Assembly: GCA_026713105.1 (NCBI GenBank)
Contig: JAPOPC010000072.1
Coordinates: 62,001-126,000, forward strand
DNA from: Acidimicrobiaceae bacterium
GTDB taxonomy: Bacteria; Actinomycetota; Acidimicrobiia; Acidimicrobiales; Poriferisodalaceae
Length of the DNA stretch: 64,000 nt
Direction of reading: 5' to 3'
Shown here: positions 1 through 64,000 of the stretch, one piece after another
Layout of the letters: the number at the start of each line of letters is the position of its first letter
How positions within the stretch are numbered: the first letter of the stretch is position 1
Program-made: the position numbers and the translations under genes
The notes under the pieces: model-generated
What the model saw: only the letters and a program-made list of their open reading frames with translations
Databases searched by the model: none
Told to the model about the DNA's origin: nothing

Positions 1-266
1 GCCGAGATAAAGGAGAGCTGGCTGACCGCGCCGAGCACGCCGATCGCCAGCAGCGGCTTCTTGTCGGCGCGAAGAGATGCCAGCGACTCTGCCGATCGGC
101 GGATCGCCATCGCGCCGTACAGCACCAGCGACAGCACACCGACAATGAAGGCGATGTCGAGCGCGTCAGCCCCCGAGGTGCGCACCCACAGCGAATCGGT
201 GGAGACCAGCAGCATGCCGAGGGCCGCGAGGCCCCAGCCAAGGCGTCGGCTGCCGTATCGGGCCAT
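1..266 (-). CDS. EamA/DMT-family permease, 3'-truncated by window edge
   Basis: The reverse strand reads open from ATG 266 to the window edge, giving about 88 residues of a hydrophobic protein. It begins MARYGSRRLGWGLAALGMLL and has a first membrane segment at about residues 9-25, a second around 35-52, and the start of a third (LLAIGVLGAVSQLSFIS) at the edge. Short basic loops between membrane helices and the WVRTSGADALDIAF stretch resemble the N-terminal half of drug/metabolite (EamA) transporters. An upstream ATG at 290 is also in frame. The substrate cannot be told, and the missing C-terminal part makes the family call tentative. Confidence 0.5.
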   Translation of the reverse strand, partial: MARYGSRRLGWGLAALGMLLVSTDSLWVRTSGADALDIAFIVGVLSLVLYGAMAIRRSAESLASLRADKKPLLAIGVLGAVSQLSFIS

Positions 267-346
267 CACGAGCGTCGGATTCCAGAGCATGTGGTGCCAA
301 TGCAGGGTTTCACGTCATTCCACCGCAACTGCGGCCCAAAACTTGG

Positions 347-1327
347 TCACGAGGCCGGAGTGCCCAGATTGTGTGCCCCCAGCGCGCCCGTGGAAATGCG
401 ACGGTGTACGAGCCTGGCCGCAGCCAAGTCTGACAGTGCAAAACCGACCGATTTGAACAGGGTGATCTCGTCGTCGGATGTGCGGCCCTGATGGCGGCCG
501 GCGACGAGTGACGCCAGGTCAGCGGCGATATCGCTGGCCGAGATGACCCCGGCGTCGAGCGGTTGTGCCAGGTCTCCCGCCCCGACAGCGCCGTCAACGG
601 TGTCGACGAACAGTGTCGCCGCCATGACGCTCGCATCGTCGGTCTCTCGCATGTCGGCCCGGAAGGACCCGACCAGATCGACGTGGGTTCCGGGCGCCAG
701 GAGGTCGCCCCGCACCAGTGGGCTGGTGGAGCCAGTACCGCAAGAGATGACGTCGGCACGCTCGACGGCGTCGTCCAGCGATGTGGCCGGCTGTGCCGGC
801 AGGTCGTGGTCGGCGAGTTGTTGTGCCGTGGCGGCGGCCCGCCGCGGGTTGCGGCCCCACACCTCGACAACTTCGAAGTCCCGAACGCCGGCGTGGGCGA
901 GCGCCAGGTTCGGTGCGAGATTGCCGGTGCCGACCACAAGCAGGCGACGGGCGTCGGACCGGGCGAGGCGGTCGGCCGCGAGCGCCGAGACGGCTGCGGT
1001 GCGCCGCAGCGTGAGCTCGTCGCCGTCCAGCACTGCGCTGAGCTGCCCGGTCTGGCCGTCGAACAGCAGGTAGCCGGCGTTGATGGTCGGCACGTCGGTG
1101 CCTGCATTGGAGGGGTAGTAGGTCACGGCCTTCACCCCGAGAAGCTCGCGGTCGATCCAGGCGGGCATGACCAGCAGCGAGCCGGTGTCGCCATCGGGCA
1201 GGCCGACGTCGTGGATCTCTCGTTGCGGCACGTGTGCGGCGCCGTCGCCGAGCAATTCGGCGACGGCAGCCATCAGCTCATCCCACGGCGTGGCCTCTCG
1301 CACCGCCGCCGCGTCGAGCTGCAGCAT
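347..1327 (-). CDS. Ornithine cyclodeaminase/mu-crystallin family dehydrogenase
   Basis: A 326-residue NAD(P)-dependent protein of the OCD/mu-crystallin family, whose members are ornithine cyclodeaminase, alanine dehydrogenase and ketimine reductases. The family signature RTAAVSALAADRLAR is followed by a Rossmann nucleotide site, VVGTGNLAPNLALAHA, at about residue 125. GSFRADMRE matches the late active-site loop. The frame stays open upstream, but ATG 1327 is preferred because it overlaps the TGA of the preceding GcvT-like gene by one base (TGATG), indicating translational coupling. Substrate is not decided by the sequence; association with a GcvT/DmdA-like protein suggests an imine or amino-acid step in a catabolic route (inference). 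Confidence 0.85.
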   Translation of the reverse strand: MLQLDAAAVREATPWDELMAAVAELLGDGAAHVPQREIHDVGLPDGDTGSLLVMPAWIDRELLGVKAVTYYPSNAGTDVPTINAGYLLFDGQTGQLSAVLDGDELTLRRTAAVSALAADRLARSDARRLLVVGTGNLAPNLALAHAGVRDFEVVEVWGRNPRRAAATAQQLADHDLPAQPATSLDDAVERADVISCGTGSTSPLVRGDLLAPGTHVDLVGSFRADMRETDDASVMAATLFVDTVDGAVGAGDLAQPLDAGVISASDIAADLASLVAGRHQGRTSDDEITLFKSVGFALSDLAAARLVHRRISTGALGAHNLGTPAS

Positions 1328-2529
1328 CACCCAGATCCTGGACCTGGGCCATGCCAAACGACGCGCGGCAGCTGCTTGTCTTTGTCGACGAACGGCAGGG
1401 TGTCGACCGTCGCCGTGTGCGGCATGCCGTCGTAGTCGTGCAGAGACACCGACTTGGCGAACCAGTCGTCGCCGCCGAGCGGTTCGTCGAAACGCACGTA
1501 GCCGACGCCCATCTCCAGCGTGGGCGACCAGGTCCCGATGGTCACGTGGCCGACGTGCTGGTTCTCATAGCTGACGCCCATCTGGGGCTCTGGCATCGCT
1601 GTGGGGCACACGAGGCCGAACAGCAACTGGCTGCGGTCGGCTCGCTCCAGCGCCGCCTTGCCGATGAAGTCGTCTTTGTCGAGCCGGACGAATTGGCCCA
1701 GACCGGCGCCGTAGGGCGTCAGGTCCCGTTCGATGTCGCTGCCGTTGTCGAGGATTCCGGCTTCGATACGCCGAATCCCCATGGAGGCGCCGGTGCTGAA
1801 CTCCATGCCGAGCGGCTCGCCGCAGGCGAACAGGCCGTCCCACAGGGCGTCATAGTCGGTGGGCTCAGGCCCGCTGTTGGTGTAGATCTCGATGCCGACT
1901 TCGCCCGTCCAGCCGGTTCGAGACACCCACAGCGTCTGGCCGCAGATCTCGAAGAAACCGGCGCGGAAATACCGGAAGTCGGTCGTCAGCCCGCCGCCGA
2001 TCGCTGCATCCAGCACGTCGAGCGACTTCGGCCCTTGGATCTGCAGCACCCGTGAATTGGGGTCGAAGACCTTGACCTCGAGCCCGATAGCGAGGGCGCC
2101 CAGCCAGCTCAAGAACTCGCCGTTGGCGATGACGTACCAAAAGCGGTCGTAGGCGAGGCGCATCAGCACTCCGTCCATCAGGATCGAACCGTCGTCGTCG
2201 CATGCGAGCCCGTAGCGGCAGCGGCCGATGCCCAGATCGGCGACCCGGCACACGAGAACGCGCTCAAGCAGCTCGACCGCATCGGGACCCTCGATCGCCA
2301 AAGGCTTCTCGGGGACGTCGTACAGCATGACCCCGCGGCGCAGCTTCCAGTAAGCCGGGATGGGGTCCTCGTCGGGGCTCGACTTCATGGGGTACAGCCG
2401 GTTGCAGTACACCGCGTGGACGGTCTGATCGGTGGTGTAGCGGTGCGCGAACGGCGACCGGCTGATCCGGTAGGGCGCCAACGAGATCGTGTCGAACGAC
2501 TCGACGTAGTAGTGCCGGCTAGTCCTCAC
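1327..2529 (-). CDS. GcvT-family aminomethyltransferase / DmdA-like demethylase
   Basis: A 400-residue folate-binding GcvT-fold protein. It has GVMLYDV and AIEGPDA near the N-terminus, RTGWTGEVGIEIY in the middle, and DLTPYGAGLGQFV followed by DDFIGKAAL, the usual GcvT C-terminal block. The opening R-x-SPF-x-R segment and the length resemble the DMSP demethylase-like branch more than true glycine-cleavage T protein, and no gcvH/gcvP is nearby. It probably transfers a methyl or methylene group to tetrahydrofolate; the donor is unknown. The start is GTG 2529, overlapping the phosphatase stop by four bases (GTGA), and it overlaps the OCD gene downstream, so the three genes look like one operon. 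Confidence 0.8.
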   Translation of the reverse strand: MRTSRHYYVESFDTISLAPYRISRSPFAHRYTTDQTVHAVYCNRLYPMKSSPDEDPIPAYWKLRRGVMLYDVPEKPLAIEGPDAVELLERVLVCRVADLGIGRCRYGLACDDDGSILMDGVLMRLAYDRFWYVIANGEFLSWLGALAIGLEVKVFDPNSRVLQIQGPKSLDVLDAAIGGGLTTDFRYFRAGFFEICGQTLWVSRTGWTGEVGIEIYTNSGPEPTDYDALWDGLFACGEPLGMEFSTGASMGIRRIEAGILDNGSDIERDLTPYGAGLGQFVRLDKDDFIGKAALERADRSQLLFGLVCPTAMPEPQMGVSYENQHVGHVTIGTWSPTLEMGVGYVRFDEPLGGDDWFAKSVSLHDYDGMPHTATVDTLPFVDKDKQLPRVVWHGPGPGSG

Positions 2530-3014
2530 ATCAGATCCTCCGCACGAGCCCCGAAACTGCGAGGAGACCGGTAGACGCCATGGCTGACGGTGCCGTCGAC
2601 GACGTGGAGTTCCCAGATGGACGCCTTCTTGCAGCGTGCCGGGTTCACGTCGATGCCGCCGTAGGCAAGTCGCCAGAGCACCTCGGGAATCACGTCGCCG
2701 TGGCTGCACAGCACGCTGTCGCCCGCCTCGCCGCACAGACGCTCCACGAAGGCCTCGCTTCGCCAGCCATCGGCACCTTCGGCAAGCTCGGCGGAGATCT
2801 CGATGTCCAGTCCGAGCTTCGCTGCGAGCGGCTCGATCGTCTGGACACAACGAACGCTGGGACTTGTGAGCACGCGCTGAATCGGTGCGGAGGCGAGCGT
2901 CGCTGCGATGGCCTCGGCTTGGGCGTGACCCATCGGGTCGAGCGGCCGGTTGCTGTCGTCGCCCTGCCAAGCTCGCCGGTCGCCTGCCGAGGCGTGACGG
3001 ACGAGATACAGCAC
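2526..3014 (-). CDS. Histidine phosphatase (SixA/phosphoglycerate-mutase superfamily)
   Basis: A 162-residue single-domain histidine phosphatase. The catalytic RH motif (LVRHASAG) sits at residues 4-11 and the second histidine is in CSHGDVI. Its size and simple layout resemble SixA-type phosphohistidine phosphatases. Upstream sequence is open but Arg-rich and unlike the family; GTG 3014 places the RH motif where the family has it. A TAGCGT hexamer lies 7 bases before this GTG, consistent with a leaderless promoter. It is the first gene of the run phosphatase, GcvT-like, OCD-like. Substrate unknown. Confidence 0.85.
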   Translation of the reverse strand: MLYLVRHASAGDRRAWQGDDSNRPLDPMGHAQAEAIAATLASAPIQRVLTSPSVRCVQTIEPLAAKLGLDIEISAELAEGADGWRSEAFVERLCGEAGDSVLCSHGDVIPEVLWRLAYGGIDVNPARCKKASIWELHVVDGTVSHGVYRSPRSFGARAEDLM

Positions 3015-3021
3015 GCCCGAA

Positions 3022-3027
3022 ACGCTA
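3022..3027 (-). promoter_or_regulatory. Probable leaderless -10 element (TAGCGT) for histidine phosphatase
   Basis: TAGCGT on the minus strand with a 7-base spacer to GTG 3014, so transcription would start at or next to the start codon. No convincing -35 box is visible. Same pattern as many genes in this window. Confidence 0.55.
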
Positions 3028-3118
3028 GAGCCGCGCGGGAGTGTCTGGCGTCCCCGCGCGACTACGGGACCCCAAGCACCGTGTGCGACGATGAGCGCGA
3101 GTCGAACAGGGGTGAGCG

Positions 3119-5179
3119 ATGAGCGACACATCCCAGCATCCAGAAGCCACCGATGACGTTCCCGGTGCGGCAGTGCCCACCACTGCGGTGCCCGCACTGC
3201 CTGCCGGGGAGTTCTCCTGGCACCGCCTCATCGGCGTCGACGAACTCGACGTGGGCCGGGTCACGACCGTCACTGTTGAGCGCGAGAGCTTGTGCGTCAC
3301 CCGCACCGAGGCAGGCTTCGGCTGCCTCGCGAACGCATGCCCGCACCAAGGCGGTCCGCTCGGCGAAGGCAGCATCGAGGGCGGCTGGCTGCGTTGCCCG
3401 TGGCACGGCTACGACTACTCGCCGCACGACGGCAAGCCACCGCCGCCATTCGACGACGCACCAGCCGCGTTTCGCACCGAAGTTCGCAGTGACGGTGTCT
3501 ACGTGGCGCTGCCGCTCACCGACCAGCGGATCCGCACTGTGTCTGACCAGCTCGTCGAGACGATGACGGCGTGGGGCGTGGCGTGGGTGTTCGGCATGGT
3601 CGGACACTCGAATCTGGGCTTTGCCGATGCCCTGCGCGTGGCCGAGGCGGACGGCTCGCTGCGCTTCATCGGCGTCCGCCACGAGGGCGCCGCTTCGTTC
3701 GCTGCCACGGCCTACGGCAAGTTGACAGGCGGATTGGCTGCGTGCTTCGCCATCGCCGGGCCGGGCAGCACCAACCTGCTCACGGGGCTCTACGACGCCA
3801 AGATGGATCGAGCGCCGGTGCTCGCGCTCTGCGGTCAGGTGCCCTCGAGCGTGCGGGGCCGAGGCGCCTTTCAGGACACCGACCTGTCAGCGGCGTTCGC
3901 CGATGTCGCCCGGTATTCGGCGACGGTCCAGGCCGGCTCCGATGCGGCAGAACTCATGAACCTGGCCTGCAAGACGGCCCTGGTGGAGCGAGACGTGGCG
4001 CACCTTGTGCTGCCCGACGAGGTGCAGGTGCAGCCGGCGCCCGCCGGCGAGCGCGCTGCCGGTTCGCCGCAGGGCCGCACGGGCGATCGCGGCATCTCGC
4101 CGGCGGCCAGTGCGCTCGACGCGGCGATCGAGGTGCTGTCGGTCTCAGCGCGACCGATGATCATTGTGGGCCACGGCGCCCGCAGCGGCATCGACGACGT
4201 CGTGGCACTGGCCGAAGCGATCGATGCGCCGATCGCCACGACGTTCAAGGGCAAGGGTCTGATCGCCGATCAGCATCCGCTCGCCTGCGGGGTGCTGGGT
4301 CGTTCGGGCACGCCGATCGCCAGCTGGTTCATGAACGAAGCCGACGCTCTGGTGACCTTCGGCGTGTCGTTCGCGAACCACACCGGGATCGCCTCGTACA
4401 AGCCGATCGTCCAGGTGGACTTCGACCCTATGGCGCTCGGACGGTTCCACGCAGTGACAGTGCCGATGCTCGCCGACGTGGGCGTTGGGGCCCGGGCGCT
4501 CGCCGGGGCGCTGCGAGGGCGGGCCGGCACCGGCAGCGCCGCAGCCGAGGTGGCAGCGCGCTGGGACATCTGGCGCGCCGAGAAAGAGCGCCGACAGGTC
4601 GACGACCGAGGAAGCGGGGTGAACTCGGCGATCGTGTTCGAGGCCCTGAGCCGCCTCGTTCCGGCTGACGCCATCATGACCGTGGATGTCGGCAACCACG
4701 CATACTCGTTCGGCCGCTACTTCGAGCCGTGCGGGCAGGCGGTGCTCATGTCGGGCTATCTGGGATCGATCGGGTTCGCGTTTCCGGCCGCCATGGGCTG
4801 CTGGGCCGCGACCCAGCATGGGTCGGGCGCACAGGCGTCCCCTTGGTCAGGCCGAGCGGTGGTGTCGGTGTCGGGCGACGGCGGCTTCGGCCAATACGCC
4901 ATGGAGCTGACCACCGCAGTCAAGTACGGCATGGACATCACTCACGTGCTGCTCAACAACGCCGAGCTGGGCAAGATCTCCAAGGAGCAGCGAGCGGCCG
5001 AACTCGACGTGTGGCAGACGGCGCTGCACAACCCGAGCTTCGCCTCCTTCGCCGAGCTGTGCGGCGCAATGGGCCGCCGAGTGACATCGGCGGACGAGCT
5101 GGACACGGCGCTCAGCGACGCGTTGGCGCACCCGGGCCCGGCCCTGGTGGAAGTGTTGACCGACCCGCTGCTCGTCTGA
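3119..5179 (+). CDS. Rieske [2Fe-2S] domain fused to ThDP-dependent acetolactate-synthase-like enzyme
   Basis: A 686-residue fusion. Residues about 32-132 form a Rieske ferredoxin-like domain with the ligand pattern C74-P-H76 and C93-P-W-H96. Residues about 140-686 are a complete thiamine-diphosphate enzyme of the acetolactate synthase/pyruvate oxidase group: N-terminal Pyr domain with E189 in RHEGAASFAATAYG, a middle domain (about 335-465), and a C-terminal PP domain with GDGGF at 586-590 and NN at 613-614, the metal/ThDP motif. No linker stop or frameshift separates the parts. ATG 3119 follows an AGGGGTGAG ribosome site. A Rieske cluster could feed electrons to or from a 2-oxoacid-derived intermediate, as in oxidoreductive ThDP enzymes (inference). 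It is divergent from the phosphatase/GcvT/OCD operon. The substrate is unknown. Confidence 0.9.
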   Translation: MSDTSQHPEATDDVPGAAVPTTAVPALPAGEFSWHRLIGVDELDVGRVTTVTVERESLCVTRTEAGFGCLANACPHQGGPLGEGSIEGGWLRCPWHGYDYSPHDGKPPPPFDDAPAAFRTEVRSDGVYVALPLTDQRIRTVSDQLVETMTAWGVAWVFGMVGHSNLGFADALRVAEADGSLRFIGVRHEGAASFAATAYGKLTGGLAACFAIAGPGSTNLLTGLYDAKMDRAPVLALCGQVPSSVRGRGAFQDTDLSAAFADVARYSATVQAGSDAAELMNLACKTALVERDVAHLVLPDEVQVQPAPAGERAAGSPQGRTGDRGISPAASALDAAIEVLSVSARPMIIVGHGARSGIDDVVALAEAIDAPIATTFKGKGLIADQHPLACGVLGRSGTPIASWFMNEADALVTFGVSFANHTGIASYKPIVQVDFDPMALGRFHAVTVPMLADVGVGARALAGALRGRAGTGSAAAEVAARWDIWRAEKERRQVDDRGSGVNSAIVFEALSRLVPADAIMTVDVGNHAYSFGRYFEPCGQAVLMSGYLGSIGFAFPAAMGCWAATQHGSGAQASPWSGRAVVSVSGDGGFGQYAMELTTAVKYGMDITHVLLNNAELGKISKEQRAAELDVWQTALHNPSFASFAELCGAMGRRVTSADELDTALSDALAHPGPALVEVLTDPLLV

Positions 5180-5201
5180 GGGAGTGACGGCCGGCGCTCA
5201 C

Positions 5202-5207
5202 TAGGGT
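5202..5207 (+). promoter_or_regulatory. Probable leaderless -10 element (TAGGGT) for the methyltransferase
   Basis: TAGGGT with a 9-base spacer to ATG 5217; no Shine-Dalgarno is seen in the spacer. It fits the TANNNT pattern found before other starts here. Confidence 0.45.
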
Positions 5208-5216
5208 CTCGCAGCG

Positions 5217-5903
5217 ATGAATGAGCAAACGGCAGAGGAATCAGCCACAGCAAGCATCGGGCTCGAAGACGCTTACGCAGTCGACGGGCCCGAGGCCAAC
5301 CGGGAGCTGTACGCCTCGTGGGCGGAGACGTACGAGTCGGTCTTCCTTGCCAAGAACGACTACGAGTACCACCAGCATGTGGCAGCAGCGTTCTGCGCCG
5401 CTCAAGGCAATCTCGACGAACTCGACGGGCCCGTGCTCGACGTGGGCTGTGGCACAGGCGTCGTCGGTGCCGAGCTGGCACGGCTCGGCGTTGGAGTGAT
5501 CGACGGCATCGACATCTCGCCCGAGATGCTGGCGAAGGCTGCCGTCAAGAACCACGACGGTCACTCGACCTACCGCTAGCTCCTCGAAGCCGACCTCACC
5601 GAACGGCTCGACCTCGAGGGCGGGTCCTACGCCGGCATCGTGAGCGCGGGCGCGTTCACCCACGGCCATCTCGGCCCCGAATCGGTCAGCGAGCTCCTGC
5701 GTGTGGCGCGCCCCGGTGCGCGCTGTGCCCTGGGCATCAACTCGGCGCATTTCGCCGAAGTCGGCTTCGGCGACTGGCTCGCCGAGCGCGCCGAGGCCGG
5801 CGTGATCAGCGGGCTCAGTTTCGAGATGCGACCCATCTATGGCGGCGCCGACCCTGACGACCCCGACCGGTGGACACGCATCGCCGTCTTCACGGTCGCG
5901 TGA
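5217..5903 (+). pseudogene. Class I SAM methyltransferase interrupted by an in-frame amber codon
   Basis: The first 120 codons encode the start of a class I methyltransferase with the SAM-binding motif VLDVGCGTGVVGAEL and the acidic loop GIDISPEML. The frame then meets TAG at 5577-5579 (context TAC CGC TAG CTC). The same frame continues without a gap for 107 more codons to TGA 5903, encoding the rest of the fold: DLTERLDL, the YAGIVSAGAFTHGHL stretch and a C-terminal RWTRIAVFTVA strand. A single CAG-to-TAG change would explain it. Either the gene is inactivated, the base is an error, or the amber codon is read through; nothing seen favours readthrough. It follows the Rieske-ThDP gene by 37 bases. 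Confidence 0.75.
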
Positions 5904-5952
5904 GCCCCTCTGTTCGAGCGCCGGGCACCGGGCGCCTGATGCTGACCAGCCG

Positions 5953-6891
5953 CTACTGGCGGTAGGCGAACGTCTCGTTGAACCGGGATTGCAGGTAGGC
6001 GCCCGAGGTGGTCGTGGGGTACTTCGGCTGCTCGCCCTCGCCGAGACAGCTCGGCAGACACTCGACGACCGTGTCGTAGGACGGGTTGACGAACGTCGGC
6101 ACCGAATAGCGGTCTCGGTTGCGCGGCGACTGCACCCGGTGAACGGTGGCGCGGTACCGGTCGTTGGTCCAGCGGGCCAGCATGTCGCCGAGGTTCACGA
6201 CGAAGCTGCCTGGCGGCGCGATGACGTCGTGCCATCGGCCGTCGATGTCCGCCAGCTGCAGGCCGGCTGTGCCGTCGATGTGCAGCAGTGTGACGCAGCC
6301 GTAGTCGCTGTGGGCGCCGCAGCCGAGCTGGTCGGGTCGCGGTTCGCCCACCGCCGGGTAGCGGATGAGCCGTGTGCCGACGAGGGGGCGCACGAATCGT
6401 CGATCGAAGTAGGACGGCTCCTGGCGGAGAGCCTGCGCGACCAACCGCAACAGACACTTCGCTGCTACGAGTACTGCAGCTTGGTATGCCTCGAGCGTCT
6501 CCCGGAATCCCGGCAGGGCCGGCCATTGGTTCGGCCCTTCGAGGGGCGACCGGTGAGGGTCGTCGAGCGGCACCTCTGGGCCGAGATCCAAGGTTTCCTT
6601 GAAGTCGGCTCGCATGCCGGGCTCGAGCAGCTCGCCCTCGACGCCGGCGTAGCCCCGGTGATGATCGGACAGCTCGATCGCCAGCGACTTTTTGTCGGCG
6701 AGCGGTTGGGCGAAGAACTCCCTGGTCACGTCGAGCACGCCATCGAGCAACTCGCCCGCGACACCGTGGCCGGTGATTGCAAAGAAGCCGATGCCCCGGC
6801 AGGCCGCGTCGATCTGCGCACACACGTCGTGCGCAGGCGCGCCGGGTGAGATGTCGATTACCGGGATCGCTGTGCCGTGCTCGCCGGTCAT
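5953..6891 (-). CDS. 2-oxoglutarate/Fe(II) dioxygenase, isopenicillin-N-synthase-like family
   Basis: A 312-residue non-haem iron oxygenase. The N-terminal DIOX_N part starts IPVIDISPGAP and includes GIGFFAITGHGV. The C-terminal jelly roll has the iron ligands H-x-D in AHSDYGCVTLLH and the distal His in TVHRVQSP, and the oxoglutarate-binding R-x-S in DRYSVP. Length and order match family members such as IPNS, gibberellin-type oxidases and related bacterial hydroxylases. ATG 6891 is chosen because a long Pro/Arg-rich upstream extension looks non-coding and TAGCGT lies 8 bases before this ATG. It stands alone between unrelated genes, so the substrate cannot be inferred. Confidence 0.88.
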   Translation of the reverse strand: MTGEHGTAIPVIDISPGAPAHDVCAQIDAACRGIGFFAITGHGVAGELLDGVLDVTREFFAQPLADKKSLAIELSDHHRGYAGVEGELLEPGMRADFKETLDLGPEVPLDDPHRSPLEGPNQWPALPGFRETLEAYQAAVLVAAKCLLRLVAQALRQEPSYFDRRFVRPLVGTRLIRYPAVGEPRPDQLGCGAHSDYGCVTLLHIDGTAGLQLADIDGRWHDVIAPPGSFVVNLGDMLARWTNDRYRATVHRVQSPRNRDRYSVPTFVNPSYDTVVECLPSCLGEGEQPKYPTTTSGAYLQSRFNETFAYRQ

Positions 6892-6899
6892 GGCACGCA

Positions 6900-6905
6900 A
6901 CGCTA
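6900..6905 (-). promoter_or_regulatory. Probable leaderless -10 element (TAGCGT) for the 2OG oxygenase
   Basis: TAGCGT on the minus strand, 8-base spacer to ATG 6891. Confidence 0.55.
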
Positions 6906-6973
6906 CGGGTGCCGGGGCGCGCCGAAGCGGGCCGACGGAGGGGGCAGCCGGCCCGCTTCGGGTTGGGGAGGAC

Positions 6974-7714
6974 TCAGGTGGTCGAGAGGGAGCTGTGCGA
7001 TCCGATGTGACCGCCCCAGCGGTGAAGACCTCGGCGGTCCTTCCAGCCGTCCTTGCCTTCGGGCCGCTCGGGATGCTCATCGTTCACCACTGCGGTGACC
7101 TTCTCGATCAACGCTTCGGTATCGATCTCGCGGCCGTGCTCTGCAGCGTGCTCGCTGATGGCAGCCACAATCGCATCGACCAGGTCAGACACCTCGACGC
7201 CTTGCGCGGCTGCGATGTCAGCCAGCGTCTCGCCGTCCACCATTCTGTCGCGCAGCGCCTCGGGCTCCAGGCCGAGCAACTCGGCGACTGAGTTCACCGC
7301 AACGCGGTGTCCGAACTTGCCGCGGCGATGATCACAGTCCTCGTGATGCTTCCGGGGTTCGCCGTCATGGTGAGCCCGAGTGGCCTCATCGTGATGATCC
7401 CGGGGTTCGCCGTCATGGTGAGCCCAGATCGCTTCATCGTGATGAACCCGGGGTTCGCCGTCATGGTGAGCCCAGATCGCTCCATCGTGATGAACCCGTG
7501 CGAGGACCTGGCCTACGTTCGTTTGCTGCTGTTCGGTGACACCGCTGGAGTCGCCGCTCTGGGCGCCCGCCGAGCCGATCGTAAAGGTCAGGGCAAGCAC
7601 GCCCGCCATCGCGGCAGCGAGAAGTGCAACCAGCAATCGGCCTCTGCGTCCCCTGACGGGAGTTCGTCTGCGTCGATGATTCTGGATCGGTGCTTCTACT
7701 TCGTTGTCAGCCAT
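6974..7714 (-). CDS. Exported His/Asp-repeat protein of unknown function
   Basis: A 246-residue protein with a long basic n-region (HRRRRTPVRGRRGR), a hydrophobic core and a likely signal-peptidase site after GSAGA (about residues 47-51). Next come three copies of a 16-residue unit built around HHDGEPR and HHDEAIWA, then KHHEDCDHRRGKFGH. The C-terminal half (LGLEPEALRDRMVDGETLA and GVEVSDLVDAIVAAI) resembles a helical repeat seen in other exported actinobacterial proteins. The dense His and Asp residues suggest binding of transition metals (inference). A strong AAAGGAGTG ribosome site precedes ATG 7714. The upstream 160 bases are less GC-rich than the surroundings and hold no gene. Confidence 0.75.
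   Translation of the reverse strand: MADNEVEAPIQNHRRRRTPVRGRRGRLLVALLAAAMAGVLALTFTIGSAGAQSGDSSGVTEQQQTNVGQVLARVHHDGAIWAHHDGEPRVHHDEAIWAHHDGEPRDHHDEATRAHHDGEPRKHHEDCDHRRGKFGHRVAVNSVAELLGLEPEALRDRMVDGETLADIAAAQGVEVSDLVDAIVAAISEHAAEHGREIDTEALIEKVTAVVNDEHPERPEGKDGWKDRRGLHRWGGHIGSHSSLSTT
7354..7497 (-). repeat. 48-bp tandem repeat, three copies, coding for 16-residue His/Asp units
   Basis: Three head-to-tail 48-base units (7354-7401, 7402-7449, 7450-7497). The last two differ by very few bases; the first is more diverged in its second half. The unit is a multiple of three and is translated in frame within the exported His/Asp protein. Confidence 0.95.
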
Positions 7715-7875
7715 GCCGTCACTCCTTTCGGGAGGGGGAAGTCGGGCACTTCAGACTCTGACGAGTGATGCTGAATACCTCCTAAGACAAACCTGAAATT
7801 ACGTTGAGATTCACTCACCGCTTGCGCGACAAAGCAAACAACCCGTGAACATTTGGAGTCATTGAGGCGCTGTGT

Positions 7876-9177
7876 TCAGCCGGCCTCGGAGTGGGTGACG
7901 GGCTCTTCGCCCATCCACTCACGCAGGGTGTTCTTCAGCTTCGTCTGCTGGATGAACAGGTCGTGCTCTGGACCGGCAGGATCGTCCGACTGGGGGGCCT
8001 TCAGGTAGAACGACAGCCACTCCTGCACGCCGCCGTGGCCGGCGCGCTGGGCGAGGTCCAAGAACAGCGCCAAGTCGAGCACGATCGGTGCCGCAAGGAT
8101 CGAATCACGGCACAGAAAGTCGATCTTGATCTGCATCGGGTAACCGAGCCATCCGAAGATGTCGATGTTGTCCCAGCCCTCTTTGTTGTCGCCGCGGGGC
8201 GGGTAGTAGTTGATGCGCACCACGTGATCGATCTCGCTGTAGAGATCGGGGTAGGTCTCGGGCTGCAGGATCGTGTCGAGGACGCCCAGTTTGGACGTCT
8301 CTTTCGTCTTGAAGTTCTCGGGATCGTCGAGCACCTCGCCGTCACGGTTGCCCAAGATGTTGGTGGAATACCAGCCGCGCAGGCCCAGCATCCGGGCCTT
8401 GAGGCCCGGCGCCACCAGCGTTTTCATGAGCGTCTGGCCGGTCTTGAAGTCTTTGCCGGCGATGGGGACGCCACGACGCTGCGCCAGCTCGGTCATCACC
8501 GGAATGTCGACCGCCAGGTTCGGGGCACCATTTGCGAATGGCACGTCGCTCATGAGCGCCGCGTAGGCGTAAAGCTGACTCGGCGAGATGTTGTCATCGT
8601 CGGCGGCGAGCCCCGCTTCGAATGCCTCAACCGTGGCGTGCACCTCGGTGGGCTCCTGATAGGCCTCCGTCGAACCGCACCACACCATCACCAACCGGTC
8701 GCATTCGTTCTCGGCCCGGAAGCGCTCGATGTCATCCATCAGCGCCTGTGCCGCGTCCAGCTTGCTCATCGGAGGCTTCGTGCGGGTGCCTTCAAGCCGG
8801 CTCACCCAGCGGGGGTCGAACACGGCGTCCATCGCCACGATGCCTTCCAGCTCACGCGAGATCACGCCGAGATCACGTTCTTCCAGCACCCCTGCTGTGC
8901 GGGCGCCCTCGAGTGCGTTGGGCGTGATGGGGTCCCAGCCGCCGAAGACGAGATCGTCGAGCTCGGCCAACGGCACGAAGTCGCGGATCAGCGGATTGCG
9001 GCCGTCGGCCCGGCCGCCGAGGCGGATATGGGCCATCTGGCTGACCGAGCCAATGGGCGCCGCCAGCCCGGCCCGTGCAGCGAGGACTCCCGCGATGAAC
9101 GTGGTGGCCACCGCGCCCATGCCGGGCGTCAGCACGCCGAGCTTGCCCGTAGCGGGCGCGATCTGAGGTTGGTTCAT
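7876..9177 (-). CDS. ino1: Inositol-3-phosphate synthase (myo-inositol-1-phosphate synthase)
   Basis: A 433-residue NAD-dependent synthase that converts glucose 6-phosphate to inositol 3-phosphate, the first step to inositol lipids and mycothiol-type thiols. Seen: N-terminal nucleotide fold with GVLTPGMGAVATTF, GKDFKTGQTLMKT (active-site lysine region), and TNILGNRDGEVLDDP, which corresponds to the family's SNHLGNNDG block, followed by FKTKETSK. The length fits the longer bacterial form. TAGCGT lies 7 bases before ATG 9177. It is monocistronic by spacing: a P450 gene ends 35 bases upstream in the same direction. Confidence 0.92.
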   Translation of the reverse strand: MNQPQIAPATGKLGVLTPGMGAVATTFIAGVLAARAGLAAPIGSVSQMAHIRLGGRADGRNPLIRDFVPLAELDDLVFGGWDPITPNALEGARTAGVLEERDLGVISRELEGIVAMDAVFDPRWVSRLEGTRTKPPMSKLDAAQALMDDIERFRAENECDRLVMVWCGSTEAYQEPTEVHATVEAFEAGLAADDDNISPSQLYAYAALMSDVPFANGAPNLAVDIPVMTELAQRRGVPIAGKDFKTGQTLMKTLVAPGLKARMLGLRGWYSTNILGNRDGEVLDDPENFKTKETSKLGVLDTILQPETYPDLYSEIDHVVRINYYPPRGDNKEGWDNIDIFGWLGYPMQIKIDFLCRDSILAAPIVLDLALFLDLAQRAGHGGVQEWLSFYLKAPQSDDPAGPEHDLFIQQTKLKNTLREWMGEEPVTHSEAG

Positions 9178-9184
9178 AGCAAGA

Positions 9185-9190
9185 ACGCTA
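9185..9190 (-). promoter_or_regulatory. Probable leaderless -10 element (TAGCGT) for ino1
   Basis: TAGCGT on the minus strand, 7-base spacer to ATG 9177. Confidence 0.55.
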
Positions 9191-9212
9191 CGTGCAGCCG
9201 GGCCGGGCGGGC

Positions 9213-10484
9213 TCAGGCGGCCAGCGGGGCCGTAGGCGTGAATTCGACGTCGAGGTGCTTGACGCCGTGGATGAACGCCGCCTGCAAGGTGTCGGGCTCG
9301 TCGACCGCGACGATGTCGGGCAGCCGGTTGAACAGCTCCCGGTACATCACCGTCATCTCACGACGTGCCAGATGCGCGCCCAGGCAATAGTGCGGGCCAG
9401 GACCGCCGAAGCCGTACTGGGGGTTCGGGTCTCGCAGAACATCGAACTTGAAGGGGTCGTCGAATACAGCGGGGTCGCGGTTGGCGGCGACGTAGAACAT
9501 CGCGACCTTTTCGCCCTCTTGCATCTCTCGCCCCTCGAAGACGAAGTCGCGGGTGACGGTGCGCCGCATGTAGCCCACCGGGCTGGACAGCCGCACGATC
9601 TCTTCGACAGCAGTCGGCGCGATGCCCTCGAAGTCTGCGGCCCAGATGGCCCGCTGATCGGGATGTTCGGTGAGATAGCTCAGCCCCCATGAGATGGCAT
9701 TGCGCGTGGTCTCGTTGCCGGCCACCACCAGCAGGACGAAGAAGCTGGCGAGGTCGGCGTCGCTGAGCTGATCGTCGGGCAGCTCGGCATTGACGAGCAC
9801 GCTGGTGAGATCGGTGCCGTCACCGCCGCGTTTCGCCTGGGCGACCTCCTTCATCAACTCGGCCAACTGCCCGCCGGCGGTGAGCAATGCGGTCAAGAAG
9901 TCGAAGTCCTCGGGCTGGTACTCAGGATCGGAGATGCCCAGGATGACGTTGCTGGCCTCGAACACGCCCTGGTACTCCGACCGCGGTATGCCCATCAGGT
10001 CGCACACGATCTTGAGCGGGAGCGCCGCGGCCACCTCGGTCACGAAATCGCAGCTGCCCTTCTCGCACACAGAGTCCACGATCTCCGCCGCTGCCGCCTG
10101 AACCCTGCCGTCGAGATCGGCCAGCATCTTGGGCGTGAAGCCCTTGGCGACGAGGCGCCGCAGCCGGGCGTGGCGCGGGTCGTCCATGGCGATCATGGAG
10201 CTGAAGAACTCGGTGAACTCCGGTGGCGCATCCAGCATGGTGATGCCGGCAGCCGAGCTGAACACCTCGGTGTTGCGCGAAACCGCGGCGATGTCGGCGT
10301 GCCTGGTGACACACCAATAGCCAGGACCCGGCTTGACGACTTCGTCGTCGTAATCGGGCTCTTCGAACCAGTCCAGCGGGGCCTCGGCATGGTGTCGAGC
10401 GATCACCGCATCGATGACATCGGCGGGCTGCTTCCAGAACCACGCCTCCATCATGTTCGGCACATCGGTGTTCCACTGGCGCAT
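9213..10484 (-). CDS. Cytochrome P450, CYP124/125/142-like
   Basis: A 423-residue soluble bacterial P450. The I-helix oxygen motif AGNETTRNAISWG is near residue 253, the K-helix E-x-x-R is EEIVR, and the haem loop FGGPGPHYCLGAHLAR places the Cys ligand near residue 366. The pattern around the I-helix and MRRTVTRDFVFEG resembles the actinobacterial CYP124/125/142 families that hydroxylate the end of sterol or methyl-branched lipid chains; the substrate is inference. No ferredoxin or reductase gene is adjacent. The start at ATG 10484 is supported by TACCGT 6 bases upstream; the further open frame is Arg/Pro-rich. Confidence 0.9.
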   Translation of the reverse strand: MRQWNTDVPNMMEAWFWKQPADVIDAVIARHHAEAPLDWFEEPDYDDEVVKPGPGYWCVTRHADIAAVSRNTEVFSSAAGITMLDAPPEFTEFFSSMIAMDDPRHARLRRLVAKGFTPKMLADLDGRVQAAAAEIVDSVCEKGSCDFVTEVAAALPLKIVCDLMGIPRSEYQGVFEASNVILGISDPEYQPEDFDFLTALLTAGGQLAELMKEVAQAKRGGDGTDLTSVLVNAELPDDQLSDADLASFFVLLVVAGNETTRNAISWGLSYLTEHPDQRAIWAADFEGIAPTAVEEIVRLSSPVGYMRRTVTRDFVFEGREMQEGEKVAMFYVAANRDPAVFDDPFKFDVLRDPNPQYGFGGPGPHYCLGAHLARREMTVMYRELFNRLPDIVAVDEPDTLQAAFIHGVKHLDVEFTPTAPLAA

Positions 10485-10490
10485 GGCAGC

Positions 10491-10496
10491 ACGGTA
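10491..10496 (-). promoter_or_regulatory. Probable leaderless -10 element (TACCGT) for the P450 gene
   Basis: TACCGT on the minus strand, 6-base spacer to ATG 10484. Confidence 0.45.
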
Positions 10497-10585
10497 GCGC
10501 CGCGCCGCGAACCGCAGGCACGGCCCGCGCGCCAAGGCGCGACAGTCCGGGCCGCACGCGGGGCCATCTGGCACGATGTACCGCC

Positions 10586-11620
10586 GTGACAGCCCAGCCA
10601 ATACCCCGCGAAAGCCCGCAGCTGAACTACATCGTGCACGGAGCGGGGGCGATCGGATGCGTACTGGGTGCCCGGCTGACCCAGGCAGGGCGCTCGGTAG
10701 CACTCATTGCGCGAGGCGACCATCTGGCCGCTTTGCAGCACACGGGGCTGCACATCTCGGGTTACACCGAAGGCCACTTTCGACTGCCTGCGGCCCGCCG
10801 AGCCCACGAGCTGTCGATCGATTCGAACACCGTCGTGCTGCTGGCCATGAAGACTCAGCACACCTTCGAGGCGATCGAACAGCACCGTGAGCTGTACGAC
10901 GACGTGCCGCTGTTCTGCTTTCAGAACAGCGTCACCAACGAGGAATGGCTGACTGAGCAGGGCTTTCGGGCCTACGGCGTCATGGTGCGAATCGGTGCTC
11001 GTATCGACGAGCCAGGCGTGGTCACCCACACCGGTGCTCGCCGGGCTCAGATCGGATGCTGGCCCACCGGCTCCGACGAACTGTGCGCGGCGGTGGTTGA
11101 CGACTTTGTTGCGGCAGACATGCGCGCTTCGGTCGACGACAACGTTTCTGTCGCCAAGTGGGGAAAGCTGGTGCTGAACCTCACGAACGCGTTCTCGGCG
11201 CTGATCGACCTGCCGGTGCAGGAGTGGTTCTGCGACGAAGAAACCCGCTTCTTCATGGCCGACCTGCAAGAAGAAGCAGCAGATGTGCTGGATGCGGCGG
11301 GGATCTCGCCGATCATGGACGACGGCAAGGATTTGCGCGCGTGGATCGAGCGCATGCGCATTCCGGGCCGGCGCGAGCCTCGCGGTGATTCAGATCCGGT
11401 GATGCACAGCTACCCGTCCACCTGGCAGGACTTGCATTTCCGGCGTCCCACCGTCGAGGTGGAGCACTTCAACGGCCGAATCTGCGAGCTCGGCGAGAAG
11501 TTCGGCATTGACACGCCGCTGAACCGGACGCTGAACGAGCTGTGCCAGGACGCCGCCGCCCGCCGCCTGGGACCGGGCACTGAGACCGTGGCATCGCTGC
11601 GCGCCGCCGCCCTGCGCTGA
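10586..11620 (+). CDS. Ketopantoate reductase family protein (ApbA/PanE-like)
   Basis: A 344-residue NAD(P)H-dependent reductase. The N-terminal Rossmann motif is VHGAGAIGCVLGARL. AMKTQHT supplies the family's nucleotide-adjacent segment. KWGKLVLNLTNAFSALI carries the catalytic Lys and substrate-binding Asn residues of the ketopantoate reductase fold. The C-terminal domain is about 40 residues longer than in compact PanE proteins. True ketopantoate reductase activity is not certain, because many paralogues act on other 2-oxo or 3-hydroxy acids. It starts at GTG 10586 and is divergent from the P450 gene by about 100 bases. Confidence 0.82.
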   Translation: MTAQPIPRESPQLNYIVHGAGAIGCVLGARLTQAGRSVALIARGDHLAALQHTGLHISGYTEGHFRLPAARRAHELSIDSNTVVLLAMKTQHTFEAIEQHRELYDDVPLFCFQNSVTNEEWLTEQGFRAYGVMVRIGARIDEPGVVTHTGARRAQIGCWPTGSDELCAAVVDDFVAADMRASVDDNVSVAKWGKLVLNLTNAFSALIDLPVQEWFCDEETRFFMADLQEEAADVLDAAGISPIMDDGKDLRAWIERMRIPGRREPRGDSDPVMHSYPSTWQDLHFRRPTVEVEHFNGRICELGEKFGIDTPLNRTLNELCQDAAARRLGPGTETVASLRAAALR

Positions 11621-11626
11621 TGCCGG

Positions 11627-11712
11627 TGCCCGGGGCGGGATTCGAACCCGCACGCTCCCGAGGGAGCCGAGGGGTTTAAGCCCTCTGCGTCTGCCAGTTC
11701 CGCCACCCGGGC
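11627..11712 (-). tRNA. tRNA-Leu (anticodon UAA)
   Basis: An 86-nt cloverleaf on the minus strand. The acceptor stem GCCCGGG (11712-11706) pairs with CCCGGGC, followed by discriminator A at 11627. There is a D-arm with GGCGGAACTGGCAGACG, an anticodon loop CTTAAAC giving anticodon TAA, a long class II variable arm (CGGCTCCCTCGGGAGCG) and a T-arm GGGTTCGAATCCC. CCA is not encoded. Confidence 0.96.
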
Positions 11713-11784
11713 CAGCCAGCGCGGCCGCTACGTCCGCACCTCCCATCATGCTCGCTCGCAGACCCGATCACGATGCGGTGTCGC

Positions 11785-12246
11785 TCAGGCGGCCTCGGCT
11801 GCCCGCCACAGCTCGTCATACACCGGCCCGGCGGTTTCGGCTTCCCGCCACAGTTCATCGCGCACCGGCCCGGCGGCATCGACGCCCAGTTCGTTGCTGA
11901 CCACGATGCCCTCGATGGCATCGGCCACGACAGCGCCGAACGGGCGTCCTCGCACGCGCACGGCGACCACGCAATCGCCCGACGGAGTGCGCTGGATGGA
12001 GCGGTCGAGCTCGTCGGAACGGGGCGGGCTCTGAAAGCTCGGAGCGGTGAGACCCAGCGAACGAGCCGTCATGGCGAGCGCTCGCACCGTCAAGACGAAC
12101 CGGCCGGAAGGGTCGGGGGCAGGGCCGCCGGCATCTCGCTGGGCGCGCACTGAGGCGCTCCCGGCACGGTGCGGCCGGCTGCGGGCGGGCGAGGCATCGA
12201 CCAGCCGGAGCGGTGCGGGTGGGTGGGTTCGGGGTGTAGCTGGCAT
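11785..12246 (-). CDS. Conserved hypothetical protein with C-terminal 14-residue repeat
   Basis: A 153-residue protein. The central part (FVLTVRALAMTARSLGL, then PSGDCVVAVRVRGRPFGAVV and DAIEGIVVSNEL) looks like a folded, conserved domain that I recall as an unnamed actinobacterial family. The C-terminus is a near-perfect duplication of a 14-residue unit around DELWR-AE-A. The N-terminal 45 residues are Pro/Arg-rich and low complexity. ATG 12246 is the likeliest start. It is divergent, about 100 bases away, from a RecB-type nuclease gene. No function can be assigned. Confidence 0.55.
   Translation of the reverse strand: MPATPRTHPPAPLRLVDASPARSRPHRAGSASVRAQRDAGGPAPDPSGRFVLTVRALAMTARSLGLTAPSFQSPPRSDELDRSIQRTPSGDCVVAVRVRGRPFGAVVADAIEGIVVSNELGVDAAGPVRDELWREAETAGPVYDELWRAAEAA
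11796..11879 (-). repeat. 42-bp tandem duplication at the 3' end of the hypothetical gene
   Basis: Two adjacent 42-base copies (11796-11837 and 11838-11879) with a few mismatches, in frame, encoding two 14-residue units. Confidence 0.85.
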
Positions 12247-12347
12247 GTGCCCAGCATCACCGGGGGGTGTGACATCAAACGGGCGACACCCTGTCAGCGA
12301 GTCGGGTGAATGCTGCAGCCCCGCGGCTACGGCCACAATGGACCGAG

Positions 12348-13307
12348 ATGGCAAACGCCGCCCCCGGAATGCTCCCTGCCCAGCAGGTCACGCTCGACGC
12401 GATCCGCACGCCCGGACCCGAACGCCCGACGTACGCCGGCGATTTCGCTGCCGAATTGCGAAACCGGGCTGAGTCTGCGCTGGCCGAACTGGTCGACCCG
12501 GCTCACGACATCAACAGCCGTGGATTGTGGGTGCGCAAGCGAGATCTGGCGGGCGTCTTCGGCTGCGAAGCACGGCACCTCGCCGAAGCCGACGCCCCCT
12601 TTGCATGGACCGTGCCCATCGCCCGCGGCATCGTGCTTCACAAAGCAGTCGAGCTGTCCACCCATCGGCGATTCGAACCCGAAGACGCCGTCGACGCCGC
12701 CCTCGAACGTCTCGTGGCCGACAACGACAACCTCGGCAGCTTCCTGGCCGATGCATCCGACGGTGAGCTCGCGGACCTGACGGCCAACTGCGTCGCGCTG
12801 CTCACACGCTTCAGCGAGACGTTCCCGCCGATGCAGCGTGCATGGAGGCCCACCGCCGAAGTCTCCGCCCGCGCCCGGCTGTGCGGCGGGGCCTTCGTGC
12901 TCGTCGGCAAGTACGACCTGACGCTGGGATCGCCGGCGCCGCTGGGCGGACCCGACGGCCGCCAGCGCGCCGGCAAGGTCATCATCGACCTCAAGACCGG
13001 CTCGCGATCACCGACCGACCCCGAGGACCTCCGGTTCTACGCACTCGTCGAGACCCTGTCGATCGGCGTGCCCCCGCTGGGCATCGGCTCGTTCTACGTC
13101 GCCGAGGGACGCCTCGAGCACGAGACAGTCACCGCAGGAGTGCTCGACAGCGCCCTGCGCCGGACAGTCGATGGCATCGGCCGGCTCATCGCTCTCCGCC
13201 GAGGCGATCACGAACCCAGCCGGGTTCCCGGGCCGCCATGCCGTTGGTGCCCGATCTCAGCCGAATGCAGGCCGGGTCAGGAGTGGTTGTCGGACCCCGA
13301 CGACTGA
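12348..13307 (+). CDS. RecB-family PD-(D/E)XK nuclease with Cys iron-sulfur pattern
   Basis: A 319-residue single-domain nuclease of the RecB/Cas4/AddB type. In order: C73 (FGC), H98 in RGIVLHKAVE, D190 in GKYDLTLG, D214-x-K216 in VIIDLKTGS, the RFYALVE helix, and at the C-terminus C298-x2-C301-x5-C307 (CRWCPISAEC). One Cys before the core and three after it is the iron-staple arrangement of AddB and Cas4, so a 4Fe-4S cluster is likely (inference from family). No helicase domain and no CRISPR genes are nearby. The start could also be an upstream in-frame ATG at 12306; 12348 is preferred because the intervening codons look non-conserved. Its 3' end overlaps the convergent GNAT gene by 31 bases. 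Confidence 0.85.
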   Translation: MANAAPGMLPAQQVTLDAIRTPGPERPTYAGDFAAELRNRAESALAELVDPAHDINSRGLWVRKRDLAGVFGCEARHLAEADAPFAWTVPIARGIVLHKAVELSTHRRFEPEDAVDAALERLVADNDNLGSFLADASDGELADLTANCVALLTRFSETFPPMQRAWRPTAEVSARARLCGGAFVLVGKYDLTLGSPAPLGGPDGRQRAGKVIIDLKTGSRSPTDPEDLRFYALVETLSIGVPPLGIGSFYVAEGRLEHETVTAGVLDSALRRTVDGIGRLIALRRGDHEPSRVPGPPCRWCPISAECRPGQEWLSDPDD

Positions 13308-13924
13308 GCGATGCCGCCGCTGCGGGCAGATCGCAGCCCTGCCGCCATGTCATCACGGCGGGCTCGCCATTCTTCGGTGGTCAGGCCGAAGCGCACATGG
13401 TCTTCCCAGACTCCGGCGATCTGGATGTATCCCTGCGCGATCCCTTCCGAGCGCAGCCCCAGCTTTTCCACCACGCGCAAACTGGCAGCGTTGCGCGGCA
13501 TGATCGACACCTGCACCCGGTGCAAGCCCGCCTGATCGAAGGCGAATCCGAACACCGCCAGCAGCCCTTCGGCGACCAGTCCCTTGCCCGCCAGCCGCTC
13601 GTCGATCCAATAGCCCACATGGGCGCTCTGGAACGCCCCGCGCGCCACGTGCGAGATGTTGATCTCGCCGCAGAACCAGCCCTCATGCCACAGGCCGAAG
13701 TCGAACGCCGTCCCCAGCGAGCGTTCGCGTTCACGCACGCGGCAGCGATTGGTAAACGCCTGCGGGTCGCGCGACGGATCAGGCACGCCTGCGGGCGGCC
13801 GGGGCTCCCATTTCACAAGCCAGTGACGGCAGCGTTCGCGGACTTCGTTCCATTGGGCGAAGTCCGACGGCACGAGCGGGCGAAGCTCGAGCCGCTCGGT
13901 ACGCAGACGACTCACGCCTCGCAC
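13277..13924 (-). CDS. GNAT N-acetyltransferase, RimJ/RimL-like
   Basis: About 215 residues with the RimJ-type opening RLRTERLELRPLVPSDF. The acetyl-CoA-binding part is HVGYWIDERLAGKGLVAEGL (V-x-Y-W-I, then a degenerate R-x-x-G-x-G/A loop), followed by RVQVSIMPRNAASLRVVEKL, the N-x-x-S-x-x-V-x-E-K-L signature. It acetylates an amino group, perhaps of a ribosomal protein or antibiotic; substrate unknown. Start codon uncertain: GTG 13924 avoids overlap with ppx, while an ATG at 13978 would overlap it. Its C-terminal tail overlaps the nuclease gene on the other strand. Confidence 0.82.
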   Translation of the reverse strand: MRGVSRLRTERLELRPLVPSDFAQWNEVRERCRHWLVKWEPRPPAGVPDPSRDPQAFTNRCRVRERERSLGTAFDFGLWHEGWFCGEINISHVARGAFQSAHVGYWIDERLAGKGLVAEGLLAVFGFAFDQAGLHRVQVSIMPRNAASLRVVEKLGLRSEGIAQGYIQIAGVWEDHVRFGLTTEEWRARRDDMAAGLRSARSGGIAQSSGSDNHS

Positions 13925-13946
13925 AGTACTGGCGCGCCGCCGCCGC

Positions 13947-15086
13947 TCACCGAGCGGCATCAGCGTCTCCCCCGACATCTGGGTTATCCAGCGCCAGACG
14001 GAGTTCGGCGGCTGGGCTGGCCTGCGCTTCGCGGAGCTCAGCCGCTGGGCTGGCCTGCGCTTCGCGGAGCTCAGCCGCTGGGCTGGCCTGCGCTTCGCGG
14101 AGCTCAGCCGCTGGGCTGGCCTGCGCTTCGCGGAGCTCAGCCGCTATGCCGTCGAGCAGGTCGCGCTCGCGCACCACGCACTCGTCGATCTCCCAGTGAC
14201 GCATCACCGCCACCAGAATGCAGCAACCGCCCACGATCACTGGGGCACGGTCGACATGCAGGCCCGGATTGTGCACGCGATCAGCCAACCGCTCGGTGGC
14301 CAGCGTGCGGAAGACGTCCTCGGCCGCGGCCCTCGTCAGCACGAACCCGTCGATGATCTCAGGATCGTAGGGATCGAGGCCGATCTCGACCGCGGCCACC
14401 GTCGTGGCAGTCCCGGCAACGCCAAGGAGCGTGGCCCCCGAAGCGCCCCGGCCGATGACCGGATGCTCCCGATCGATGTCGTCGAGATGCAGGCGAGCAA
14501 CCGAGATCGCTGAGCTCAACTCTTCAGGCCGAGGGGGATCCGACGCCAGGAACCTCTCGGTCCACCGCACAGAGCCCATGTCGACTGAGGTCGCGGCCTG
14601 CACCCCAGCGCTCGCAGAAAGCGCGCCGTAAGCGAATTCCGTCGACCCCCCGCCGATGTCGAGTACGAGTGCAGCGCCATGTTGGACGGCCTCGAGATCG
14701 GTCGTGGCGCCGGCAAATCCGTACGCTGCCTCGCTCACGCCGTCCAGCAGCTCGACCTCAGTGCCGAGCGCCTCGCTTGCCCGCTGTAGGAATTCTCCGC
14801 CGTTTGCAGCATCGCGGGCAGCGCTGGTCGCCACGGCCCGCACAGCGGTTGGGTGGCGGTGCTCAATGATCTCGCGGTACTCCCCCAGCGCGTCAACCAC
14901 ACGGCCAATCGCGTCGTCGCGAAGCCGACCAGCCGCATCGATTCCCCGCCCGAGTCCGGTGATCCGCTGCAGCCGCTGCCCCAATCCGTCCCCGTCGTCG
15001 ATGAGCAGGCGCGTGGTGTTCGTGCCGCAGTCCACGACGGCGACCGGGTCGGGCCCAACGCGGCGGGATGCAGCCCCAGCGGTCAC
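13947..15086 (-). CDS. ppx: Exopolyphosphatase / pppGpp phosphohydrolase (Ppx/GppA) with repeat tail
   Basis: A 379-residue ASKHA-fold phosphatase. VAVVDCGTNTTRLLI is phosphate-binding loop 1, GLGRGIDAAGRL follows, ALVLDIGGGSTEFAYG is the second loop, and LLGVAGTATTVAAVEIG the adenosine-type motif. It degrades polyphosphate and/or pppGpp. The ordinary fold ends near DLLDGIAAELR; about 48 further residues are four copies of an 11-residue unit (LREAQASPAAE register) and a short acidic tail, an expansion not typical of the family. GTG 15086 overlaps the DUF501 stop by four bases, the usual DUF501-ppx coupling. Confidence 0.92.
   Translation of the reverse strand: MTAGAASRRVGPDPVAVVDCGTNTTRLLIDDGDGLGQRLQRITGLGRGIDAAGRLRDDAIGRVVDALGEYREIIEHRHPTAVRAVATSAARDAANGGEFLQRASEALGTEVELLDGVSEAAYGFAGATTDLEAVQHGAALVLDIGGGSTEFAYGALSASAGVQAATSVDMGSVRWTERFLASDPPRPEELSSAISVARLHLDDIDREHPVIGRGASGATLLGVAGTATTVAAVEIGLDPYDPEIIDGFVLTRAAAEDVFRTLATERLADRVHNPGLHVDRAPVIVGGCCILVAVMRHWEIDECVVRERDLLDGIAAELREAQASPAAELREAQASPAAELREAQASPAAELREAQASPAAELRLALDNPDVGGDADAAR
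14011..14142 (-). repeat. 33-bp tandem repeat, four identical copies, in the ppx 3' end
   Basis: Four head-to-tail 33-base copies starting at 14011, 14044, 14077 and 14110, identical as read, coding in frame for an 11-residue unit. Identity implies recent expansion or active homogenisation. Confidence 0.97.
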
Positions 15087-15568
15087 CAGACCGGCCCGTC
15101 ATCGCTCAACCGTTCCAGCACCCAGTCGCCGACGGGGTCGTCGCCGCCGGCCAGCCGGTAGGCGAGGTGGGCGTGAAGACACTTGACGCCTCGCGCCGTT
15201 CCCCCGACACCGCCGGTCGGGCGCGGTCCAAGGTGGTCGCCGGGCATCAGCGCGTCCCGTTCGGCGGCATAACGGCTGTGCGCCGCGGCGAGCGACTCAG
15301 CGTCCACGGCGGATTCGGCCGCCCTGACGCCGCCGCCGCCCTCAAGCTGGGACACCCGCCGGCGCAAGTCGACATCGACCAGCCAGTAGCGGGTGGGCAT
15401 GGGACGCCCGTCGTCGAGCAGCGGAGCATTGGCGATCACCGCCGGTCGCCCGTCGTCGTGGGCAACGACCACATCGAAGGCGCACTGGGGCAGGCGGCCG
15501 AGCAAGGCCGCAACCGCGTCTACTTGAGCGGATGTCTGGGGTGCGCCGGGGGCGCAACGGACTAGCAA
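15083..15568 (-). CDS. DUF501 domain protein
   Basis: A 161-residue protein with the DUF501 pattern: AALLGRLPQCAFDVVVA at the start, NAPLLDDGRPMPTRYWLV in the middle, and the invariant-looking RPTGGVGGTARGVKCLHAHL near the end, with a Cys-His pair. In actinobacteria it normally sits between ftsB and ppx; here it keeps ppx but is about 25 kb from eno-ftsB. The start appears to be TTG 15568, as no ATG or GTG is available before the conserved region. Function unknown. Confidence 0.85.
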   Translation of the reverse strand: MLVRCAPGAPQTSAQVDAVAALLGRLPQCAFDVVVAHDDGRPAVIANAPLLDDGRPMPTRYWLVDVDLRRRVSQLEGGGGVRAAESAVDAESLAAAHSRYAAERDALMPGDHLGPRPTGGVGGTARGVKCLHAHLAYRLAGGDDPVGDWVLERLSDDGPVW

Positions 15569-15597
15569 CGCCCGAGAGGAGTCGCGACAGCGAGCCC

Positions 15598-16287
15598 TCA
15601 GCCTTGGCGGCGCTTGCGCCTGCGACGACGGTTGAACAGGAAGAGGGCCACCACCGCAACCGGAGCCAGGATGCGCTTGAGCATGGGCCTGCCCGCCGTT
15701 TCGAGCAGGTCGACCGGCTCCGGCTCAGCCATCTCGATCTGGCGCGGTCCGGACGACGCGGGCGCATCTGCGGCCTCGGCATCCGTCTCGGCACCATCGG
15801 AAGAAGCACCGTCAACCGAAGCGTCGGCATCGTCCGACTCGCCCATCTCGGACAGTTTCTGTTCGAGCGAGTCCACGAACTGACCGATGAGCTTCTCGGT
15901 GACGTCGGCCATCACGCCGCGGCCGAACTGCGCCACCTTGCCGGTGACCTTGAGGTCGGTGGCGATCGACACGACTGTGCCATCGCCGTCGGGAGTCATC
16001 TCGGCGGTCACTTCGGCGGCTGCATTGCCTGCACCGCGCGAATCGCGGCCAGTGGCTTCGAGCACGATCCGGCGGTTGGCCTCGTCGAGCTCAACGAATT
16101 TCGCCGAGCCCTTGTACTGCGCCGTGATCGGGCCCACCTTGATCTTCACTCCGCCCTTGAACTCATCGCCGTCGACCTCGGTGAGCTGCGCGCCCGGCAT
16201 GCACGGCGCGATGAACTCGACGTCGGTCAGCGTGCTCCACGCCTGCTCGACAGGTATGCCGACACGGAATTCACTCTTCAGCTCCAT
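15598..16287 (-). CDS. coxG: CoxG-family SRPBCC protein with C-terminal membrane anchor
   Basis: A 229-residue protein. Residues 1-145 are a CoxG/SRPBCC domain (FRVGIPVEQAWSTLTDVEF, CMPGAQLTEVDGDEFKGGV, QYKGSAKFVELDE). An acidic linker rich in Asp/Ala/Ser (about 150-185) leads to a single membrane helix (ILAPVAVVALFLF) and a very basic tail (NRRRRRKRRQG). CoxG serves aerobic CO dehydrogenase-type Mo-hydroxylases, where it is thought to anchor the enzyme or carry quinone at the membrane. GGAGGAT lies 9 bases before ATG 16287. It overlaps the MocA-like gene by 10 bases. The long linker fits the general tendency here for extended low-complexity segments. Confidence 0.88.
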   Translation of the reverse strand: MELKSEFRVGIPVEQAWSTLTDVEFIAPCMPGAQLTEVDGDEFKGGVKIKVGPITAQYKGSAKFVELDEANRRIVLEATGRDSRGAGNAAAEVTAEMTPDGDGTVVSIATDLKVTGKVAQFGRGVMADVTEKLIGQFVDSLEQKLSEMGESDDADASVDGASSDGAETDAEAADAPASSGPRQIEMAEPEPVDLLETAGRPMLKRILAPVAVVALFLFNRRRRRKRRQG

Positions 16288-16844
16288 CGGCGCAGATCCT
16301 CCACGGTGTCGATGTCATCGGGTAGCCCTTCGCAGGCTACCGGCACCACGATTTCCGGAAATCGCCGAATCAGCGTCCGTGCGCCCTCGTCGCCGTCGCA
16401 CAGCAGCAGCGGCCAGACCTCGCGTGCCAGCCTGACCGGGTTACCCCGCCGCCCTCCGTAGGTGGCAACGGCGATGCGGCCCTCGCTGGCAGCAACAGCC
16501 CGCCACGCGGCAGACGTCACGAACGGCTGGTCGGCGAGCCCCACGACCACTGCCTCGTGGCCTGCATCCCACGCCCAGCGAGCAGCACAGTGCACCGACG
16601 AGGCGATGCCCGTTTCCCAGCGCTCGTTCGCAATCACGGCAATGACGCCGCCGGCCTCGGCCAGCACTTCGGAGAGATCCACCGCCCCGGTCACGACGAC
16701 GACTGCGTCAAGCCCCGCTCCGCACAGCGCGTCCAGCGAACGGCTGACGACGCTGCGGCCCTCAATGGTGGACAGCAGCTTGTGCTCCGACCCAGCGAAC
16801 CGGGTCCCCGCACCTGCAGCCAGCATCACCCCCGCCGTAGTCAC
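16278..16844 (-). CDS. mocA: MobA/MocA-like molybdenum cofactor nucleotidyltransferase
   Basis: A 188-residue nucleotidyltransferase. The signature LAAGAGTRFAGSEHKLL is at residues 8-24, ANERWETGIASSV follows, and GLADQPFVT is the metal-binding loop; RRGNPVRL matches the substrate loop. In this setting it probably transfers CMP to molybdopterin to make the cytosine dinucleotide cofactor used by CO dehydrogenase/xanthine dehydrogenase enzymes. GTG start. It lies between the acyl-CoA dehydrogenase and coxG, and overlaps coxG. Confidence 0.85.
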   Translation of the reverse strand: MTTAGVMLAAGAGTRFAGSEHKLLSTIEGRSVVSRSLDALCGAGLDAVVVVTGAVDLSEVLAEAGGVIAVIANERWETGIASSVHCAARWAWDAGHEAVVVGLADQPFVTSAAWRAVAASEGRIAVATYGGRRGNPVRLAREVWPLLLCDGDEGARTLIRRFPEIVVPVACEGLPDDIDTVEDLRRWS

Positions 16845-16866
16845 TGGCCGACAACCCCGAGCTCGA

Positions 16867-18033
16867 CTAGTACGAGCGCGGCAAACCGAGCACCTTGGAC
16901 GACACGAAGTTCAGGACCATCTCCTGGCTGACAGGAGCGATCTTCATCAGCCGCGCCTCTCGCCAGTAGCGCTCCACGTCGTACTCCTTGGCGTAGCCGA
17001 AACCGCCGTGGGTCTGCATTGCCCGATCGGCGCACTCGAACGCCGCCTCCGAGGCCAAGTACTTGGCCAGATTGGCCTGCTCGCCACAGCTCAGGCCGTT
17101 GTCGTAGCGCCACGACGCATCGCGCACCACCAGTTCGGCGGCGTGCAGGCGGGCGTGGCTGTCGGCCAGGGGAAAGGCGATGCCCTGGTTCTGACCGATC
17201 GGGCGCCCGAAGATCACTCGGCCTTTCGCATACTCCGCGGCGCGGCGCAGCGCGACGCGGCCGATGCCCAACGCCTCACCGGAGATCAGGATTCGCTCGG
17301 GATTCAGGCCGTCGAGGATGTAGCGGAAGCCTTCGCCTTCCTCGCCGACGCGGCGGTCCACCGGCACCCGCAGGCCGTCGTAGCGGACCTCGCACGACAC
17401 CACCGCGTTGCGGCCCACCTTGGGGATCGGGGTGATGTCGACCGCCGGGTCCTGCAAGTCCACCAGCAGCAGGGTCATGCCCTGAGTCGGGCCGTCGCAC
17501 AGCTCCTTGGGCGTGGTGCGCACCAGCAGCAGGCACACGTCGCAGTAGGGCGCTTTGGTGGTCCACACCTTGGCGCCGGTGATCACGTACTCGTCGCCGT
17601 CACGCTCAGCGCGGGTGCGAATCGATGTGGTGTCGGTGCCGGCGTCGGGCTCGGTGACCCCGAACGCGGCGTGAATGGAGCCATCGGCCACCCCTGGCAG
17701 GATCTCCTTGGCCAGAGCCTCTGAGCCGTATTTCCGCACCGGCTCCATGCCGAAGATCGACAGGTGAAGCGCCGAGCAGCCGTTCATGGCGGCGCCGCTG
17801 GCGGCCACCTCCTCGAGCACGATCGACGCCTCGGTGATGCCTTGGCCGCCGCCGCCGTATTCCTCTGGAATGGCTATGCCGACCCAGCCGCCTTCGGCCA
17901 TGGCGTTGTAGAAGTCCCAGGGGAATTCGTGCTGCTCGTCGCGCTCGCGCCAGTATTCATCGGGGAAGTCGGCACAGACGCGCCGTACGCCCTCGCGGAT
18001 TGCCTCGTGGTCCTCGTTCTGCGTGAAGTCCAT
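16867..18033 (-). CDS. Acyl-CoA dehydrogenase
   Basis: A 388-residue FAD flavoprotein. In order: the helical N-domain with VGIAIPEEYGGGGQGI, the beta domain AAFGVTEPDAGTDTTSI with VITGAKVWTTKAPYCDV, and the C-domain ending QTHGGFGYAKEYDVERYWRE, which carries the expected catalytic Glu of the short/medium-chain type. It oxidises an acyl-CoA to the 2,3-enoyl form; chain specificity is not evident. ATG 18033 fits the family N-terminus and has TAGCGT 7 bases upstream. It is inserted between xdhC and mocA, so co-expression with the Mo-enzyme genes is possible though it also has its own promoter. Confidence 0.93.
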   Translation of the reverse strand: MDFTQNEDHEAIREGVRRVCADFPDEYWRERDEQHEFPWDFYNAMAEGGWVGIAIPEEYGGGGQGITEASIVLEEVAASGAAMNGCSALHLSIFGMEPVRKYGSEALAKEILPGVADGSIHAAFGVTEPDAGTDTTSIRTRAERDGDEYVITGAKVWTTKAPYCDVCLLLVRTTPKELCDGPTQGMTLLLVDLQDPAVDITPIPKVGRNAVVSCEVRYDGLRVPVDRRVGEEGEGFRYILDGLNPERILISGEALGIGRVALRRAAEYAKGRVIFGRPIGQNQGIAFPLADSHARLHAAELVVRDASWRYDNGLSCGEQANLAKYLASEAAFECADRAMQTHGGFGYAKEYDVERYWREARLMKIAPVSQEMVLNFVSSKVLGLPRSY

Positions 18034-18040
18034 TTCGGTG

Positions 18041-18046
18041 ACGCTA
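18041..18046 (-). promoter_or_regulatory. Probable leaderless -10 element (TAGCGT) for acyl-CoA dehydrogenase
   Basis: TAGCGT on the minus strand, 7-base spacer to ATG 18033. Confidence 0.58.
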
Positions 18047-18212
18047 CCGGGCGGTCGTGGTGCGAATCCGAGCCCGGGATGGACGGGGGCAGGCGCACCC
18101 ATGCTCGGACAGGCGCAGCGCCGCCCGCTGCAAGGTGGATGGGCTTTGGCGCTGCGAACTGCGCGTGGGCACCCCTGCCCCCGCCCACCCCTCACACCGT
18201 CGGCCCTATTGA

Positions 18213-19085
18213 TCAGTGGATGCGGCCTTGGCCGTCTCTTAAACGGGGCGCTTGGCGGCCTGTGTGTGCGGCGATGATCTCTGCCACGATCGAGACGGCG
18301 GTTTCCTCTGGGGTGCGGCCGCCGATGTCGAGACCAATCGGCGCCATGACTCGTTCGAGTTCGGAATCGGTGACGCCGGCTTCTCGGAGGCGCTCAGTTC
18401 GCTTCTCGTGGGTCGTTCGGGAGCCCATGGCGCCGAGGTAGCCGACCCGGGTGGGCAGGGCGCCGACGATGGCAGGCACGTCGAACTTGTGGTCGTGGGT
18501 GAGCACGCAGACTGCGTCTCGTGGGCCGAGATCTGCACCGATGCGGTCGAGCAGGCGGTTCGGCCAGTCCACGACGACCTCGTCGGCCATCGGGAAGCGG
18601 CGTTTGGTGGCGAAGACTTCGCGCGCGTCACAGACCGTGACGCGGTAGCCGAGCAGCTTGGCTTGGGAGGCGAGTGCCCTCGTGAAGTCGACGGCGCCGA
18701 AAATCACCATGTGGGGGCGGCGGGCGTGGCACTCGACGAACACGCTGAGATCCATCTGGCGGGCCTCGCCGTGCTGGCCGTAGTGGCGCACCTCGCTGAT
18801 GCCGGCATCGAGCATGCCCAGCGCGTCGCGTTCCACGACGCGGTCGAGGTCCGGATCGCCGAGCGTGCCCAGTGTCGGCGCATCGGGTCGCACGAGCAGC
18901 TTGGCGCCCGGATAAGGGCGCACATCAGACGCAGCGCCCGGGTGAGGGCGCACATCAGACGCAGCGCCCGGGTGAGGGCGCACATCAGACCCAGCGCCCG
19001 CATCAGGGCCCTCGATGATCGTCGCGAGTGCAACCGGCTCCTCAGCCCGGATGGCGTCGCGGAACTCCTCGTAGATGCTGGTCAC
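18213..19085 (-). CDS. xdhC: XdhC-family Mo-hydroxylase maturation protein, with internal repeat
   Basis: A 290-residue protein. The XdhC N-terminal region (EEFRDAIRAEEPVALATII) is followed by three and a half copies of a 10-residue repeat (SDVRPHPGAA register), then a Rossmann domain from about residue 130 with HMVIFGAVDFTRALASQAKL and CVLTHDHKFDVPAI, and the closing RVGYLGAMGSRTTHEKR. XdhC proteins bind molybdenum cofactor, help its sulfuration and hand it to xanthine dehydrogenase/CO dehydrogenase-type enzymes. GTG 19085 overlaps the coxI stop by four bases (GTGA). The repeat lies between the two parts, a place where the family has variable linkers. Confidence 0.9.
   Translation of the reverse strand: MTSIYEEFRDAIRAEEPVALATIIEGPDAGAGSDVRPHPGAASDVRPHPGAASDVRPYPGAKLLVRPDAPTLGTLGDPDLDRVVERDALGMLDAGISEVRHYGQHGEARQMDLSVFVECHARRPHMVIFGAVDFTRALASQAKLLGYRVTVCDAREVFATKRRFPMADEVVVDWPNRLLDRIGADLGPRDAVCVLTHDHKFDVPAIVGALPTRVGYLGAMGSRTTHEKRTERLREAGVTDSELERVMAPIGLDIGGRTPEETAVSIVAEIIAAHTGRQAPRLRDGQGRIH
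18904..19010 (-). repeat. 30-bp tandem repeat, about 3.5 copies, within xdhC
   Basis: Units start at 18904, 18934 and 18964, with a partial unit from 18994. The second and third differ only at the end. In frame, each codes for 10 residues. Confidence 0.95.
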
Positions 19086-19399
19086 CAGTTGAGTTCCTCC
19101 ACGAACAGGTGGATCGTGCCGCCACAGGTGAGACCGACGGCGAATGCCTCGTCGTCGCTGTAGCCGAAGGTGGTGATACCCGGGTCTCGTCGTCCGCCCA
19201 GTAGCTCCAGCGCTTCGCCTACGACGGCGCCCTCGACACATCCGCCCGAGACCGAGCCGGCGACTTCGCCTTCTTCGTTCACGGCCATCGCAGCCCCTGG
19301 GTCGCGTGGCCCCGAGCCCTCGATGTCCACCACCCGGGCGACGGCCACTCTCTGGCCTGCGGACCGCCATCGGTCGATGTCATTCAGGATCTCGTCCAT
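19082..19399 (-). CDS. coxI: XdhC/CoxI-domain protein (CoxI-like)
   Basis: A 105-residue stand-alone XdhC/CoxI domain: VVDIEGSGPRDPGAAMAV, then VAGSVSGGCVEGAVVGEAL and the C-terminal AVGLTCGGTIHLFVEE. The two Cys-containing blocks (GGC and TCGG) are the family hallmarks. It is the N-terminal half of the XdhC system encoded separately from the Rossmann-containing XdhC that follows, and the two genes overlap by four bases, so the products probably act together in Mo-hydroxylase maturation. Confidence 0.88.
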   Translation of the reverse strand: MDEILNDIDRWRSAGQRVAVARVVDIEGSGPRDPGAAMAVNEEGEVAGSVSGGCVEGAVVGEALELLGGRRDPGITTFGYSDDEAFAVGLTCGGTIHLFVEELNW

Positions 19400-19459
19400 C
19401 TGTCCAGTCTCGCCTTCTCGGTGAGTGATCCGTCGGGTGAGGTCGCGATGCTGCCCGAC

Positions 19460-20629
19460 TCAGGCCGCGATGGCGGCAGCCAGATGTTCGAGCGAATCGA
19501 AGGAATGACCTTCGATGAACTCGTCGACATGCGGCAACGCCGCGGCCATGCCACGGGCCAGCGGCGCATAGCCGGGAGTGTGCTTGAGCGGGTTGACCCA
19601 CACAAGCCGGTGGGTGACCAAGTGCAATCGCGCCATCTGCTCGGCCAGTTCGTCAGGAGCTCCACGGTCCCAGCCGTCCGAGCAGATCACCACGATCGCA
19701 CCGCGAGCGTGGCCTCTCACTCCCCAACGATCGTTGAACTCATGCAGTGTTACACCCAGCCGGGTGCCGCCCGACCAGTCCTGTACCGAGTCGGAGGCGG
19801 CCCGCAAACCAGCGTCGGGATCGCGGGATGACAGCTCTCGGGTGACCCGGGTGAGCTGGGTGCCGATCGTGAATGCCTCCACCCGAGTGCGGCCGACCAC
19901 CGCGGCATGAGCGAAACGCACGAGCGCACGGGCGTAGGGCTCCATGGAGCCAGATATGTCGAGCAGCAGCACCAGGCGCCGCGGCTTGCGGTCGCCGGTC
20001 AGGAACTCGCGGCGGATGGCCTCGCCTCCCGTGCGCAGGGCACGGCGGATCGTGCGGCGAAGATCGGGTCGCCGGGAGACGCGCTTTGCCCGAACGGCGC
20101 GCCGCGAGCGCCGGGTGACCGCCCGGAAGCGCAGTTCGCCCATCAGCGCATGAAGCTCGGTCAGCTCTGTGTCGTTGCAGTCGGCGAAGTCTTTGTGACG
20201 CAGCGTCTCGACATCGCTGTAGCGGACGCGCAGCGTGGGGCCGGTGTCGGGCTCATCGCCACCGGCTGGCGGCGCTGCGTCGCTGTCGTCCTCAGTGTCC
20301 GTAGCCAGCGTCACCGAGATCGGCGGCAGCTCCACGACGATCCCGCTGGGCGTACGGCCCTCCCAGAAGACGGCGAATGCGCGATCGTAGACGCCGATAT
20401 CGGCGGGACTTCCCACCAGCGTCGCCCTGCCTGCCCAGTACACGTCCTCACGGTTGGCAACACCGAGCAGCCGGAGCGCTTCGGTGAAGGCCATGACCCG
20501 CCGGATCGTGACCACCAGCCCTGCGCCGCGCAGGATGGACGAGAACGCCGAGGCCAAGCGCTCGGGCTCGTTGACGTGACCGTCGCTTGCCGACGCGGGG
20601 GCACCCAATTCAGTGCCGGCGGCGCTCAT
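19460..20629 (-). CDS. coxE: CoxE-type von Willebrand factor A protein
   Basis: A 389-residue protein of the VWA CoxE family. The N-terminal helical part (ERLASAFSSILRGAGL) is followed by an acidic insert (about 125-148), a very basic region (RRSRRAVRAKRVSRRPDLRR) and a VWA domain from about residue 220 with the MIDAS motif LLLDISGSMEPYA. Downstream are WSGGTRLGVTLHEF and IVVICSDGWDRGAP, the other metal-site strands. With the adjacent CoxD MoxR-type ATPase it forms the VWA/AAA pair that assembles or activates the Cu/Mo site of CO dehydrogenase-like enzymes. Confidence 0.9.
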   Translation of the reverse strand: MSAAGTELGAPASASDGHVNEPERLASAFSSILRGAGLVVTIRRVMAFTEALRLLGVANREDVYWAGRATLVGSPADIGVYDRAFAVFWEGRTPSGIVVELPPISVTLATDTEDDSDAAPPAGGDEPDTGPTLRVRYSDVETLRHKDFADCNDTELTELHALMGELRFRAVTRRSRRAVRAKRVSRRPDLRRTIRRALRTGGEAIRREFLTGDRKPRRLVLLLDISGSMEPYARALVRFAHAAVVGRTRVEAFTIGTQLTRVTRELSSRDPDAGLRAASDSVQDWSGGTRLGVTLHEFNDRWGVRGHARGAIVVICSDGWDRGAPDELAEQMARLHLVTHRLVWVNPLKHTPGYAPLARGMAAALPHVDEFIEGHSFDSLEHLAAAIAA

Positions 20630-20640
20630 GGCTCGCTCAA

Positions 20641-21546
20641 TCAGGCCTCGGCCACGGCGGCCATGATCATCTCCATGCCCACCGAGGTGACTCGCTGCTG
20701 GTCCTCGCGATACTTCAGCACCGTGCCCAGCGTGGCTTCCAGCATGGGGGTATCGAGCTCGGCAGCTCCGAGACGTCCCAAGGCCGTTGCCCAGTCGATG
20801 GTCTCGGCCACACCGGGCGGTTTGTACAGCCGCATGTCGCGCATGACCGACACAGCCGACGCCACTTGCCGAGCGAGCGTGCCGTCCACGTCGGGCAGCT
20901 TGAGCTTGACAATCTCAACCTCCCGGTCCACCGATGGATGCGACACCCAGTGGTACAGGCAGCGTCTCTTGAGGGCATCGTGCACGTCGCGGGTGCGGTT
21001 GGAGGTGACCACCACAAGCGGCGGCTGGGCCGCCGTGATCGTGCCCAGCTCGGGCACGGTGACGGTGAAATCCGACAGCACCTCGAGCAGGAACGCCTCG
21101 AATTCGTCGTCCGCGCGGTCGACTTCGTCGATCAACAGCACAGCGGGTGTGGCGTCGTCGTGGTCGATGGCCCGCAGCAGCGGCCGGCGAATCAGGAAAC
21201 GCTCCGAATACAGCTCGTCCTCGATGGCCTCGGCGTCGGCCGCCGCACGCCCTGCGGCCTCCGCAGTGCGCAGGTGGAGGAGTTGGCGTGTGTAGTCCCA
21301 TTCGTAGAGCGCTTGGGCAGCATCGATGCCCTCGTAGCACTGCAGGCGAATGAAATCGCCTCCGATCCAGGCCGCAAGCACCTTGGCCAGCTCGGTCTTG
21401 CCGACTCCCGCGTCGCCCTCGAGGAACAGCGGTCGACCCATCGTGAGCGAGAGGTAGACCACCGTCGAGAGGCCTTCATCGGGCAGATACCCGTGCTTGG
21501 TCAATGCCGCGGAGACATCAGCAGTGGTACTGGGCGCCGTGAACAC
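20641..21546 (-). CDS. coxD: CoxD-type MoxR AAA+ ATPase
   Basis: A 301-residue MoxR-family ATPase. Walker A is LEGDAGVGKTELAK, Walker B is VLLIDEVDRADDEFEAF, sensor 1 is VVVTSNRTRDV and the arginine region is ALKRRCLYHWV. The start is GTG 21546: the longer open frame overlaps the TPR gene and lacks conserved sequence. Partner of the CoxE VWA protein 11 bases downstream. Such pairs remodel Mo-hydroxylases during metal-site maturation; by family this points to the CO dehydrogenase type, but other Mo-hydroxylases use the same chaperones. Confidence 0.9.
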   Translation of the reverse strand: MFTAPSTTADVSAALTKHGYLPDEGLSTVVYLSLTMGRPLFLEGDAGVGKTELAKVLAAWIGGDFIRLQCYEGIDAAQALYEWDYTRQLLHLRTAEAAGRAAADAEAIEDELYSERFLIRRPLLRAIDHDDATPAVLLIDEVDRADDEFEAFLLEVLSDFTVTVPELGTITAAQPPLVVVTSNRTRDVHDALKRRCLYHWVSHPSVDREVEIVKLKLPDVDGTLARQVASAVSVMRDMRLYKPPGVAETIDWATALGRLGAAELDTPMLEATLGTVLKYREDQQRVTSVGMEMIMAAVAEA

Positions 21547-21571
21547 AGCGGCCAAGGCTACGCCCTGGCAT

Positions 21572-23245
21572 TCACCCCGATGCAGCAGCCTCCAAGCGGC
21601 AGAAGCAGGACGCTGTGATGGGCACATCTGCCCGTGCAATAGCGAGGTCGAGACGCTGGCGGATCAGCGGCTCTTCCACCCTCTCGTTGCGCCGGACGAG
21701 GCACTCGTGCAAGCCGTGGAGGCTCCAGACGTTGTCGGGATGCTGGCAGGGGCGGCGCAGCTGGTCATCGAGGCCCAGGTCGGCTCGGTACAGCGCCTCG
21801 GCCTCTTCGAACTGGCCCTGTTCTGACAGCAACGCGGCCAGGGCGTGACGCGTCGGCTGCATCCAGCCCCAAGGCTCGTCGTAGGGCAGGTTGTCGTCGA
21901 GTTCGACCGCCTCGCGGAGATGGGCGAAGGCGACGTCGAAGTTGCCGAGCCGGTACTCGACCTCGCCGTGCAGCATGGCCTCGGCCACGGCCAGGATGTC
22001 GAGGCCGGTGTTGTTGAACAGCGTCCGGCTCGGCAGCACATGAGCCTTGGCCGTGATGAACGCCTCGCGTTCGGCCAGCGCCTCGTCGACCTGGTTCAGC
22101 GAGGCGTAGGCAACGGTGCGGGCGTAGCGCATCATGGCCGTGGTCACGCAATAGAACTGCTGGTCGAATGGCAGGTGCTGATCGAGGATCTCGTGCCACT
22201 TGCCGAATCGCACGAACACGTGCTGCTTGATCGCCACGAATCCCTCGAGCCAGTCGGCCATCGGCGGCGAGCCCTGACGCAGCAGTTCCTCGGGCAGCGT
22301 GCGGTTCATCTCTTCGGCCGCTTCGAGGGCCGGGGCGTACTGGCCGGCCAGCATCGCCCCGTACACCTTGAAGTGATAATCGTGGCAGCGGTAGGCGGAA
22401 TAGAAGTTCATCGGACCCTTGAGATCCAGGTACTTCCGATCGGCGACGATCGCCGCTGAGTTGCGGGTGACGACGTTGTGGTAGTGACCGCACAGCACGT
22501 CGATATGGGTGGGCATGTGCACCAGGTGCCCAGCATCGGGCGCCAGCTCGACGAGCCGGTCGCCAGCAGCCAAGGCCCGCTCGGGATGCGGCGACATCTC
22601 CATGAGATGGATGTACATGTGCAGCAAGCCCAGGTGACTGTTGGCGCCTTTGGCATCGAGGACATCGAACGCCGACTCCAGCACGTCGACTGCTTCGAGT
22701 GTTCCCGCGCCCTGCGCCGGCTCGCGGGTCACCAAGTCCCAGAGCCCCCATGGGGTCCGGTTCATGATCGCCTCCGCGAACAGCGAGCAGACATCAAGGT
22801 CGTCGCCGTAGGTCCGGTACACCTCGCGCATTGCATCCGCGTATGCGTCATTCCAGCGCCGGAAGTCGTCGGGGCCGGGTTCGTGGGGATCAGACGGGTA
22901 GCGATGCGCCAGCGCGCCGATCAGCGCCTGCTCGAGATCGCTGATGTCTGCGCAAGTCGATACAGCCAGGGCCGTCTCGGCCCGGGCCCGCTTCAGTGAC
23001 GTGCACAGGTCGTCTTCGTCGAACTCTTCCCACGCCTTGTTGTAGTTGGGGCCGACGGCGTACGCGATACCCCAGTGGGCCATCGCGAAGTGGACATCGT
23101 GCAGCAGCGCACGCTCGAAGCAGGCAATCGCCTCTTCGTGGTGGAAGCCGTAGCACCAAGCCATGCCTCGGTCGAACCAGAGCTGGGCTTCAGCGTCGGG
23201 CGTCGTCACCGGCCAGCGGTACGAGCCCAAATCGAAGTACGCCAT
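21572..23245 (-). CDS. Tetratricopeptide-repeat protein
   Basis: A 557-residue all-helical TPR protein without a signal peptide. Recognisable repeats include AQLWFDRGMAWCYGFHHEEA with ACFERALLHDVHFAMAHWGI, the GNFDVAFAHLREAVELDD unit near residue 470 and GQFEEAEALYRADLGLDDQ near 510. Large proteins of this type occur in many environmental bacteria with no assigned role. ATG 23245 is preferred; an in-frame ATG 20 codons upstream is possible. It ends 25 bases before coxD on the same strand, so it may be the first gene of the cox accessory operon, but no functional link is shown. Confidence 0.75.
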   Translation of the reverse strand: MAYFDLGSYRWPVTTPDAEAQLWFDRGMAWCYGFHHEEAIACFERALLHDVHFAMAHWGIAYAVGPNYNKAWEEFDEDDLCTSLKRARAETALAVSTCADISDLEQALIGALAHRYPSDPHEPGPDDFRRWNDAYADAMREVYRTYGDDLDVCSLFAEAIMNRTPWGLWDLVTREPAQGAGTLEAVDVLESAFDVLDAKGANSHLGLLHMYIHLMEMSPHPERALAAGDRLVELAPDAGHLVHMPTHIDVLCGHYHNVVTRNSAAIVADRKYLDLKGPMNFYSAYRCHDYHFKVYGAMLAGQYAPALEAAEEMNRTLPEELLRQGSPPMADWLEGFVAIKQHVFVRFGKWHEILDQHLPFDQQFYCVTTAMMRYARTVAYASLNQVDEALAEREAFITAKAHVLPSRTLFNNTGLDILAVAEAMLHGEVEYRLGNFDVAFAHLREAVELDDNLPYDEPWGWMQPTRHALAALLSEQGQFEEAEALYRADLGLDDQLRRPCQHPDNVWSLHGLHECLVRRNERVEEPLIRQRLDLAIARADVPITASCFCRLEAAASG

Positions 23246-23379
23246 TGCCGTTTCCCGAACCCCCTCAGCCGTGTAGCTGCTTCCCAATTGCACAGTATCT
23301 CTCATGAAACTGGCCTAAACCATGCGAGTTGTTCACATCACGAATGCGGGCATGTCCGCGACGCGTAAGCCTGTCGTGC

Positions 23380-24207
23380 TCAGCCCACGGCGATCATCGT
23401 CGTGCCGGTCAGCGCAGTGGCGATGCCGGCGGCTTGCCACCAGCGCAGCGTGTCGTCATCGAAGAGCACCGCCAAGGCGATCGTCACCACCGGGTAGAGC
23501 GACGCCGCTACCGCGACCTCACTGAGCGGGCCTCGTTGCAGTCCGGCGATGAAGGCGCCCATGCCCGCCCCGCCAGCGACGCCCCCGGCGAAACCGGCGA
23601 GTCGGAGCGACGGGGGCAGCATCTGGGGTATCCGTCGGATCCTCGTCACTGCCAGCATGCAAGCCAGAGCCGCCATCCGCTGCGTGACCGCTGGCCACAT
23701 GCCGCTGTCGGCGCTGGTCTCGCTCAGCAGCACGGTGGCTGTCGCAAACGAGACGCCGGCCAGGAGTGCGAACGCGACGCCCCGCCCAACGTCCCCACGC
23801 AGATCCGGAACGATGACCGCCGCCAGCAGCCCGGCGATGGTCACTGCGATGCCTGCGGCTGCCACTGCCGAGGGCCGCTCGCCGGCCCCGAGCCCATATG
23901 CCAGTGGCCCCAGCGCGGTGGAGGCCGCCACAACGGGCGAGGCAATCGCTGCGGAGGAAACCGCCATGCTGTGCCACATCGCCGAGAGCGCAAGCGCCAT
24001 CAGTGCTCCCGAGACTGCCCCGAGCGCGAGGGCGGCGCCGTTCGCAGAGCTCGGCACCGCCAGCAACAGCACAACCGTCACGACCAGGCCGCCCATGAAG
24101 GCGGTGCCGACGGCGGTCATGGCCCGAGCGCGCCGACTGCAGTAGCGACCGAAGTAGTCGGATACGCCGATTAAAACCGACGCCGCAGCACCCAGCAGCA
24201 CCGGCAT
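23380..24207 (-). CDS. EamA/DMT-family transporter
   Basis: A 275-residue integral membrane protein with about ten hydrophobic segments arranged as two EamA repeats. Repeat 1 includes AALALGAVSGALMALALSAM and repeat 2 includes GVAFALLAGVSFATATVLLS with PLSEVAVAASLYPVVTIALA at the usual conserved position. Such permeases export or import small metabolites; substrate unknown. TAGCGT is located 9 bases before ATG 24207. It stands between the TPR gene and the sugar ABC operon, both on the same strand but separated by their own spacing. Confidence 0.85.
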   Translation of the reverse strand: MPVLLGAAASVLIGVSDYFGRYCSRRARAMTAVGTAFMGGLVVTVVLLLAVPSSANGAALALGAVSGALMALALSAMWHSMAVSSAAIASPVVAASTALGPLAYGLGAGERPSAVAAAGIAVTIAGLLAAVIVPDLRGDVGRGVAFALLAGVSFATATVLLSETSADSGMWPAVTQRMAALACMLAVTRIRRIPQMLPPSLRLAGFAGGVAGGAGMGAFIAGLQRGPLSEVAVAASLYPVVTIALAVLFDDDTLRWWQAAGIATALTGTTMIAVG

Positions 24208-24216
24208 GCGATTCGC

Positions 24217-24222
24217 ACGCTA
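24217..24222 (-). promoter_or_regulatory. Probable leaderless -10 element (TAGCGT) for the EamA transporter
   Basis: TAGCGT on the minus strand, 9-base spacer to ATG 24207. Confidence 0.5.
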
Positions 24223-24262
24223 GTGGTGCGTCTCGGGCGACCCGCTGGCCGCTGCAGACGGT

Positions 24263-25429
24263 TCAGTCGCGAATAACGCTGCCAGTCGCCATATCGAAGA
24301 AGTGCAGCGCCGACACGTCGATGGCGATCTCGATGCGTTGACCGACGCGCGCCTCGCTCTGCTGGGCAAACCGGCCCAAGAAGGCGCTGCCGAGGTCCTC
24401 GGAATCATCCGCATCGGTCGTCGGGCCGCCAGATTCGACACGTTGGACACCGATGTCGAGATGCGCCACGATCTCAGATCCGAGTTCCTCGAGCAGTTGC
24501 ACATTGGCGCTGATCCGCTGGCCCCCCTCCGGGGCCAGTGCAGCGTCGTAGACGTCATCGGGCCGGATGCCACACACCAGGCGCCTGCCTTCGTGGGCGC
24601 GCAGCGCCGGACAGTCATCAAGAAACGAGAGCGGCATTTCAACCGTTTGATCAGCCATCTCCACGGTGATCGCGGCATCGCCGATCGAGATCACCGACTC
24701 GAAGAGATTCATCGCCGGTGATCCGACGAATCCTGCGACAAACATGTTCTCGGGCTGGCGGTAGAGCACGGAGGGTTTGTCGACTTGCTGGAGCACGCCG
24801 CCGTTGAGCACGGCCACCCGATCACCCATGGTCATCGCCTCGACCTGATCGTGGGTGACATAGACGGTGGTGACGCCGAGATCTTGCTGGATTCGGGAGA
24901 TCTCGCTGCGCATGTACACGCGCAGCTTCGCATCGAGATTTGACAGCGGCTCGTCCATGAGAAACACCGCCGGTTCGCGCACAATTGCCCGTCCCATGGC
25001 GACGCGCTGGCGCTGTCCGCCTGACAGCGCCGCCGGTTTGCGGTCGAGATACTCCGTCAGATGCAGCACTTCGGCTGTCCGCTGAACCCGCTCGTCGATC
25101 TCGGGCTTTGGTGTCTTCGACAGCTTCAGCGGATAGGCGATGTTCTTGCGCACCGTGAGATGCGGGTACAGCGCATAGTTCTGGAAGACCATGGCGATGT
25201 CTCGGTCTCGCGGATGCACCTTTGTCATGTCGGCATTGCCGATTCGCAGGGTCCCGCTGGAAATCTCCTCGAGACCGGCGACCATGCGCAGCGCCGTCGA
25301 TTTGCCGCAGCCCGATGGACCGACAAACACGACGAACTCGCCGTCATCGATACTCAGGCTCATGGCGTTCACGGCGGTGACGCCGCCCGGATACACCTTC
25401 GTCAGCTCAGCGAGCTCAACCGTCGCCAT
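24263..25429 (-). CDS. Carbohydrate ABC transporter ATPase (MsmK/UgpC/MalK type)
   Basis: A 388-residue ATPase. Walker A is GPSGCGKSTAL, Q-loop VFQNYALYPH, signature LSGGQRQRVAMGRA, Walker B VFLMDEPLSNLDAKLR, H-switch VTHDQVEAM. The C-terminal third is the OB-fold (TOBE) regulatory region of MalK-like proteins, with VCGIRPDDV. An acidic insert (TTDADDSEDLG) interrupts it. Two ATG codons lie six bases apart; AAGGAG sits 7 bases before ATG 25429 but almost touches ATG 25435, which favours 25429. It overlaps the DUF4870-like gene by 14 bases and is the last gene of the galactoside operon. Confidence 0.93.
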   Translation of the reverse strand: MATVELAELTKVYPGGVTAVNAMSLSIDDGEFVVFVGPSGCGKSTALRMVAGLEEISSGTLRIGNADMTKVHPRDRDIAMVFQNYALYPHLTVRKNIAYPLKLSKTPKPEIDERVQRTAEVLHLTEYLDRKPAALSGGQRQRVAMGRAIVREPAVFLMDEPLSNLDAKLRVYMRSEISRIQQDLGVTTVYVTHDQVEAMTMGDRVAVLNGGVLQQVDKPSVLYRQPENMFVAGFVGSPAMNLFESVISIGDAAITVEMADQTVEMPLSFLDDCPALRAHEGRRLVCGIRPDDVYDAALAPEGGQRISANVQLLEELGSEIVAHLDIGVQRVESGGPTTDADDSEDLGSAFLGRFAQQSEARVGQRIEIAIDVSALHFFDMATGSVIRD

Positions 25430-25907
25430 GTGCATTCTCCTTCGCTCTTGTCCGTGGGCTTTGTCCGTCTCTCCAGCGCGCGAACGGCACGACCCACGGC
25501 GGTTCGAACAGCTCTCCGTATCTCGCCCGGTTCACAGAAATCGCGATCATCAGCAGCCAATTCAGCCACAGCAGTGACAGCAGCAGCACGCCGACCGGCA
25601 CGAGGATGCCGAGCAACTCGATTCGTGTGCCAAGTTCCAGAACTCCCCACAAGACCAATGCAGCGAGCGCGACGTTTGCGTTGAAGTCGATGGCCCGAAT
25701 CCGATGCCTCCTGCCGACATCTCGCCCTCGCGTCAGGATCCCGCCGACAACCAACGGTCCCAGCACAAGCACCGGCGCAGCCCAGGGCGCAGGCCGGCCG
25801 ATCACCACCACAGCCGCGGCGGCCGGAATCAACGGTGTCACGTGCACTGCGGCATCTCGGCGACGATCGGCCGACGAGCCTGGCTGCACGGAGTACTCCC
25901 GACTCAT
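25416..25907 (-). CDS. Small membrane protein, DUF4870-like
   Basis: A 163-residue protein with three or four membrane segments (roughly 25-58, 78-95 and 100-128) and a basic, hydrophilic C-terminal tail. AIDFNANVALAALVLWGVL followed by AISVNRARYGELFEPPW resembles the conserved core of DUF4870 proteins (an N-F motif in one helix, then a cytoplasmic A-x-x-x-G-x-x-F/Y-x-x-P). ATG 25907 overlaps the CRTAC1 stop by four bases, and its own end overlaps the ATPase start, so it is translated with both. Why such a protein sits inside a sugar ABC operon is not known. Confidence 0.65.
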   Translation of the reverse strand: MSREYSVQPGSSADRRRDAAVHVTPLIPAAAAVVVIGRPAPWAAPVLVLGPLVVGGILTRGRDVGRRHRIRAIDFNANVALAALVLWGVLELGTRIELLGILVPVGVLLLSLLWLNWLLMIAISVNRARYGELFEPPWVVPFARWRDGQSPRTRAKENAHGDG

Positions 25908-27661
25908 CGCTGCACTTCCCCTGCCGAGCGGGTGATGGAAACGTGGCGATTCACGTCGATGTCGCCGACCTTGGCGACCGCGCCGTCAGGCCACGTCACC
26001 TCGATCTCGACAGGTCCCCTTGTATCGCCCACGCCGAAATGCAAGACCGCAGATGCGCCCGAGAGGTAGCCACGCGCCGATTCGACGGTACGCACGAGCG
26101 TGCCGCCGTCTCGATCACGAAGCCTGACGACAGCCCCCCATGCCGCTGCGTTCCCCGTGCCGGCCCACTGCAACGCCACTGTGACGGCGTTCCCTGCGCA
26201 CAGCCGGTTCTCGTACAGCCTCGACGGTGCATTGAGGTTGTTCACGACAATGTCGAGATCTCCGTCGAGGTCGAGATCGGCCAATGCCATGCCTCGGCCG
26301 CCCGTCGTGTCGTTCAGTTCCCAGCTCGGGGCCAGCTCAAATCGCTCACCGTCAACATTGCGGAATGCCTGGTTGGGCTCGACCAGGCTGGCATCGGGAA
26401 GATGCCCGAACAGATTCTCGGCCACCATCCCGTTCACGACGTAGAGGTCCTGGAACCCGTCGTTGTCGAGATCGCCGAAGAGACCGGACCAGCTCCAGCC
26501 GGTGGCCTCGACCCCGAACGAGGGTGCGTCGCTGTCATAGCCATCGCCCCTCGACAGCAGCAGCACGTTCTCCGGCTTCTGGATGTCGTCTGTGGGCGAG
26601 GCGTCGATGTCAGCTTGGACCCCCGCATACGCGTCGAGGGTCTCAGGGCGATCATCCATGGGCTTCATGTCGGTGGCGAACAAGTCCAGGTCGCCGTCGT
26701 TGTCGATGTCGCCGGCGTCAACGCCCATCGTGCTGAATGCAGTCTGGGAGAACGGCGATGCCTGCTCCCACGCTCCGTCGGATCCTGCGAACCATACGTA
26801 GTCGGGTGTCGCCAAGTCATTGCCGACGAAGATGTCGGCCTTGCCATCGCCGTCGATGTCACCGATGCGAGTGGCGAGCGCCTGAGACTCCGGCGCGAGC
26901 TGTGTGTGGGCGAAGGCACCATCGGCGCGCTCGAACAGTCCCACGCCGCCCTTGTCGCCGAGGTTCAGGCGACGCTCGGCAGTGAGCTCAGCGTTGTAGG
27001 CGCCGGTCACTGCGTCGAGATCTCCGTCGCCTCCGAGATCGCCCCATGCCATGGAGTAGGTGTAGGCATCGAGGCCGACGATCTCATGCCGCTCGAAACG
27101 CTCGGCAGCTGTCGATCCCGTCCCCGTATTGCGCATGGCCAGCGGACGGCCGACACCGGTCGTGAGCACAACGTCATTGCTGCCGTCGCCGTCGCTGTCG
27201 ACGATCGACACCTGTCGGAAGCGGCCCTCGATGAGTGAATCGCGGCGGAAGCGCAGGTCGCCTTCATTCCACAGCAGGGAGGTTTCGCCGCTGATGTTGG
27301 CCAGCACGATGTCATCGTCTCCGTCGGAGTCCACGTCGCCGACGGCGAGACCGGCACCCATCCCGTCGAACATGGAGCGGCTCGTCCCGGGGCCGCGCGT
27401 GTGGTGATCGAGATCGAGGGGTGCGAATCGACCATCACATGTCCCGCGATCACCATGAGGCGATGCTTCGACACTCATCTCGGGGACCTGCGTGGATGGG
27501 CCGCAAGCGCTCCCGATCAGTACTGCCAGCGCCAGCGCCGCGCTGATGCCGCCCGGGCGCCACGTCCGTCGGGGACGGGCGCTCGGGCCGGCATCAGCGC
27601 GCAGGCGGACCGGAGGTCGCCGGGGCGTCGAGGAACACGGGAGGCGACTCCTCAACAACAC
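25904..27661 (-). CDS. CRTAC1-type lipoprotein: FG-GAP/VCBS beta-propeller plus ASPIC/UnbV domain
   Basis: A 585-residue exported protein. After a long Arg/Pro-rich n-region a hydrophobic stretch ends ALALAVLIGSAC, a likely lipoprotein site. The body has at least six FG-GAP calcium loops of type D-x-D-x-D-G (AVGDVDSDGDDDIVLANI, SIVDSDGDGSNDVVL, GDIDGDGKADIFVGN, GDIDNDGDLDLFATD, GDLDNDGFQDLYVVN and ADLDLDGDLDIVVNN). It ends in an ASPIC/UnbV domain (ESARGYLSGASAVLHFGVG, VEVTWPDG-like VEIEVTWPDGAV). Such propellers bind carbohydrate or protein at the surface. GGAGG lies 6 bases before GTG 27661. It sits 42 bases after the binding-protein gene and overlaps the next gene by four bases. Confidence 0.88.
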   Translation of the reverse strand: MLLRSRLPCSSTPRRPPVRLRADAGPSARPRRTWRPGGISAALALAVLIGSACGPSTQVPEMSVEASPHGDRGTCDGRFAPLDLDHHTRGPGTSRSMFDGMGAGLAVGDVDSDGDDDIVLANISGETSLLWNEGDLRFRRDSLIEGRFRQVSIVDSDGDGSNDVVLTTGVGRPLAMRNTGTGSTAAERFERHEIVGLDAYTYSMAWGDLGGDGDLDAVTGAYNAELTAERRLNLGDKGGVGLFERADGAFAHTQLAPESQALATRIGDIDGDGKADIFVGNDLATPDYVWFAGSDGAWEQASPFSQTAFSTMGVDAGDIDNDGDLDLFATDMKPMDDRPETLDAYAGVQADIDASPTDDIQKPENVLLLSRGDGYDSDAPSFGVEATGWSWSGLFGDLDNDGFQDLYVVNGMVAENLFGHLPDASLVEPNQAFRNVDGERFELAPSWELNDTTGGRGMALADLDLDGDLDIVVNNLNAPSRLYENRLCAGNAVTVALQWAGTGNAAAWGAVVRLRDRDGGTLVRTVESARGYLSGASAVLHFGVGDTRGPVEIEVTWPDGAVAKVGDIDVNRHVSITRSAGEVQR

Positions 27662-27703
27662 TGGCACCTCCGATCCGAACTCAGCTGGGAGGACTGACGA
27701 CCA

Positions 27704-29122
27704 TTAGGAACCGAGGACCGTGTTGACCTCGTCGGAGGCCTGTCCGAGACGCCCCGCGGCGTCGGCCTGGCCGCGCAGGATTTCCTGCATGGCGGGGCCG
27801 ACGATGGCCTCGATCTGGCTGGCGCTGTCGGTGATCGGGAACAGGAACGTGGTGCCGTCGTCAACATGCACGGTGAACGCAGTCACGTCCACACCGTTCG
27901 CCTGATGCGCAGCGATCGCGATCTCCGCAGCCGAGGGGATGGCCGGGAACACGACTGCGCCCTCACCGATGACGTTCTGGCATTCAGCCGACGCCATGTG
28001 CTTGACCCACTGCCAGGCCTCCTCTTGGTGCTCGGAGTGCTTGTTGATGGAATCGGCGAGGCCGTTGAACATCGAGGCGCGCGAACCGCTCGGTCCGACC
28101 GGGAGGGGAGCGAACTCCACGCCGAACGGCGTATCGGCGCCGACGTAGGTTCCGATCTTCCACGAGCCGTCTGCCATGACAGCGGCTGAGCCGTTCTGGA
28201 ACACGGTGGTGCCGCCGAGCGACTCAACGTCTTCGATGGGCACGACGTATCCGGCCTCGATCATCCGTGCAAACCAGTCGATGGTGGCCGCCAAGCGCGC
28301 GTCGTCGTAGTTCGCCGAGTCTCCGAACGGATTCACGTCCAGGAATTCGAACCCGGTCGACGCAGCGAATGCCGAGAAGGTCGTCTGGCCGAATGCGCCA
28401 AAGTTGCCCTCGAGGCCGAGGCCGTACACCTCGACGTTGCCCGGATCGAAGTCCGCCGAGTCGCCGGTGTTGCCGTTGGCATCGACGCTCAGCTTGCGAA
28501 TGAGTTCGCCGAACGAGCCGCCGTCGTCGGGGTTCCACTCGGCTGCTGCGAAGTCCGCGGCGCTCACGCCTGCGCCGGCAACGTGGTCGGCATTCATCAC
28601 GAGCGCGATCGTGTCGAAATCCTTCGGCAGGCCGTAGCGGTTGCCATGGTTGTCTACCCACAGCTCAGCAAGACCCGGGAAGTAGGCGCCCGTATCGACG
28701 CCGTCACGCTCGACGAAGTCATTGAGCGGAACGAGGACATCGCTGGCCACGAACTCTGGGTAACGGGCGAGGTGATCGGTGAAGACGTCGGGACCGGAGC
28801 CGGAAGCGAATCCTGCGGTCACATTTGTCCAGTAGTCGCCCCAGCCGAACTGGGTGATCTCGACGTCGATGCCGGGATTGGCGGCCTCGAAGTCGGCGGC
28901 GCACTGCTCGTAGAAGGGCTGCTGGTTGCCGTCCCAGAGCCAGTACTCGATGCCGACTGCTTCTGCGGACATGTTGTCGTCAGCGTCGGAGTCGGCGTCG
29001 TCCGCCCCGGGGGCCTCCGTCGCCGCAGGAGCGTCGGCTTCGTCGTCGTCGCCGCCGCACGCTGCGGCGACTAGCGAAAATGCGAGAAGGACTGCGAGCA
29101 GCCTCCAGAGCGCTTTTGTCAT
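27704..29122 (-). CDS. Sugar ABC transporter substrate-binding lipoprotein
   Basis: A 472-residue family 1 extracellular solute-binding protein. The signal is MTKALWRLLAVLLAFSLVAA with lipobox VAAAC; then comes an acidic, low-complexity spacer (about 22-60) tethering the domain to the membrane. The mature fold includes VEITQFGWGDYWTNVTAG, GPDVFTDHLARYPEFV, FGLPKDFDT-like YGLPKDFDTIALVMNADHV and the C-lobe AAVMADGSWKIGTYVG. A very good ribosome site (GGGAGGGAG) precedes ATG 29122. It lies 61 bases after the second permease. From its operon it probably binds a galactoside or related oligosaccharide. Confidence 0.93.
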   Translation of the reverse strand: MTKALWRLLAVLLAFSLVAAACGGDDDEADAPAATEAPGADDADSDADDNMSAEAVGIEYWLWDGNQQPFYEQCAADFEAANPGIDVEITQFGWGDYWTNVTAGFASGSGPDVFTDHLARYPEFVASDVLVPLNDFVERDGVDTGAYFPGLAELWVDNHGNRYGLPKDFDTIALVMNADHVAGAGVSAADFAAAEWNPDDGGSFGELIRKLSVDANGNTGDSADFDPGNVEVYGLGLEGNFGAFGQTTFSAFAASTGFEFLDVNPFGDSANYDDARLAATIDWFARMIEAGYVVPIEDVESLGGTTVFQNGSAAVMADGSWKIGTYVGADTPFGVEFAPLPVGPSGSRASMFNGLADSINKHSEHQEEAWQWVKHMASAECQNVIGEGAVVFPAIPSAAEIAIAAHQANGVDVTAFTVHVDDGTTFLFPITDSASQIEAIVGPAMQEILRGQADAAGRLGQASDEVNTVLGS

Positions 29123-29183
29123 CTGGTTCTCCCTCCCAGGAGTAAGCGGCGACCCACATCGGGCCCCCGACTGTCGGTGGGGA

Positions 29184-30143
29184 TCACTTGATCCCCGAGA
29201 AGCCGATCGAGTCGACAACCTTCCGGCCGAAGGCCAGGAAGATCACGATGATCGGCAGGGCGGCGAGCAACGTGCCCGCCATCAGGCCAGACCAATCCGG
29301 GGAGGTCCCGGGCTGCTGAGCCGTGAACTGTCCCAGCGCCACCGTGAGCGGCTGGCGCGCCGGGTCCCGAGCCACCACCAAGGGCCAGAGAAACTCATTC
29401 CACGAAGTGATGTAGGTGAGGATCGAGAGTGTCGCGAGCGGAGCGGCGCTCACGGGCACGATGATCCCGAAGAACGTCCTGAAGTGCCCGGCGCCATCGA
29501 GCAGCGCCGCCTCCTCAACCTCGCGACTGATGCCCAGGAAGAACTGCCGCAAGAAGAACACCGCAAATGGCGTCATGAAGAAGAACGGCGCAATGATCCC
29601 TGGGTAGCTGTTCAGCCAACCCAGGTTCTTGACCAGGACGAGATTCGGAATGAGCGTGAAGATCGGCGGGATCATCAGCCCGCTGAGGAACAGGAAGAAG
29701 AGCTGGTCGCGGCCCCGGAACCTCAGGCGAGCGAACGCGTAGGCCGCCATGGCAGAGAACGCCACCTGCCCGACGGTCACCGCCGTCGACACGATGACGC
29801 TGACCTGCAAAGACTGCAGGAAGTCGAACGATCCGGTGTTCTGGCGTCCGAGGCTCTCGAGGATCTCCTCGTCGCTGGCGGTTCCGAGCACTCGTTCGAA
29901 GTTGTTGTCGGTGTAACCGACCGGCAGCAAGCTCTGCTCGCCGGCGAAGAGCTCACCATTAGTCGACAGGCCAGTGCGCAGGGCCCACCAGAACGGGAAC
30001 ACGCTGACGATCAGGATGGCGACCATGAATGCCCATGCCGCGGCACGTCCGATCCGCGGCTTTCCCAGCCGAGCGGAGGGCTGCGCGAGCGGTTGCGGTC
30101 TCGCAACGTCGGCCGCCACGTCTTCGACTGCCGGCGTGCTCAT
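29184..30143 (-). CDS. Carbohydrate ABC transporter permease (MalG type)
   Basis: A 319-residue permease with six predicted membrane helices, the first at about residues 35-55 (AWAFMVAILIVSVFPFWWAL). The cytoplasmic EAA loop is EVEEAALLDGAGHFRTFFGI, which docks with the ATPase. C-terminal GRKVVDSIGFSGIK is typical of MalG-like subunits (V-x-G-x-x-x-GAVKG type). ATG 30143 overlaps the stop of the partner permease by four bases. Inner-membrane half of the galactoside-type importer. Confidence 0.92.
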   Translation of the reverse strand: MSTPAVEDVAADVARPQPLAQPSARLGKPRIGRAAAWAFMVAILIVSVFPFWWALRTGLSTNGELFAGEQSLLPVGYTDNNFERVLGTASDEEILESLGRQNTGSFDFLQSLQVSVIVSTAVTVGQVAFSAMAAYAFARLRFRGRDQLFFLFLSGLMIPPIFTLIPNLVLVKNLGWLNSYPGIIAPFFFMTPFAVFFLRQFFLGISREVEEAALLDGAGHFRTFFGIIVPVSAAPLATLSILTYITSWNEFLWPLVVARDPARQPLTVALGQFTAQQPGTSPDWSGLMAGTLLAALPIIVIFLAFGRKVVDSIGFSGIK

Positions 30144-31090
30144 GCCAGGTCGCTCTCGCCGGCCCGCAGGAGCTTGAGCTGCAGGAAGGTGACGGTCAGC
30201 AGGATGGCAACCAGCAGTACGGAGATCGCGGCCGCGTAGCCGAGTTGGTTGAAGTCGAAGGCGTTCTGGTAGATGTACAGATAGATCACGCGGCTGGCGT
30301 TGGCCGGTCCTCCCGGCTGCCCGCCGAATCCGCCGGTGGCAACGAACACGGTGTCGAACACCTGCAACGAGCCGACGATCGTGATGACCAAGACCAGCGC
30401 CAGAATTGGCCGCAGCAGCGGAATCGTGATGTCACGGAACATCTGACGCTCGGATGCACCGTCGACTGCGGCCGCCTCATACAGGCTGCGAGGAATGGTC
30501 TGCAAGCCGGCGAAGATCAGCAGCGCTGTGTAGCCCATATGGCGCCAGGTGTTGATTCCCGCCAGGCTCGGAATGACCTTGCCGGTGTCGGTAAAGAACC
30601 TGACGGGATCCATCCCGAAGAGCCCCAGGAATTCGTTGACGATGCCCAAGTTCCCGTCGAGCATCCAGACCCAGAGCAACGCCACGATCACGTTCGGGAT
30701 CAGCCACGGCAGCAGCAGGATTCCCCGGATCGTGACCGACTTGGTGAGTCGATCCATGAGCACCGCTATGGCGACCGCCAGGATCGTCTGCGTGACGATG
30801 TTGATGACCGTGTACTTGAACGTGATCTTGAGCGACTCCCAGACCTGACGGTCGTTGAGCAGCCGGTCATAGTTGTCGGCCCCCACCCAGCTGCCCCGGT
30901 TGGCGATGAGATTCCAGTCCGTGAAGCTGATGTACACGCCCCGCAGCGCGGGATACAGGTAGAACGCCACAAACCCCACAAGGGCGGGAAGCAGGAACCA
31001 GAAGGCCGACCGCCAACCACCGTGCAGGTTGGACGACCCGAACAGCGGGCGCCGGCGCGACACCTGCGACGACGCCGCGGTCTGTATCAC
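30140..31090 (-). CDS. Carbohydrate ABC transporter permease (MalF type)
   Basis: A 316-residue permease with six membrane helices, beginning with FWFLLPALVGFVAFYLYPAL, the usual opening of MalF/UgpA-type subunits, and ISFTDWNLI. The EAA loop is LYEAAAVDGASERQMFRDIT followed by IPLLRPIL. GTG 31090 overlaps the GH4 stop by four bases (GTGA); the start codon itself falls in a degenerate copy of the 27-base repeat that forms the GH4 tail. Works with the MalG-type permease, the lipoprotein and the ATPase downstream. Confidence 0.92.
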   Translation of the reverse strand: MIQTAASSQVSRRRPLFGSSNLHGGWRSAFWFLLPALVGFVAFYLYPALRGVYISFTDWNLIANRGSWVGADNYDRLLNDRQVWESLKITFKYTVINIVTQTILAVAIAVLMDRLTKSVTIRGILLLPWLIPNVIVALLWVWMLDGNLGIVNEFLGLFGMDPVRFFTDTGKVIPSLAGINTWRHMGYTALLIFAGLQTIPRSLYEAAAVDGASERQMFRDITIPLLRPILALVLVITIVGSLQVFDTVFVATGGFGGQPGGPANASRVIYLYIYQNAFDFNQLGYAAAISVLLVAILLTVTFLQLKLLRAGESDLA

Positions 31091-32496
31091 GCGTCTGCCC
31101 CCCCAGACTGCGTCACGCGTCCGCCTCCGGCGGGCTGCGTCACGGGTCCGCCTCCGGCGGACCGATGCTCGAGCCGGAGTGATTCCGGAATGAACTCGCC
31201 GTGCGCTTCGATCAGCTCGCTGGTCAGCGACCAGATCTGGTCAAGATCGAGTTCAGCGGCGGTGTGCGGATCGAGCATCGCAGCGTGGAACACGTGCTCG
31301 ATGCGACCGGTCCGAAGTGCCTCGACGGTGAGTTCTTGGGGACCGATGTTGGTCTGCATCAACGCAGCCAATTGCGGTGGCAGCGCACCGATCTTGTGTG
31401 GCGTGATCCCAGTGGCTCCCACTGTGGCCGGTACTTCAACCGTGCAGCCCGCGGGCAGGTTGTCGATCAGGCCTTGATTCGGCACGTTGACGTACACGGA
31501 GCGCTCGGTGCCTGTCGCGATGCTGTGGATGATCTGAGGTGCGTATTCGTCGCTGCGGGGAACTTCCAATGGGTGTTCGGGGTCTTCGAGGCGTCGCCGA
31601 AGCTCTTCCCACTCGGCGATCTGTTCCTCGCAACGCCGCACGTATTCGCGCACCGGAATCTTGAATCGCTCGATGAGGTCCGGCCGGCCGTCCTTCAAGA
31701 AGAAGGGCGTGTATTCGGCGAAGTGCTCGCTGGACTCCGTGACGAAGTAGCCGAGACGCCGCAGCATTTCGTAGCGGACAGCATCATGCAATCCCCACTC
31801 ACCACGCCTGGGCGAGTCTTCCGGCTCCCGATGAAGGGTTCTCAGCCTCGGGTACAGGTCTTCCCCGTTGTGCTCCAGCCGCAAGAAGAAGCACATGTGA
31901 TTGATGCCTGCAGCTTCGTAGTCCAGTTCGGCGATGCCGATGCCCAAGTCGGTAGCGAGGTGCTGCGCTGTGATTGGCACGCTGTGACAGAGCCCGTAAG
32001 CCTCGACATCAGTCATCGACGACAGGCCCCACATGTTGATCGCCATCGGATTTGCGTAGTTGAGCAACCGTGCGTGGGCACTGAACTCGCTGATGGCTCC
32101 GGCCACTTCCAGCAGTGCAGGCACGGTCCGCAGCCCGCGCATGATTCCGCCGATTCCGATGGTGTCCGCGATCGTTTGCTGGAGGCCGTATCGCTCAGGG
32201 ATCTCGAAGTCCAGGACGGTCGCCGGTTCAAAACCGCCGATCTGGAACATCGTGACGACGAAATCGGCACCCTCGACGGCACTTCGGAGATCCGTCGTTG
32301 CCATGATCTTGGCGCGCGCACCAGCCGCCTCGACCAGCCGATGGCCGACGATCTCAGAAGTGCGCAGTCGATCGGGGTCGATGTCGTGGAGGCGGATGTC
32401 GAGGTCGTCGCGCAGGTCGGGGTACGCGAGCAGGTCGCTCATCAGATTGCGCGAGAACACCGTGCTCCCCGCCCCGATGAATGCGACTGCGACCAT
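31087..32496 (-). CDS. GH4 family glycosidase (alpha-galactosidase/alpha-glucosidase-like)
   Basis: A 469-residue NAD- and Mn-dependent glycosidase of family GH4. The N-terminal NAD fold has AFIGAGSTVFSRNLMSDLL; DFVVTMFQIGG and GLQQTIADTIGIGGIMRGLR follow; metal ligands are in LCHSVP (Cys-His, near residue 170) and GINHMCFF (near residue 198). This matches the alpha-galactosidase MelA branch, and the lacI-galK-galE neighbours support a galactoside substrate (inference). The last 25 residues repeat a GGG-x-VTQ unit and are not part of the fold. ATG 32496 has AGGGGGGC upstream. First gene of a seven-gene minus-strand run to 24263. Confidence 0.9.
   Translation of the reverse strand: MVAVAFIGAGSTVFSRNLMSDLLAYPDLRDDLDIRLHDIDPDRLRTSEIVGHRLVEAAGARAKIMATTDLRSAVEGADFVVTMFQIGGFEPATVLDFEIPERYGLQQTIADTIGIGGIMRGLRTVPALLEVAGAISEFSAHARLLNYANPMAINMWGLSSMTDVEAYGLCHSVPITAQHLATDLGIGIAELDYEAAGINHMCFFLRLEHNGEDLYPRLRTLHREPEDSPRRGEWGLHDAVRYEMLRRLGYFVTESSEHFAEYTPFFLKDGRPDLIERFKIPVREYVRRCEEQIAEWEELRRRLEDPEHPLEVPRSDEYAPQIIHSIATGTERSVYVNVPNQGLIDNLPAGCTVEVPATVGATGITPHKIGALPPQLAALMQTNIGPQELTVEALRTGRIEHVFHAAMLDPHTAAELDLDQIWSLTSELIEAHGEFIPESLRLEHRSAGGGPVTQPAGGGRVTQSGGADA
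31108..31161 (-). repeat. 27-bp tandem repeat at the GH4/permease junction
   Basis: Two nearly identical 27-base copies (31108-31134, 31135-31161; two mismatches), with a decayed third copy at about 31081-31107 that spans the GH4 stop and the permease GTG. Each unit contains a GTGA tetranucleotide on the minus strand. Confidence 0.9.
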
Positions 32497-32610
32497 CTGC
32501 CCCCCTGGCGTGCTTCGATCGTCCCCTGTGACCGTCCCGCCTCTGCGGATGTCGGCAGCCGAAGCACTCGGCGAACCCCGGGCCGATCAGTCCGGTCGAA
32601 CGTAGCATAC

Positions 32611-32646
32611 GTCAACGTTGACGTCAACGTTGACGTCAACGATGAC
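32611..32646. promoter_or_regulatory. Three tandem 12-bp palindromic operators (LacI-family type)
   Basis: GTCAACGTTGAC occurs at 32611-32622 and again at 32623-32634, followed directly by GTCAACGATGAC at 32635-32646 (one mismatch). Each is a perfect or near-perfect palindrome with the central CG usual for LacI-family operators. The array lies midway between the GH4 start (115 bases away) and the lacI start (105 bases away), where it could control both. Binding by the adjacent regulator is inference. Confidence 0.8.
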
Positions 32647-32750
32647 TTGGCACTGGTGCCCGCTCCGCTTGAGCCGGTAAGTTCGCGCTGGCACTGATCC
32701 GGTGATGTTCGACGGAACAGATCAGATCAAGAGTTCGCCAGCGGAGCGCA

Positions 32751-33749
32751 ATGGATCGCGAAGCAACACTCCACGACGTGGCCGGCAAGGTTGGCGTTTC
32801 GCCGCGCACCGTGTCGCGCGTCGTCAATGACGAGGGTGGCTATTCCGAGGAGACTCGCCTCAGGGTGATGGCGGCCGTCGAAGAACTGCGCTACCGGCCC
32901 AACATGGTTGCCCGAGCACTCATCACGAAGCGCAGCGGCACGGTCGGTCTCGTCGGGGGCGACATGACCGACCCGTTCTTCCCCGCCCTCGCCGAAGGGA
33001 TCCAGCAGCGCGCCCGTGGAGCCGGACAGACCATGTTCTTCGCGAGTACTGGCAGCGACCCCGAGCGGCAGGCCGAGGTGCTCAGGTCGTTCTGGGTGCG
33101 CGCCGTGGACGGTGTCATCGTCTTTCCCGCGCTCGACTCGATCGACCAACTCACCGACTACGGAGAGCGCGGGCTGCCGATCGTGGTCGTGGACGACTAT
33201 CTCGAGGCACCAAACGTCGCATGCGTGTCGTTCGATCTAGAGGGCGGAGGCGGGCTCGCTGCGACACACCTACTCAAGCGTGGTTGCCAGCAAATGGGCG
33301 TCATCAGTGCCACGGTGTCCCCGCCCCGGCGACGTCACCGCGAGCGCGGCTTCCTGCGAACCTTGGCGGACACCCGCGGCGACCATCGGCCGCCGGCCAT
33401 GGCGCAGACAGATCCGACGGTGAAAGGGGGCGAAGCGGGTCTCGCCGAGTTGCTGGCCCAAATGCCAGACCTGGACGGTGTCTTTGCGTACAACGACCTC
33501 GTCGCCATCGGAGCCGTTCGAGCGGCTGTCGCAAGCGGTCGTCGAGTGCCCGAGGACATCGCCGTCGTGGGTTGCGATGACATTGAGATGAGCTCCTACG
33601 TGACGCCGGCTCTCACGACCATTCGACTCGATCGCTCACGGCTCAGCGCAGAGGCCGTGGCTGCCCTCAGCGACCTGATCGGATCGCCGGGTGCGCAGAG
33701 GGAGACCGTGGTGCTGCCCGTCGAGTTGGTTGTGCGCGAGTCGGCGTGA
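32751..33749 (+). CDS. LacI-family transcriptional regulator of the galactoside locus
   Basis: A 332-residue repressor. The N-terminal helix-turn-helix is TLHDVAGKVGVSPRTVSRVV, followed by the hinge helix region PNMVARALITKRS. The periplasmic-binding-like effector domain starts TVGLVGGDMTDPFFPALAEG and includes DGVFAYNDLVAIGAVRA and VVGCDDIEMSSYVTPALTTI. It is divergent from the GH4/ABC operon across the triple operator and overlaps galK by four bases, so it probably represses both directions until an inducing sugar binds. GCGGAG precedes ATG 32751. Confidence 0.93.
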   Translation: MDREATLHDVAGKVGVSPRTVSRVVNDEGGYSEETRLRVMAAVEELRYRPNMVARALITKRSGTVGLVGGDMTDPFFPALAEGIQQRARGAGQTMFFASTGSDPERQAEVLRSFWVRAVDGVIVFPALDSIDQLTDYGERGLPIVVVDDYLEAPNVACVSFDLEGGGGLAATHLLKRGCQQMGVISATVSPPRRRHRERGFLRTLADTRGDHRPPAMAQTDPTVKGGEAGLAELLAQMPDLDGVFAYNDLVAIGAVRAAVASGRRVPEDIAVVGCDDIEMSSYVTPALTTIRLDRSRLSAEAVAALSDLIGSPGAQRETVVLPVELVVRESA

Positions 33750-34912
33750 CCAATCCAACGCCAGCGGCTCAGCGCGCCATTGCGCTGCATCGCGAGAGCT
33801 GGGGCGAACCGGCTGTGGTGAGCAGGGCCCCCGGTCGAGTCAACCTGATCGGCGAGCACACCGACTACAACGACGGGTACGTACTTCCGATGGCGATCGA
33901 GTTCGACACGGTCGTCGCACTGAGTCCCGCTCGAAGCGGTCGCCGCAGCACAGTGATCTCGGAAATCTTCGGCAAGGCAACACTGGACAGCAAACGCGAG
34001 TCGATCGATACGACGCATTGGGCCTCGTATGTCTTCGGCGTCAGCCACTTGCTGGATGGACACGGCATTTCAACCGGTTCATGGAACTGCTCGATAGCAA
34101 CGGACGTCCCGATCGGGGCGAGCTTGTCGTCATCCGCGGCTCTGGAAATCGCTCTGGCAAGAGCACTGCTGCGACTCGCAGGCGAGAGCTGGGAACCTGC
34201 GGAAACTGCCCAATTGTGTCAACGAGTCGAGAACGAAGTCGTCGGCATGCCCTGCGGAATCATGGATCCCCTGATCTCCGCATGCGCAATCGCAGATCAC
34301 GCTTCGTTGATCGATTGCCGGTTGCTCGATGTCCGGCCTCGGCGGCTTCCAGACGGAACTGTGATGGCAATTCTCGACACGACGACTCGGCGAGAACTGG
34401 TCGACTCGGCCTACGCCGACCGTCGTTCCGCCTGCGCTCGGGCAGCGAACTGGCTCGAAGTGTCCGCGCTGCGCGACGCGCAGCTCGATGAGATCGAGCG
34501 CTTGCCAGAGGAACTCGCAACCGAGCGACGGCGAGCGCGACACGTCGTTGCTGAGAATGAGCGAACGCTCGAAGCTGCGCAAGCCATGGAAGAGAACGAC
34601 GCTGAGGTCCTCGGGTCGCTGATGAACGCAAGCCACGTCAGCTTGCGAGACGACTACGAGGTCTCAGGACCTGCGCTCGATGCAATCGTGGAGATCGCAC
34701 AGGCCAGTCCCGGATGCATCGGTGCCCGCATGACGGGCGGGGGTTTTGCCGGATGCGCTGTGGCGCTGGTCACCGCCGACGCCGCAGGTGCCTTCACCAA
34801 CGCTGTCCAGGAGAGCTACCGGGCCACCTCAGGACTCGACGCGAGTGTCTGGCTGTCACGGCCAGCGGCAGGAGCCTCGATCATCGACCGAGCCGAATGG
34901 CATGCCGGGTGA
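33746..34912 (+). CDS. galK: Galactokinase
   Basis: A 388-residue GHMP kinase that phosphorylates galactose at O1. The galactokinase signature GRVNLIGEHTDYNDGYVLP is at about residues 30-48, the ATP loop is PIGASLSSSAALE, and motif 3 is GARMTGGGFAGCAVAL. The catalytic-Asp segment reads VGMPCGIMDPLISACA, with Pro where most galactokinases have Gln after the catalytic Asp. GTG 33746 overlaps the lacI stop (GTGA). It meets galE tail to tail with 10 bases between. Confidence 0.92.
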   Translation: MTNPTPAAQRAIALHRESWGEPAVVSRAPGRVNLIGEHTDYNDGYVLPMAIEFDTVVALSPARSGRRSTVISEIFGKATLDSKRESIDTTHWASYVFGVSHLLDGHGISTGSWNCSIATDVPIGASLSSSAALEIALARALLRLAGESWEPAETAQLCQRVENEVVGMPCGIMDPLISACAIADHASLIDCRLLDVRPRRLPDGTVMAILDTTTRRELVDSAYADRRSACARAANWLEVSALRDAQLDEIERLPEELATERRRARHVVAENERTLEAAQAMEENDAEVLGSLMNASHVSLRDDYEVSGPALDAIVEIAQASPGCIGARMTGGGFAGCAVALVTADAAGAFTNAVQESYRATSGLDASVWLSRPAAGASIIDRAEWHAG

Positions 34913-34918
34913 CACCCG
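34906..34918. terminator. Small hairpin between convergent galK and galE
   Basis: CGGGT-GAC-ACCCG (5-base stem, 3-base loop) overlaps the galK stop and lies before the galE stop. It lacks a T-run, so a terminator role is only possible. Confidence 0.25.
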
Positions 34919-34922
34919 CAGC

Positions 34923-35882
34923 TCAACCCTCGAACGCGGCCAGAGATGCCACGATCTCGTCAAGCGTCGAGCGCGACGGCTCCCAGTTCAGGGTGCGACG
35001 AGCCAATGCCGGCGAGGCGATCAGCTCGGCTGGATCACCGGCGCGACGTGGCCCAAGTTCGTACCGAACTGTTCGTCCGAGGCCACGCTCGACTGCTGCG
35101 ACTACCTCGAGCACTGAGTGGCCCGTTCCCCCACCCAGATTCAGCGCCGTGGTCGCACCGCCATCGCGAAGGTATTCAAGCGCCAGCAGGTGCGCGTCAA
35201 CGAGATCGCGGATGTGAATGTAATCCCGGATGGCGGTGCCATCGGGAGTGGGATAGTCCGAACCGAACACGGTCAACGGCTCTTGATGCTGCGATGCTGC
35301 GCGCACGGCCAAGGGCACTAGATGCGTCTCGGGATTGTGCCGCTCGGTCCGGTTCGACGTCGCACCAGCAGCGTTGAAGTATCGCAGCGACACCGATCGG
35401 AGGCCATCGCCGGTGTCATGCATGCGCAGCATCTGCTCGACGAAGAGCTTTGTCCAGCCATAAGGACTTGTCGGCTGCAGCGGAGCGCTCTCGGTGATCG
35501 GCTGAGTCGACGCGTTTCCGTACACCGCGGCAGACGAGGAGAACACCACGAGTTCAACGCCGCCGTCGAGGAGCGCCCGGATCAGCCGTGCCGATTGAAC
35601 GACGTTGTGCTCGATGTACGCACCCGGGTCCCGCACGGACTCTCCGACGGAGATCAGCCCCGCAAGGTGGATGCACGATGTGATGCCGTGCTCGATCACA
35701 AGACGGGAGATGGCCTCGCTGTCACCCACGCTGGCGGACTCGAAGGTGACGCCCCGCGGTAGCGCAGGGAACGAGGACCGAGACAAGTTGTCAGCGACAA
35801 CAACGCGCTCACCGCGCTCAGCGAGCGCATCAACCACAACCGAGCCGATGTAGCCCGCGCCACCGGTCACGAGCACGGTCAT
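34923..35882 (-). CDS. galE: UDP-glucose 4-epimerase
   Basis: A 319-residue extended SDR. The NAD motif VLVTGGAGYIGSVVV opens the protein; HLAGLISVGESVRDP, the catalytic Ser region FSSSAAVYGN and the Y-x-x-x-K in SPYGWTKLFVEQML are present; RDYIHIRDLVDAHLLAL closes the core. It interconverts UDP-galactose and UDP-glucose in the Leloir pathway. It lies 24 bases after the aldo/keto reductase gene on the same strand and is convergent with galK, so it is not in the lacI-galK transcript. Confidence 0.95.
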   Translation of the reverse strand: MTVLVTGGAGYIGSVVVDALAERGERVVVADNLSRSSFPALPRGVTFESASVGDSEAISRLVIEHGITSCIHLAGLISVGESVRDPGAYIEHNVVQSARLIRALLDGGVELVVFSSSAAVYGNASTQPITESAPLQPTSPYGWTKLFVEQMLRMHDTGDGLRSVSLRYFNAAGATSNRTERHNPETHLVPLAVRAASQHQEPLTVFGSDYPTPDGTAIRDYIHIRDLVDAHLLALEYLRDGGATTALNLGGGTGHSVLEVVAAVERGLGRTVRYELGPRRAGDPAELIASPALARRTLNWEPSRSTLDEIVASLAAFEG

Positions 35883-35906
35883 GGGTTTGCCATGGGCACC
35901 TGCTGC

Positions 35907-36944
35907 TCAGCTCATGCCGATGGAGAGCAGGTTCTCGACGGGCTGGTAGAGCTCTTCGAGGTAGGCCGTGTCGTCGGCGCTGAGCTCGATGGTCGTTGCT
36001 TCGACGAGCTGGTCGAGCTGGCTGATCTTGGACACACCGACGACCGGGGCGGTGATCTCGGGCTTATTCGCCAGCCACGCCAAGGCGATCTGGGCGGGGC
36101 GCACATCGAGCCGCTCGGCCACTTCGGACACCCGCTCGGCGATGTCGAAATCGCGCTCGCCCCGGTAGAGGCTCTCGGTGCGGGCGCGGTCCTGGCCCTT
36201 CGAGCGGTCGGTCGTGCCGGCATCGAGGCTGCCCCGGTACGAACCGGTGAGAATGCCACGCGCCAGAGGCGACCACGGGGTGAGCGCCACCCCGGTGCTG
36301 GCGCAGTATGGGTTCATCTCACGCTCTTCCTCGCGGTAGATGAGGTTGTAGTGGTTCTGCATCGAGACGAACTTCGTCCAGCCGCGCATCTCCGCAGTGA
36401 ACTGCAGCTCGGCGAACTGCCAGGCGAACATCGACGAGCCGCCCAGGTACAGCGCCTTGCCGGCCTTGACCACGTCGTGCAACGCCTCCATCGACTCGGT
36501 GATCGGCGTCTCAACGCTGCCGGGGATGCCATGGGGATGGCGGTGGATGATCAGCTGGTCTACGTAGTCGACACCGAGGCGCCGCAACGAGTTGTCGATG
36601 CCCTCCATGATGTGCTTGCGGTTCAGGCCGCCCTCGTTGGGGTTGCGGCCCATCGGCATCGAGATCTTGGTGGTCAGCACATACTGCTCACGCGGCAGCA
36701 TTTCCCGCAGCAGCTGCCCCACGACCTCCTCGGAGGCGCCGACGCCGTAGATGTCAGCGCAGTCGAAGTAGTACAGCCCCCGCTCAATGGCGGCCTCGAA
36801 GATGGGACGCGCTTGGTCGACGCCGAGGGTCCAGTCGCCCTGGTGTCCCCGACCGGGGATCCCGAAGTTCATGGTTCCCAGGCAGAGCTCGGAGACCTGG
36901 AGTCCGCAGTTAGAACCGAGCTGGGTGGATTTCAGTCGCGACAT
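35907..36944 (-). CDS. Aldo/keto reductase
   Basis: A 345-residue NADPH-dependent aldo/keto reductase of the YajO/potassium-channel-beta type. The catalytic tetrad is visible as Asp and Tyr in FDCADIYG, Lys in LTTKISMP and His in LIIHRHPHG. NADP-binding residues are near the end (PVVGVSKISQLDQLVEA). ATG 36944 fits the family and has TACGTT 8 bases upstream; the open frame continues upstream but reads across the 71-base dispersed repeat and is not conserved. Substrate unknown. galE follows after 24 bases and may share its transcript. Confidence 0.9.
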   Translation of the reverse strand: MSRLKSTQLGSNCGLQVSELCLGTMNFGIPGRGHQGDWTLGVDQARPIFEAAIERGLYYFDCADIYGVGASEEVVGQLLREMLPREQYVLTTKISMPMGRNPNEGGLNRKHIMEGIDNSLRRLGVDYVDQLIIHRHPHGIPGSVETPITESMEALHDVVKAGKALYLGGSSMFAWQFAELQFTAEMRGWTKFVSMQNHYNLIYREEEREMNPYCASTGVALTPWSPLARGILTGSYRGSLDAGTTDRSKGQDRARTESLYRGERDFDIAERVSEVAERLDVRPAQIALAWLANKPEITAPVVGVSKISQLDQLVEATTIELSADDTAYLEELYQPVENLLSIGMS

Positions 36945-36952
36945 GGCCCCGA

Positions 36953-36958
36953 AACGTA
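36953..36958 (-). promoter_or_regulatory. Probable leaderless -10 element (TACGTT) for the aldo/keto reductase
   Basis: TACGTT on the minus strand, 8-base spacer to ATG 36944. Confidence 0.45.
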
Positions 36959-37066
36959 TTCGACGGCGGCCCTCACCCGTCGGGTTGCCTCGCCGGCGAT
37001 CGGGAATGGGGGCTACGCGGGCTCCGACAGTCCGCCGACAGGCGAGCCGTTGCGTCGGTAGACCTC

Positions 37067-37137
37067 TTGTTTCCCGCTCTTGTTCGCTTCGCTCACGGGC
37101 CGCTCGGGCCACGGCTTCGCCTATCGGCTCAGCCTCT
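37067..37137 (-). repeat. 71-bp dispersed repeat, copy 1 (desaturase 3' end)
   Basis: Matches 44627-44697 over 71 bases with three differences, all transitions. On the minus strand it supplies the desaturase's last codons (RLSR) and TAG stop, then continues into non-coding sequence containing GGCC-rich short inverted repeats. Confidence 0.92.
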
Positions 37138-38131
37138 GCGGCGAGCCGGCGGCAAGGGAGCGCCAGAGGGCTCGGTAGGTCGGCCACGATGCTGCGGCGG
37201 GCAGGTAACCGTCCTCTTCCAGTGCACGCTGCAAGCGCGACAGGTTCCGGGCCGGCACACCCGAATCGACGTGATGGGCCAGGTGATAACCGACGTGGTA
37301 TGGCACAAACAGCACACGCGCCAGCCAGCTCTGGCGGATGTGGTGCGTCGTATTTCGGCGATCAGAGGTGCGGGTCATGCCGCCGTGCTCTGCAACGGCG
37401 CGCAGGCGATTGATGAACTGGTACCAAGTGAACCACGGCAGCACCCACAGCAGCAGGTACAGCCATGGGTGGCCGGCCAGCCAGCACAGCCCGAACACGA
37501 TCGCCTGCCCGCCGAAGAACCGCAGGCTGAGCGGCACGTACTGCAGCTTCACGAGCCCGGTGAAGCGGGGCTTGGTGATGCGCCACGCCGACACACCCAC
37601 GAGGTCGCGCAACAGCTTCCGCCACAGCGACCTTGCAGATATCGGGTAGAAGGAATACAGCAGGAAGTCGGGCTCTTTGGGTCCGAATTCGTCACGATGA
37701 TGGTTGGCGTGGCCCCGCCGGTAGAAGTGCGAGCCGGTGCCCATCGGCAGCCAGCCCAACAGGTTGATGCCGATGCGGTCATTCAGCCAGCGGTTGGAGA
37801 ACAGCAACCGGTGGGCCGCTTCGTGATGAAGGATGAACCACCGCAGCTGCAGCGTTCCGATCACGGGCACCGCCGCGACGACCGCGAGCGGGTGGCCGAT
37901 GGCGATCACCGCGGCGATAACTGCCACGGGCGCTGCCAACGTCGCGATGACCTCGACTGCGTTGATCACGTTCGGGACTCGGCGCAACTCTGCTCGGAAC
38001 TCAGGCCGAGGACGGCCGTCAGGGCGCAGCCGTTCCGAGCCCTCGAACCGGGGCAGATCGGGGCGCGTCATGCCACCGGTCATCTTCGCCACAAGCTCGT
38101 CGTGGGTCGGCGGCGCGTCGGTCACGCTCAC
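37121..38131 (-). CDS. Membrane fatty acid desaturase
   Basis: A 336-residue di-iron membrane desaturase/hydroxylase. The three His boxes are HHEAAH (about residue 102), HANHH (about 140) and HLAHH (near 285), with extra His in the loop near EHGG. Hydrophobic pairs lie at about 58-95 and 190-240. It introduces a double bond or hydroxyl into lipid acyl chains or carotenoids; substrate not determined. GTG 38131 has TAGCAT 6 bases upstream. The last residues, RLSR-stop, come from the 71-base dispersed repeat also found at the end of mfd. Confidence 0.88.
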   Translation of the reverse strand: MSVTDAPPTHDELVAKMTGGMTRPDLPRFEGSERLRPDGRPRPEFRAELRRVPNVINAVEVIATLAAPVAVIAAVIAIGHPLAVVAAVPVIGTLQLRWFILHHEAAHRLLFSNRWLNDRIGINLLGWLPMGTGSHFYRRGHANHHRDEFGPKEPDFLLYSFYPISARSLWRKLLRDLVGVSAWRITKPRFTGLVKLQYVPLSLRFFGGQAIVFGLCWLAGHPWLYLLLWVLPWFTWYQFINRLRAVAEHGGMTRTSDRRNTTHHIRQSWLARVLFVPYHVGYHLAHHVDSGVPARNLSRLQRALEEDGYLPAAASWPTYRALWRSLAAGSPQRLSR

Positions 38132-38137
38132 GCTTTG

Positions 38138-38143
38138 ATGCTA
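38138..38143 (-). promoter_or_regulatory. Probable leaderless -10 element (TAGCAT) for the desaturase
   Basis: TAGCAT on the minus strand, 6-base spacer to GTG 38131. Confidence 0.5.
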
Positions 38144-38315
38144 CGGCGCTCGGACAGCACGAGAGAGTCGTCACGGCACTGGGCTGGTCCAGACCGCTTC
38201 CGCAGGCTTGCCGACTCGCTTGGGCTGGCCGGGGGAGTCAGTCGTTAGCTACGGTTCCGGGCGACCACCGAGTGGCTGGATCCGTTCACAGCCGGCTGAG
38301 ACAGGGGAATCGACG

Positions 38316-39059
38316 ATGGATTTGGGAATTTCAGGACGAACAGCAGCGGTTGCGGCGGGATCCGCAGGGCTCGGGCTGGGCTCGGCCAAGGCACTCGCGG
38401 CCGAGGGCGTACGCGTGGCCATCTGCGGCCGCGACTCTGAGCGCCTGGCCGCGGCAGCCGCGCAGATCGACGGTGACGTGCTCTCAATCGCCGCCGATCT
38501 CGGCAACCCTGACGAGGGTCGCAGCTTCGTGGAGCAGGCCATTGCAGGGCTCGGCTCCGTCGACATCTTGGTGACGAACGCAGGCGGACCGCCGCCGGGC
38601 ATGTTCGACACCACCGAGATGGATGCCTACCAAATGGCATTCGACATGAACTGCAAGGCCATGATCGAGATGTGCCGGGTGGCCATCCCGCCAATGCGTG
38701 AGCGCGGCTGGGGGCGGGTGTGCGCCATCACCAGCGTCGGCGTGAAGCAGCCGATCCCGTTCCTGTTCGCCAGCTCGGTCGCACGGGCCGGCTTGACCAG
38801 TTTCCTCAAGCTCACCGCCCGAGAAGTGGCAGCCGACGGAGTGACGGTGAACTCAGCTCAGCCCGGTACGCATTGGACCGACCGGGTGTCAAAGATGATG
38901 GACCAAGAACAGGCCGGTCAGAGCAACCCGATGGGCGTCTGCGGCGACTCCGATGACTTCGGCGCCGCGGTGGCGTTCCTGTGCAGCGAGCAAGCCAAGT
39001 TCGTCACCGGCACAGGCCTGCTCATCGACGGCGGCCAGGCCACCGGGCTCCTGGACTGA
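38316..39059 (+). CDS. SDR-fold protein lacking the canonical Y-x-x-x-K
   Basis: A 247-residue short-chain dehydrogenase fold. The nucleotide loop is AAGSAGLGLGSAKAL rather than TG-x3-G-x-G; VTNAGGPPPG is the NAG motif; ITSVGVKQPIPFLFASSVAR carries Ser but has Phe-x-x-x-x and Arg where the catalytic Tyr and Lys normally stand; VTVNSAQPGTHWTDR and the C-terminal GTGLLIDGGQ are normal. This belongs to an atypical SDR group with the Tyr/Lys pair lost, so ordinary ketoreductase chemistry is doubtful. ACAGGGGAA lies before ATG 38316. It is convergent with coxM. Confidence 0.85.
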   Translation: MDLGISGRTAAVAAGSAGLGLGSAKALAAEGVRVAICGRDSERLAAAAAQIDGDVLSIAADLGNPDEGRSFVEQAIAGLGSVDILVTNAGGPPPGMFDTTEMDAYQMAFDMNCKAMIEMCRVAIPPMRERGWGRVCAITSVGVKQPIPFLFASSVARAGLTSFLKLTAREVAADGVTVNSAQPGTHWTDRVSKMMDQEQAGQSNPMGVCGDSDDFGAAVAFLCSEQAKFVTGTGLLIDGGQATGLLD

Positions 39060-39066
39060 TCGCGGA

Positions 39067-39084
39067 AGTCTCGGCTAGGAGACT
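39067..39084. terminator. Hairpin at the convergent SDR/coxM junction
   Basis: AGTCTC-GGCTAG-GAGACT, a 6-base perfect stem just after the SDR stop and spanning the coxM stop. No T-run; it could act in either direction. Confidence 0.3.
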
Positions 39085-39902
39085 CCGGCGGCTTCGAGTG
39101 CTCGGCGGGTGAGCACCCGGGCGAGGTGGTTGCGGTAGTCCGGTGTGGCGTTCAGGTCGGTGGGGGCTTCGGTGCCCTCAGCGGCCTGCTCGGCAGCATC
39201 GGCGGCCGACGCTCCGCCGGCCAGTGCGGCTTCGACCGCACCCGCACGCAGCGGCGTGGAGCCCATGTTCACGAGCGCGACATTGGTCCCACCGTTCACC
39301 TTCACTGCGGCGACGCCCACGATCGCCCAATCCTGGGCCCGCCGGTTGAACTTCTGATAGTTCCAGCCGTCGCCCGGCGCCTTGGGCACCCGGATCTCGG
39401 TGAGCATCTCGTCGTCGGCCAGGGCCGATTCGAAGTAGCCGGTGAAGAAGTCGCCAGCGGTGATCTCGCGGCTGCCGTTCGGGCCCTGCGCGACGAGGGT
39501 GCCGCCCAGGGCCAACACGGCCGCCGGCAGATCGGACGCCGGGTCGGAGTGCGCCAGCGAGCCGCCGATGGTGCCGCGGTGGCGGACCTGCGGGTCGCCG
39601 ACCTCGCCGGCCACATGTCCCAGCAACGGGCACTCGGCAGCCAGCAGGTCGCTGGTCTCCAGCGCCCGGTGTCGGGTCAGCGCACCGATGGCGATGTGAT
39701 CGCCGCCGTCGTTGATGTAGCTGAGATCGGTAACGCGGCCGATGTCCACAACCACGCTGGGTACCGCCAGGCGCAGCTTCATCATCGGCAGCAGCGAATG
39801 GCCGCCCGCCAGCAGCTTGGCCTCGTCGCCATGCTCGCCGAGCAGCGCTATCGCCTCTTGCGCGGAGCCAGCTCGTGCGTAGTCGAATGCTGCAGGAATC
39901 AT
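39075..39902 (-). CDS. coxM: Mo-hydroxylase FAD-binding medium subunit (CoxM-like)
   Basis: A 275-residue FAD subunit of the CO dehydrogenase/xanthine dehydrogenase family. The FAD motifs are LLAGGHSLLPMMKLRL (about residues 30-45) and RGTIGGSLAHSDPASDLP (about 107-124), and the CO-dehydrogenase flavoprotein C-terminal domain follows. It passes electrons from the 2Fe-2S small subunit to FAD and an acceptor. coxS ends 13 bases upstream. No large Mo-binding subunit lies on either side; the next gene is a convergent SDR. Confidence 0.92.
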   Translation of the reverse strand: MIPAAFDYARAGSAQEAIALLGEHGDEAKLLAGGHSLLPMMKLRLAVPSVVVDIGRVTDLSYINDGGDHIAIGALTRHRALETSDLLAAECPLLGHVAGEVGDPQVRHRGTIGGSLAHSDPASDLPAAVLALGGTLVAQGPNGSREITAGDFFTGYFESALADDEMLTEIRVPKAPGDGWNYQKFNRRAQDWAIVGVAAVKVNGGTNVALVNMGSTPLRAGAVEAALAGGASAADAAEQAAEGTEAPTDLNATPDYRNHLARVLTRRALEAAGVS

Positions 39903-39915
39903 TGCTGTACCCCCC

Positions 39916-40386
39916 TCAGTCCGATGTCTCGCCGGCGGCGCAGGCCAGCACCGACTTGACGATGTTGTGGTACCCCGTGCAGCGGCACAGGTTCCCTTCC
40001 AGGCCCAACCGCACCTCACGCTCGGATGGGTCGGGGTTCTCCTCGAGCAGCGACACCGCCGCCATGACCATGCCGGGAGTGCAGTAGCCGCACTGCAGCC
40101 CGTGGTTCTGGCGGAAGGACTCTTGCATCGGGTGCAGCTCGTCGTCTGACGGTGCCAAGCCCTCGATGGTCAAGATGTCCTCGCCGTCGGCCTGCACCGC
40201 CAGCATCGTGCACGACTTCACCGATTCGCCGTTCACATGCACCGTGCAAGCTCCGCATGAGGACGTGTCGCAGCCCACGTTGGTGCCGGTCAGCCGCAGA
40301 TCGTCCCGCAGCCAGTACACGAGCAACGTGCGCGGCTCGACGTCGCCGCTGCGAGTCTCGCCGTTCACAGTGACGCTGATCTCCAC
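39916..40386 (-). CDS. coxS: Mo-hydroxylase 2Fe-2S small subunit (CoxS-like)
   Basis: A 156-residue protein with two 2Fe-2S clusters. The plant-ferredoxin-type N-domain has [13 protein letters not shown] and SCTM; the helical C-domain has [13 protein letters not shown] and [12 protein letters not shown]. The order and spacing are those of CoxS/QorS/XdhC-type small subunits. GTG 40386 has GAGGGG upstream; a longer open frame would read into the hairpin repeats. It precedes coxM, and is divergent from a TetR gene that probably regulates it. Confidence 0.93.
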
Positions 40387-40403
40387 AATGACCCCTCTTC
40401 TCA

Positions 40404-40457
40404 TCGGCCGCGTGGCCGAGCAAACTCTCGTCGGCCGCGAGGCCGAGCGAACTCCCG
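40404..40457 (-). repeat. Two tandem 27-bp units, each with a palindrome, upstream of coxS
   Basis: Units 40404-40430 and 40431-40457 differ at few positions. Each begins with a 6-base inverted repeat, TCGGCC-GCGT-GGCCGA (40404-40419) and TCGGCC-GCGA-GGCCGA (40431-40446). A diverged third version is at about 40482-40500. The array lies in the coxS/tetR divergent region, so the palindromes may be TetR operators or leader hairpins. Confidence 0.75.
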
Positions 40458-40567
40458 GCCTAAGCCGAGTGTCTGTCTACACGGCCCGCAAGGCCGAGCG
40501 CGCACCATCATGCACCATTCGGCAGCGACGCGCAGACACGAGGACAAGCGGTCTGCATGCGCGGCAG

Positions 40568-40573
40568 TAGTTT
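40568..40573 (+). promoter_or_regulatory. Probable leaderless -10 element (TAGTTT) for the TetR gene
   Basis: TAGTTT with a 6-base spacer to GTG 40580. Confidence 0.55.
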
Positions 40574-40579
40574 GACGAT

Positions 40580-41167
40580 GTGGCCGGCGAAGAGGCCGTA
40601 GCGGGTACTGGCGACACGCCAGAACGCGCGGGCGAACCGACGCCGCCGGACACTCGGGACTTGATCCTGCGCAGGGCGCGTGACCTGTTCGCGCGTCAGG
40701 GCTACCGCGGCACATCGATCCGCCAGCTCACCTCGGGACTCAATCTGACGCCGGCTGCGCTCTACTACCACTTCACCGGCAAAGAGGACGTGCTCGCCGG
40801 CGTTCTGGCACCGATGGAACGCGACGGCGAGACGGTGATCGCCCGGATGGCCGAACTCGAGCGAGGTTCCGAGGCCCTGCGGGAAGTGCTCGACCGCTAC
40901 TTCGACCTGCTCGCTCGCGACATCGTGGTGTTCCGACTCGTCGCCGACGACGTCGACGTGCAGCAGAGCGCCGTCGGTCAGCGGCTGCGCGTACAGGCCA
41001 GGGATCTGTTCGCATGGCTCACAGGTGCTTCGCCGGAAGTCGAGGATCGCATTCGTGCAGCGGCCGCAGTCGGCACGATTCGCCGGTCGCTCGAACAGAG
41101 CGGCGTGGATCCCGAGGTTCACCGCGATGCGATCATCGGTCGCGCCCTGCGCATCATGACTGACTAG
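40580..41167 (+). CDS. TetR-family transcriptional regulator
   Basis: A 195-residue regulator. After an acidic, Pro-rich 22-residue leader, the TetR DNA-binding domain reads ILRRARDLFARQGYRGTSIR, then LTPAALYYHFTGKEDVL with the usual Y-Y-H-F-x-x-K-E helix. The C-terminal ligand domain is all helical with no recognisable ligand motif. GTG 40580 fits a leaderless start. It is divergent from coxS-coxM across palindromic repeats, and by position is likely their repressor (inference). It is convergent with ftsB. Confidence 0.9.
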   Translation: MAGEEAVAGTGDTPERAGEPTPPDTRDLILRRARDLFARQGYRGTSIRQLTSGLNLTPAALYYHFTGKEDVLAGVLAPMERDGETVIARMAELERGSEALREVLDRYFDLLARDIVVFRLVADDVDVQQSAVGQRLRVQARDLFAWLTGASPEVEDRIRAAAAVGTIRRSLEQSGVDPEVHRDAIIGRALRIMTD

Positions 41168-41183
41168 AGGCTCGGTCAGTCGG

Positions 41184-43446
<2,263 letters not shown>

Positions 43447-43467
43447 GGCGATCCCCACACCGACGGC

Positions 43468-44517
43468 TCACGGCAGGAGCGGCAGCGATATCCGCAGGTT
43501 GCCAGCGATCCAGTCGCCGAGTTCGGGGGCGACATCCACTTCATAGGACGACATGATCTCGGTCAGCACGTGGCCCGCGAACGGTCCGATCGAGGAGAGG
43601 TCAGTTGCATCGGTGCGCAGCGAATCCAGGTGCAGCACTACCCACAGCTCACCAGACGGGCTCGACGCGGACGGCAGCGTCAGCGGTTCGCTGAACTCGC
43701 CGGGCTCGAGGTCGAGCAGCACCAGCGCCAGCTCACCGCCGCCGAACAATTCGAACGGCCGATCGCAGCCGATGACGCCGTCGACTCCGGTGAGCCCCGG
43801 CAGATTGACCGCGGCAGCTACGTCGGCGAGCGGTTCGCCGCCCTGCACGCGACCGGCGGCGGCGATGACGTCGGATTCCGACGTCACCACCAGCCCACTC
43901 ACACAGTGAGGCGTCGCCAGCCGCTCGATGCTCGGGTCTTCTTCGACGGCACGCTGCTGCGCGAACTCTTCGAAGGGGCCCTCGAGGTGCGCTTGGACCT
44001 GCCCGTTGATCTCCGCGTCCGGCAGACCGATATCAACCGTGAAACCCAGCCCGTTCAGTGCGACGCCCGCGAGGCGCAACTGAACCATGGAGGTCAGGCG
44101 GGATACGTACTCCTCGTGAGTCGGGTTCTCTGGGTCGTCCATCAGCGTGACCGGTGACTCCACGATGTTCGCAAGGACATCGCCGACCAGTACCTGCCCG
44201 CCCGGGAAGCTCGCGGCGACGGCGGTGCCGTCGGAGAGCAGTGCTCGGTACGCGGCTTCTTGGACTGCTCGCGCAGCATCGCGTTCAGCCCGCTCGGCCT
44301 CGAGCTGAGCTTCCTGGGCGGCCTCCTCTGCTTCGACTTGCGCTTCCCGTTCAGCAGCCTCGACCGCATGCCGTGACACCACACCGTCGCCATCGGTGTC
44401 GGCTGCTTCGACGAGTTCGGGGTCAAGCCCCGTTTCGATGGTGACGACGTTTCCGTCGTCGCTGCACGCGTACGACGCGAGCACCAGCGCTGCCAGCAAC
44501 ACAGCTCGTCGAATCAT
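43468..44517 (-). CDS. Parvulin/SurA-like lipoprotein (peptidyl-prolyl isomerase-like)
   Basis: A 349-residue exported protein. The signal is MIRRAVLLAALVLASYAC with the Cys at 18 as a probable lipid site. There is an EF-hand-like ADTDGDGVVSRHAV, then a Glu/Ala-rich coiled coil (EREAQVEAEEAAQEAQLEAE). A SurA_N-like helical region (about 110-210) leads to a degenerate parvulin core (PHCVSGLVVTSESDVIAAAG, GGEPLADVAAAVN, EPGEFSEPLTLPS). Such proteins fold exported polypeptides. In mycobacteria a lipoprotein (LpqU) lies in the same place between mazG and eno, but it is a different family. GGGGGAG precedes ATG 44517. Confidence 0.7.
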   Translation of the reverse strand: MIRRAVLLAALVLASYACSDDGNVVTIETGLDPELVEAADTDGDGVVSRHAVEAAEREAQVEAEEAAQEAQLEAERAERDAARAVQEAAYRALLSDGTAVAASFPGGQVLVGDVLANIVESPVTLMDDPENPTHEEYVSRLTSMVQLRLAGVALNGLGFTVDIGLPDAEINGQVQAHLEGPFEEFAQQRAVEEDPSIERLATPHCVSGLVVTSESDVIAAAGRVQGGEPLADVAAAVNLPGLTGVDGVIGCDRPFELFGGGELALVLLDLEPGEFSEPLTLPSASSPSGELWVVLHLDSLRTDATDLSSIGPFAGHVLTEIMSSYEVDVAPELGDWIAGNLRISLPLLP

Positions 44518-44555
44518 GGAACTCCCCCGGGCACGCACTGCGGGCAGGCTAGGTG

Positions 44556-44572
44556 GTTGCCGCTTCGGCAAC
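44556..44572 (-). terminator. Hairpin between mfd and the lipoprotein gene
   Basis: GTTGCCG-CTT-CGGCAAC, a 7-base perfect stem with a 3-base loop in the 163-base mfd/lipoprotein interval. No T-run follows, so its role as terminator is uncertain. Confidence 0.3.
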
Positions 44573-44626
44573 GTTGCACGCCTGCAGCAAATGCACGGAT
44601 AACTGAGCCTTTGGCAGTGCGACCGG

Positions 44627-44697
44627 TTGTCTCCCGCTCTTGTTCGCTCCGCTCACGGGCCGCTCGGGCCACGGCTTCGCCTACCGGCTCAGCCTCT
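44627..44697 (-). repeat. 71-bp dispersed repeat, copy 2 (mfd 3' end)
   Basis: Second copy of the 37067-37137 element, differing at three transitions. On the minus strand it provides the RLSR codons and TAG stop of mfd in the same reading frame as in the desaturase, and then about 54 bases of downstream sequence. Confidence 0.92.
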
Positions 44698-47600
44698 CAC
44701 CGGGGGGCCGCAACTGCTGGCAGAACGAGAACAGGTGCCCGACCATGGCCGGCTTCAACGCGCGAACCGACAGCTGCACTTCGCCGCCGCCTGCACCTCC
44801 GTCCACCTTGTAACGCGCCGCGCTGAAGGGCGTACCTGCACAGATACGCCGCATGCGTAGTTCCTCGCTCGCTGTCAGCGTGAGCGGCCCCAAGCGCACC
44901 CGCCCGCCGTCGTGGCCGGGAGCGAACGCCACAGTCCGCATGCCGAGCCGGTGACATTCGGCGCGCACCAGCGCAATGTGCAACAACGTCCGCGCGGCAT
45001 CTGGGATCGGTCCGTAGCGGTCGGTCCATTCAGCTTCGATGTCGGCCACCTCGACGAGCTCGGTGACAGCACCGAGTCGGCGGTACGCCTCGAGGCGGCC
45101 TGTCGCGTCGGCCACGTAGTCGTCGGGAAGGTGTGCGACGAGCGGCAGATCGATGACGATTTCGGCCGGCTGTTCGGGCGTCTCGCCGCTCAGGGAGGCG
45201 ACTGCCTCGCTGACAAGTTCGCAGTAGAGGTCGTAGCCGACGGCGGCGACGTGTCCCGACTGCACGCCGCTGAGCAAGTTCCCGGCGCCGCGCAGCTGCA
45301 GGTCGCGCATCGCGATGCGGTATCCCGAGCCCAGCTCGGTGGATTCGCCGATCGTGCGAAGGCGCTCGTAAGCCTCTTCAGAGAGCGAACGGCCCTCAGG
45401 GTGGAACAGATATGCGTAGGCGCGCTGACCCGAACGGCCCACACGCCCGCGGATCTGATGCAGTTGACCGAGGCCCAGCAGATCGGCGCGATCCACGACC
45501 AGCGTGTTGACGCTCGGCATGTCGATGCCCGACTCGATGATGGTCGTGCAGACCAGCACGTCGTAGGCACCTTCCCAGAAGTCGATGACGACCTGCTCCA
45601 GGGTCCCCTCGTCCATCTGGCCGTGCGCCACGGCGATGCGCGCCTCGGGCACCAGTTCTGCCAAGCCCGCCGCCACCACGCCGATGTCAGCGACGCGGTT
45701 GTGCACGAAGAACACCTGACCTTCGCGCAGCAGCTCTCGCCGGATGGCTTCGCTGACGGCACGCTCGTCGTAGGGGCCGACGTGGGTGAGGATCGGCTGG
45801 CGTTCCGCAGGAGGCGTCTGCAGCAGCGACAGGTCCCGGATGCCGGTGAGTGCCATTTCGAGCGTCCGGGGAATGGGGGTGGCCGTCAGGGTCAGCACAT
45901 CGACCTCGGCGCGCAAGTGCTTGATCGCCTCCTTGTGGCTCACGCCGAAGCGCTGCTCCTCGTCCACCACCAGCAGGCCCAGGTTGGCGAACTTCACGTC
46001 GCCAGACAGCAGCCGGTGGGTGCCGATCACCAGGTCGACCGTGCCTTCTGCCACACCGGCGACCACCGCTCGCTGTTCGGCGGGCGTGAGGAAACGGCTC
46101 AGCACCTCGACGCGTACGGGAAGATCGGCGTAACGCTCCGCGAACGTCTGGTGGTGCTGCTGGGCCAGCAGCGTCGTCGGCACCAGCACGGCTGCTTGCT
46201 TGCCGGCGCTCACGGCGCAGAAGGCGGCCCGCACCGCCACCTCCGTCTTGCCGAATCCGACATCGCCGCACACCAAGCGGTCCATCGGCGTGGGCTCAGA
46301 CATGTCCGCCAGCACCTCGTCGATGGTGCGGCGCTGGTCAGGCGTTGGCATGTAGTCGAAGCTCTCGGCCAGCTCGGCCATGCCCAGGCCTTGGGGATCG
46401 AACGCGTTGCCCGATGTGGTGATCCGTCGCTGGTACAGCACCACCAGCTCTTGGGCGATCTCGGCGACCGCCGCGCGCACCTTGGCCTTCTGGCGCTGGA
46501 AGTCGCTGCCGCCCATGCGACTGAGCCGGGGCGTCTCCCCGCCGATATAGGGGCGGATGAATTCGATCTGCTCGGTGGGCAGGTAGAGCCGGTCGGTTCC
46601 CCGGAATTCCAGCTCGAGGTAGTCGCGCTCGTCGTCGCCGAAGGCCCGGCGCACGAGCCCTGCGTAGCGGGCGATGCCGTGGTGGTGGTGAACGACGAAG
46701 TCGCCGACGCTGAGATCTTCGAACGACGATGTGACGCCGGTGCGACGTCGAGCTGCGCGATGGACTCGGCGGCGGCCGGTGAACTCTGCTTCGGGCAGCA
46801 CCGCAACCCCGGCTGCGGGCGCAATGAAACCCTGTTCGAGCGGTGCGACCACCACGTGACCGCCTGGCAGCGGGGCGAAGCTGTGGAGCCCCGAATGCAG
46901 GCGCAACGGGACTTCTTCCGCGCTCAGCGCGTCAGCGAGCCGAGCGGCCGAGCCGTCGCCTTCGGCCGCCACGACGACAACGGGTCGCTCCGCGCTGTCT
47001 CCGACTCGTCGCTCCGCGCTGTCTCCGACTTGTCGCTCCGCGCTGTCTCCGACTCGTCGCTCCACGCTGTCTCCGACTTGTCGCTTCGCTCCGGTCACCA
47101 GCCGGCGGAGCTGGGACACCAGGCGGCTGGGATCGCCGGCGGCGGGCACCCATGGATCGGTGGCGATCTGCGGCCCAGGATCGCCCTGCGCTGTGGGCGC
47201 TGCGGTGGAGTCCACCGACCACACCGCGGCTTCGCAGCGAGCCAGCAACCGGTCGAACGCAACGTGCAGCCGGGGGAATGCCAAGCCAGCAGCGTCCTCA
47301 CCATTCTCGTGGTGGTCGCCCGATTCGCCCGGACTCCGCAGACCCCACGTCACCGCCAGCGACCGGGTCAGATCGTCGGTTTCTGCGGTGATGTCGGCAG
47401 CTCGGTCTGCGAGCCGCCGCGGCTCGCACAGCAACACCAGCGCGTCGGGGCCGAGCAGGTCCGGCAGCACGATCTCGTCAGGAGCGAGCCATGGCAGCCA
47501 CGACTCCATCCCGTCGAACAGCTCACCCCTGCTGAGACGCTCCATGTCCTCGCGGCACCACGGCTCGCTGATCGCCAGCGCTGCGGCACGTTCCCGCATG

Positions 47601-48340
47601 GCAGCATCGGGACGCATCTCGCGCGCTGGGTACATCTGCGTCTCGGCAAGCTCTGAGACCGAACGCTGATCGGCGATCGAGAACTCCGTGAGGCGGTCTA
47701 CTTCGTCGCCCCACAGGTCGATGCGCACCGGCATCTCGGCCGTCGGGCAGAAAACGTCCACGATCCCGCCGCGCACTGCGATCTCGCCGCGGTGCTCAAC
47801 CTGATGTTCACGGCGATATCCCCAGGCCACCAGCTGCGACACGAGTTCGCCGAGGTCGCACCGATCGCCTCGTGTCACGCGCATCACCGACGCTGCTGGG
47901 GCAACTGCGTCGGGGCTGAGCCGCTGCAGCAGCGCTCGAATCGGGGCGACGATCACCTCGAGGTCGCTCTTGCTGGCGCCAGCGGGGGATCTCAGCGTCT
48001 CCAGCACTGCCAGCCGGCGACCCATTGTCTCGGTCGCCGGGCTCACTCGTTCGAACGGCAGCGTTTCCCAGGCTCCGAACAGTGCTACGTGTTGCTCCCC
48101 GAGCCAGGTGCGGAGGTCTTCGGCGTAGCGCTCGGATTCATGGGCCGTCGCCGTCACCACCAAGACCGGCGCCCGCGATCCCAATGTCGCCAAGCCGGCG
48201 GCGACGAACGGCCTGGCTCCCTCGGCGACGGCAATCGAACCCGACGCCCGGCCCAGCATCGAAACGAAGCCGCGGTCGTTGGCAAGTCGCTCGGTCAGCA
48301 CCCGCAGCGGCGCAGCGCCCGCCGAGCCTGCCGCGCTCAC
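44681..48340 (-). CDS. mfd: Transcription-repair coupling factor Mfd, with internal and terminal repeats
   Basis: A 1219-residue Mfd. N-terminal UvrB-homology modules (TLGSRAPVLVVTATAHESER, AWETLPFERVSP), an RNA polymerase-interaction region (SVGDFVVHHHHGIARYAGLV), then the translocase: Walker A CGDVGFGKTEVAV near 691, Walker B VVDEEQRFG near 792, and the TRG and C-terminal regulatory domain. It removes stalled RNA polymerase and recruits UvrA. Residues about 421-452 are four 8-residue units (VGDS-ERR/Q) that lengthen the linker before the RNA polymerase-interaction domain. The last residues come from the 71-base dispersed repeat. GTG 48340 overlaps the pth stop by four bases. Confidence 0.96.
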   Translation of the reverse strand: MSAAGSAGAAPLRVLTERLANDRGFVSMLGRASGSIAVAEGARPFVAAGLATLGSRAPVLVVTATAHESERYAEDLRTWLGEQHVALFGAWETLPFERVSPATETMGRRLAVLETLRSPAGASKSDLEVIVAPIRALLQRLSPDAVAPAASVMRVTRGDRCDLGELVSQLVAWGYRREHQVEHRGEIAVRGGIVDVFCPTAEMPVRIDLWGDEVDRLTEFSIADQRSVSELAETQMYPAREMRPDAAMRERAAALAISEPWCREDMERLSRGELFDGMESWLPWLAPDEIVLPDLLGPDALVLLCEPRRLADRAADITAETDDLTRSLAVTWGLRSPGESGDHHENGEDAAGLAFPRLHVAFDRLLARCEAAVWSVDSTAAPTAQGDPGPQIATDPWVPAAGDPSRLVSQLRRLVTGAKRQVGDSVERRVGDSAERQVGDSAERRVGDSAERPVVVVAAEGDGSAARLADALSAEEVPLRLHSGLHSFAPLPGGHVVVAPLEQGFIAPAAGVAVLPEAEFTGRRRVHRAARRRTGVTSSFEDLSVGDFVVHHHHGIARYAGLVRRAFGDDERDYLELEFRGTDRLYLPTEQIEFIRPYIGGETPRLSRMGGSDFQRQKAKVRAAVAEIAQELVVLYQRRITTSGNAFDPQGLGMAELAESFDYMPTPDQRRTIDEVLADMSEPTPMDRLVCGDVGFGKTEVAVRAAFCAVSAGKQAAVLVPTTLLAQQHHQTFAERYADLPVRVEVLSRFLTPAEQRAVVAGVAEGTVDLVIGTHRLLSGDVKFANLGLLVVDEEQRFGVSHKEAIKHLRAEVDVLTLTATPIPRTLEMALTGIRDLSLLQTPPAERQPILTHVGPYDERAVSEAIRRELLREGQVFFVHNRVADIGVVAAGLAELVPEARIAVAHGQMDEGTLEQVVIDFWEGAYDVLVCTTIIESGIDMPSVNTLVVDRADLLGLGQLHQIRGRVGRSGQRAYAYLFHPEGRSLSEEAYERLRTIGESTELGSGYRIAMRDLQLRGAGNLLSGVQSGHVAAVGYDLYCELVSEAVASLSGETPEQPAEIVIDLPLVAHLPDDYVADATGRLEAYRRLGAVTELVEVADIEAEWTDRYGPIPDAARTLLHIALVRAECHRLGMRTVAFAPGHDGGRVRLGPLTLTASEELRMRRICAGTPFSAARYKVDGGAGGGEVQLSVRALKPAMVGHLFSFCQQLRPPGERLSR
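46986..47081 (-). repeat. 24-bp tandem repeat, four copies, within mfd
   Basis: Copies at 46986, 47010, 47034 and 47058. The ends alternate ACTCGT / ACTTGT / ACTCGT / ACTTGT, so copies 1 and 3 and copies 2 and 4 match best, suggesting a duplicated 48-base pair of units. In frame, 8 residues per unit. Confidence 0.95.
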
Positions 48341-48978
48341 CGCCCTTGGGGATCGGGTCCCCGCCGGCGGGTGTTCGCGACGTTCATGGCCGCCTCGATG
48401 CCGTCGCGCACCAGCACCTCCAGCCCCTCTACGGCACGGTCCAGCGCCTCGTCGATCTGCAACGCCTCGGAGCGCGCCGGCCGCTGCAACACCCACTTAC
48501 GGCCCGCTTCAGGCCGTGGCGGCTTGCCGATGCCGATGCGCAGCCGCACGAAGTCACGGGTCCCGAGCTGGTTGGCGATCGACGCCAAGCCGTTGTGGCC
48601 GGCGATCCCCCCGCCCGCTTTGAGCCGCACCTGCCCGGGCTCGAGGTCGAGCTCGTCATGCACCACGATGAGCTGCGACGGCTCGACGATGCCATGACGC
48701 TTCACCAGCACGCCCACACTGCGGCCGCTCTCGTTCATGAACGTGGTCGGGCACGCAAGCGTGACGCGGCGCTCGCCCACCGTCGCCTCCCCGACGCGAG
48801 CGTGCTCGCGCCGCTGCACCGCCAAGTCGCACCGAAGCGCCGATGCCCACCGTTCGGTGGCCTCAGCCCCGACATTGTGACGGCTTCCCCCATAGCGCTC
48901 CGGAGGGTTACCGAGGCCCACCACCAGCCAGTCTGCGGCTGTTCCCCGCCGCGCGGCCGCCCGGCGGAACACGGACAC
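48337..48978 (-). CDS. pth: Peptidyl-tRNA hydrolase
   Basis: A 213-residue Pth. WLVVGLGNPPERYGGSRHNV contains the catalytic His; PTTFMNESGRSV and VVHDELDLEPGQVRLKAGGG are the substrate-binding blocks; GGIAGHNGLASIANQLGTRD and RIGIGKPP follow. It frees tRNA from prematurely released peptidyl-tRNA. The C-terminus is a few residues longer than usual. GTG 48978. It lies 8 bases after rplY and overlaps mfd. Confidence 0.95.
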   Translation of the reverse strand: MSVFRRAAARRGTAADWLVVGLGNPPERYGGSRHNVGAEATERWASALRCDLAVQRREHARVGEATVGERRVTLACPTTFMNESGRSVGVLVKRHGIVEPSQLIVVHDELDLEPGQVRLKAGGGIAGHNGLASIANQLGTRDFVRLRIGIGKPPRPEAGRKWVLQRPARSEALQIDEALDRAVEGLEVLVRDGIEAAMNVANTRRRGPDPQGR

Positions 48979-48986
48979 CGGGTCGG

Positions 48987-49628
48987 TCAGTCCTCGTCGT
49001 CGTCGTCGGCGTCATCGGCTTCTTCAGCGTCGATGAGCTCGCCTTCTTCGTCGATCTGTTCGGCGGCAACGGCAGCACGTGTCCGCTGCGCAATCGCCAC
49101 CAGCGTGTCGCTGTCGAACAGGCTGACCATGCCCTCAGGCAGGGCGAGATCACTGACGCGGATTGGATTGTCCAGCGAGAGCGTCTCCACGTCGACGTCG
49201 AAGGCCGGCGGGATCACACCCGCAGGTGACTCGACGTGCAGCGACATCAGCTGCTGCTGCACCACCGCACCTTCGCGGCCGGCTATCGCGGCCTCGCCGA
49301 CAAGGCGAATCGGCACGTCCACCACCAGCCGCTCGTCGAGGGAGATCAGCACGAAGTCGACATGAGTGACGCGGTTGGCGATCGAATCACGCTGCATGTC
49401 CTTGACCATGGTGAGATGGTCCTTGCCGTCGACCTCAAGGGTGATGATCGCGTTCGGGCCTGCAGCGTTCAGCGCAGCCCGGAACCGCAGGCGGTCGAGC
49501 GTGATCGACACGGGATCGCTGCCGTGGCCGTACATCACCGCGGGGATCTTGTCGGCAGCGCGCAGACGCCTCGAGGGACCCGTGCCGGTCGCGTGACGAG
49601 GCTCGGCGATGAGCTTCAGCTGTTCCAT
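48987..49628 (-). CDS. rplY: 50S ribosomal protein bL25 (Ctc form)
   Basis: A 213-residue long form of bL25. Residues 1-95 are the 5S-rRNA-binding domain (ATGTGPSRRLRAADKIPAVM, GPNAIITLEVDG, THVDFVLISLDE). The TL5/Ctc C-terminal beta domain (VPIRLVGEA, SLHVESPAGVIPPAFDVDV) follows, ending in a strongly acidic tail. AAAGGG before ATG 49628. It follows prs by 90 bases and precedes pth, a common actinobacterial order. Confidence 0.95.
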   Translation of the reverse strand: MEQLKLIAEPRHATGTGPSRRLRAADKIPAVMYGHGSDPVSITLDRLRFRAALNAAGPNAIITLEVDGKDHLTMVKDMQRDSIANRVTHVDFVLISLDERLVVDVPIRLVGEAAIAGREGAVVQQQLMSLHVESPAGVIPPAFDVDVETLSLDNPIRVSDLALPEGMVSLFDSDTLVAIAQRTRAAVAAEQIDEEGELIDAEEADDADDDDED

Positions 49629-49718
49629 GCTGGCCCTTTCGGCAGTTGGGCCCCGTCAGCTCACGGGCTCTTGGGCGACGGGCGTCGAGTCGATCAGCGA
49701 CGAGGAATCCTACGGGTC

Positions 49719-50702
49719 TCAGAAGAGGTTCTGGCCGTCGAAGATCTCCGACACAGATGCGTCCTCGAACACCGACTCCAAAGCGTCGGCGAACACGCCG
49801 GCAACGCTCAGCACGACGAGCTTGTCGAACTGCTTGGAGCTCGGAATTGGCACCGTGTTGGTGACGATGACCTCGCTCAGCGAGGAGTTCTTCAAGCGGT
49901 CCACGGCGGGTTCGGAGAACAATCCGTGCGTGCTCGCGCACATCACGTCGGAAGCACCGTTGGCAATCAGCGTCTCGGTGGCCGAGCAGATGGTTCCGGC
50001 CGTGTCGATCATGTCGTCGATGATCACGCAGGTGCGGCCCGCTACTTCGCCCATGATGCCAAGCGCCTCGGACTCGTTGGCGTTGTCGGTCGCGCGGCGC
50101 TTGTAGATGGACGCCACATCGCAGCCGAGTCGAGTCGCGTAGCGCTCAGCCACCTTCACGCGGCCGGTGTCGGGCGACACGATCACCGAGTCGGGCCCCA
50201 TGACGTCGGACAGGTAGTCGATGAGCACCGGCGCCGCCGTCAGATGATCCACCGGACCGTCGAAGAAACCCTGGATTTGGCCGCTGTGCAGGTCGATCGA
50301 CACCAGGCGCTCTGCGCCTGCGACGGTGAACATGTCGGCGAGCAGTCGCGCAGTGATCGGTTCGCGGCCCGCGGCCTTGCGGTCTTGGCGGGCGTAGCCA
50401 TACAGCGGCGCGACCGCGGTGATGCGCTTGGCTGATGCACGCCGGGCGGCATCCACCATGATGAGCTGCTCCATGATCGCGTCGTTGAGGCTCATGGTCT
50501 CGCAGGAAGCATGGCTTTGGATGATGAACACGTCGCCGCCGCGAATCGATTCGGCGAACTTGCACTTGATCTCGCCATTGGCGAAGTCGATGAGACCGGG
50601 GTCGCCGAGTTCCACGCCGAGCTGGGCGGCAATCTCGGTGGCCAACTCAGGATTTGCTCTGCCGCTGAAGAGGTGCAAGCGCTTCTTGGTGACCAGCTCC
50701 AT
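49719..50702 (-). CDS. prs: Ribose-phosphate pyrophosphokinase
   Basis: A 327-residue class I PRPP synthase. The ATP-binding region is HASCETMSLNDAIMEQLIMV and YGYARQDRKAAGREPI; VSIDLHSGQIQGFFDGPVD carries the metal/catalytic His; the PRPP loop is CVIIDDMIDTAGTICSA. It makes PRPP from ribose 5-phosphate for nucleotide, His and Trp synthesis. ATG 50702 has AAAGGAA upstream; the further open frame is Ser/Ala-rich and non-conserved. It follows the GlmU-type gene by 158 bases, in which no further gene is seen. Confidence 0.96.
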   Translation of the reverse strand: MELVTKKRLHLFSGRANPELATEIAAQLGVELGDPGLIDFANGEIKCKFAESIRGGDVFIIQSHASCETMSLNDAIMEQLIMVDAARRASAKRITAVAPLYGYARQDRKAAGREPITARLLADMFTVAGAERLVSIDLHSGQIQGFFDGPVDHLTAAPVLIDYLSDVMGPDSVIVSPDTGRVKVAERYATRLGCDVASIYKRRATDNANESEALGIMGEVAGRTCVIIDDMIDTAGTICSATETLIANGASDVMCASTHGLFSEPAVDRLKNSSLSEVIVTNTVPIPSSKQFDKLVVLSVAGVFADALESVFEDASVSEIFDGQNLF

Positions 50703-50860
50703 TGCGTGTTCCTTTCTCAGCGGTGCGGGGGGCGCCGTGCTCGACGCAGACGCGCTCGAAGCAGCACTAGCTGAGGGCTGGGCGGAACGCTCGGCAATGG
50801 GTTTTGACGGCATGTTCAGCAGTCCGGCGACAGGTCCGAGACTACCCGACTGCACCCCAA

Positions 50861-51643
50861 TCACCCCGGGGTTTCCCGCCGTGCGATCAGCACTGCCTCG
50901 CAGGCGGCGAGCTGATTAGCGTCATTCACGCCCATCGCTTCGGCCGGGTCGGATGCAGCGACTGTCGTGATTCCATGATGGGCGTGGGCGAGCAGTTCGA
51001 TGGCTTGGGTGAGGTAGTACTCGCCTGCTGCGTTGGCCGGGCGAAGGTACGGGAGCACCTGGCGCAGTCGTGCGATGCCGAAGCAATACACGCCGACGTT
51101 GATCTCGTCGATGGCGATCACATCGGGCGAGGCGTCGCGCTGCTCGATAATGGTCACGCGGGCGTCGTCGCGCACGATGCGTCCGTAGCCGGTTGGGTCG
51201 GGAACGTGAGCCGTCAGCAAGCTGGCTGCGGCATCGACGCGGCGGCGCTCCGAGACGACCTGGTGCAGCGTCTCCGCTCGCAGCAAGGGCGTATCGCTGG
51301 ACAACACCAAGACGTCTGGGGCCTGCCGGAACTTGCCGAGCGCAGAGAGGCCGACCCGGGCCGCATCGCCGGTTCCCTGCTGGTCTGGCTGAGTGGCGAA
51401 CACCACGCGGTCGGGCTGGGGCGCGTCTGCGCCCACCTTGGCTCGCACCTGATCAGCCCCATGTCCAACGACTACGACAATCGGGCCTGCATCGATGGCG
51501 GCTAGGGCGTCGAGCACGCGCAGCACCATGGCGCGGCCCGCAAGGGGGTGCAGCGGCTTCGGCAGGTCGGAATCCATGCGGGTGCCGGCTCCGGCTGCCA
51601 GCACGATCGCTGCGCAGGCCGGCTCTACGGGGTCCGGCGACAT
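50861..51643 (-). CDS. GlmU-type uridylyltransferase lacking the acetyltransferase domain
   Basis: A 260-residue nucleotidyltransferase like the N-terminal half of GlmU: IVLAAGAGTRMDSDLPKPLH, VFATQPDQQGTGDAARVG, VLSSDTPLLR, YGRIVRDDARV, EINVGVYCF and EYYLTQAIELL. The chain stops at VNDANQLAACEAVLIARRET, exactly where GlmU goes on into its left-handed beta-helix. Only 158 non-coding bases separate it from prs, too few for the missing domain of about 200 residues. It would make UDP-GlcNAc from GlcNAc 1-phosphate; another enzyme must acetylate GlcN 1-phosphate. The start is ATG 51643, just after tRNA-Gln. The glmU-prs position supports the origin. Confidence 0.85.
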   Translation of the reverse strand: MSPDPVEPACAAIVLAAGAGTRMDSDLPKPLHPLAGRAMVLRVLDALAAIDAGPIVVVVGHGADQVRAKVGADAPQPDRVVFATQPDQQGTGDAARVGLSALGKFRQAPDVLVLSSDTPLLRAETLHQVVSERRRVDAAASLLTAHVPDPTGYGRIVRDDARVTIIEQRDASPDVIAIDEINVGVYCFGIARLRQVLPYLRPANAAGEYYLTQAIELLAHAHHGITTVAASDPAEAMGVNDANQLAACEAVLIARRETPG

Positions 51644-51672
51644 CGTGCTGACTCGACGTGGGTATGGCGGGG

Positions 51673-51744
51673 TTCGGGGAGGAGGACTCGAACCTCCATT
51701 GCCGGGACCAAAACCCGATGTCCTACCAATTGAACGATCCCCGA
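51673..51744 (-). tRNA. tRNA-Gln (anticodon UUG)
   Basis: A 72-nt cloverleaf on the minus strand: acceptor TCGGGGA (51744-51738) pairs with TCCCCGA, discriminator A at 51673; D-arm TTCAATTGGTAGGA; anticodon loop TTTTGGT giving TTG; T-arm GGAGGTTCGAGTCCTCC. CCA is not encoded. Confidence 0.95.
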
Positions 51745-51885
51745 TAGCGCCTGTCACCGCAGGCGGCTTGTCTGTGGATCGAGGGTAGCGACCTGCGGAG
51801 ATCAGGTTCTTCGAATTTCGACAGCCAAGGGTGTGTCACGTGGCCCGAGCCGAAAGGATCTCGTGGGATGCCGCCGATGAGGCGA

Positions 51886-51891
51886 TAGGTT
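51886..51891 (+). promoter_or_regulatory. Probable leaderless -10 element (TAGGTT) for bS22
   Basis: TAGGTT with a 9-base spacer to ATG 51901 and no Shine-Dalgarno in the spacer. Confidence 0.5.
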
Positions 51892-51900
51892 CGTGCCTTC

Positions 51901-51996
51901 ATGGGATCGCTGGTCAAGAAGCGCCGCAAGCGGATGCGCAAGAAGAAGCACCGCAAGATGCTGCGGCGCACGCGCTACCAGCGCCGCAACCGCTGA
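51901..51996 (+). CDS. 30S ribosomal protein bS22 (AURKAIP1/COX24-domain small protein)
   Basis: A 31-residue, extremely basic peptide: MGSLVKKRRKRMRKKKHRKM then LRRTRYQRRNR. This is the actinobacterial bS22 protein, whose mycobacterial form begins MGS-x-x-KKRRKRM-x-KKKHRKLLRRTR. It binds 16S rRNA in the small subunit. It is too short for most gene finders. It stands alone on the plus strand between tRNA-Gln and ispE, with a TANNNT element 9 bases upstream, so leaderless translation is likely. Confidence 0.95.
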   Translation: MGSLVKKRRKRMRKKKHRKMLRRTRYQRRNR

Positions 51997-52023
51997 CCGA
52001 GCTGTCGCCCCTACTGCTGGCCG

Positions 52024-52893
52024 CTAGAGCCGGCCAACAGCGCGCGCCTCGGTGGTGCTGGCACCGTCGCGCGATGGCAAATCCAAGCGTGCGCCGAAGC
52101 GTGACATGACGAACCATGTGCCGCCGCTGCCGGCTAGCTGCGGCGTGCGCCCGCTGGCTGCAGCGAGCTCACCTCGCCAGGCGGCGAGCTCGGGATAGGC
52201 GGTCAGCGCCGCAGGCTCGAGGTCGTTCGAGTTCTGGCCAGTTGGTCCGCCCAGTTCATCCCAGGTGCGGTACACCGTGGCGGTGTCGACTCCAATCGGC
52301 GGCGTCCACAGCACGTAGGACTGGTCCCGGAACGGGAGCGGCTCGATGATCTCGCCGATGCCCGTGACGCGGGCACGACCGCCGACGAGGCAGAAGGCCA
52401 CGTCCGCACCCAGCGACGCTGCCTGTAGCGGAGTGACGACGGCTGGCGACTCCGCATGCGGTGCCGAGCCGGCGGCCGCGATGTCAGAGGTCTCGACGGC
52501 AGCCAAGCGATTGGCCCAGCGCAGCACTGCCGCGGCGTCGGCCGATCCCCCGCCCAGTCCGGCACCGGGCGGGATGCGCTTGCGGATCTCGACGTGGGCG
52601 GTGCGGCCTGTTAGCTCGAGCGCCCCGATGACGAGGTTGGAGCGGTCGGCGGGAATATCCCAATCCGGTCGATCCGCGCCGGCACCTCCGTCACCGGGCA
52701 GTCGCACGACCTCGACGGACGACTCCGAGCTGGGGTGCACGATGACCTCGTCGCACAGGTCCAGCGTCACCATCTCGGCATCGATGAGGTGATAGCCGTC
52801 GGCCCGGGTGCCGGTGATGCGCAGCCGCAGCGTCAGCTTGGCCGGAGCCAGCAACCGAGTCGGTTCAACGTGGGAGGCCGAGCGCTCCGCCAC
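52024..52893 (-). CDS. ispE: 4-diphosphocytidyl-2-C-methyl-D-erythritol kinase
   Basis: A 289-residue GHMP kinase of the MEP isoprenoid pathway. LLAPAKLTLRLRITGTRADG and YHLIDAEMVTLDL open the protein; the ATP loop is PPGAGLGGGSADAAAVLRW; LGADVAFCLVGG and NSNDLEPAAL are substrate-side motifs; LAGSGGTWFVM closes it. GTG 52893 is used because it is the first plausible start, with TTGAGG upstream. It lies 7 bases after rsmA in the order tatD, rsmA, ispE. Confidence 0.93.
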   Translation of the reverse strand: MAERSASHVEPTRLLAPAKLTLRLRITGTRADGYHLIDAEMVTLDLCDEVIVHPSSESSVEVVRLPGDGGAGADRPDWDIPADRSNLVIGALELTGRTAHVEIRKRIPPGAGLGGGSADAAAVLRWANRLAAVETSDIAAAGSAPHAESPAVVTPLQAASLGADVAFCLVGGRARVTGIGEIIEPLPFRDQSYVLWTPPIGVDTATVYRTWDELGGPTGQNSNDLEPAALTAYPELAAWRGELAAASGRTPQLAGSGGTWFVMSRFGARLDLPSRDGASTTEARAVGRL

Positions 52894-52900
52894 GGCAGCC

Positions 52901-53809
52901 TCAACCCTGGGTCTGGGCCACGAGGGACACCTCAGCGAGGCGAGTCCACTGTGCGAGCCCGAGCTGCTCGGGGCGGTCGGTGGGGTCGATGCCTGCGCTC
53001 GCAAGCGTCGCGTCGACGTCGTCGAGGGCGCTCCGCAGTGTGCGGCGCAGCATCTGGCGGCGATGCGCGAACGCGGTGCCGACCAAGCGGTCGATCTCGC
53101 TGCGCAATACCGGTTTCATCCCGGGCGCCCGCCGGGTGATGCGCACCAGCGCGGACTCCACGTCGGGGCGGGGGTAGAAGACCGTGGCGGGCACCGCGCC
53201 GGCCAACTCGGCATCGGCGTGGGTTGCGACTCGCACCGACACCGCGCCGTACGTGCCGCCCCCCGGAGCCGCCGCAAGTCGCTGGGCGGCCTCCTTCTGG
53301 CACATCACCAGCATCTGGGTGACAGCCGGCACATCGTCGAGCACCGTCAGCACCAGCGAGGTGGCGATGTTGTACGGCAAGTTCGCGACTAGGTGCCAGC
53401 CCGTCCCGCACAGCAGTGCACCCCAGTCCATGCGGCGAGCGTCGGCGTGCACCACGGAGAGGGGGCCAATCGGGTCACCGGCCTTTCCATCGGCCACTTC
53501 GGTTGCCGTTGTGCCGGCCGTTGCGCCGGCCAAATGGCTCGTCACTTCCTGCAGCAACGGCACGAGCCGTCCGTCGGTTTCTACCGCCACGACCTCAGCG
53601 CCGGTCTCGGCCAAAGCCAGCGTGAGCGAACCCAGACCCGCGCCGATCTCGACGACACGATCGCCGGCTCCCACTCCCGCCAGGCGAGCAATGCGCCGCA
53701 CCGTGTTGGGATCGACGACGAAGTTCTGACCCAGGCTGCGGCGAGGTGCCGCGCCAGCCCTGGCCAGCAGCTCCTTGACCGCAGGCAGGGTCAGCAACTT
53801 GCCTGTCAT
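52901..53809 (-). CDS. rsmA: 16S rRNA dimethyladenosine transferase RsmA/KsgA
   Basis: A 302-residue methyltransferase that dimethylates two adjacent adenines near the 3' end of 16S rRNA. RRSLGQNFVVDPNTVRRIA, the SAM site VVEIGAGLGSLTLALAETGA, catalytic NLPYNIATSLVL and the C-terminal AFAHRRQMLRRTL are all present. It has a short Gly/Thr-rich insert around residues 95-112. ATG 53809 overlaps the tatD stop by four bases. Confidence 0.96.
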   Translation of the reverse strand: MTGKLLTLPAVKELLARAGAAPRRSLGQNFVVDPNTVRRIARLAGVGAGDRVVEIGAGLGSLTLALAETGAEVVAVETDGRLVPLLQEVTSHLAGATAGTTATEVADGKAGDPIGPLSVVHADARRMDWGALLCGTGWHLVANLPYNIATSLVLTVLDDVPAVTQMLVMCQKEAAQRLAAAPGGGTYGAVSVRVATHADAELAGAVPATVFYPRPDVESALVRITRRAPGMKPVLRSEIDRLVGTAFAHRRQMLRRTLRSALDDVDATLASAGIDPTDRPEQLGLAQWTRLAEVSLVAQTQG

Positions 53810-54606
53810 CGGGCGTCGGTGGGACCGTCAGATTCGCCAAGACCGAAGATGCGCATCGCATTCGCGGTGGTCTCTGCGGCCGCCTGGCTCGCTGGGATGC
53901 CGCGTGCGGCAGCGACTGCCTCGCCCACGAAGCGCACCCAGCTCGGACGGTTCTGCTTGCCCCGCATCGGCACGGGTGCCAGGTACGGCGCATCGGTCTC
54001 AATGAGATAGCTGTCGGCGGGAACGAGTGCAGCGGCGTCGCGGATCTCGCCCGCGTTGGCAAACGACACGATGCCGCTAAACGACACTGCAGCGCTCCGG
54101 TCGAGCGCTGCGCGCGCCTCGTCGGGCCCGCCGGTGAAACAGTGGAACACGGTGCCCTCGGGCACGCCCTCGGCGTCGAGCACGTCGAACGTGTCTTCCC
54201 AGGCGTCGCGGCTGTGGATGACCAGCGCCAGCCCATAACGATGCGCCATGGCGATCTGCGCAGCGAATGCCTCACGCTGGCTCGCCCGGTCGGAGTGCTC
54301 GTAGTAGTAGTCGAGCCCGCATTCGCCGATCGCCACCGGCGAGTGACCGGCGGCTATCAGCTGCTCCAACTCTTCGAGAGCCGCCGGGCCTTCGTCGGCA
54401 TCGTGGGGGTGCAGCCCGATCGTGGCGGCGACACCCTTCAGCGTTCGGGCCCGCTCCAGTGCAGCGACACTGCGCTCGACATCAGTGCCGATGTCCACCA
54501 GCCACGCGACGCCGTCTTGGTGGGCCTCCGCGACCAACTCGGCGCCGCCGTCCCACAGGTGGCAGTGACTGTCGACCCAGACCTCGGCTTGCGGCGCTGA
54601 GTTCAT
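53806..54606 (-). CDS. tatD: TatD-family metal-dependent deoxyribonuclease
   Basis: A 266-residue TIM-barrel hydrolase. VDSHCHLWDGG carries the first H-x-H metal pair; GLHPHDADEGP, GECGLDYYYEH, VIHSRDAWEDT, VFHCFTGGPDEA and IETDAPYLAP are the remaining TatD motifs in order. It acts as a 3'-5' exonuclease/DNase in characterised homologues. ATG 54606 lies 23 bases after metG. Typical metG-tatD-rsmA-ispE order. Confidence 0.94.
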   Translation of the reverse strand: MNSAPQAEVWVDSHCHLWDGGAELVAEAHQDGVAWLVDIGTDVERSVAALERARTLKGVAATIGLHPHDADEGPAALEELEQLIAAGHSPVAIGECGLDYYYEHSDRASQREAFAAQIAMAHRYGLALVIHSRDAWEDTFDVLDAEGVPEGTVFHCFTGGPDEARAALDRSAAVSFSGIVSFANAGEIRDAAALVPADSYLIETDAPYLAPVPMRGKQNRPSWVRFVGEAVAAARGIPASQAAAETTANAMRIFGLGESDGPTDAR

Positions 54607-54629
54607 CGCACTGGGCTCATCGCCTTGGA

Positions 54630-56129
54630 TCACTTCAGGCGCGGGTACAGCGGATCGCCGGTCGCCACCGCCACGCCGCCGGGGTAGCCCCCCCACGTCG
54701 CGGCCTCGGGCAGGCGCTGATCGGCCACCGAGCCCTCCATGCCGATGCGTCGCCACACCTCCTCGCAGCCCCGCGGTGTCGCCACCGATGCGAGCACCGC
54801 CACGATGCGCAGCGCTTCGAGCGCATCGCCAAGCACGGCATCTACCTCGGGTCCGGGATCTTGCTTCCACGGCTCAGCCGCTTCGAGCATGGTGTTGGTC
54901 TCGCGGATGATGCGCCAAGTGGCGTCGAGGGCTTCTGAAGGCGCCAGCCGCTCCCAGGCCTCTGCGGTGTCGGCGAAGCACTCGGCCACAGCACTGGCCA
55001 GCGGGCTGTCGGGGCGAGGCGCCGGGCCAACGCCGTCGCACTTGCGGCTGACCACGGTGGCAACCCGGCTCATGAGGTTGCCCAGGTTGTTGGCCAGGTC
55101 CGCGTTGTAGCGGGCAACCATCCCCTCATAGGAGAAGTCGCCGTCGGGGCCGAAGGGCTGATCGTGCAAGAAGTGGTGTCGTACGCCGTCGCTGCCGAAG
55201 TCGTCGACGAGGTCGCCCGGCGCGATCTGGTTGAGCGCAGATTTCGCCATCTTCTCGCCGCCCACCAGCAGGAAGCCGTGCACGTGCACCCGCCGGGGCG
55301 GCAGCACGCCGCCGCTCATCAGCATCGCCGGCCAGTACACGCAATGGAACCGGAGGATGTCCTTGCCGATCAGGTGCACGCCGGGCCAGCGATGCGCGAA
55401 CTGGTCGTCGTCGCTGGCGTATCCCGCGGCGGTGATGTAGTTGGTCAGTGCGTCGAACCAGACGTAGGTGACATGCTGCGGATCCCAAGGAATGCGTATG
55501 CCCCAGTCCAGCGATGTGCGGCTAATCGAGAAGTCCTGCAGGCCGCCGCGGATGAATCCCAGCGCCTCGTTGCGCTTGGTCGCCGGCACGACGAAGTCGG
55601 GATGAGCTTCGTACCAATCCAGCAGGGGCTTCTCGTAGCGGCTGAGCGCAAAGAAGTAATTCTCCTCAGTGACGTGCTCAGCAGGGCGCCGGTGGATGCG
55701 GCAGTTGCCGTCGTCGAGATCGTCGTCGGTGTAGTAGGCCTCACAGCTCACGCAGTACAGGCCCTCATAGGTCTGCAGCGTGATGTCGCCGTTGTCGTAA
55801 CAAGCCTGCAAGAGCTGCTGGACCGAGTGGTGATGACGGGGCTCGCTGGTGCGGATGAAATCGTCGTTGGAAATGTCGAGCTGGCGCCATGCCTCCTGGA
55901 AGCGCACCACCGTGCGGTCTGCCCACTCGATGGGCGTGCAGCCGTTTTCCTGTGCCGCCCGCTGGACCTTGAGACCGTGCTCGTCGGTGCCGGTCAGGAA
56001 CATGACGTCGTCGCCTCGCAGACGATTCCAACGAGCAATCGCATCTGCGGTGATCGTCGTGTACGCGTGCCCGATGTGGGGGGCATCGTTCACGTAATAG
56101 ATCGGCGTCGTGACGTAGTAGGAAGCCAC
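54630..56129 (-). CDS. metG: Methionyl-tRNA synthetase
   Basis: A 499-residue class I synthetase without the C-terminal tRNA-binding extension. HIGH is at residues 18-21 (NDAPHIGHAYTT), the zinc knuckle is a single one (YCVSCEAYY...NCRIHRRP), the KMSKS loop reads GGEKMAKSALN, and GTDEHGLKVQRAAQENG is the family signature. GTG 56129 gives the usual short N-terminus, with TACCCT 6 bases upstream. The open frame upstream reads through a long inverted repeat and is not coding. Confidence 0.96.
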   Translation of the reverse strand: MASYYVTTPIYYVNDAPHIGHAYTTITADAIARWNRLRGDDVMFLTGTDEHGLKVQRAAQENGCTPIEWADRTVVRFQEAWRQLDISNDDFIRTSEPRHHHSVQQLLQACYDNGDITLQTYEGLYCVSCEAYYTDDDLDDGNCRIHRRPAEHVTEENYFFALSRYEKPLLDWYEAHPDFVVPATKRNEALGFIRGGLQDFSISRTSLDWGIRIPWDPQHVTYVWFDALTNYITAAGYASDDDQFAHRWPGVHLIGKDILRFHCVYWPAMLMSGGVLPPRRVHVHGFLLVGGEKMAKSALNQIAPGDLVDDFGSDGVRHHFLHDQPFGPDGDFSYEGMVARYNADLANNLGNLMSRVATVVSRKCDGVGPAPRPDSPLASAVAECFADTAEAWERLAPSEALDATWRIIRETNTMLEAAEPWKQDPGPEVDAVLGDALEALRIVAVLASVATPRGCEEVWRRIGMEGSVADQRLPEAATWGGYPGGVAVATGDPLYPRLK

Positions 56130-56135
56130 GCCTGC

Positions 56136-56141
56136 AGGGTA
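56136..56141 (-). promoter_or_regulatory. Probable leaderless -10 element (TACCCT) for metG
   Basis: TACCCT on the minus strand, 6-base spacer to GTG 56129. Confidence 0.45.
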
Positions 56142-56200
56142 GTGAGGGGCGACGCAGCCGCCCTCAGAATTCTGTCGGCCTGCGCTTCCCCGTTGCGCCC

Positions 56201-56279
56201 GCGGCGAGGGCGGCGGCGGCTTCCGCTCCAGCGATCCGGCAGGTCGCAACGTCGCAGAATCCGCCGCCGCCCTCGCCGC
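56201..56279. repeat. Inverted repeat with a perfect 19-bp stem between rsmI and metG
   Basis: GCGGCGAGGGCGGCGGCGG at 56201-56219 is the exact reverse complement of 56261-56279, with a 41-base loop. The right arm begins at the first base of the rsmI TAG stop. Such a stem is far stronger than other hairpins here; it has no T-run. It may end or attenuate transcription between rsmI and metG, or be a small mobile palindromic element. Confidence 0.85.
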
Positions 56280-57157
56280 TATTGCATCTTGTTATCGAGT
56301 GCGCGGGCCAGTTCGGTGGAGATGTTGTAGGTGCGGTTGCGGCCCACACCCAGTCGCTGTGCGACGGCTGCTGCAGCGTCACGGGCGCTGCCGCCGGCTG
56401 CCAGCTCGCCGTGCAGAGCCGCTCGAATCTGCTCATCGGACGGGGGTCGGGAGATCGCTGGGCCGAGCACGACGACGATCTCCCCTCGTGTCGGCTCGGC
56501 GTAGCGCGCTGCCAGCTCGGCGATCGTGCCGCGCGCGACCTCTTCGTGCAGCTTGGTGAGCTCACGGACGACGACTGCTGGACGGCCGGCGCCGCAAACC
56601 TCGGCCAGGTCTTCGAGCGTGGCACCAAGGCGTTTGGGTGATTCCAGCAGGACGACGGTTCGCTGTTCGGCGGCGACCGCTTCGAGTCGTTGATCGCGGA
56701 CCTTGCCCTTGCGGGGCAGAAATCCTTCCATGACCCAGCGATCTGTCGGCAGGCCGGAGACAGCGAGTGCGGCGACCGGTGCAGAGGGTCCGGGCACCAC
56801 GCTGACGGGCAGACCTGCCGCCGCGACTGCCCCCACCAGGCGCTGCCCCGGATCGGAGATCGTCGGCATGCCCGCGTCGGTGATGTACGCAGCGGTCTCC
56901 CCCGCCGTCAGGCGCTGCACTATCTGCGCGGCGACGGCGGCCTCGTTGTGTTCGTGCATCGCCACCAGCGGCTGCCCGCCGATGCCCAGCCGCTGCAGCA
57001 GCAGGCCGGTGCGCCGGGTGTCTTCGCAGGCCACGAACGACACCGCCGTCAGTACTTCGACCGCCCGCGGGGCGATGTCTGCGAGATTGCCGATAGGCGT
57101 GGCCACCAGCCACAGTCGAGCTTGCCCTGCTGTGGCAGCACCCGCCTGATCGGTCAT
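56279..57157 (-). CDS. rsmI: 16S rRNA (cytidine-2'-O)-methyltransferase RsmI
   Basis: A 292-residue tetrapyrrole-methylase-fold enzyme that methylates C1402 of 16S rRNA. LVATPIGNLADIAPRAVEVL, FVACEDTRRTGLLLQRLGI, YITDAGMPTISDPGQRLV, GPSAPVAALAVSGLP and the RELTKLHEE motif are all present. The C-terminal RsmI helix-turn domain (AAAVAQRLGVGRNRTYNIS) is retained. ATG 57157 is preferred to a TTG four codons upstream. It lies downstream of the DUF192 gene and before metG. Confidence 0.95.
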   Translation of the reverse strand: MTDQAGAATAGQARLWLVATPIGNLADIAPRAVEVLTAVSFVACEDTRRTGLLLQRLGIGGQPLVAMHEHNEAAVAAQIVQRLTAGETAAYITDAGMPTISDPGQRLVGAVAAAGLPVSVVPGPSAPVAALAVSGLPTDRWVMEGFLPRKGKVRDQRLEAVAAEQRTVVLLESPKRLGATLEDLAEVCGAGRPAVVVRELTKLHEEVARGTIAELAARYAEPTRGEIVVVLGPAISRPPSDEQIRAALHGELAAGGSARDAAAAVAQRLGVGRNRTYNISTELARALDNKMQ

Positions 57158-57194
57158 GCACCTAGGCAATCAGGCTGTGCCAGCGCAGCCACGC

Positions 57195-57530
57195 TCATGC
57201 GTCGAGTCGGATCTCGAGGGTGTCGCCCACGGTGAGGCCCCAGCGCTCGCACGCGCCCGCCTGGGCCTCGACGACTGATCGTGCGCGCAGCCTCGGCCGA
57301 CCGATACGGCCCGGTCGCATCCTCACCATGTCTACGACCCGCCGCCGCGCATCCAAGAACATCACGTCGATATCGAAGCTCATTCCGATGGTGTGCACGC
57401 AGCGGCACCGCTCGATCAGTAGCGCCCCGGTCAGGTCGTCGCGCCCCAGCAGACCACGCCGGCGCTCAGGACGGGTACGAGCGACCTCGAGGCTCGCCAC
57501 CACTCGATCCCCGCACGCAAGCCACGGCAT
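57195..57530 (-). CDS. DUF192 family protein
   Basis: A 111-residue DUF192 protein: RRRGLLGRDDLTGALLIERC, HTIGMSFDIDVMFLDARRRV (the conserved T-x-x-M/F-DVxF motif) and VVEAQAGACERWGLTVGD, then LEIRLDA. No signal peptide is visible, unlike many family members. The function of the family is unknown. ATG 57530 begins 2 bases after the ychF stop, so it is co-translated with ychF. Confidence 0.9.
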   Translation of the reverse strand: MPWLACGDRVVASLEVARTRPERRRGLLGRDDLTGALLIERCRCVHTIGMSFDIDVMFLDARRRVVDMVRMRPGRIGRPRLRARSVVEAQAGACERWGLTVGDTLEIRLDA

Positions 57531-57532
57531 GG

Positions 57533-58654
57533 CTACACGTTGAAGCGGAACTCCACGACGTCGCCGTCGCGCATCGGATAGTCCTTCCCTTCGACGCGCA
57601 GACGGCCTGCGTCACGCGCTGCAGACCACGAGCCTAAATCCAGCAATTCGGCCCAGTCGATCACCTCGGCCCGGATGAAACCGCGTTCGAAGTCGGTGTG
57701 GATCCGCCCGGCGCACTGAGGTGCCCGCCAACCGGCTCGGAACGTCCACGCCCGCGATTCCTTCTCACCCGTGGTCAGGAAGGTCCGCAAGCCCAGCAGT
57801 CCATGGGCAGCCGCCACAAATCGCTCCAGCGCGCCTTCCCCCAGGCCGAGCCCTTCGAGCAGCTCGGTTCGTTCGTCGCCGGTGAGCTGCGCTGCCTCTG
57901 CCTCGAGCTGCACGCTCAGCGGCAGCACGGTGGCACCGGGCAGCTCCGCTTCGATCGGCGCTGCGAGCTCGGCGGCTGCGTCCAGCTGGTTCTCGCCGAT
58001 GTTCAGCACCGCCATCACCGGCTTGTCGGTGAGCAGGAAGTGGCTGCGCAGCGCAGCCCGATGCGGGTACTGCTGCGGGTTCTGTTCAGAGCCGTTGCAG
58101 TCGCCGCTGAGCGGCCAGGCCCGGTACAGCGGCGTGCCGGCCGCCAGGTGGTCGAGCGCTGCGTCGAGCGCTGCGACCTCCTCGGCCAGTGCGGTGTCGG
58201 ACGGCTGGCTGCGCGATGCCTTGCGCCTGCGGTTGATGCGCGACTCCACCGACTCCAGATCGGCCAGCGTCAACTCGGTCTCGACGATGCGCAGGTGTTC
58301 GAGCGGATCGGCGGGGCCGGGCACATCAGCGTCATCGAACGCGCGCAGCACGAACACGATGGCATCCACCTCGCGGATGCCTGCCAGGAAGCGGTTGCCG
58401 AGGCCTTCGCCCTTGCTGGCACCTTCCACCAGCCCACCGATGTCGATGAACTCGGTGGTGGTCGGCACCACCTTGCGGCTGGCGCTCATGGCGGCCAAGG
58501 CATCGAGCCGGGCATCGGGCACGCGGGCCACACCGATATTCGGATCGGTCGTGGCAAAGGCGTACGGCGCCGCCAACGCCCCGCCGCCCGCGAGGGAGTT
58601 GAACAGCGACGACTTTCCCGCATTGGGCAGGCCGACGAACCCAAAGCGTTCCAT
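57533..58654 (-). CDS. ychF: Redox-regulated ATPase YchF/OLA1
   Basis: A 373-residue Obg-family P-loop protein. The G1 motif is [15 protein letters not shown]3 is [19 protein letters not shown]; the ATP-specific N-x-x-E of YchF is at [10 protein letters not shown]; the C-terminal TGS domain ends [14 protein letters not shown] and [15 protein letters not shown]. It binds ribosomes and hydrolyses ATP. TAACCT lies 9 bases before ATG 58654; divergent from the racemase gene. Confidence 0.96.
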
Positions 58655-58663
58655 CGCCGGGCG

Positions 58664-58669
58664 AGGTTA
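58664..58669 (-). promoter_or_regulatory. Probable leaderless -10 element (TAACCT) for ychF
   Basis: TAACCT on the minus strand, 9-base spacer to ATG 58654. Confidence 0.45.
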
Positions 58670-58707
58670 GTGTCGCGCCCGAGGCATCCACTGAAGGGGA
58701 GGAATCC

Positions 58708-59847
58708 ATGGGACCGCTGCAGGGACTGAAGGTGATCGAGCTGGCGGGCATCGGCCCCGGGCCGTTCTGCGCAATGCTGCTCGCTGACCTGGGCGCGGAC
58801 GTCATCCGCGTCGATCGCATGACGCCCGAAGACCTGGGCATCGACCGTGGACGCAAGTTCAACGTGCTCAACCGCGGCCGTCGCTCGGTGGCGGTCGACC
58901 TCAAGTCGCCTGACGGCGTCGAGACGGTGCTGAAGCTGGTGGAACAAGCCGATGCGCTGATCGAAGGATTCCGCCCAGGTGTGACCGAACGACTGGGCCT
59001 CGGACCCGACGAGTGCATGGCTCGCAACCCGAAGCTGGTGTACGGGCGCATGACCGGCTGGGGCCAGGAAGGCCCGATGGCGCATGCCGCCGGCCACGAC
59101 ATCAACTACATCGCCCTCACGGGCGCTCTGCACGCCATCGGACCGGCCGAGGCGCCGAGCCCGCCGCTCAACCTGGTGGGCGATTTCGGCGGCGGCGGCA
59201 TGTACCTGGCATTCGGCGTGTGCGCAGCGCTGCTCGAGTCGCGCGACTCGGGGCAGGGCCAGGTCGTGGACGCCGCCATGACCGAGGGCGCGGCGTCGCT
59301 GATGGCAGCCATCTACGGCATCTACGGCTCGGGCGGCTGGGCCGACGAGCGGGAATCCAACTTCCTCGACGGCGGCGCCTACTACTACGGCGTGTATGAG
59401 ACCTCCGACTCCAAGTTCGTGTCAGTCGGGTCGATCGAGGGCAAGTTCCACGATGAGCTGCTCGAGAAGACGGGCTTGGCCGACGCTGCGACCGTGGACC
59501 GCAACGACCGCGATGCGTGGGCAGACAAGCGGGCGCGTCTCGCGGAGGTCATCAAGACCAAGACCCGCGACGAGTGGGACGAGATCATGGCCGGCTCAGA
59601 TGTCTGCTATGCGCCAGTGCTGGACCTCTCCGAGGCGCCACACCACCCCCACAACGTCGCCCGCGGCAGCTTCGTGGAGGTGGAGGGCGTGATGCAGCCG
59701 GCGCCTGCGCCCCGCTTCAGTCGCACCCCAGGCGAGGTCGCCCGACCGCCGGCGTCGCCGGGCGAGAACACCGATGAGGTGCTGGCCGACTGGGGCTTCG
59801 ACGCCGACGACATCGAAAAGCTCCACGAGGTCGGTGCAGTCGGCTGA
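58708..59847 (+). CDS. mcr: Alpha-methylacyl-CoA racemase (CaiB/BaiF family)
   Basis: A 379-residue family III CoA-transferase-fold racemase. [20 protein letters not shown] and ADVIRVDR open the protein. [19 protein letters not shown] holds the His-Asp pair, and [16 protein letters not shown] the second Asp, matching the catalytic His/Asp of mycobacterial MCR. GKFNVL-like [19 protein letters not shown] fits the CoA site. It inverts 2-methylacyl-CoA for beta-oxidation of branched or sterol chains, which suits the acyl-CoA dehydrogenase and CYP125-like P450 elsewhere in the window (inference). A strong GGGGAGGAA ribosome site precedes ATG 58708. Confidence 0.92.
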
Positions 59848-59915
59848 GCCGATCTTCCCCAGCTCGGCCACCAGCCTGAACCAGCGCCGCCGGACTGATT
59901 CAGGGGCGGCCTCGG

Positions 59916-59921
59916 TAGCCT
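59916..59921 (+). promoter_or_regulatory. Probable leaderless -10 element (TAGCCT) for bL37
   Basis: TAGCCT with a 9-base spacer to ATG 59931, the same spacing as for bS22. Confidence 0.5.
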
Positions 59922-59930
59922 GCAACGTCT

Positions 59931-60017
59931 ATGTCGAAGCGCACCAAGAAGCGGAAGCTCCGGGCGCGCCGCAGCAAGGCCAACCACGGCAAGCGCCCCA
60001 ACTGCGGCCGCGGCTAG
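59931..60017 (+). CDS. 50S ribosomal protein bL37 (very small)
   Basis: A 28-residue basic peptide, MSKRTKKRKLRARRSKANHG followed by KRPNCGRG. The SKANHGKRPN block is the hallmark of bL37, the small protein first seen in mycobacterial large-subunit structures. It differs from the mycobacterial form by a few extra residues, including a Cys near the end. Alone on the plus strand between the racemase and a deacetylase, with a TANNNT element 9 bases upstream. Confidence 0.92.
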   Translation: MSKRTKKRKLRARRSKANHGKRPNCGRG

Positions 60018-60102
60018 CCCGCGGGCATTGCTCGCCGCGGCGGCCGGCGTGAGCAAGCTCGTTTGCCGCTGAGTACGCCCGCAGACCGGCCATCATCAGG
60101 GA

Positions 60103-61884
60103 GTGCGCAAGTCCTGCACCTCGGCATTGGTGAGTGCGCTCTTCCTCACAGCAGTGCTGGGCAACGCGTGCCACGTTCGACAGGTCAGGGACGCTGCGCC
60201 CGAACGCGCCGAGCTTGGCGTCTCAGAACGGGCCGCGCAAGCTGGCGAATCGGGTGAGGCATCGTCGACGGTGACACTGGTCTCACCGACCCTGACAACA
60301 GCCGCGGCACAACCTGGTCGTGCAGCACCAGCAAGCCAGGCTTCTGACGAGGACGGTCCGGTGCAGGCGGCCGATGCCGCGCCGCCGGCCGAGTCGGTGC
60401 AGTTGGGCGATCTTGTCGCAGGCACCCAGGACCAGGCAGCCGCCAAACGAGATGACGATCCGAACCTCGTGATCGCGAACATCACCGATCTGGACTGGCT
60501 GCCCGCAGGTTGGGAAGCCATGTTCCGCCACTGGTACCCGGAGCGAGCGTTCGTGCTGCACCCCCAAGCGGCCCAGGGCGACCTCGACGGCGACGGCGAC
60601 GTTGACGCCGTCCTCCATGTCCAGGCACGGTCTGCCGATTCGCCTCAGGCACAACTGCTCGTGCCCGTCATCGACACCGGCGAGGCCATCGATGTGCGAC
60701 CGCCAGTAGATCTCGGCCAGCGCGTCATCATCGACTCGATCGACATCGCGGACGGCGCCGTCGAGGTGTCCCTCTTCGACCGCTCCCCCGGCGAGCCGCT
60801 GACAGTGATCACACGCCGCACCACGCTGTCCGTCGTTGTTGGCAGCCCAGCCGCAGCAGACGCGGATAGGGCCGAGCCGGTCGTGATTCCCACCAGTGTC
60901 GAGCCCATTGACTACGTACCGGCACTGCAGATCAGCCGCCCAGCAACCACGCCGGCGTCGGAGCTCGATGGCGTGGGCACGGCCATGTCGGATCGGATCG
61001 AGCTGCGCGAGCGACACCGGTACGGCATGCACGCCAGCGAGCGCGACGTCGTCGTGGCGACGCTCGATGCACCAGCAGGAGTCTGGCTGGAAGTCCGTCT
61101 CAGCGACGGAACGTTGCTGGTCCCCAGCGCCGAGCGCGCTCAGAGATTTGCGATCCGAGCGCCAGCAGACGGCGAGTGGACCATCACCGCCGCGTCATCG
61201 CGCATCGAGCCGGCCGACTACCGGCTCGCGGTGGAGGTGTTCCCGCCCTCGCGCAGCAACGGCATCGGGACCCGTGACCTCACCGGCTTCTGGTCCAGCA
61301 CTCGCACATCCCCGCCCGCTCTGCCCGACGACGGCGACGTGGCGTACCTGACCTTCGATGACGGACCCCATCCCGTCTATACGCCGCAGGTGCTCGACGT
61401 GCTGGCACGCCACGGCGCCAAGGCGACGTTCTTCGTCGTGGGATCGCTCGCTGAGCGCTACCCGCTGCTCGTGCAACGGATCGCCTACGAGGGCCACACG
61501 CTCGCCAACCACTCCTGGAAACACGAGTCCCTTGCTCGGGTCTCACGGGCGGCGTTTGATCGGTCGGTCGGGCGCACCCAAGAGCTCTTGGGGCCGCTCG
61601 CCACGTCGTGCCTCCGGCCGCCGTACTGGGACCTGGGGGCGTTTACCCGGGAATGGTCTGGCGACCTCGGCCTGCGACTGGTGTCGTGGACCTACAGCCC
61701 GAAGGACTGGCTGCAGCCGACAGCGCAGCACATTGCCGACGGCATCGTCGCGCGAACGGCTCCGGGCGCGGTGATCCTGCTGCACGACGGCGGCGGCGAT
61801 CACCCGGCGACGGTTCGCGGGCTCGACCAGGCGCTCGAGCGGCTCGCCGGCAACGGATTGGAATTCAAAGCGCTGTGCCGATGA
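60103..61884 (+). CDS. Polysaccharide deacetylase lipoprotein with large N-terminal extension
   Basis: A 593-residue exported protein. The GTG start is followed by RKSCTSALVSALFLTAVLGN and AC, a likely lipoprotein signal, then about 90 residues rich in Ala, Glu and Thr. A middle region of about 260 residues includes a calcium-loop-like QGDLDGDGDVDAVLHV and two beta-rich parts that I do not recognise. The C-terminal NodB domain (about 415-590) has YLTFDDGPHPVYTPQVL (metal Asp), ANHSWKHESL (H-x-x-x-H), RPPYWDLG, PKDWLQP and VILLHDGGGDH. It would deacetylate peptidoglycan or another surface glycan. AGGGA lies close before the start. Confidence 0.88.
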   Translation: MRKSCTSALVSALFLTAVLGNACHVRQVRDAAPERAELGVSERAAQAGESGEASSTVTLVSPTLTTAAAQPGRAAPASQASDEDGPVQAADAAPPAESVQLGDLVAGTQDQAAAKRDDDPNLVIANITDLDWLPAGWEAMFRHWYPERAFVLHPQAAQGDLDGDGDVDAVLHVQARSADSPQAQLLVPVIDTGEAIDVRPPVDLGQRVIIDSIDIADGAVEVSLFDRSPGEPLTVITRRTTLSVVVGSPAAADADRAEPVVIPTSVEPIDYVPALQISRPATTPASELDGVGTAMSDRIELRERHRYGMHASERDVVVATLDAPAGVWLEVRLSDGTLLVPSAERAQRFAIRAPADGEWTITAASSRIEPADYRLAVEVFPPSRSNGIGTRDLTGFWSSTRTSPPALPDDGDVAYLTFDDGPHPVYTPQVLDVLARHGAKATFFVVGSLAERYPLLVQRIAYEGHTLANHSWKHESLARVSRAAFDRSVGRTQELLGPLATSCLRPPYWDLGAFTREWSGDLGLRLVSWTYSPKDWLQPTAQHIADGIVARTAPGAVILLHDGGGDHPATVRGLDQALERLAGNGLEFKALCR

Positions 61885-61909
61885 GGTGTCCCGCAGGCCT
61901 CGCAGCCTC

Positions 61910-62863
61910 TCACCCGCTTCGCCGGTGAATCTCGGCCAGGATGGGCTCAGTCAGCACGAGACCGCCGTACAGCGTGTAGTGGACACCGTCCAAGGTGCGG
62001 ATCCGGCGATTGTCGTGATCTGCGCCGAGCCGCGCGGCAAAGCGGCCGTCGATGGCGAGCGTCTCGTACGAGTCCCAGAAGATGGCCCCGTCGATTTCGC
62101 CCACTGCGGCCTCGGCCAAGGGGTTGACGATGCCGGGCAAGTCAGACAGGTACCTCGTTCCCAAGGGAGGGAGCCCGACCCAGATCACGAGGCGACCAGG
62201 TTTCACCGCTGCCGACACGAGTTCGGCCACCCTGGCCTGATAGCGCTGATCCCAGGCCGGTTCGCCGGGTCGCTCGGGATGACCGCGGAAGCGTTGCTTG
62301 TCGTTGCCGCCCATCGCCAGCACGATCACGTCGTAGGGGCCCTCGGTGATCTCATCGTTCATGTAGGCGATCCAGTCGAAGAACCAGTCGGTCACCACCC
62401 CGGTCGACGTCTGGATGTCCTCGGTGAAGACGAATCGCTCGTCATCTGCGATGAGCTGGCGGAAGCCGTAAACCGGTCCGCCCGAGATTGAATCGCCGCC
62501 GGTCCACACCCGCAGCGGCCGCTCGGGCGTGGCCGCCGCCAAGCGCGATCGCCGGTCTTCGCGAGCAAACCAGTAGTAGGTCGGCTCTACGCCCAGCTGA
62601 GACTCCGCCAGTGGGTCGGGCCAGCGCAACACCGGATCTGCCCACGGGTCATCGGTGTGCCTAGGCGGAGGTTCGGGGACCCGCGCCGACAGTGCCGCCG
62701 ACGCACCGGCACCGCCATCATCGGAAACGCTGTCTTCGACAGCATCACCATCGGGCTGCGCGCCCACCGGCACTGAAGCCAATCCCAACGCCAGGACGCA
62801 CGCCACAATTGCGGCAGCAGCCCCCAGCTTTCGCTGGAGGCGACGCATCACCCCCATGTTCAC
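61910..62863 (-). CDS. Exported SGNH/GDSL-type hydrolase (first of a tandem pair)
   Basis: A 317-residue protein with a Sec signal (KLGAAAAIVACVLALGLASV, cleavage near GAQP), a low-complexity spacer and an SGNH fold: VWTGGDSISGG supplies the catalytic Ser, VLAMGGNDKQRF the G-x-N-D block and TLDGVHYTLYG the D-x-x-H pair. It resembles DUF459-type extracellular esterases that modify cell-surface glycans. GTG 62863 overlaps the stop of the upstream SGNH gene by four bases, so the two are co-translated paralogues. It is convergent with the deacetylase gene, 25 bases away. Confidence 0.82.
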   Translation of the reverse strand: MNMGVMRRLQRKLGAAAAIVACVLALGLASVPVGAQPDGDAVEDSVSDDGGAGASAALSARVPEPPPRHTDDPWADPVLRWPDPLAESQLGVEPTYYWFAREDRRSRLAAATPERPLRVWTGGDSISGGPVYGFRQLIADDERFVFTEDIQTSTGVVTDWFFDWIAYMNDEITEGPYDVIVLAMGGNDKQRFRGHPERPGEPAWDQRYQARVAELVSAAVKPGRLVIWVGLPPLGTRYLSDLPGIVNPLAEAAVGEIDGAIFWDSYETLAIDGRFAARLGADHDNRRIRTLDGVHYTLYGGLVLTEPILAEIHRRSG

Positions 62864-64000
62864 GAAGGCGCGCCCGAGGTCAGATCGACCAAGCCGCTGA
62901 GTTCATCCAGCAACACCTGTGACAGCCAGCGACCGCCGACGGTGCTGAGGTGCACGCCATCGGTGAGGCGCACGTCGGCGAGCTGCCCGTCTGCGTCAGC
63001 GACGTAGCGACTGAATCCGCCGTTCGGTCCCCGGAACAAGTCACGCGTGTCCACATAGATCACCCGATCCCGCTTGGCGGCCTCGGCGGCGAACACCTTG
63101 TTGACCTGCTGCATGCGCTCGTCGTAATCGGGGCTCTCCATGATTGGCTGGCCCACCCAGATCAACACCCGGTCGGGGTCGGTCGTCACCAGGTCCATGA
63201 CGTGGCCGACCCGCGCCGAGTACTCCCGCACCCAATCCTCCGAGAAGGGGCGGGCGATCTGACCGTCCACCACGAGCGCCTGCGCGTCGTTGCCGCCGTA
63301 CATCATCACCACCGCGTCGGGATCAGTGTTGGGAATCACCTCGACGATTCGAGCGGGCCAGTCGTAGAAGTCGGGTCGGCTCAGGCCGCTCGAGAGCTGA
63401 TGCTCAGAGGAGGCCTCGATGACGCCGGTGTCATCGGCCAGCCCAACCATGACGTGGCCGAAGAACTGCACCATCGAATCGCCCATGATGTGCAGGCGCA
63501 GCGGATCCTCCGGTGTGGGAAACCACGCCACGGTGGTGGGCGGTGCGCTGATGAGGGTCTCCCCGGTGTTGTCTGCGCCGTCGCTGGCCCCGGCGACGGG
63601 CTGCTCGTCGCCCCTGGCAGTTCCGCCCTCCGACGACGCGCCGTCGTCCGGCGCCGGCTGGGTCCCCGGGGCCACCAGCGGCGCTGTGCCCCCGGGCTGC
63701 GTGTCGGCTTCGATGCCAGGCGTCGCTACGACCAATTCGGATGAGGTCAGCTCCGTCGGCGTCGCCCCTGCGGTCGAATCGGGCTCGGCTGCAACGACGA
63801 ACTCATCCGATGTCGCTCCGGGATCGACCACCGATCGACCGAAGGCCTCGTCAACCCACAAGCGCGGCAGGTGCAGCCCGACAGCGCTGGAGGCGCCCTC
63901 GATCGGTTCCCAGACCGCTACCGAAGCGTCGCGCTCCCAGCCGAACGGCTTCTGCTGCGCCTCACGCAACAGCTGCTGGGAGTTGCCCACGATCGCCAGC
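62860..64000 (-). CDS. SGNH/GDSL-type hydrolase (DUF459-like), 5'-truncated by window edge
   Basis: At least 380 residues; the frame runs off the right edge (LAIVGNSQQLLREAQQKPFG), so the true N-terminus, probably a membrane helix, is outside. PFGWERDASVAVWEPIEG and LPRLWVDEAFGRS match the membrane-proximal segment of DUF459 proteins. A Pro/Gly/Asp-rich spacer of about 110 residues leads to the SGNH domain: HIMGDSMVQFFGHVM (catalytic Ser), VVMMYGGNDAQALV, VGQPIMESPDYDERM and LTDGVHLSTVGGRWL (Asp/His). Such genes often follow an MBOAT acyltransferase; whether one lies beyond the edge cannot be seen. Confidence 0.82.
   Translation of the reverse strand, partial: LAIVGNSQQLLREAQQKPFGWERDASVAVWEPIEGASSAVGLHLPRLWVDEAFGRSVVDPGATSDEFVVAAEPDSTAGATPTELTSSELVVATPGIEADTQPGGTAPLVAPGTQPAPDDGASSEGGTARGDEQPVAGASDGADNTGETLISAPPTTVAWFPTPEDPLRLHIMGDSMVQFFGHVMVGLADDTGVIEASSEHQLSSGLSRPDFYDWPARIVEVIPNTDPDAVVMMYGGNDAQALVVDGQIARPFSEDWVREYSARVGHVMDLVTTDPDRVLIWVGQPIMESPDYDERMQQVNKVFAAEAAKRDRVIYVDTRDLFRGPNGGFSRYVADADGQLADVRLTDGVHLSTVGGRWLSQVLLDELSGLVDLTSGAPS

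Follow-up and report, generated by a model that had tools for sequence, protein, structure and literature searches.

Known electron acceptors of ThDP oxidases are O2, quinone, lipoamide and ferredoxin. In PFOR/OFOR, an Fe-S cluster receives the electrons of ThDP with no flavin involved, and pyruvate oxidase (POX) uses Phe479 in its redox chemistry. Among Rieske proteins, T4moC and CarAc are soluble electron-transfer ferredoxins that serve as electron donors to oxygenases, and those of the bc1 type carry extra (disulfide) cysteines in their ligand loops. Here we analyzed a gene that joins a Rieske domain to a ThDP enzyme, found in a stretch of 64,000 nucleotides (the window) from an Acidimicrobiaceae bacterium. 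No description of a Rieske-ThDP or rubredoxin-ThDP fusion was recognized in the open-access literature searched, and the accessible parts of PMC8097209, PMC7176365 and PMC3914697 contain neither fusion.

A Rieske domain and a ThDP enzyme in one reading frame

The first-pass annotation had described an uninterrupted frame with Rieske ligands (C74-P-H76 and C93-P-W-H96) and ThDP motifs (E189, G586-D-G and N613-N614). All of these were found at those residues, in a frame of 686 aa that is open throughout (table 1). The order claimed for the domains, Rieske followed by TPP_enzyme_N/M/C in one chain, was borne out by Pfam, with each domain scoring above its cut-off (Rieske 51.2 bits against 20.3; TPP_N 109.8, TPP_M 100.5 and TPP_C 104.9 bits). 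Just these four Pfam families reached E 0.001 or better in the fusion protein; PFOR families were absent, and assignment to the PFOR class was rejected on this ground. Elsewhere in the window's genome, six other ThDP-enzyme matches span query residues from 136 on only, and four separate Rieske matches lie at other places.

Table 1. Coordinates of the fusion gene, its domains and residues, and of rubredoxin-bearing neighbor genes. Positions refer to the window except where a locus is named.
Feature	Position	Strand	Basis or remark
Rieske-ThDP fusion gene, 686 aa	3119..5179	+	Single open frame, ATG to TGA; Pfam Rieske + TPP_enzyme_N/M/C
Rieske [2Fe-2S] domain, residues 33-106	3215..3436	+	PF00355, E 1.2e-13
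Rieske cluster ligands C74, H76, C93, H96 (CPHQGGPLGEGSIEGGWLRCPWH)	3338..3406	+	Invariant in alignment A1
TPP_enzyme_N, residues 140-256, including catalytic E189	3536..3886	+	PF02776, E 9.2e-32
H163, at the pyruvate oxidase G35 position	3605..3607	+	Signature residue of Rieske-linked rows
TPP_enzyme_M, central domain, residues 334-460	4118..4498	+	PF00205, E 8.4e-29
Putative FAD-contact segments, residues 393-396, 416-420, D434	4295..4420	+	Alignment with PoxB 251-254, 274-278, D292
TPP_enzyme_C, residues 523-679	4685..5155	+	PF02775, E 4.4e-30
ThDP/Mg motif GDG(586)...NN(613-614)	4874..4960	+	Direct reading of the sequence
K619, at the pyruvate oxidase F479 position	4973..4975	+	Signature residue of Rieske-linked rows
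Rubredoxin-Glu_synthase genes	L124 3523-2018; L125 2563-4068		Overlap the end of rubredoxin-ThDP in two genomes

Residues 130-145, where a missed frameshift or stop had been named as a possible flaw of the frame, showed neither. In an alignment of 55 sequences with 61-91% identity (A1), the junction residues 139-143 are at least 90% conserved; G586, D587, G589 and N614 are invariant, G588 is conserved in at least 90% and N613 falls below that level.

Comparison of residues 27-133 with solved chains gave T4moC (1vm9) as the closest (E 6e-10, 97 residues), followed by CarAc (1vck). The ligand loops of the fusion, CPHQGG and CPWH, have none of the extra cysteines of the bc1 type, which suggests that its Rieske domain, with the cluster it would carry, is of the low-potential ferredoxin type.

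For residues 139-683, the best NCBIfam score was that of the pyruvate oxidase model PRK08611 (359.6 bits, missing the cut-off of 742). PRK09124 (301 bits of 792 needed) and spxB (264.1 of 637.85) were likewise missed, indicating that the fusion is not an equivalog of any of the three. Models of acetolactate synthase were also missed (TIGR00118, 259.8 of 538.35 bits; PRK08322, 262.6 of 509), and we rejected this identity because the scores lie below the cut-offs and below that of pyruvate oxidase. The first-pass annotation had compared the fusion with acetolactate synthases; its scores are nearer to pyruvate oxidase, with no curated cut-off reached for either. Among the best-listed solved chains, the nearest relatives of this part were PoxB (3eya; 216 bits with a single sequence, 302 bits with a profile) and POX (1pow), and no chain among the best 60 of 143 or the best 60 of 127 covered the Rieske and ThDP parts together. 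Judged by these relatives, the catalytic part belongs with pyruvate oxidase and PoxB.

Residues E189, F251, Q252 and E623 of the fusion align with E59, F121, Q122 and E483 of Lactobacillus plantarum POX. In a profile alignment to solved chains, H163 is located at POX G35 and K619 at POX F479; chain u26185, which has Trp at residue 479, is presumably the engineered F479W variant. Among 50 dereplicated ThDP rows, H163 and K619, both of which stand at active-site positions, were present in all 35 Rieske-linked rows and in none of the 15 others. From this pair we infer a substrate that differs from plain pyruvate. The Rieske-linked enzymes may thus share one substrate, perhaps with a second negative charge.

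The FAD contacts of PoxB, which we take to be residues 251-254, 274-278 and 292, align with L393-S396, V416-N420 and D434 of the fusion, in a pattern that is similar without being identical in its residues. Invariant among the 55 A1 sequences are G394-T398 (G394, R395, S396, G397 and T398), G415, S417, F418, H421-G423 (H421, T422 and G423) and D434. The location of these invariant residues at the segments aligned with the FAD contacts suggests that the central domain probably binds FAD.

Distribution of the fusion and exchange of its carrier domain

A scan of the genome collection revealed relatives, fused or not, in 377 of 387 candidate stretches, and the best 80 of these 377 were retained. 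Each of the 80 encodes the full fusion in a single open frame (1140-1236 bits with the full fusion profile) and has the Rieske pattern CxHx16CxxH. A stricter pattern that includes GDG was found in 78 of the 80; one locus (L042) has no literal GDG, and two others (L049 and L067) reach the contig end after residue 637-639. Homologs with the same fusion, on whose existence in other genomes the first-pass annotation had made its reading depend, are hence present at every one of these best 80 loci. Between this fusion gene and seven relatives, dN/dS was 0.05-0.20 in the part up to residue 132 and 0.08-0.21 in the rest (residues 133-686); purifying selection acts on both halves of the fusion. The unusual architecture, and nothing else, would suggest a chance read-through or an assembly artefact joining two genes. 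This explanation is refuted by the presence of the fusion at 80 of 80 retained loci (best 80 of 377) in different genomes and by dN/dS values of 0.05-0.21 in both halves, and its probability is negligible.

Bacterial sources among the best 80 relatives include Acidimicrobiia, Nocardioides, a gammaproteobacterium and Candidatus Thiodiazotropha, as well as records labeled Acidobacteria, Myxococcales and Deltaproteobacteria. In a plasmid collection, the fusion was detected on four haloarchaeal plasmids and one Mycobacteroides abscessus plasmid (57-59% identity across 95% of the query), all five records being annotated only as 'thiamine pyrophosphate-binding protein'. Full fusions with a checked Rieske pattern were present in 11 of 396 Actinomycetota genomes, 5 of 398 genomes in the phylum of Thiodiazotropha and 24 of 282 genomes in the phylum that includes G438 (which bears locus L068 and is placed in Myxococcota by the tree tool). 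The fusion is common in the genus of the window's organism (9 of 11 genomes) and scarcer beyond it, occurring in 2 of 26 genomes from the family's other genera and in 5 of 24 further genomes of the order. The fusion is a wide, patchily distributed family across several bacterial phyla and haloarchaea and no one-off, and this patchy spread suggests horizontal transfer.

The carrier in front of the ThDP enzyme varies. In five second-tier genomes among the 396 Actinomycetota, rubredoxin is located in the place of the Rieske domain (G115, G093 and G158 with 513-517 bits, G368 and G376 with 412-414 bits; Pfam was run on two of the five). Four genomes (G092, G103, G554 and G446; Pfam on two) contain the chain CDGSH-Fer4_19-CDGSH-Rieske-ThDP, and at loci L130, L131, L193 and L194 twin CDGSH, Fer4_19, Rieske and the ThDP enzyme lie in one frame of 865-973 codons. 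A separate gene with Fer4_19 and two CDGSH stretches was observed on the opposite strand beside the rubredoxin forms of G376 (contig L125), and one CDGSH protein is encoded by a separate 117-aa frame on another contig of the window's genome.

Phylogenetic trees were built after leaving out rows truncated at locus ends and thinning near-copies. In the ThDP tree (50 rows, rooted by choice on unfused rows), the Rieske-linked rows formed one clade (SH-aLRT 100) with the CDGSH-Rieske rows inside it. Two rubredoxin rows adjoin this clade (SH-aLRT 87) with long branches, which makes the join unsure. Considering this uncertain join and that the rubredoxin forms are without H163 and K619, rubredoxin-ThDP enzymes may use a different substrate. 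Unrelated carriers replace one another at a single site in the ThDP enzyme as well as in the neighbor described below, and this exchange speaks most strongly for electron transfer rather than for a structural or sensing role.

A glutamate-synthase-type neighbor

The recurrent neighbor (the partner) is a protein of ~535 aa with Rieske and Glu_synthase domains (Pfam), of the FMN/[3Fe-4S] protein type, in which glutamate-synthase motifs are retained together with CX5CX4C, the pattern typical of a [3Fe-4S] cluster. Its gene was found on the strand of the fusion at 27 of the best 80 loci (of 377), upstream at 21 and downstream at 6, with start/stop overlap at several of them. Its N-terminus also varies: among 60 distinct rows above 400 bits, pattern typing assigned 45 to Rieske, 6 to a CDGSH pair and 2 to rubredoxin, and left 7 without a type. 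Of the untyped rows, L118-L120 appear by eye to carry a rubredoxin with shorter spacing (L118 has 20.4 bits in Pfam, below the cut-off of 23), and the remaining four begin at the edge of the fetched DNA. In the partner tree, one CDGSH row is nested among Rieske rows. Genomes G368 and G376 have rubredoxin-ThDP followed directly by rubredoxin-Glu_synthase (Pfam on G368). On two of the four haloarchaeal plasmids, Rieske-Glu_synthase lies 1.4 and 4 kb from the fusion; no glutamate-synthase gene was found in two of the four haloarchaeal plasmid stretches. Mercury reductase, DsrE and sulfite exporter genes are further neighbors on these plasmids and indicate no clear function.

One source (PMC5859297) already describes the architecture CDGSH plus Glu_synthase, and lists Fer4_19 and Rieske or Rieske_2 as further domains that accompany CDGSH. 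These CDGSH proteins resemble the present system in that CDGSH plus Glu_synthase is one form of the recurrent neighbor, and differ from it in that the accessible part of that source names no ThDP enzyme and no rubredoxin form.

We analyzed the presence of the partner in 50 hand-picked fusion-bearing genomes or records (48 of the best 80 loci plus two plasmid records, which are not whole genomes). It was detected in 27, inside the fetched flanks in 16 and outside them in 11, and was absent from 23. The six nearest relatives searched (G398-G403) lack it, and it was not found in the window's genome, where the best match scores 258 bits, is limited to partner residues 165-530 and has no Rieske domain. 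Thus, either another acceptor is used in these organisms or the link is looser than proposed.

In Actinomycetota, the partner occurs in 5 of 11 fusion genomes versus 2 of 385 others (Fisher p 1e-7, uncorrected for kinship), a count in which 8 of 15 partner matches (G088, G099, G110, G228, G111, G175, G368 and G376) were excluded for having no N-terminal match. With all 15 kept, the proportions are 5 of 11 versus 10 of 385 (p 2e-5, likewise uncorrected). In Myxococcota, the partner is present in 16 of 24 fusion genomes versus 29 of 258 others (p 4e-9, again without correction for kinship); G446 (418 bits, no N-terminal match) was scored as partner-less there and would raise the count to 17 of 24, and the plain ThDP matches of G456, G500, G525, G597 and G638 were scored as unfused. 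For 13 of the 16 Myxococcota pairs, the two genes share a contig and are at most 3 kb apart. The partner is also found without the fusion, in those 29 Myxococcota and 2 Actinomycetota genomes.

Several other genes were observed near the fusion. Downstream of it in the window (5217-5579, plus strand), a SAM methyltransferase frame has an in-frame stop after 120 aa and continues beyond; this protein has 225-228 aa in the related loci L002, L003, L005 and L007, and the window's copy looks like a decaying gene. The minus strand encodes a protein with tandem HHDGEPR/HHDEA-type repeats and no Pfam match (6977-7714; its repeat at 7341-7498 has a 48-bp unit, and 24 bp in an overlapping row) and also myo-inositol-1-phosphate synthase and cytochrome P450 (7879-10703), which are beside the fusion in L001-L007. 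Neighbors of the GCV_T type, ornithine cyclodeaminase, inositol-phosphate synthase and P450 were clustered among L001-L007 only, the window's own clade, and no inference was therefore drawn from them. In distant lineages, Na+/H+ antiporter-type genes adjoin or lie near the fusion at L027, L033, L070 and L076 (one cluster; Pfam on L076 only), and likewise at L098 and L099. On contig C76 of the window's own genome (L213, 2601-4259 and 5925-7649), 1.7 kb separate a Glu_synthase-type gene, whose product has a hydrophobic stretch at its N-terminus, from the gene of a plain ThDP enzyme; an Fe-S carrier domain was looked for by eye in this pair and none was seen.

Proposed electron route and relation to known systems

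We propose, with a probability of roughly 60%, that the fusion is a POX-type ThDP flavoenzyme that oxidizes a 2-oxoacid and sends the electrons out via FAD and the Rieske domain to an external acceptor. ThDP would attack the 2-oxoacid substrate with release of CO2 (oxidative decarboxylation). The electrons of the ThDP-bound intermediate would pass, probably via the FAD of the central domain, one by one to the N-terminal Rieske ferredoxin domain, which would deliver them to an external acceptor and not to O2 or quinone. For many relatives, we propose that this acceptor is the glutamate-synthase-type FMN/[3Fe-4S] protein encoded beside the fusion, which itself carries a Rieske, CDGSH or rubredoxin domain; another acceptor would act in its stead in the window's genome. 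The first-pass annotation had suggested a ThDP oxidase/decarboxylase that transfers electrons and has a Rieske cluster built in, and this appears to be the best-supported reading, given that the redox ThDP enzymes PoxB and POX are nearest, the Rieske domain is ferredoxin-like and carriers are exchanged.

A more far-reaching version, which we put forward tentatively and consider doubtful, is that fusion and neighbor form a two-protein machine in which ThDP-dependent 2-oxoacid oxidation would directly pay for reductive FMN chemistry, Fe-S to Fe-S, with the carrier modules (Rieske, rubredoxin, CDGSH and Fer4_19) freely exchanged in evolution. The FMN chemistry would turn 2-oxoglutarate and ammonia into glutamate, or be a related amination, and would need neither NAD(P)H nor a free ferredoxin.

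The ThDP part might instead be a non-oxidative carboligase or decarboxylase whose Rieske domain acts as a redox or oxygen sensor, switching the enzyme on and off, or as a structural anchor. Acetolactate synthases and carboligases are indeed close in sequence, and the replacement of POX F479 and G35 by K619 and H163 could mean non-oxidative chemistry. However, oxidases give the best scores, the linked gene encodes a type of redox flavoprotein that has its own carrier domains, and the swap of Rieske and rubredoxin together with the addition of CDGSH and Fer4_19 suits wiring better than sensing, so that we regard such an enzyme as unlikely.

Among oxidative alternatives, a variant without FAD, in which the ThDP-bound radical would pass its electrons directly to the Rieske cluster, has a precedent in the flavin-free transfer of PFOR/OFOR; it is quite unlikely considering that the domain class is POX and not PFOR and that the stretches matching the FAD contacts of PoxB in the alignment contain invariant residues, D434 among them. 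The direction of flow could also be reversed, the Rieske domain supplying the ThDP/FAD center for a reductive or FAD-priming reaction in the way that T4moC and CarAc, its closest solved relatives, supply oxygenases. No recurrent ferredoxin reductase was recognized among the neighbor clusters listed, few of which are annotated, and to our knowledge no POX-type enzyme works reductively, which makes inward flow very unlikely.

If the outward route through FAD and the Rieske domain is correct, a POX-type enzyme equipped with an exchangeable Fe-S carrier would represent a distinct solution in bacteria and haloarchaea, and its frequent pairing with a similarly wired glutamate-synthase-type protein may connect 2-oxoacid oxidation to nitrogen assimilation. 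The fusion points to a little-studied route for draining electrons from 2-oxoacid breakdown and is a defined target for spectroscopy.

Compared with known systems, the Rieske part resembles T4moC and CarAc over the 97 aligned residues, in the same kind of ligand pattern and in having no bc1-type disulfide cysteines in its ligand loops; those ferredoxins are free proteins, whereas the Rieske domain here is joined to an enzyme. With PFOR/OFOR, the fusion would share the oxidation of a 2-oxoacid on ThDP and the export of electrons via Fe-S, but these enzymes belong to another ThDP subfamily, have [4Fe-4S] ferredoxin-type clusters and depend on CoA. Escherichia coli PoxB and L. plantarum POX have the same order of three ThDP-enzyme domains, the catalytic Glu, the Phe-Gln pair, the equivalent of Glu483 and, at the putative FAD contacts, segments of similar pattern. 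The fusion is matched only up to PoxB residue 527, with almost nothing beyond its TPP_C domain, and it differs from POX in having His at position 35 and Lys at 479 (POX numbering), and from both enzymes in its N-terminal Rieske domain.
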